Of a DNA stretch of 22,963 bases, positions 1-22,963 are shown one piece after another. Position 1 is the stretch's first letter; every line of letters starts with the position of its first letter. Location of the stretch: NCBI RefSeq assembly GCF_000003605.2, contig NW_003151277.1, forward strand, positions 76,059 through 99,021. The letters are read 5' to 3'. The notes below the pieces were generated by a model that saw nothing but the letters and a program-made list of their open reading frames with translations, was not told where the DNA came from and made no database searches. A program made the position numbers and the translations under genes. The stretch is from Saccoglossus kowalevskii. Its lineage: Eukaryota > Hemichordata > Enteropneusta > Harrimaniidae.

Positions 1-146
1 GCATTTTCGGCCTTAAAATGGCCGCTATTCGGCTATCGTTAATCGGATCATGAAAAAAATGCATGTGCATATGTCCCATATAATGTGTGATGTATGAGTG
101 AAGTTTGAACTTAATCGGTCCATGCATGTTCGAGATACAGGTGATC

Positions 147-180
147 ACGGACGCACGGACGCACGGACGCACGGACGCAC
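147..180 (+). repeat. (ACGGACGC)n short tandem tract
   Basis: Four perfect copies of an 8 bp unit lie between the body of the element and its terminal hairpin. The tract is much richer in G+C and CpG than its surroundings. Confidence 0.95.
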
Positions 181-195
181 ACAGGGCAAAACATA

Positions 196-230
196 AGTCC
201 CCGTTTTTGGACTGCGTCCGAACGGGGACT
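196..230 (+). other. Compound terminal hairpin
   Basis: AGTCCCCGTT at 196-205 pairs perfectly with AACGGGGACT at 221-230. Inside, GGAC at 209-212 pairs with GTCC at 216-219 around the triloop TGC. A T-G wobble and two unpaired T on the 5' side join the two stems. It is followed by an A-rich stretch. Confidence 0.85.
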
Positions 231-290
231 AATAATACAGTAAACATAAACCATTAACAGGAGTAATATAAATCACGTAGAATTAAGTAG

Positions 291-1925
291 TAAAGTAGAA
301 TTATGTTTAATCCAACCATTCAATCATTGAGTGTAAAGTAGAATTATGTTCAATCCAATTATTGAGAGTAAAGTAGAATTATGTTTAATCCAACCATTCA
401 ATTATTGAGTGTAAAGTAGAATTATGTTTAATCCAACCATTCAATCATTGAGTGTAAAGTAGAATTATGTTCAATCCAATTATTGAGTGTAAAGTAGAAT
501 TATGTTTAATAAAACCATTCAATCATTGAGTGTAAAGTAGAATTATGTTCAATCCAACCATTGAGTGTAAAGTATAATTATGTTCAATCCAACCATTGAG
601 TGTAAAGTAGAATTATGTTTAATCCAACCATTCAATCATTGAGTGTAAAGTAGAATTATGTTTAATTCACATTGAGTGTAAAGTAGAATTATGTTCAATC
701 CAATTATTGAGTGTAAAGTAGAATTATGTTTAATAAAACCATTCAATCATTGAGTGTAAAGTAGAATTATGTTCAATCCAACCATTGAGTGTAAAGTAGA
801 ATTATGTTTAATCCAACGATTCAATCATTGAGTGTAAAGTAGAATTATGTTCAATCCAATCATTGAGTGTAAAGTAGAATTATGTTTAATCCAACCATTC
901 AATCATTGAGTGTAAAGTAGAATTATGTTTAATCCAACCATTCAATCATTGAGTGTAAAGTAGAATTATGTTTAATCCAACCATTCAATCATTGAGTGTA
1001 CTGTAAAGTAGAATTATGTTTTATCCAACCATTCAATCATTGAGTGTAAAGTAGAATTATGTTTAATCCAACCATCCAATCATTGAGTGTAAAGTAGAAT
1101 TATGTTTAATCCAACCAGCCAATCAATCAATGAGCGTAAAGTCGAATTATGTTTAATCCAACCAGCCAATCAATCAATGAGCGTAAAGTTGAATTATGTT
1201 TAATCCAACCAGCCAATCATTGAATGAGCTAAAAGTTGAATTATGTTTAATCCAACCAGCCTGTCAATGAGCGTAAAGTTGAATTATGTTTAATCCAACC
1301 AGCCAGTCAATGAGCGTAAAGTTGAATTATGTTTAATCCAGCCAGCCAATCAAGCAATGAGCTAAAAGTTGAATTATGTTTAATCCAAGCAGCCAATCAA
1401 TCAATGAGCTAAAAGTTGAATAATGTTTAATCCAACCAGCCAATCAATCAATGAGCTAAAAGTTGAATAATGTTTAATCCAGCCAGCCAATCATCAATGA
1501 GCTAAAAGTTGAATAATGTTTAATCCAACCAGCCAATCAATCAATGAGCGTAAAGTTGAATTATGTTTAATCCAACCAGCCAATCAATCAATGAGCGTAA
1601 AGTTGAATTATGTTTAATCCAAGCAGCCAATCATTGAATGAGATAAAAGTTGAATTATGTTTAATCCAACCAGCCAGTCAATGAGCGTAAATTTGAATTA
1701 TGTTTAATCCAGCCAGCCAATCAATCAATCAATGAGCTAAAGTTGAATTATGTTTAATCCAACCAGCCAATCAATCAATGAGCGTAAAGTTGAATTATGT
1801 TTAATTAAAACCAGCCAATCAATCAATGAGCTAAAAGTTGAATTATGTTTAATCCAAGCAGCCAATCAATGAGCTAAAAGTTGAATTATGTTTAATCGAA
1901 CCAGCCAATCATTGAATGAGCATGT
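291..1925. repeat. Minisatellite array, about 38 units of 33-47 bp, two subfamilies
   Basis: The shared core is TAAAGTWGAATTATGTTYAAT. Subfamily 1 (291 to about 1090, about 20 units) has AGTAGAATTATG and alternates long 43 bp and short 35 bp units. Subfamily 2 (about 1090-1925, about 18 units) has AGTTGAATTATG followed by CCAACCAGC and a variable CAAT run. Its 42-50 bp unit lengths differ mainly by how many CAAT copies they hold. The switch between subfamilies is sharp, through one mixed unit near 1090-1136. There is no coding potential. Collapse or rearrangement during assembly is possible. Confidence 0.97.
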
Positions 1926-2487
1926 TCAATGTAATCAGCCAAAAGAACCTTCTCTTTTCAGTTTGAATTGTGAAATTTATAAATATTTATAAATCTTTAT
2001 AAAATTGAAGGGAATGGGTTTGTTGTGTCTATAGTATAAAATTTCACTTTTTATTCCATCACCAAGCACACATTGACATTTGCATTTACTTTCAGGTGCT
2101 GCTTCATTTTCTATTCCAGTTTTATATATGTTAAACATATGCCGTCTACTAACGCCTCTCATCCGTAATCCAGTCAGAGTCGTAGTATATATAGGCGGCA
2201 GTGAATAAACAAAAAGTTCTATGAACTATCTAAAGTGCTGTCACCTGAGTGCATGTACTTTGAAAGTACACTGACATTGTATATAGTGTGTTGAACGCGA
2301 TCTGGATGATGCTCTTTATAGTGCATTGTATTAGTTTTCACATACTACATTTATAATGCCAATACATTATTCATTTATGAAAGACCTACAATAATCATAA
2401 CCTGAATACAAATATTTTGTTTATACATAAATCACATCCCTTTTTTTTCAACATTGTTGTCCCACTTGAATACACAATTTTGGGGTG
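1926..2487. other. No gene seen; AT-rich spacer with one short palindrome
   Basis: The stretch is AT-rich and unique. The only clear structure is an odd palindrome at 2254-2270, TGTACTTT-G-AAAGTACA. A short reverse-strand frame at 1977-2162 has no recognisable domain. Confidence 0.6.
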
Positions 2488-2489
2488 TA

Positions 2490-2675
2490 CTGTAAAATAC
2501 TTAATTTTAGCTAGAATTAGTTTTTGCTGAAAAGATTTTTTTGGGCGTTTTGTATATATTGACAAGTTGTATGTAAAATATAAGGAGAAAAACGAAATAT
2601 TTTATTTTCACTGAATCATCTATTCAGCAAAAATACCAAAAATAAATTCATAAACAAAAATAAAGTATTTTACAG
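2490..2675 (+). mobile_element. Palindromic MITE, family A, complete copy
   Basis: The ends are CTGTAAAATAC and GTATTTTACAG, flanked on both sides by TA (2488-2489 and 2676-2677). Subterminal blocks read AATTTTAGCTAGAATT on the left and AAATTCATAAACAAAAATAA on the right, an imperfect inverted repeat. The element is 186 bp and has no coding capacity. A TA target duplication fits Tc1/mariner-type mobilisation, which is inference from family knowledge. Confidence 0.8.
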
Positions 2676-2922
2676 TATTAGGCTACATTTTCTGTGTGCA
2701 ACAGTGATAAAATCTAGATTCAATCTGTTACGATCAACTGTGACACAATCTAGTTTTTGCTCAGCTGTTAACACAACGTCTGTTGAGGCCATTTTTTTTA
2801 TTTTCATTAATTTAAGCGTTCATTGGAGGCTTTCAGCTGGTGATATGATAATAATAATAATAATAACTTTTGGTTGAGAGTAGTATAATTTTTTTGCTGA
2901 AATTTACCCTGTGTGTGTTATA

Positions 2923-3124
2923 CTGTAGAATACTTTATTTTCGCTTGGAATTTATTTTTGCTATTTTCGGGATGATTCCGTGAAAATAAAATCCAGCGAA
3001 TATACTTTTTTTCTTATATTTCACATTCAAATCATCAAAAATCAGTGAAAATAAATTCCATACAAAACGCCCAAAAAGCCTTTTCAGCGAAAATCAATTC
3101 CAGCGAAAATAAAGTATTCCACGG
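2923..3124 (-). mobile_element. Palindromic MITE, family A, inverted copy
   Basis: It begins CTGTAGAATACTTTATTTTC and ends GAAAATAAAGTATTCCACGG, with TA on each side (2921-2922 and 3125-3126). The internal ACAAAACGCCCAAAAAG is the reverse complement of the CTTTTTGGGCGTTTTGT-like block in the copy at 2490, so this copy is in the opposite orientation. It is about 200 bp and non-coding. Confidence 0.8.
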
Positions 3125-3126
3125 TA

Positions 3127-3562
3127 TTTTGGGCAATTCAATAGAATATACATATGTAGTCATGGCCAATATATTAATTAATTGCACTGGGAAATGCATG
3201 TAGAGATTACCAGAATACAAACTAGTAATAGGAACTTTAAATGTCAATCAAATCCCACCATGACAAAGTCACAAGCATCATGCAGTTGATTGCACAATAC
3301 AATAGTAGCCTTTGATTATAGTGCACCTAACCCATATTTCGGCATAGTCAAGGTCATGTACGTTTACATGGGATTCAAACAATTGAACTTCTCAATTGGT
3401 ACATGTACACATAGTATCCAACTAGTACATACATGCACAACAAAACCTCATTGCATGTTAAACACATTGCAGAATATTTATGTAACATTTTTTCTACGAG
3501 AAGAGTTTGAGCTGACTTCTGACTGTTTGAGGTGAAAACAGATTTTACCTCCATGATTTAAA
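3127..3562. other. No gene seen; unique AT-rich spacer
   Basis: Two overlapping short frames (3035-3247 reverse, 3290-3535 forward) have no recognisable domain. The first lies mostly over the MITE. I see no repeat or RNA gene. Confidence 0.5.
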
Positions 3563-3720
3563 CTAGTGTAAAATAATTATGCTGGAATTCATTTTTGCTC
3601 AAAGATTTTTTTTTTTTTTTTATGAGTTGAATGTAAAATATAGGGGAAAAAAGGTATATTCACTGGATTGTACATATTATCCCTGAATCACCCATTCAGC
3701 GAGTATTTCACAGAATTTTA
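3563..3720 (+). mobile_element. Palindromic MITE, family A, decayed copy
   Basis: It keeps the block order of the copy at 2490: GTGTAAAATAATTATGCTGG, TTTTTGCTCAAAGATTTTTT, TTGAATGTAAAATATAGGGG, then TGAATCACCCATTCAGCGA. It has lost the GGGCGTTTTG block and a clean right terminus. Confidence 0.7.
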
Positions 3721-4005
3721 TATCTTAACATTTTATTGCTGTATACTGACAGAAATGTTATTTCTAAAGATGCAATAAAACATTATTATTATTATACATC
3801 ACCGCGATGCCATAATGTACAGTATGCCGTAATTTTGCAGTATTGCACTGGGTATTTTCATCCTACAATATTAAGACACACATATGGAATGATTATGACC
3901 ATAAGCGTCCTGTAATAATAAAAACAAACATGGCTGCTTCACTAAATCTGTTCTAAACGTTTTGGATTTCGGCATTTCCATGATGTATCCCTGGGAGGAA
4001 AAGAT
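3721..4005. other. No gene seen; AT-rich spacer with short TTA repeat
   Basis: It contains a short ATT/TTA run near 3783-3795 and no supported gene. Confidence 0.5.
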
Positions 4006-4163
4006 GTATAATAATAAGGCTATTACGAGGATACAGCAAAGTATGCATTCAGACTGTATGTGAACACATCGACCTCTGCTGCGTGTCGGTCGATACTCCT
4101 GCTGTACTGTCTTCACACATACTTTGCAGTATTCTCGTAATAACCTCATATTATTATAATCAT
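4006..4163. repeat. Long foldback (inverted repeat) of about 158 bp
   Basis: The left arm core at 4021-4045 and the right arm core at 4118-4142 match as inverted repeats at 23 of 25 positions (TATTACGAG, then ATAC, then GCAAAGTATG). Outer AT-rich pairing extends to about 4006 and 4163. Near the apex ATCGACC (4068-4074) pairs with GGTCGAT (4088-4094) around a 13-base loop. It could be a small foldback MITE or a hairpin-forming transcript such as a microRNA-like precursor. No target duplication is obvious. Confidence 0.75.
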
Positions 4164-4165
4164 TG

Positions 4166-5117
4166 GAATTGTGAACATGATATATTTACCCACACTCGCA
4201 CACACACACGTTTCCCAATGAAATAGAGTTGCAATTAAATTTGTTGCAAATCAATTGAACTTTAATTTGATGTTAAGATTAGAGTATTAAAAAGAATACG
4301 TATGGAATACCAACCTAAAAACCTACCAGTAATATTAAAATCAAGTAAAATTGTGATGTAATACTAAAGGTAGGCTACAATGACTTTTACCATGTACCTT
4401 TATTGCATGCTGTTGTACACAAACTCTACATAAAAAAGTTTGGTCACTAAACTACTTTTCATACATTTCGTACACACGTTGGTTTCTATGGTAAAAAGAT
4501 TAAATCATATCTGAAAATTTTGCTTACATACATATGGCACTTATGGTTTCCACAAATTATTGAAAAATTTAATTATTTATTTTGTTATGAAATAATACTT
4601 TAACATGAATTCTTATTGAAATAGTTCCAATAAAAGGCCAATTCTGGCATGTTTTCAGAGAGTCCCTCGCCCAATAAGCCCAAAGCTTGGAGACTTGTGT
4701 TTAAACTACATGCATATAATGCTTTTGAAACAAAAAAAAAACATGATTATATTTTCACTCTTATTTTAATAAAAATGTCTGGGAACAACCTCAAATTTAA
4801 AATGTTGAATGTAAAATTGAGGAGCCTCTAAAATTGGCTTCACTTTTATTACATTGGCTTAATAACTAATTCATTTTTGGTTTCAAATACCCCAGGAAAG
4901 TGTTCTAGGTTCTCGAACTTCTTGGTGTAATTAGGCGTTCGTATGCAAGAGTTTTTTCCACACAAAAACACTGAATTCGGCCGAATTTTGTTATCGGTTG
5001 GCTAAATATGACCCCAACTGATCGTATTTTGTAAAAGATTGGTATTTTTGTCCCGATTTGTAGGAATCTAAAAAACGCATTTCACAACTTGTCTCTTATT
5101 TAGTTTTATGCTGCATT
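4166..5117. other. No gene seen; AT-rich unique sequence
   Basis: There is a short CA run near 4196-4210 and nothing with coding character. The forward frame at 4649-4831 is Lys/Asn-rich because of base composition and has no domain. Confidence 0.5.
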
Positions 5118-5130
5118 CAAAATGGCGGCC
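5118..5130 (+). promoter_or_regulatory. YY1-like site CAAAATGGCGGCC
   Basis: The string matches the animal YY1 consensus core AAnATGGCGGC. No transcription start or gene is recognisable nearby, so it may be chance or part of a decayed repeat. Related AAATGGC strings occur in repeats at 1-40 and 17540-19030. Confidence 0.25.
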
Positions 5131-5186
5131 CCCCCATATAGTAAATATTGTATTTATTTTATTATCACGTGTGTGCCAGCTGACTG

Positions 5187-5662
5187 TTGTTTTTGAGCCA
5201 AACTAAAAGTTGTTTTTACATTACTTGTGCATTATGTATCAAATTCAGATTTTATACTGAAGTGGAAGAGTACGTCGAGATACATGGATGGAAAACTTGA
5301 TACTAACGCTTTGATTGACTTTGCTGCAGTTTGAAAATGACGACTGTTATTATGTCTGAAATGAGCGAGGGGTTGACATTTTCGACAAATTTAAAATTTC
5401 GACAAATACCCAACTTCCAATTTTTTAAATTACTGAAAATAATTACAATATAAAAAAATAAAGAATGGTTTCTGTATACTACGCACGCTAGAAAATACTT
5501 GCAATTCACCATGCTGACAACCCATATAAAATAGTAATCACAAACCACGCACCCGTCAATCAAGTGGCGCCAACAAGTCTAGATTGGGCAAAGACCAAAG
5601 TGTTTTGCAAAGTTGCAAGTCATTTTGCTAACTGACTGTCCGAATAATTCTCAGAACGGCTG
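5187..5662 (+). mobile_element. Damaged copy of the TA-flanked TIR element (fuller copy at 13084-14751)
   Basis: It is colinear with 13475-14751 from TTTTGAGCCAAACTAAAAGT to the right TIR ending GAACGGCTG, followed by TA. The left TIR and about 390 bp next to it are missing. A block of about 45 bp inside the PB1-like frame and about 30 bp just after that frame are also absent. It lacks the nested element at 13820-14560 and so shows that position uninterrupted. It reads GAAAATAATTACAATATAAA, then AAAATAAAGAATGG. Confidence 0.85.
5234..5357 (+). pseudogene. Broken PB1-like reading frame inside the damaged TIR element
   Basis: This is the counterpart of the frame at 13517-13708. It starts at the matching ATG and reads MYQIQILY, then meets TGA at 5258-5260 where the other copy has CGA (Arg9). 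That is a C-to-T change at a CpG. Further on about 45 bp is missing, removing most of the helix and the following strand, and several substitutions follow. It cannot encode the domain. The tail GTTTGAAAATGACGACTGTT still aligns with the end of the intact copy. Confidence 0.65.
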
Positions 5663-5733
5663 TAAAGTTCATATTGTAATCTAGTTTTGTTCAGCTGTTC
5701 ATATGCTGTGTTACGAGTGTGTCAAATATAGTA

Positions 5734-5935
5734 CTGTAAAACCATTTATTTTCACTGGCATTTAACTTCAGTATTTTAATGTATTGAGCATATTCACTGT
5801 GTTTTGTTTTCATACACTTGGCAGAAAAACAATGAGTTCTATTTTTATTTTACATGTTCACATGCATTTAATTTTAGCAGATTTTATTTATCAGCAAAAT
5901 TAAATCAAAGAAAGTATAGAAAGAACTCTATTATT
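5734..5935 (+). mobile_element. Left end and probable decayed body of palindromic MITE family B
   Basis: CTGTAAAACCATTTATTTTC followed by ACTGGCATTTAAC, preceded by TA, is the inverse of the end at 20128-20197 (CCAGTGAAAATAAATGGTTT). The remainder is AT-rich with weak internal symmetry (TTTAATTTTAGCAGATTTT) and no clear right terminus, so the end coordinate is approximate. Confidence 0.5.
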
Positions 5936-5984
5936 AGAGACACAGTAAAAATAATTCAAAATTACTTGTACATGAGATATTGAT

Positions 5985-6690
5985 GAAAAAGCTGAAAACT
6001 AATTATGTAAATCAGGTAACTAATATGAACAGAACAGAACAAAAATATTATGAATTATTATGCTAATTAGAGAATTAATATGAACAAATTTTAACTCAAA
6101 ATTAATCAGGTCTGTCTATTGTCCTAGAGCATTTATGTACCAAATTTTATTCAAATGTGATGATCAGTAATTGAGATATCAGTGTTAATTATTTATGTTA
6201 ATTAGGTGATTAATAAGCATGAATATTAAAAACCCTAAAAACTATCAGGTCTGTGTAGTGTCCTATGATATCTATTTACCAAGTGTCATTAAAATGTGAT
6301 GATTACTACTTGAAATATCAAAAGCTGAAAATTAATTAATTATGCAAATTAAGTAATTAATATGTACTGTTATTACCCTAAAAACTACCAGGTCTGTGCA
6401 GTGTCCTATGATATCTATGTACCAAATTTCATTGAAATGTGATGATTAGTACTTGAGATATCAGTGGAAAAGCCGAAAATTGATTACCTAATCATTATGC
6501 AAATTAGGCAATTAATATTGCACAGATTTATACCCAAAACTAATCAAATCTGCGCATTAGTTTGGAGCATCTATGTGCCAAGTTTCATAAAAAATCAATG
6601 TATGGTTCTCGAGATGTCAGTAGAACGGACACACAGACACACTAACTGCAAAGATTCCCTTTTTGTGCTTCGCACACAGGAGTCAAAAAT
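5985..6690 (+). mobile_element. Non-coding dispersed element with ~150 bp internal units (tract-and-hairpin type)
   Basis: Four degenerate units begin near 5985, 6180, 6320 and 6470. Each has a TTAATTATGCAAATTAGG-like block, an ACCAGGTCTGTG block, and ACCAAATTTCATTGAAATGT followed by TTGAGATATCAG. The last unit passes into a CGGACACACAGACACAC tract at 6626-6642, then a hairpin at 6653-6684 and an A-rich tail. No coding potential is seen. Internal repeats of this size recall the bivalve 'pearl' type of non-autonomous element. That comparison is from memory and not tested. The left end is not defined. Confidence 0.7.
6653..6684 (+). other. Compound terminal hairpin, decayed outer stem
   Basis: The inner stem TGTGC (6664-6668) pairs with GCACA (6672-6676) around the triloop TTC. 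The outer stem GATTCC (6653-6658) pairs with GGAGTC (6679-6684) through one wobble, with a small internal loop between the stems. It lies 10 bp after the GGAC-type tract and is followed by AAAAATAG. Confidence 0.65.
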
Positions 6691-8161
6691 AGTGAATAAT
6701 TAATGTATTTATAGTATATAAAAAATCCATGCAAAGATTTAATGAAATATTACATTAGGCCATAGACCGCCCAGTCTACAATAATACGGTAGTACATTAG
6801 TCCAGCGAAGTCAAATTCATTTTGATATTTTACACACAAACTGATTAAAAAAAAGTTGAGCTATTCCATTGGTGCATAAGGTATATATGGTAAGTACATT
6901 GATAACAGTATTACAAATACAAAGTTCACAGCGTCCCATCTGTAACTGTGTACATAGCACTAGTACATTCTGTGTGTATGTGCACAGAACCACCTACGCA
7001 CACACAGCTCACACGTACCTCAAATACATTTTAACAGGTCATCAGCATATTAAAGAAAAAACTGTTTCATTAATCATGAAATGTTTCTGGGTGAGTCCAT
7101 CACCTTGCAATCACAAGGGGTGCGAGACATATCTTTTTCCCTTGGTTCGTCAGCCAGCAGCTCACAGACATTCAAGTCTAAAACTGTGTGATCTCCAGCT
7201 CATCCATCATTATTGAATGAATGAAGTGTAATGGAATTTATTTAATGGAATGAGAATATAGTGACTGAGTATTGGAAGGTGTACCAAACATAGTAAATGG
7301 TATAACCCACATTGGTAGGGTCTGTAGTTGACATGTATTTTTCTAGTATCACTGATGATGCACTACATTGGGTGATTCCATTTAAAGACAGGGATGTTCC
7401 CACAGTACAATGTCCTTACTATGACCGTAATATGGTACAACAGGACCTCATGACTAATTATAGCATGGGTTCTGCCAAACGAAAGCAGAGATGGATAAGG
7501 TGGTGCTAACCTATATCAATAAGGTAGCACTAAATCTACATATTTCAGTGATGTTTTTCGAATACAGTTAGGTCAATATTAAATTAACCAACAAATCACA
7601 TAGATTATCCAAAGCATTTCAAAAAGCCATGAATGTCTTTTATATTTAAATATTTATAAACATTACATTAACTTTGAATAAAGCATGAAAACTGGACCTG
7701 AGAGCTATAGACAGTTCGCTTATAGTTGTAACTATTGTCAGAGTAGACATCCTAGTGTATCAGGGATTTAAGTACTGTTTTTTTCTGAATTGATATTATT
7801 GTCAAAACGTGTGAGAGTTACAATGCCTCAGTGAGGCATCACAGCCATGCCTCTATTAATGATTAATGAGAGTTTTTCCCTGGTATTTTTTGACAAGCTG
7901 TTAGACTCAGATAATATATTGATAATACTGGAGAAAAACATTTTAATTAGATGATAATTATCTAATAATGAATTGGAATGCAATGTTACAATGTCCAATA
8001 AATTTGTTGATACACATTTTCTGATGAACTATTGTTTTGAAATGCTAGTCATCCATAGTGTGCACTCAATTTTGTGTATACATTCTGCACTGAATCACAT
8101 ACATGTATAACCAGAATTAAAACAGTCTTTCTGTGCCCCACCTGATTTGTCCCTTAATCCC
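6691..8161. other. No supported gene; unique AT-rich sequence
   Basis: Two forward frames (6869-7216 and 7312-7509) have no recognisable domain, no close partner exon and no conserved motif. A perfect 7 bp hairpin ATGCCTC-AGT-GAGGCAT lies at 7823-7839, with a further ATGCCTC at 7847. No mobile element termini are seen. Confidence 0.5.
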
Positions 8162-8184
8162 AATGCAGTGCCCTTTGCATGACC
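8162..8184 (+). repeat. 23 bp direct repeat, copy 1
   Basis: It matches 8318-8340 at 22 of 23 positions (AATGCAGTGCCCTTTGCATG against AATGCAGTGCCCTTTCCATG, then ACC in both), offset 156 bp. The DNA between the copies is unique by eye. Confidence 0.8.
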
Positions 8185-8317
8185 TTCAATTCAATTACAA
8201 CCATATCTAGGTGTGGTCAACAAAGTTACAAATGAAAGCAGATAGCAAGAAAGCAGCCTGCCTCTCCCCAGATCATTTTAAATGGTATGTCCCTGTAGTC
8301 TATGTCAGTTAAGTGGT

Positions 8318-8340
8318 AATGCAGTGCCCTTTCCATGACC
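8318..8340 (+). repeat. 23 bp direct repeat, copy 2
   Basis: Partner of 8162-8184. The single difference is C for G at position 16 of the repeat. Confidence 0.8.
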
Positions 8341-9381
8341 AATATATTTCCTGTTTGTGTATTTTTACTTATCATGGTGAAAACCTGCACACATCAGCAA
8401 TTTATTGTCATAATAGTGGCATAAAAACACTACTGTACAAATCACATATATCCAATATGTAGTGCATAAGCCAAAGAAATACACAATTCAACCAGAAATA
8501 GATCAGAGCTGTTCACAACAGTTAGATTTGAAAGGAACTGAGCTGTAAGATACGGTCCTGAAAATTAAAGAAGATACATACAACAAGAAATAAATAACCA
8601 TCATTCTGACTGTGCGCAGGGCTACTTTAACAGTCACTGCGGGATCAATATGTTTATAAGACAGACAAATGAGAAAACTGCTTCCCTAAGCTGGCTGTGT
8701 CTCGTAATTAATTATCATGCATAGCAGTTGTACAGACAGTACAGAAATACACCAAGGATACTGTGACACCAGACAGTGGTGAGACAGCCTACATTCAATC
8801 CATAAACATTTACACTATTAAATGTCAATGCACTTTGGGTATGAGCAACCTAACATGAAAATAAACCAGAAATAAACTGGCTGTGAATGCTACAAAATTT
8901 CAAATTATATTAAATTGAAACTCATACAAATGTTGTTTCACCCTTTTCAATCTATAATTGTATAATAGTTATTTATAATCACAATGTGACCTGAACATGA
9001 CCCCCCTTCCTCCACCAACACTACCAACAATAAAAATAAATAAATCTTCCAAGTTTCAACAACAGCTCAGCTGAACTACTGTCTGGATAGTTCTACAAGC
9101 ACAGAAAACATTGCAGACTTTTACAAGTACCCGGTAGCTGACACTACCAAGTATCAGTGGAATAATCTAAAAAGATATCTAGGTTGACTCATGCAAAATT
9201 GAGCTTACCCCCCCCCCCAGCAAGATAATGAACCAATCCAGTTATACAAGTCATAAGGTCATCATAGAAATCTGGAGCACCAAATAATGACTACACAGCA
9301 GGATCTAGGTATGCATGTATTTTGTTGATTTAGTCCATTGTTACCAGGGTTACGTTGAGGGTTACATCCTGTGGTTATGTC
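8341..9381. other. No gene seen; unique sequence with a poly-C run
   Basis: A run of about ten C near 9209-9218 is the only notable feature. No frame, RNA gene or terminus is supported. Confidence 0.5.
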
Positions 9382-9425
9382 TACTGTGCATTATTTCAGC
9401 TGCAATTCATTTTTTGCTGAAAACA
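9382..9425 (+). mobile_element. Fragment of MITE family A, left end only
   Basis: ACTGTGCATTATTTCAGCTG, then CAATTCATTTTTTGCTGAAA, follows the left end at 2490 and 15207 block by block. No matching right end follows. Confidence 0.5.
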
Positions 9426-10057
9426 CAGAACGAGCCCTTCCAGCAATGACCTGCCCCACCCTCAATAAATAGTGGACTGTTCAGTTTCAGCAGACTTAAA
9501 ATGGCCTTCCCCAGGGCAGGTAGTTTTCAGTTGATATTGCTGCATTTTAACTGATAATGGTACAAGTCAAACAATGTAAGATAGTGGGGTTTTCAATGCA
9601 AACCCAAGTTTAGGATTTAACATTTCAGGATAAATAATAGTATATCAGAAAATCTCTCATTCTAAGCCTCACCTATTTAAAGTGGTTTGGCCCAGACCTA
9701 CATATGGTAATTTGTTGGCAATGAGTCACTGATATTAAAAGGGATTACCAGGCTATTCAGATGAAATAGTGGGTTAGTCAAGACAGAAATCGGTCAAACC
9801 AATTCCTGTGAGGTAGAACAGGGTCAGCCGAGTTAACAAAAGAAGTCAAGTTTGCTTGATGTGGGCTATGCGTGTTTGATCTGGGTCAATTCCCACAGAA
9901 CTAGATCTCAAAAAGAGATCTTCTCGGGCAACTAGGATTACATGGATTTCTGTTCACACTCTGTTGTCCTGGTTAGTTTGTGTGTTTCAACTGTCACATT
10001 TAGACTGCCATATCTCACTGATGTCTGTGGGCAGTATGAAGGAAAAAATCATTCTTG
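9426..10057. other. No gene seen; unique sequence with one hairpin
   Basis: AGATCTC (9903-9909) and GAGATCT (9915-9921) form a perfect 7 bp stem around AAAAA. No T-run follows, and nothing marks it as a terminator. Confidence 0.5.
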
Positions 10058-10081
10058 TATATATATATATATATATATATT
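10058..10081. repeat. (TA)n microsatellite
   Basis: Twelve TA-type dinucleotides run in a row just before an AT-rich stretch that leads into repeat units at 10185. Confidence 0.95.
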
Positions 10082-10184
10082 TATTTTATGTAAATTAACT
10101 TAGATTATATTACTTTTGTATGTCATTTTGCAAAATACACTGAACTATAAAATATTTTCAACAAATTTAGCTGTGTGTCAAAAA

Positions 10185-10435
10185 CAAAAACATTCACCAA
10201 AATTAGAGAATCGATAGTATTGTCACAAAATGAACAAATCTGACAGCAGTCTGCATAGGGTATCTACATGTACATATATCAAAGCAATCATCTAGTCAAA
10301 AATGACAGAAATATTCACTGAAATTAGAGAATTATTAGATTATTGTCATGAAATATAGAAAGTTGATAATATCATTTTTTCCACAAAATAGCAACCCTAT
10401 TCACTAAAATTAGAGAATTAAACCACCAGAGGTTC
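10185..10435 (+). repeat. Three degenerate units of the family nested at 13820-14560
   Basis: The diagnostic block TTCACCAAAATTAGAGAAT recurs with TTAGAGAAT at 10203, 10324 and 10410. The intervening ACAAAATGAACAAATCTGA block matches 14060-14085. Spacings of 121 and 86 bp are shorter than in the fuller copy, so the units are internally deleted. No GGAC tract or terminal hairpin is present, so this is an internal fragment. Confidence 0.75.
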
Positions 10436-11979
10436 ATTTATAGCAAATTTGAAACCCATACATCCTTTTTTTAACAACAGACAATCAGTAATATGAATAC
10501 CGATACATTCCGTCTGTTTTCACTACAGCAGGGTGAAAAAAAAAATTATTATTTTTTTTTTTAATCGTGTATTTTTTTACACAGGTAAATGAGTAGATCT
10601 CGATACTTGAAAGATTTTATATTTTCGTTAATGTATTTGCAAAAAAATAAATAATGTACTCCTAATAAATGCTGGTTATTGCACAGTATGTTCTTGACAA
10701 ATATCAATATGCAGGCACACATTTGACGTATGTTATATTTTTTTTATTATAGGTCTTTATATAAAATTACTGGCTTGTACGGCTAAAAGTGGAGCTGCCC
10801 GGAGCAATTTGTACAGATTATTTGTTTAAGAGCTACGTTTTCTCTGTCATGAATCAATCTTGTCACATAGCAATTGAATAACAGACTCAGCATTTCAAGT
10901 AGTTTCAAATTATGTATATCAGTCGTCAAACACGTTTTCATCAAACATGCATATTAATTAATTATTAATACCAACATATATTTTATGCCAAATTTATGGA
11001 GCAGCATTTTGTAATTTTGTTTGTACATATTTCTATAATTTCTTTATTATTTTTGGGGAAAAAAACAGGCATTATTTCTTGCATTGCGATTGTTTGGAGC
11101 ACATTTTGTGATTGAATGACAGCTATAGAGAAATTGAATTCTAGATAACCTGTTTTAAACAACAAAATATTAGCATGAATTGATTTGTCTTATTCAAAGA
11201 ATCAAACACAAGATACTGTATGGTATACTGCATGTACAAGATGCTTCAAATTACAGTGCAACAGATCAGTCACGCCATGCCACGTTTAAATTTAGCATAT
11301 AAAAAGCACTATTTTATAGGCGTTGATACATTGTATGTGAATTATATTGAAAATTAATTAACGAGTAAAATCGTATTTGCTTTACGAGAATTTCACTATA
11401 TGTTTGGTATATGCACAGAAAAAATGAAATATGTTTTTGTTCAACAACCTCTCATCAAAACTTGAACAGACATATTGAAAGTGAAATGGGTGTATCAGAA
11501 TGTGCATCAAATGTTTATACTGGCATAGTTGCAAGTATTCCTCACGTTTTCATTAATTGTGGCACTATTGGCAAATACATATACTAGTAATAATTTATTT
11601 TGTTTATAAGTCAACAGCCTGCACCACAAACGTAAGCAGCATGAGTAATTACAGATGACCTCAAATTGTCCTTTGAATTACCAAGCTCACATGGTGCCCT
11701 GTCAGGTTAAAACAGTCAGCTGAAGTTCAATGATATATATAGCAGTGACCTCTAATTGACACCATAGGCTAAAAGTTCAATATATTTGTATCATCCTCAT
11801 CACCAGCACTGCAATTGTTTTTGAAGGTTCAATAAAAAGGTAACGGGAAGGTGGCATAGACAAATATCAAACAATAATTTGTGAGGTGAAAAATTACCAA
11901 CTTTCATCAACAAACATTGAAAGTAATGCATTTTTTGTAGAAAGAGAAAAAGAAAATCATTCAAGAATTATAATATGCT
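10436..11979. other. No gene seen; AT-rich unique sequence
   Basis: There are several A or T homopolymer runs (10537-10562 and 10740-10746). A short reverse frame at 10983-11165 has no domain. No termini, tandem repeat or RNA gene is visible. Confidence 0.5.
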
Positions 11980-12347
11980 AAGCTGGCTACCCCACACCGA
12001 AATGGGATGATCCACACTATGAGCTGACTACCCCACTCAAAAATGGATTGACCCAGACTATGTTGAGCTGACAGTCCTACTAAAAGATGGATTGACCCAG
12101 ACTATGTGAGCTGACAGTCCTACTAAAAGATGGATTGACCCAGACTATGTTGAGCTGACAGTCCTACTAAAAGATGGATTGACCCAGACTATGTTGAGCT
12201 GACAGTCCTACTAAAAGATGGATTGACCCACACTATGCTGAGCTGACAGTCCTACTAAAAGATGGATTGACCCACACTATGCTGAGCTGACAGTCCTACT
12301 AAAAGATGAATTGACCCACACTATGTTGAGCTCACACTATGTTGAGG
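11980..12347. repeat. 44 bp minisatellite, about eight units
   Basis: The unit is GAGCTGACAGTCCTACTAAA followed by AGATGGATTGACCCAGACTA and TGTT. Starts lie at 12021, 12065, 12108, 12152, 12196, 12240 and 12284. A divergent first unit begins near 11980, with GCTACCCCAC in place of ACAGTCCTAC, and a truncated unit begins at 12328. The last units share CCCACACTATGCT in place of CCCAGACTATGTT, so divergence is graded along the array. Confidence 0.97.
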
Positions 12348-13081
12348 TTTTGTTGATGGTGATTCTGGGGAATAATTTTCAAAGAGTCCCACATGAAAGA
12401 AAACAAAAATTATTCGGATTACCATTACCTTTACAATAAATGAACGATTGTCATGCCACACAAGTGCTAGAATTGTTTAACCTTGACAGTCTCTCCTTAC
12501 TCATTGATCTGCCCAACAATTAATGTTGACTATTTTGGTAATATTTTGCACTGCATTGTGGGCAAATTTTATGGTAGCGAAATAGGAATCTCTGATTAAC
12601 ATTACATAATGTAAATTATATTGTGTTCTTCATTGACCTAATGCATCAGGTACGCAATTTCAGTTATGGATGACCATTTCACAATTCCAACATACAAATA
12701 AATAAATATTATATATCTATGAAATATGATCATTATAGAATACAATTAATATATAATTAGCTGCTTATCATTGGTTAAATACAATGAAACAATTTAATGC
12801 ATTTTAAATTTTCAACTACCGGTATAGTGACTATTTTCCACATCAATGATGCAAAAATTACCATTTATTCTCTGCAAAATTTGTTAGAAATGACCACATA
12901 GATAGAGTATCTATGATGAATGACAGGGTGATATAGGTAAGTAATTCTATTGAAAGACTTTTACATATTTTTAGACAATCCGGCAACTTGTACACGCTGA
13001 CCAGGTGAAATTATAGAGAATTAGAAATGGAAAAATCTGTATATACCTCTGTAACAACATAACGCATGTTGGCAAATGCCT
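12348..13081. other. No gene seen; AT-rich spacer up to the TIR element
   Basis: The sequence is unique by eye. No frame, terminus or RNA gene is supported. Confidence 0.5.
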
Positions 13082-13516
13082 TACAGTCGTTCTGAGAATT
13101 ATTCGGACAGTCAGTTAGCAATATATCTAGAAACTTTGCAAAACACTTAGATCATTTCCAATCTAGACTTGATGACGTCGTTGTGCACCCGCAATTGGGA
13201 GCATTCCACTATCTTGCTAGATGCAGGTAAAACGCTGTTTTTAAAATGACACACGTTGGATACCATACATTAACAGGTTATATGTTGTATATGCATTCAA
13301 AGTGTTATTTTAAATCGGTATAACTATCTGAATCCACCTGACATAGCACAATTTGCAAACAAAAACAAAAAAAACTGAGTGTTGAGTAACCCCAGGTATT
13401 AATGAACTTGTCATAGGCGGGAAGGCTCAAAGTAAAGTTTCTTAGCATTGGACGCGCTGCAGTTTCGCGACAGTTTTGAGCCAAACTAAAAGTTGTTTTT
13501 ACATTACTGGTGCATT

Positions 13517-13708
13517 ATGTATAAAATTCATATTTTATACCGAGGTGGGAAAGTGAGTCAGGGTTACAAGGACAGAAAACTTGATTATAACGATTTGATG
13601 GACTTTGTCAAATCAAAAGTGCCTTCCTTGAGCAAATCACTTTTTCAACTGCAGTTTAAAAATGACGAGGGTATGATGACCGTTATTATGTCTAGTCCAT
13701 TTTTGTAA
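13517..13708 (+). CDS. PB1-domain-like short reading frame within the TIR element
   Basis: The frame gives 63 residues from the ATG conserved in the second copy; an upstream ATG at 13493 adds eight residues. The order fits a PB1 fold (a protein-protein interaction domain of scaffold and kinase proteins): strand YKIHILY at residues 2-8 with a Lys at residue 3, as in basic-face PB1 domains; a Gly-Gly turn at 10-11; a second strand; a helix around LDYNDLMDFV at 22-31; then FQLQFKNDEGMMTVIMSS at 43-60, resembling the strand-acidic loop-strand (OPCA) region with D50, E51 and G52. PB1 domains are usually 80-90 residues. The last helix and strand are missing because a stop follows, so this is either a first exon or a fragment captured by the element. 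The PB1 call is by eye; function is unknown. Confidence 0.4.
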   Translation: MYKIHILYRGGKVSQGYKDRKLDYNDLMDFVKSKVPSLSKSLFQLQFKNDEGMMTVIMSSPFL

Positions 13709-13819
13709 CAGGTACAACTGACTAAAATGAGCGAGGGGTTGACCTTTTCGACAAATTTAAGCAACACCCAACTTGCGATTTTTAAAATTACTGAAAATAA
13801 TTACAATGTAAATATAAAA

Positions 13820-14560
13820 CAAGCAGCCTCTCGGCTGAGATAGCTCCGCTGTTAGCGATGCACATTTAATTAAAGAACAGAAGATATCATTAGAAAATGA
13901 ACAATATGGATAGTATCAATGCAATGGGACTTGCTGTTTTCAACAAGAATTCAAAAATATCATTTTTCACCATAAATGATTGTGGTTTTTAACAAGAAAA
14001 AAATATCACTTTTTACCAAAAATGACAAAAATATTCACCAAAATTAGAGAATTGACGATATCATTACAAAATGAACAAATCTGAGAGTGGTCCACATGTA
14101 CAAAATGTAGTACCTATATATGTAATATCAAAGCAATTGGACTTGTGGTTTTTAACAAGAAGTTGAAAATATCACTTTTTACCAAAAATTACAAAAATAT
14201 TCACCAAAATTAGAGAATTAAAGATATCATTACAAAATTAACAAATCTGAGAGAGGTCCACATGTAGTACCTATATATGTAATATCAAAGGAATTGGATA
14301 TGCGGTTTTTAACAAGAAGTCGAAAATATCACTTTTTACCAAAAATGACAAAAATATTCACCAAAATTAGAGAATTGAAGATATCATCATGAAATGAACA
14401 AATCTGAGAGAGGTCTACCCAAGGTACATATACACCAAGTATCAAAGAATTCAGGCTTGTAGTTTTCAAGAAGAAGTCGAAAAAGTAAAACATTGACACG
14501 GACGACGACGGACAATCACTCATATGATAAGCTCTGCTCGACAAAGTCGACAGCGGAGCT
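13820..14560 (+). mobile_element. Nested non-coding element with ~160 bp internal units (tract-and-hairpin type)
   Basis: The insertion is defined by comparison with 5187-5662, where flanking DNA runs on without it. Near the left end TAGCTCCGCTGT matches the reverse complement of the right end. The left end also has CGCT-GTT-AGCG, a triloop hairpin. The body holds units marked by TTAGAGAATT at 14044, 14210 and 14367 (spacings 166 and 157 bp), each with AACAAATCTGAGAG and AATATCAAAG. It ends ACACGGACGACGACGGAC (14495-14512), a hairpin at 14530-14560 and A6. Any target duplication is hidden in flanking A-rich DNA. There is no coding potential. Confidence 0.8.
14530..14560 (+). other. Compound terminal hairpin of the nested element
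   Basis: The outer stem AGCTCTGCT (14530-14538) pairs with AGCGGAGCT (14552-14560) with one wobble. The inner stem CGAC (14539-14542) pairs with GTCG (14546-14549) around the triloop AAA. A two-base bulge, AC, lies on the 3' side between the stems. It is followed directly by AAAAAATAAA. Confidence 0.85.
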
Positions 14561-14753
14561 AAAAAATAAAGAATGGTTGCTGTATACACATGCTAGATAA
14601 TACTTGCAACCCCTATGAATTAGTAATCCCAAACCAAGCGCCCGTCAATCAAGTGGCGCCGACAAGTCTAGATTGGGCAAAGACCAAAGTGTTTTGCAAA
14701 GTTGCAAGTCATTTTGCTAACTGACTGTCCGAATAATTCTCAGAATGGCTGTA

Positions 14754-15206
14754 AATTATCAATAAACATTAATATTTACCAAATTCCAAGTAGAAATATT
14801 GTCAAGTAGTCTTATATGAGCCGTGTTTTAGTATCTATGAAGAAGTCACCATTTTGAATTGCGTGCATCTTGCAATCAGATCATTGGATATCATGAGTGG
14901 GATATGAAAAATATCAAATGGGATGTATCACATGAAACGGACATGATACACAGTTTTATTAACCCTTGATTTTGAGGTATGAACACAAGATCATAGATGC
15001 AGTCATAAAAAGCAGTCATAAACGTTTGATTTACTGACATCTCCAGAACTTGGAGGTAAATTCTACGACGCAATGTAACTTAATCATCTGAACAAATATC
15101 AACATAAAAAGTGCATGATTGTATTCTTTTAAATCCCAGCTTTCTGACTACATATATACTGTCATAGTTACATGCTTAATAACTGTTAATAATCACAATT
15201 ATACTA
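14754..15206. other. No gene seen; unique AT-rich spacer
   Basis: A short reverse frame at 14891-15073 has no domain. No repeat termini are seen until the MITE. Confidence 0.5.
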
Positions 15207-15396
15207 CTGTAAAATACTTTATTTTAGCTGGAATTAATTTTTTCGCTGAAAAGACCTTTTTGATATTTTGTATGGAATTTATTTTCACTGATCCTTGACA
15301 AGTTTAATGTAAATTATGGAAAAAAAAATATTTTCACTGAATCATTCCTTCAGCGAAAAATAGCGAAAATTAATTCCAAGCGAAAATAAAGTACTT
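15207..15396 (+). mobile_element. Palindromic MITE, family A, right end eroded
   Basis: It begins CTGTAAAATACTTTATTTTA after TA and carries TTCGCTGAAAAGACCTTTTT, TTTATTTTCACTGATC, TGAATCATTCCTTCAGCG and AATTCCAAGCGAAAATAAAG. The expected right end GTATTTTACAG has become GTAC followed by a T run. Confidence 0.8.
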
Positions 15397-15742
15397 TTTT
15401 TTTTCCCTCTTACTACCTTAACATTTTTTTGTGCTTTAAAATGTTAATGTTTGACTAGAAAGGCTTGAAATGTGATGTGTGCATGTATGTGTAAATGCTT
15501 GATTTGAATACATTTTACAAATTAAATGGCAAGGGAATGAAAGAAATGCACATGCATGTGTGTGACATGATGTATTATTTGTGTGTGTTTCAATGTATTT
15601 GATAAAGATATGCATCGATGTGATCTGGGATTGCAGTAATTTTTGCAACATTTTAGCTATAAAACGGCAGCCAACTTGAATTGAATCACTGAACAAAATA
15701 TATCTTCAGGTTTCAGCCAATGGCTGCTCGTAGCCAATTTAA
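15397..15742. other. No gene seen; TG/CA-rich spacer
   Basis: It is rich in TGTG and CATG strings, which open a spurious His/Thr-rich reverse frame at 15436-15696. No element is defined. Confidence 0.5.
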
Positions 15743-15910
15743 ATGCCTTGCAAGAACCAATTAAATTTTTTTAATATTGTTTTTCTCAGGTGTTCCCTGT
15801 TTGAGGGCGTGATCACCTGGGTCAAACGTGAGACTAACATGTGGTCTTTTGTTTACTACTTAGCGGCTGTGTACCTGTGGGTTTATTCTGTGTGTATTTG
15901 GATGTTCTAA
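15743..15910 (+). CDS. Possible terminal exon or small ORF (unrecognised)
   Basis: A 55-codon frame ends at TAA 15908-15910. At 15788-15789 an AG follows a T-rich tract with CTC just before it, a plausible splice acceptor. The 39 codons after it begin CSLFEGVITWVKRETN and run on to a hydrophobic, aromatic tail ending SVCIWMF. Base composition from about 15785 to 15880 is noticeably richer in G+C than either side, unlike the repeats. I recognise no family, and there is no partner exon that I can identify. It may be chance; a membrane-spanning C-terminus is one reading. Confidence 0.15.
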   Translation: MPCKNQLNFFNIVFLRCSLFEGVITWVKRETNMWSFVYYLAAVYLWVYSVCIWMF

Positions 15911-16439
15911 TCTTGGTGTTTTTCCAGTGATTTCTCTAGGTACAACTCAAATACAGTAGGTGTGTCTTGTTTACCTGAGATTTGCAAGAGTTTGATCCGG
16001 CCAACATGTTATTTTTTTCATGTGGTTAATTACTGGCATGTTAATTTCCCATTTTTGAGCCATGTTTTCGACTTTGTTTATCATTTTCATACAGCAATCT
16101 CGTCATATGTTAACATTGTCGTCTAAGGAGTTTCAATTAGTGGTATAAGCCCTTCATATGTGTGTCATTTTCCTTCTATGTATGCACCACGGTTAAATAC
16201 AACTATATACTCATTAAGTCACTGCTTTCAGACTTTTACTAAACAAAGACTTACGCAAACACTGGGTTAGTGATTACAAGTAGCGACCCGAGGTTGGGTA
16301 ATTGATAAGATAGAGCATTTTTATGTCTGCATTGTAACCATGACGATATTACATTTTAAAATGTTTTATCAAATACTGTAAAAAATAATAATAGTATTGA
16401 GTGTATCAGTATAAAGGTATATGGTAATTGTGTTTCTAC
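15911..16439. other. No gene seen; unique sequence
   Basis: The sequence has moderate complexity, with no termini, tandem structure or supported frame. Confidence 0.5.
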
Positions 16440-17440
16440 TACACAGACACCAAGTAATTAGTATATATCATGTCTAAATATTTATTATTCATCATACAGA
16501 TCATCGTCCAAATAGCACAATTTCGCTAAAGCCGGCCATTCATAACCGACCCACGAACCTGTGTGTGATCGTGTTAGGAAAAGCTGTATTTCACTGCACT
16601 TTCACAACACGTTTATTTGATTCCGCCATTTTAATTGTACCAAGTGATTTATTGTAGTTTATTTCGTGAGTTCTGATTGGGTGATGCAAATGAGCCGAAG
16701 TGAATCTTATAATTGTTTGAGGCGTGCGACACACACTGAATCGTTGTGAAATCTGCCAATGGTCAATGTTGAAGCTTCGGTCAAATAAATGGTCCTTGGC
16801 TGGCGAAGATACATACAGATGTTCTCTGAACTACTTTTTTTGATCTCTGAAATAGTACTTTGACTGTAACTTTGAGGTCAATAAACTATTACTAAGGTCT
16901 TCCAGCTGACTCACTTTAACCAGAAGGTTGTTCACCTAACAGGCAAGAATTTGTGAACTATTAGTGATGCTGACCTTTTCTGGCAGAATAGTCAACTGTT
17001 GCCATGAAAGAAATGGCAAAAAAAACTAAATATTTCAGTCAAAACTGTGCAAGCATTACATTTCAGCAAAAATACTGTTGCCCTTCTAGACTCAATGAAC
17101 AAGACATTTCCAAATTATCATCACCCTAACAAGCAATACGAAAACATACCTGTTATACCATGGTTCAACCCACAGGAACAAGAATGGATGGGAATTCATC
17201 AATATTAGTACATTTCATCATTCATCAGCTTTTAAAAATTCATATAAAAATAATGGAAGGGGATTATTTTTTAGTTTGATGTGAAAGAAACACAGTTTTG
17301 CTCTGTATCAAGACAAAAAACTCCTGAAATTATGGACTGTTCCATTTGGATGAAAACACAGTCAATGCAAACAATTAATATTAACATACAGGTGATTCAA
17401 CGCTGGTAACTCATTAACCTGTCTGAGAAGACTATACATA
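16440..17440 (+). repeat. Diverged segmental duplicate, copy 1
   Basis: Colinear similarity with 19144-19665 appears in three blocks: CAAGTAATTAGTATAT to CATCATACAGAT (16450-16502); TTAACCAGAAGG to GTGAACTATTA (16916-16963); and CTCAATGAACAAGACAT through ATGGACTGTTCCATTTGGAT to CATTAACCTGTCTGA (about 17090-17427). Copy 1 has about 320 bp extra near 16510-16830 that copy 2 lacks, so one was gained or lost after the duplication. Confidence 0.7.
16675..16714 (+). promoter_or_regulatory. Promoter-like cluster: inverted CCAAT, octamer, TATA-like
   Basis: GATTGG (16675-16680, inverted CCAAT) is followed by the octamer ATGCAAAT (16684-16691) and TTATAATT (16707-16714). A GCCATTTT string lies upstream at 16625-16632. 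This order is seen in some animal histone and snRNA promoters. No histone or snRNA sequence follows, and the first downstream ATG frame is only nine codons long. The cluster lies in the block absent from segmental copy 2. Confidence 0.2.
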
Positions 17441-17539
17441 TATATGTATGTTATTTTTTTTTCTTCAGATGCTCTGGTCATGAACATGCTAGACACAAAA
17501 TAGCAAATTCATTGGTTAAAACATTAATGAGACACACAT

Positions 17540-18440
17540 ACCACAAATTTTGACCATTTTTGCTGATAATCCAAGATGGTGGCAAAACAATGTAACTGAT
17601 CACTAAGCTTTGTCAATCGATTAAAGCACTCCTGAGAAATAAATGCCTAAAATTTGTGCATTTTTACAGAGAATCCAAAATAGCGACCATATCTTGCAAC
17701 TGCTTAAAAATATGTTCAGGAAGCTTTGGTCATAAATGTCAAAATATCAAGTTGAGGCAAAGCACTCATGAGAAACAAATGGGAAATTAGTTTGTGCGTA
17801 TAGCCACTGTATATTGTATCCTAAACAATTACATAGTCAGAAAGTTTTAGTTCATTGAACATCAAGACATTTATTCAATGGTAAAAAAACAAGGCTGAAA
17901 AGTCACAAGTTTTATTTGAGAAATTACAGTTAGCAAACTAAGCTACAATAAATTCTGTGTGCTTAGACCCTCAGAAAGAGTCCAAATACCAGTTTAACTT
18001 CAATCCAAGATGGCTACAGACCCAATTGACCAATCAAAATTCTGAAAGTCAGGAAAATTACATTAGGGTCTATCATTATTTTAGAAAATTTCAGACTATT
18101 TCAATTCAGCTTTTTCACAGGAAATTGGCGGAAAAAAAGAAACACCTGAACAAAACCACTAATCATTTCCAATTATGATTTGGCCATCTTGAATCAAATC
18201 AATATACGTAACTATGTATTCCACCAAAGCAGTCCTGACAATATGAAGAACGTTTTTTGAAAACAAAATGGCCATTTTGAATTATTTGAACTATGAAATA
18301 TTTCCATTTATATACCAAGTTTTGAATCAAATCCATTTATACATGTTTTAGATCCCATTTCCCATTTGGGAATTGAAGAAAGGCTTGATTTGAGAGCATT
18401 TTTACAAACGAACGGAGAGATGGAGAGATGGAGAGAATAT
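17540..18440 (+). repeat. Degenerate dispersed repeat block with AATCCAAGATGGC units and a GAGATGG tail
   Basis: Units recur with a CATTTTTGCTGATAATCC / CATTTTTACAGAGAATCC start, an AAGATGGTGGC-type motif, an AAGCTTTG block and AAAGCACTCCTGAGAAA / AAAGCACTCATGAGAAA. The last unit has ACCAAGTTTTGAATCAAAT, then CGAACGGAGAGATGGAGAGATGG, which resembles the GGAC tracts of the other elements. No terminal hairpin is clear. The frame at 17957-18178 is a by-product. Confidence 0.55.
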
Positions 18441-18759
18441 TTAAGGAGATAGTCTTGATTTCCATTGAGCGAAAATAGTTAGGGAGGTAGGCAGGTGTTG
18501 TATTATTTCAAAACATGTGTTTAAATACTTGGCAAGAGGGTTGAAGAATTCTTATTTTGCATAATACAAACAAATTTGTCATTTTTATCCTTTGCTAAGA
18601 AATTATTTAAACTATATACTAGTATTACATGTTTTTTGGCTTCAATAAATAACTTAATTCTAAGTTGATGGAATTATAGCATTATAAAACATTTTTGTCT
18701 TTATTTTGTTTGGAATCTCAAATATCCAAATTTCAATTTTCAGAGAGTGGTTGCTGAGC
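18441..18759. other. No gene seen; AT-rich spacer
   Basis: There is no frame, repeat terminus or RNA gene. Confidence 0.5.
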
Positions 18760-19030
18760 CTAAATTTTGTTAGCCACCAGTAGGTCATCTTGAATTTGGT
18801 AACCAATTAAATATATGTGTATAAATGTCCCAAGCACTGATCCTGTTCTAAGGTGCATTTTTAATATTAAAAATGGCCACCATTTCAGCCATCTTGTTTA
18901 ATATTGTGAAACAGGCTTGTACATATGTGAACATACTATATGTGTGTAAAGTGTAAAGGGTAAAGTTGAGCATGTTGGAGAGGGGGGCTTCAGAACAGCA
19001 ATTTTGAAAGCAAAATGGCTGCCAGTATGC
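18760..19030 (+). repeat. Further fragment of the 17540-18440 repeat family
   Basis: GGTCATCTTGAATTTGG, AAAAATGGCCACCATTTC and GCAAAATGGCTGCCAG follow the motif style of the larger block. A GTGCATTTTTAATATTAAAA segment mirrors its CATTTTTACAGAGAATCC element. Boundaries are approximate. Confidence 0.4.
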
Positions 19031-19143
19031 ACCATGAGTGAAGAAATCTAATTACTCACTAAGTTGTCATTTTCAGTTCAAACTGGACCTAATTATGCAA
19101 GTAATAGACAAAGACAAGCAATGAGTTACTGTGTGTCAGTAGT

Positions 19144-19665
19144 GCACAGACGTCAAGCAATTAGCATATTATCATTTCATCATACAGATTATGAAATTAC
19201 TTCTGGATTAGTGTCTAGACTGTATTAACCAGGTGGTCATTAATCTAATAACCCTGTTTTTTCAACCTGCTTACATTAACCAGAAGGGCATTCACCTAGC
19301 GAGCAAGACTGTGAACTATTACGAGTAAAACAACATTCTCCGAGTGAAATACTGATATGTGTGTTAACAGAAAAAATAACGTAATTAAATTACAAACTCA
19401 ATGAATAGGACATGATATGAAAACATCCCTATTATACAATGGTTTAACCCATTCCTTATCAACAATTCAACAGCAGACAGATTGACTGTTCCTCATTTCA
19501 TGTAAAACAGAGAGGGGAATAATTTGTCAGCACTCTGTTTGAAATCAAAAAATCCAGACAAGACAACAAATTTTCAACAGCTGTGCAATACAGATATGGA
19601 CTGTTTAATTTGGATGAAAAGATAAAGGTGATTCAAAACTTGGAGTTCATTAACCTGTCTCCTGT
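19144..19665 (+). repeat. Diverged segmental duplicate, copy 2
   Basis: Partner of 16440-17440. Shared blocks are TCAAGCAATTAGCATATT with CATCATACAGAT, TTAACCAGAAGGGCATTCAC with GTGAACTATTA, and CTCAATGAATAGGACAT through ATGGACTGTTTAATTTGGAT to CATTAACCTGTCTCC. It is shorter because the 16510-16830 block and several small segments are missing. The repeat block at 17540-19030 lies between the two copies. Confidence 0.7.
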
Positions 19666-19841
19666 CTGACAAGGACAAATACCAGGACAAGATGATTCAA
19701 TATAATTTAGTGCAAGTCAGTACTCTAATAATCTAATTTGAAAATTAGGGGTGATTTCACATCTGTTCTAGTTGGGTTTTTTCCTCTACATGACTGCAGC
19801 TCAAAGATAATGCAGAACCATGAAGTGCTTTATTATTAATA

Positions 19842-20087
19842 AATGGATTAATCCATTTGAAAGCTGTTATAGTACCTGTCTCCCATCTACTCACAATGGA
19901 TTAGTCCAAATGAAGGCTACACAGCTTGTTTCCCCTACATTTGCAATGGATTAGTCCAGATGAAGTCAACAGAGATTGTCTCCCCAATTATTCACAGTGG
20001 ATGACTTTAAGCAATTTCTGCCGAGCTTATCTCCTCCCATCCATAGGCAATAGAATAGTCCAAACTAGAGATAGAAGATGTATCCCA
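19842..20087. repeat. Degenerate tandem repeat, five units of 50-54 bp
   Basis: AATGGATTAGTCCAAATGAA-type starts occur at 19842, 19895, 19945, 19995 and 20049. Each is followed by a CTGTCTCCCATCTAC / TTGTCTCCCCAATTA-like block. The middle two units are closest to each other and the outer ones are more decayed. The forward frame at 19926-20156 runs through the repeat and is not a gene. Confidence 0.8.
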
Positions 20088-20127
20088 CAATGCAGTAGTA
20101 CAGAAATATTCCGTAAATGCACTAACG

Positions 20128-20197
20128 TAGGTTTTCAATTTCACTATTTTCACTGACTCGGTGAAATCAATTGCCAGTGAAAATAAATGGTTTTATA
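20128..20197 (-). mobile_element. MITE family B end fragment, reverse orientation
   Basis: TTGCCAGTGAAAATAAATGG followed by TTTTATAA is the inverse of the end at 5734. TTTTCACTGACTCGGTGAAA beside it forms a short internal hairpin. The opposite terminus may be GTAGGTTTTCAATTTCAC at 20128, which would make this a nearly minimal 70 bp palindromic remnant. Confidence 0.5.
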
Positions 20198-20470
20198 ACA
20201 AAAAAATCAAATATTTTGAAAAGCAATAAAATTCAATGCTGTCAGACATTTTCACTGACTCCCTTGTCTTATGAGACCCAGTTAAATTACCACCTGAATC
20301 AAGGCATTTTTTTATCAAAGAGCAACAATCAGTGGTGATTACAGACACATGCACCCAATAGTACTGGTACTTAAGAAAGTATAACAATTATTAACAAGTC
20401 ATTGTCAATGACACAGTCCCCGTCATGTTTTTCGTGACTTTGTCAAATAATGAAAAGCATAGTCAGATTA
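20198..20470. other. No gene seen; short spacer
   Basis: AT-rich, with no termini until TA at 20469-20470, the flank of the next element. Confidence 0.5.
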
Positions 20471-22171
20471 CAGTACTCATTCCGCCCAACCTCCTGCTTT
20501 TATCGCTTTTTTTTCCCCGACCGCTTATCACTTAATTTCCGACCGCCTGCTGCTTTCCGACCGGAAACCAACCGCTTTTTTTCCGCTCGCTCGCTTGCTT
20601 TTGTTCACTCGCTTGCTATTGCTGGCTTCACAAACATCGTCCGCTTGCCAACCGACCGCTAGAGTAACGATGATTGTACATTGTATCTATAAACTTATGT
20701 TTTTATTCGTAATAAATTTAGGTTTTAATGACGATTCAAAATACAACGTGTATTGCTTCTCTGTATTGGGAAGAGGGACAAAGACGCCTTCAAATCACTT
20801 GACACATTGTAATGTTTGCTACGCAATCGAACTGTGACCTGTATTTACATATTTACGTCCTTGTGTGTGTAGTTCAAGCAGCTATATAACTGGTCAATCA
20901 ATTGTGATATGTATTGAGTACTAGTATTTGTGTGTTGTGTGTGTGTTTCTGTGTGTGATTTTGACTAAATTTATTCCAAACGACTCTCAAAATAATTTTT
21001 CATGCAAACTTTGTCAATGGTTCCCCGACACTGATTCCTTTTTAACTTTCAATTTTTCCAAGACGCGGCAAACCCTGCTCAAGACCGGAGACGTCGTTGA
21101 GATGCAGGCGCTATTACTCTTCGCAACGCGTTATATTTATTTCCAACACGTGTGGTTGGCGCCTTTGATTGCGTTTATTTTGTTCTTTTATTCACGTAAT
21201 CTATCACTGGCGTTTGTTTTGTCGCGTCCCACAACTTAATGTCCAAGCTGATTTTGTTTTGGCTGTAATTGAACTATGTACAGCTCATGGAAGTATTTCG
21301 CCCAGAGTTCGCAAAACGAAATACCCTGCAAAATTGAAATCTTTTATTTTATAACAAGACATTGGGGGCAAAAATAAAAACCATAATTGTAATTCAACAA
21401 GTTTATGTAACGGGTTAGTCCGCTTGCCAGCCATCTATTTAAAAAACCGCGATCTCCATTGATGTCGGCTTCGACAACTTCGAACAAGTAAGCTGGGCAC
21501 TGGCTAACATTACATTTGTGAGTATTGTATTTGTTTGACAAATTGTACAGTCATTCTATAACAATCGATCGGTCGGGTTTTTTTCACAGTCTTACTATTC
21601 CTGCAGATATTCTTCAATTGTTAAAGGTGCCACGGATTTACATAACTACAACTTGACTCGTGTTAAACCCAAACCATGCGTGCATGGCAACCATCATCCT
21701 ACACACGGTTACTCGGCGAATACCATACTCTACAATAGACATTTTTCGCTCTCCACCAAAAATAGATGGTTTTATTTCATATTAGTTGTGTCTGTGTCAG
21801 TGCCATATTTGATTTCACATGTTTGTTTCGATCTTGTTTATGATGGTGGACATTATTACTACGCGTATGTATTATTACCAATTTTATATGGCAGTGTGAT
21901 CCACCGTATTTTTTCAACGGTCGTTCTATAAATTTCTGATTGTATTTATTCTTATTTTAACATCATAAAACTAAAATGACACACTTGTACATGAAACAAT
22001 AGATAATGAACTGTAAATGCGGGCGGTTGCGCTGTCAGGCGAGCTAGCAAGCGATTGAGTGAGCGTGCGAGCGGATACGTCCAGATTTGCGTGGTCTAAT
22101 TGAACAAAGAGAACGAAAAGTAAGCGATCGAAATCCAGAAGTGGGCGGGAGGTTGGGCGAAATGAGTACTG
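20471..22171. mobile_element. 1.7 kb TA-flanked TIR element without recognisable transposase
   Basis: The left end CAGTACTCATTCCGCCCAAC and the right end (reverse complement CAGTACTCATTTCGCCCAAC) match at 19 of 20 positions, with TA just outside both (20469-20470 and 22172-22173). Weaker inverted similarity continues inward to CCGCTCGC (20583-20590) paired with GCGAGCGG (22067-22074) and a GCTTGCT block. The left arm carries CCGACCGC-type strings at 20517, 20539, 20557 and 20652, possible transposase-binding repeats. Internal frames (20450-20662, 20595-20837, 20928-21239, 21169-21354, 21344-21541 and 21653-21931) have no catalytic motifs I recognise, so the element looks non-autonomous. Its arms are clearly richer in G+C than the window. 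Confidence 0.8.
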
Positions 22172-22207
22172 TATATTTAAATCTTGGGATAGTATTTAGC
22201 ATATTAG

Positions 22208-22722
22208 CACAATGCTTGATCAATAATTAACATGCACACTGGTGCCATCAAGTTCACATTACTTTCACTGATCATGCACGCTGTGGTGCCATCAAGTTCA
22301 CATTATTTTCACTGATCATGCACACTGTGGTGCCATCAAGTTCACATTACTTTCACTGATCATGCACGCTGTGGTGGCATCAAGTTCACATTACTTTCAC
22401 TGATCATGCACGCTGTGGTGCCATCAAGTTCACATTATTTTCACTGATCATGCACACTTGTGCCATCAAGTTCACATTACTTTCACTGATCATGCACACT
22501 GTGGTGCCATCAAGTTCACATTACTTTCACTGATCATGCACACTGTGGTGCCATCAAGTTCACATTACTTTCACTGATCATGCACACTGTGGTGCCATCA
22601 AGTTCACATTACTTTCACTGATCATGCACACTGTGGTGCCATTAAGTTCACATTACTTTCACTGATTGGTTAATTAAGATTCATAGAACACAATGCTTGA
22701 TCAATAATTAACATGCACACTG
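22208..22722. repeat. 44 bp minisatellite (ten units) bounded by 34 bp perfect direct repeats
   Basis: The unit is CATGCACACTGTGGTGCCAT followed by CAAGTTCACATTACTTTCAC and TGAT. Starts lie at 22231, 22273, 22317, 22361, 22405, 22449, 22491, 22535, 22579 and 22623. Two units are 42 bp and the rest are 44. Variants alternate CACACT/CACGCT and ATTACT/ATTATT. The 34 bp at 22208-22241 (CACAATGCTTGATCAATAAT, then TAACATGCACACTG) recurs perfectly at 22689-22722, and the second copy leads into a truncated unit. Confidence 0.97.
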
Positions 22723-22789
22723 TTGTGCCATCAGACATGCCTAAAAACAGTTGATGACATGTTTGAATTTTGTGAGTTTATTCGTTTTG

Positions 22790-22963
22790 ACAAAAATGAC
22801 CGCCATTCAGCTAAATTTCAATGAAAACAAAAAGTAACTGAAAACAACTTTTAATCAATTACCGGGTATATCTTGCCTTTGTACAAAATTTTAAATGACG
22901 TGCATCAGTAACACACCATGACCGATGTCAATGCCAAGTTTGAATGAAATCGTTCAAGGCAGG
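22790..22963 (+). mobile_element. Probable start of another tract-type non-coding element, cut by the window end
   Basis: It holds AAAATGACCGCCATTCAGCT, then ACACACCATGACCGATGTCA and CAAGTTTGAATGAAATCG, which parallels AGTTTGAACTTAATCGG in the element at 1-235. A GGAC tract would be expected just past 22963. Confidence 0.4.

Follow-up and report, generated by a model that had tools for sequence, protein, structure and literature searches.

The window analysed here, a stretch of 22,963 nucleotides of the Saccoglossus kowalevskii genome, carries three dispersed hairpins at 196-230, 6653-6684 and 14530-14560, which raises the question of what kind of terminus keeps one shape in different letters. 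In our assessment they very probably belong to minus-strand non-autonomous Helentron-type rolling-circle elements (HINE, DINE-1-like), with the hairpin as the 5' end and the likely folded start site of Rep.

Three elements on the minus strand

All three elements lie on the minus strand, and each is an altered copy of one high-copy repeat family; pattern counts for families 1 to 4 were 614, 541, 852 and 12. Their features are as follows.

1..235, minus: element 1, visible part (76 family-1 copy alignments cover 1-244; flanks beyond the T-run differ among copies)
146..180, minus: element 1, GTCC/GTGC microsatellite (CACGGACG on the plus strand; TRF)
196..230, minus: element 1, 5' hairpin with subTIR/IR outer stem AGTCCCCGTT/AACGGGGACT, inner stem and triloop (fold, family copies)
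5903..6689, minus: element 2, eroded, left boundary approximate (240 family-2 copy alignments cover 5892-6700)
6105-6466, minus: element 2, 143-bp tandem repeats (TRF)
6653..6684, minus: element 2, 5' hairpin, outer stem GACTCC/GGAATC (one mismatch), inner GTGC GAA GCAC, as read on the minus strand
13819..14565, minus: element 3, both ends present, inside a copy of another repeat (family-3 coverage 13802-14573)
13825..13836, minus: element 3, 3' palindrome AGCC GAGA GGCT, then the GCTTGT end
13841..13852, minus: element 3, 3' subTIR (ACAGCGGAGCTA on the minus strand; same motif in 23/30 family-3 loci)
13978..14483, minus: element 3, central 157-bp tandem repeats (TRF)
14499..14513, minus: element 3, short GTCC/GTCG tract (GGACGACGACGGAC on the plus strand; sequence)
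14530..14560, minus: element 3, 5' compound hairpin (fold, family copies)
14550..14561, minus: element 3, 5' subTIR TAGCTCCGCTGT, which is the 5' arm of the hairpin

Read along the minus strand, families 1-3 present the same order: a T-run comes first, then the 5' subTIR and the IR, then a tract of GTC type or of GTGT, and finally, close to the 3' end, the 3' subTIR. Because this order matches the published HINE layout (PMC4067079, PMC7492417, PMC2374699), the terminus that the initial annotation had oriented along the plus strand, as following a GGAC-type tract, has to be turned round and taken as the 5' end. The hairpin forms where the IR pairs with the 5' subTIR around an inner stem of 4-5 bp closed on a three-base loop; IR and 5' subTIR are complementary over 10, 7, 9 and 8 bp in families 1 to 4, and in the reference ends of families 1, 2 and 3 runs of 10, 11 and 12 bases are common to the 5' and 3' subTIRs. 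In element 3, TAGCTCCGCTG at 13841 appears again, inverted, at 14551-14561. Elements 2 and 3 carry tandem repeats between their ends, and the microsatellite with central tandem repeats characteristic of HINE is found, element 1 being cut off; its 3' part was not found, the contig reading N to the left of the window (contig positions 71000-76058). The GGAC tract described beside each hairpin is clear in elements 1 and 3, at 15 and 16 bases, but poor in element 2, where one GGAC at 22 bases is followed by ACAC/GACA, and the family-2 tract is mainly GTGT/GTCT. The A-rich run on the far side is present as well and is the terminal T-run of the element seen on the other strand, amounting only to TAATAA in element 1.

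The proposal that these hairpins are termini of mobile elements is borne out by the subTIRs at both ends and by the differing flanks. In samples of 30 loci per family (families 1-3, window copies included), the outer 5' flanks were all different (30/30 in each family), T accounted for 83-100% at 14 of the 15 positions from -1 to -5 in the three families (family 1 has mostly A at -3), and T-rich 3' flanks accompany the T-runs at the 5' ends. The 3' subTIR was found in 23/30 loci of family 3, 9/30 of family 1 and 13/30 of family 2, and the 3' palindrome is clear in family 1 (z -2.5), modest in family 3 (z -1.3) and no better than chance in family 2 (z 0.1). An empty paralogue of the element 3 insertion lies at about 5190-5670 and, in this single case, reveals no obvious duplication, the A/T-rich site leaving single bases undecidable. 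One ORF of at least 60 aa overlaps each window element (82, 79 and 86 aa), and a Pfam search with these three window ORFs returned 0 families each at E 0.01, so the window copies agree with HINEs in lacking coding capacity.

Other classifications were tried and rejected. A canonical Helitron (5' TC, 3' CTRR, AT target) does not agree with 5' ends made of T-runs followed by AG or GA and 3' ends in CTTGT or TTGATT, nor does a MITE of a TIR transposon, which should have its inverted repeats right at the termini beside a target-site duplication, agree with families 1-3, whose 3' inverted repeat stands ~18-23 bases in from the end. The hairpins were also considered as 3' ends, like those of Helitrons, a reading dropped because T-run, subTIR, IR and GTCC tract follow the order of the published left module and the 3' subTIRs stand at the opposite end.

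With regard to an autonomous partner, six places in the genome match Helitron_like_N, and the one examined (locus L092) contains Helitron_like_N, PIF1 and Exo_endo_phos ORFs in that order, a Helentron-type Rep/helicase/endonuclease gene set. Neither a compound triloop hairpin, searched for by script, nor a family end in the flanks, searched for by eye, was found at this locus, and its gene set is not tied to families 1-4 by its ends.

Pairing of the hairpin within and between families

As single-stranded DNA, the hairpins of elements 1 and 3 beat their shuffles (z -5.1 with 1/200 as good, and z -4.1 with 0/200), while that of element 2 folds weakly (z -1.2, 24/200 as good), its best fold being a structure other than the compound hairpin; the initial annotation was thus right about the three places and about two of the three folds. 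Folding is stronger in the family references than in the window copies (z -6.6, -3.1 and -6.0 for families 1, 2 and 3), and the fourth family reaches -6.2; at one outer-stem base about half of the family-2 copies have C and half have T, and C was chosen for the reference. A perfect compound hairpin was found in 24/30 family-1 and 25/30 family-3 loci and in only 8/30 family-2 loci. One inner-stem base of element 1 and one outer-stem base of element 3 are unlike those of most copies of their families, and, since most family-1 and family-3 loci carry the perfect compound hairpin, the wobbles of the window hairpins look like decay.

Compensation within families is almost absent: among 30 copies of each of three families, 3 double changes (2 of them Watson-Crick) were counted vs 37 single-side changes, so the check that had been suggested for the annotation, compensatory substitutions among genomic copies, went against it at this level. 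In families 2 and 3 (30 copies each), stem sites are kept no better than unpaired sites.

Between families, the pairs stay while the letters change. In 11 of the 12 stem pairs both partners change, and 99.0% of 96 cells pair across families, compared with 29-48% in slid controls, in a set of only four partly alike families that offers few independent changes. Four of five covariation measures exceed all 500 shuffles; the fifth, which considers further pair types, does not rise above them, 258/500 reaching the observed value. The claim that shape is kept while sequence changes is therefore correct between families and not within them. Moreover, 4/4 families have an inner stem that is 4 bp or longer and closes on three bases, with a chance of 0.3-2.2% each given the spacer composition. 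As for the stems being unrelated in sequence, this was half right, as the ends share a common frame, in which a T-run is followed by AG or GA, an outer arm rich in C, C-NNN-G around the triloop and, past the hairpin, CTTAT or CTTTG, and 9 to 18 of 27 core letters are common between families.

The between-family pair counts were taken from a 27-column core alignment assembled by structure, a MAFFT alignment that misplaced family 3 being left unused for counts. Thirty GTCC-type tracts were examined, with 20 places taken in listing order, skipping three already in the set or in family 1 (C294, C601, C653); eight belonged to a different repeat design and eight had no such end. The core alignment omits these two groups of eight, together with L107 (eroded), L099 (damaged inner stem) and the remnants L113 and L118. 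No further family with the tract was recognised among loci scanned by tract plus stem and by any-loop compound hairpin, the latter scan covering the best 60 of 171 other rows by G+C and giving a loop-size tally that was set aside as evidence, being dominated by known families and by nested counting. An exact search of viral contigs with three end patterns, including one of DINE-1, gave no match.

A proposed folded start site and its alternatives

Judging by Helitron biochemistry, a folded single-stranded start site for a Rep nuclease is the likely role of the hairpin. When the transposon strand becomes single-stranded, its 5' end would fold into the compound hairpin; the Rep (HUH) nuclease of a partner Helentron would recognise the fold together with the subTIR, nick in the T-run and begin strand transfer, which the 3' subTIR and palindrome would terminate. 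Dead copies would decay freely, and founder lineages would have to hold both arms matched to each other and to the 3' subTIR. We infer that the hairpin shape is kept in founder lineages and not in dead copies, a difference in constraint that would explain why compensation is visible only between families.

The arms could also covary with folding being irrelevant, if the subTIR were a double-stranded transposase site, read by one protein, of which the 5' end needs a copy facing each way and the 3' end a single copy. The 3' subTIR does repeat part of the IR (9 consecutive bases in each of families 1 and 3, and 6 in family 2), and a single protein-binding motif repeated in three places could account for the covariation of the outer stem. 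It does not extend easily to the inner stems, which pair around three loop bases in 4/4 families and of which neither CGGAC/GTCCG of family 1 nor TCGAC/GTCGA of family 3 reappears in the 3' ends examined; a possible variant is a dimer site in double-stranded DNA, palindromic around a 3-bp centre. We regard this by-product explanation as rather unlikely, and a structure acting as RNA, whether as a terminator or as the end of a SINE-like or processed transcript, as very improbable. RNA would obey identical base-pairing rules, and a T-run does stand beside the hairpin, but it is 5' of it on the element strand and only ~5 bases long, Rfam gave no match, and the two ends with their subTIRs, like the empty paralogue, fit DNA-mediated rolling-circle movement. 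That chance palindromes arose at the ends of unrelated repeats is hardly credible, even if window element 2 folds no better than many of its shuffles, given the hundreds of pattern matches for each of families 1-3 with differing flanks in the loci examined, the low inner-stem probability in each of four families, the between-family covariation, and reference folds far beyond shuffles in families 1, 3 and 4.

Returning to the folded start site, its outer arms, which are linked to the 3' end, and its inner triloop make the hairpin a concrete substrate, open to testing, for which the four families are ready-made natural compensatory mutants. At the 5' end of Drosophila melanogaster DINE-1, too, an inner stem of 4 bp would close on three bases. 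Tentatively, and with more doubt than conviction, we suggest that the Helentron origin, where transposition starts, may be a compound hairpin with exactly three bases in the loop of its inner stem, read mainly by shape, diverging together with the 3' subTIR and kept from DINE-1 in flies to this genome; if true, the specificity of Helentron families would reside in a freely exchangeable stem. The describers of these elements (Thomas, Vadnagara and Pritham) noted in 2014 that biochemistry is needed to show how they move (PMC4067079).

Comparison with described elements

The elements are of a known kind, seen in unusual detail, and the subTIR/IR pair has already been published and is not a new terminus. 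The inner triloop is the sole detail for which no description was found in the literature searched, where no paper paired the terms Helitron and triloop. As described for HINE (PMC4067079) and for Cg_HINE of Crassostrea gigas (PMC7492417), and like the elements here, subTIRs of ~11-15 bp, an IR complementary to the 5' subTIR and terminal T-runs occur together with central tandem repeats and, following the 5' end, a GTCY-type microsatellite; a palindrome comes after the 3' subTIR, as it does clearly in family 1 and modestly in family 3. The spacer between the outer arms holds the inner triloop stem and measures 13-18 bases here, whereas 1-12 bases are given between the 11-12 bp subTIR and IR of the oyster (PMC7492417), which may be the same structure counted otherwise. 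DINE-1/INE-1 of Drosophila has a subTIR, a partial IR beside the 5' subTIR and a GTCY microsatellite as here, along with species-specific central repeats and a 3' hairpin, its 13-bp subTIR being of other sequence (PMC2374699). It is the highest-copy repeat in Drosophila melanogaster (PMC4067079), and Yang and Barbash already suggested in 2008 that DINE-1 underwent compensatory change, with structure kept despite sequence change (PMC2374699).

Helraiser and canonical Helitrons resemble the model proposed here in the one-strand mechanism, with a HUH Rep plus helicase and an essential left end, and differ in their TC and CTAG ends, AT target sites and a hairpin described at the 3' end only (PMC4778049, PMC5876387). 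In favour of the folded start site, single-stranded ends are cut in Helraiser, and exchanging the stem of its 3' hairpin leaves ~90% of the activity, whereas altering the loop and its closing pair does not (PMC4778049). The loop letters thus matter in Helraiser, whereas they vary in the families here, a point that counts against the proposed role; the variation of loop letters within family 1 is counted on the other side, for the hairpin explanation.

The elements here also resemble, by description alone, further repeats of bivalves and sea urchins. In bivalve pearl/CvA and sea-urchin Tsp, two conserved ends enclose a short tetranucleotide tract and satellite-like repeats. DINE-1-like elements of molluscs and sea urchins are on record (PMC4067079).

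Organization and genomic distribution of the elements

The three window elements are ordinary HINEs (non-autonomous, DINE-1-like Helentrons), after which families 1 to 3 are named:

1-235, minus strand: element 1 (visible part), hairpin at 196-230
5903-6689, minus strand: element 2 (left boundary approximate), hairpin at 6653-6684
13819-14565, minus strand: element 3, hairpin at 14530-14560

In element 3, TAGCTCCGCTG at 13841-13851 has an inverse copy at 14551-14561. Its minus-strand order is a T-run, the subterminal inverted repeat (subTIR), the inner hairpin, an inverted copy beside the 5' subTIR (IR), the GTCC tract, 157-bp repeats, the 3' subTIR, the palindrome AGCCGAGAGGCT and GCTTGT. As far as the available parts of these sources describe them, this matches oyster HINEs, whose left side carries the 5' subTIR, the IR and a microsatellite and whose right side carries the 3' subTIR and a palindrome (PMC7492417), and agrees with DINE-1 in the order of subTIR, IR and 3' stem-loop (PMC4067079, PMC2374699). 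The initial annotation had thus chosen the wrong element end, as this order puts the hairpin at the 5' end. Element 3 sits inside a copy of another repeat, and the second copy of that repeat, at about 5190-5670, has no such insertion. ORFs of 79-86 aa overlap the window elements, one for each, and none matches Pfam; no Rfam family reached the gathering score in the window, and no tRNA was found there by ARAGORN.

DNA searches of the genome (572 Mb, 4830 contigs) with the element ends started from 1611 first-look candidates for element 3, 954 for element 2 and 1885 for element 1, of which 40 each were scored, and gave 44, 40 and 41 scored matches, respectively. Thirty loci per family were read, the window copy counted among them. 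Similarity among copies ended at the T-run, the DNA beyond being different in 30/30 loci of each family, and the hairpin therefore lies a few bases inside the element end. Positions -1 to -5 were T at 83-100% in 14 of the 15 positions of families 1-3, the exception being position -3 of family 1, mostly A. A script reaching about 1.5 kb detected 3' subTIRs in 23/30, 9/30 and 13/30 loci of families 3, 1 and 2, where misses do not amount to absences because of this reach and of loci containing N (more than 50 N in 8/30, 18/30 and 5/30, respectively).

Twenty GTCC-tract places, taken from the first 100 listed of 199 matches, were classified by eye as 10 family-1 ends (L107 eroded, L099 with a damaged inner stem), 2 ends of a further family with the same 5' design (family 4, found in this way), 2 of other design and 6 without such an end. 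Ten places read out of 31 matches to GTCTGTCC (24 distinct places) comprised 1 eroded family-2 end, 1 family-4 remnant, 6 of other design and 2 with none. Genome-wide, the patterns of families 1 to 4 matched 614, 541, 852 and 12 times, counts not comparable as copy numbers given patterns unequal in length and free positions; reversed control patterns gave 0 matches. A separate repeat, differing from the T-run/subTIR design, carries the common stretch ACATGTTAGRATACATGTC upstream of GTCC-type tracts at 8/30 tracts read (L096, L103, L114-L117, L121 and L122).

Shape and covariation of the 5' hairpin

Reference 5' ends of the four families, element strand. The last outer C of family 2 is a chosen letter, C and T being about even among copies.
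Family 1: AGTCCCCGTT-CGGAC-GCA-GTCCG-AA-AACGGGGACT
Family 2: GACTCCC-G-TGTGC-GAA-GCACA-AAAA-GGGAGTC
Family 3: AGCTCCGCT-GT-CGAC-TTT-GTCG-AGCGGAGCT
Family 4: AGCCTTCG-CAGAC-GAA-GTCTG-C-CGAAGGCT

All three window hairpins had been proposed to fold as compound structures. Single-stranded DNA folding against shuffles bore this out for elements 1 and 3 (z -5.1 and -4.1), but not for element 2 (z -1.2; 24/200 shuffles fold as well). The compound hairpin was perfect in 24/30, 8/30 and 25/30 loci of families 1, 2 and 3. Given spacer base composition, the chance of a three-base loop closed by 4 or more base pairs was 0.022, 0.008, 0.003 and 0.021 for the four families, or 0.060, 0.029, 0.005 and 0.048 when loops of 3-8 bases were allowed; the respective products, 9e-9 and 4e-7, exaggerate, because the test came after the design had been noticed and was made on related families. 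Among 100 matches listed of 614, family 1 loops read GCA 39, GAA 26, GTA 14, ACA 7, AAA 5, GGA 4 and others 5, and at the inner pair left free G-C was read 91 times, A-C 4, G-T 3, A-T 1 and G-A 1; the pattern set loop length at three and is therefore no test of it.

The feature noticed initially, a shape kept while stem letters change, is real and holds between families. In a 27-column core alignment (7 pairs in the outer stem, 5 in the inner; 8 distinct rows from 4 families), built by its structure and with same-family rows not independent, 99.0% of 96 cells pair and both bases are altered in 11/12 pairs; in slid controls pairing falls to 29-48%. Four of five covariation measures exceeded every one of 500 shuffles; the fifth, a count of further pair types, was reached by 258/500. 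Family references differ pairwise at 4 to 9 pairs, every one two-sided.

Copies inside one family show plain decay, and the compensatory changes sought among them were largely missing. Family 1 had 5 single changes and no doubles among 450 cells. The 360 cells of family 2 (5 gaps) contained 27 single changes and 2 doubles, one compensated and one not; the 390 of family 3 contained 5 single changes and 1 double, which was compensated. Change rates at stem versus unpaired sites were higher in stems of families 2 (0.043 vs 0.033) and 3 (0.009 vs 0.000), and slightly lower in family 1 (0.006 vs 0.008).

Possible role of the hairpin

The outer arms could covary through one binding motif recurring at both ends. 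However, neither the family-1 nor the family-3 inner stem reappears in the 3' ends compared, which favours folding. The folded 5' hairpin may serve as a single-stranded start site. In the available parts of the report on Helraiser, a canonical Helitron, the element requires its left end, and its transposase cleaves the ends as single strands but leaves duplex ends uncut; the terminator, a hairpin at the 3' end, keeps about 90% activity after stem-letter exchange but not after changes to loop letters and closing pair (PMC4778049). This tolerance of stem exchange provides a superfamily precedent for a shape-read hairpin, although at the 3' end, opposite to the 5' hairpin of the families described here.

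A candidate partner was found at a locus elsewhere in the genome:

L092, 1195-6128, minus strand: Helitron_like_N ORF (961 aa), PIF1 ORF and Exo_endo_phos ORF, arranged in that order along a single strand

These are long open frames and correspond to the genes for Rep, helicase and endonuclease by which Helentrons are defined in the part of the source available (PMC4067079).

The Drosophila DINE-1 5' end would fold alike, inner triloop included. Its subTIR is in print (PMC2374699, available in part). In the families described here, the inner triloop is the sole detail for which no description was found in the available parts of the literature on these elements.

Other repeats in the window

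A family-1-type 3' end lies at 20396-20427 (AACAAGTCATTGTCAATGAC, then the subTIR-like AGTCCCCGTC), with no matching 5' end seen in the window. Tandem units of the family-3 kind at 10179-10422, with no end recognised alongside, are probably a truncated copy. Inverted 29-bp arms at 20469-20497 and 22145-22173 (93% complementary, about 1.65 kb between) resemble the terminal inverted repeats of DNA transposons. An array of about 43-47-bp units (282-1921) starts some 45 bases past the end of element 1, and 44-bp units form two separate arrays, at 22231-22666 (about 10 copies) and 11981-12336 (about 7). An A/T-rich fold-back repeat, partly self-complementary, occurs as inverted copies at 2931-3126 and 15205-15393.
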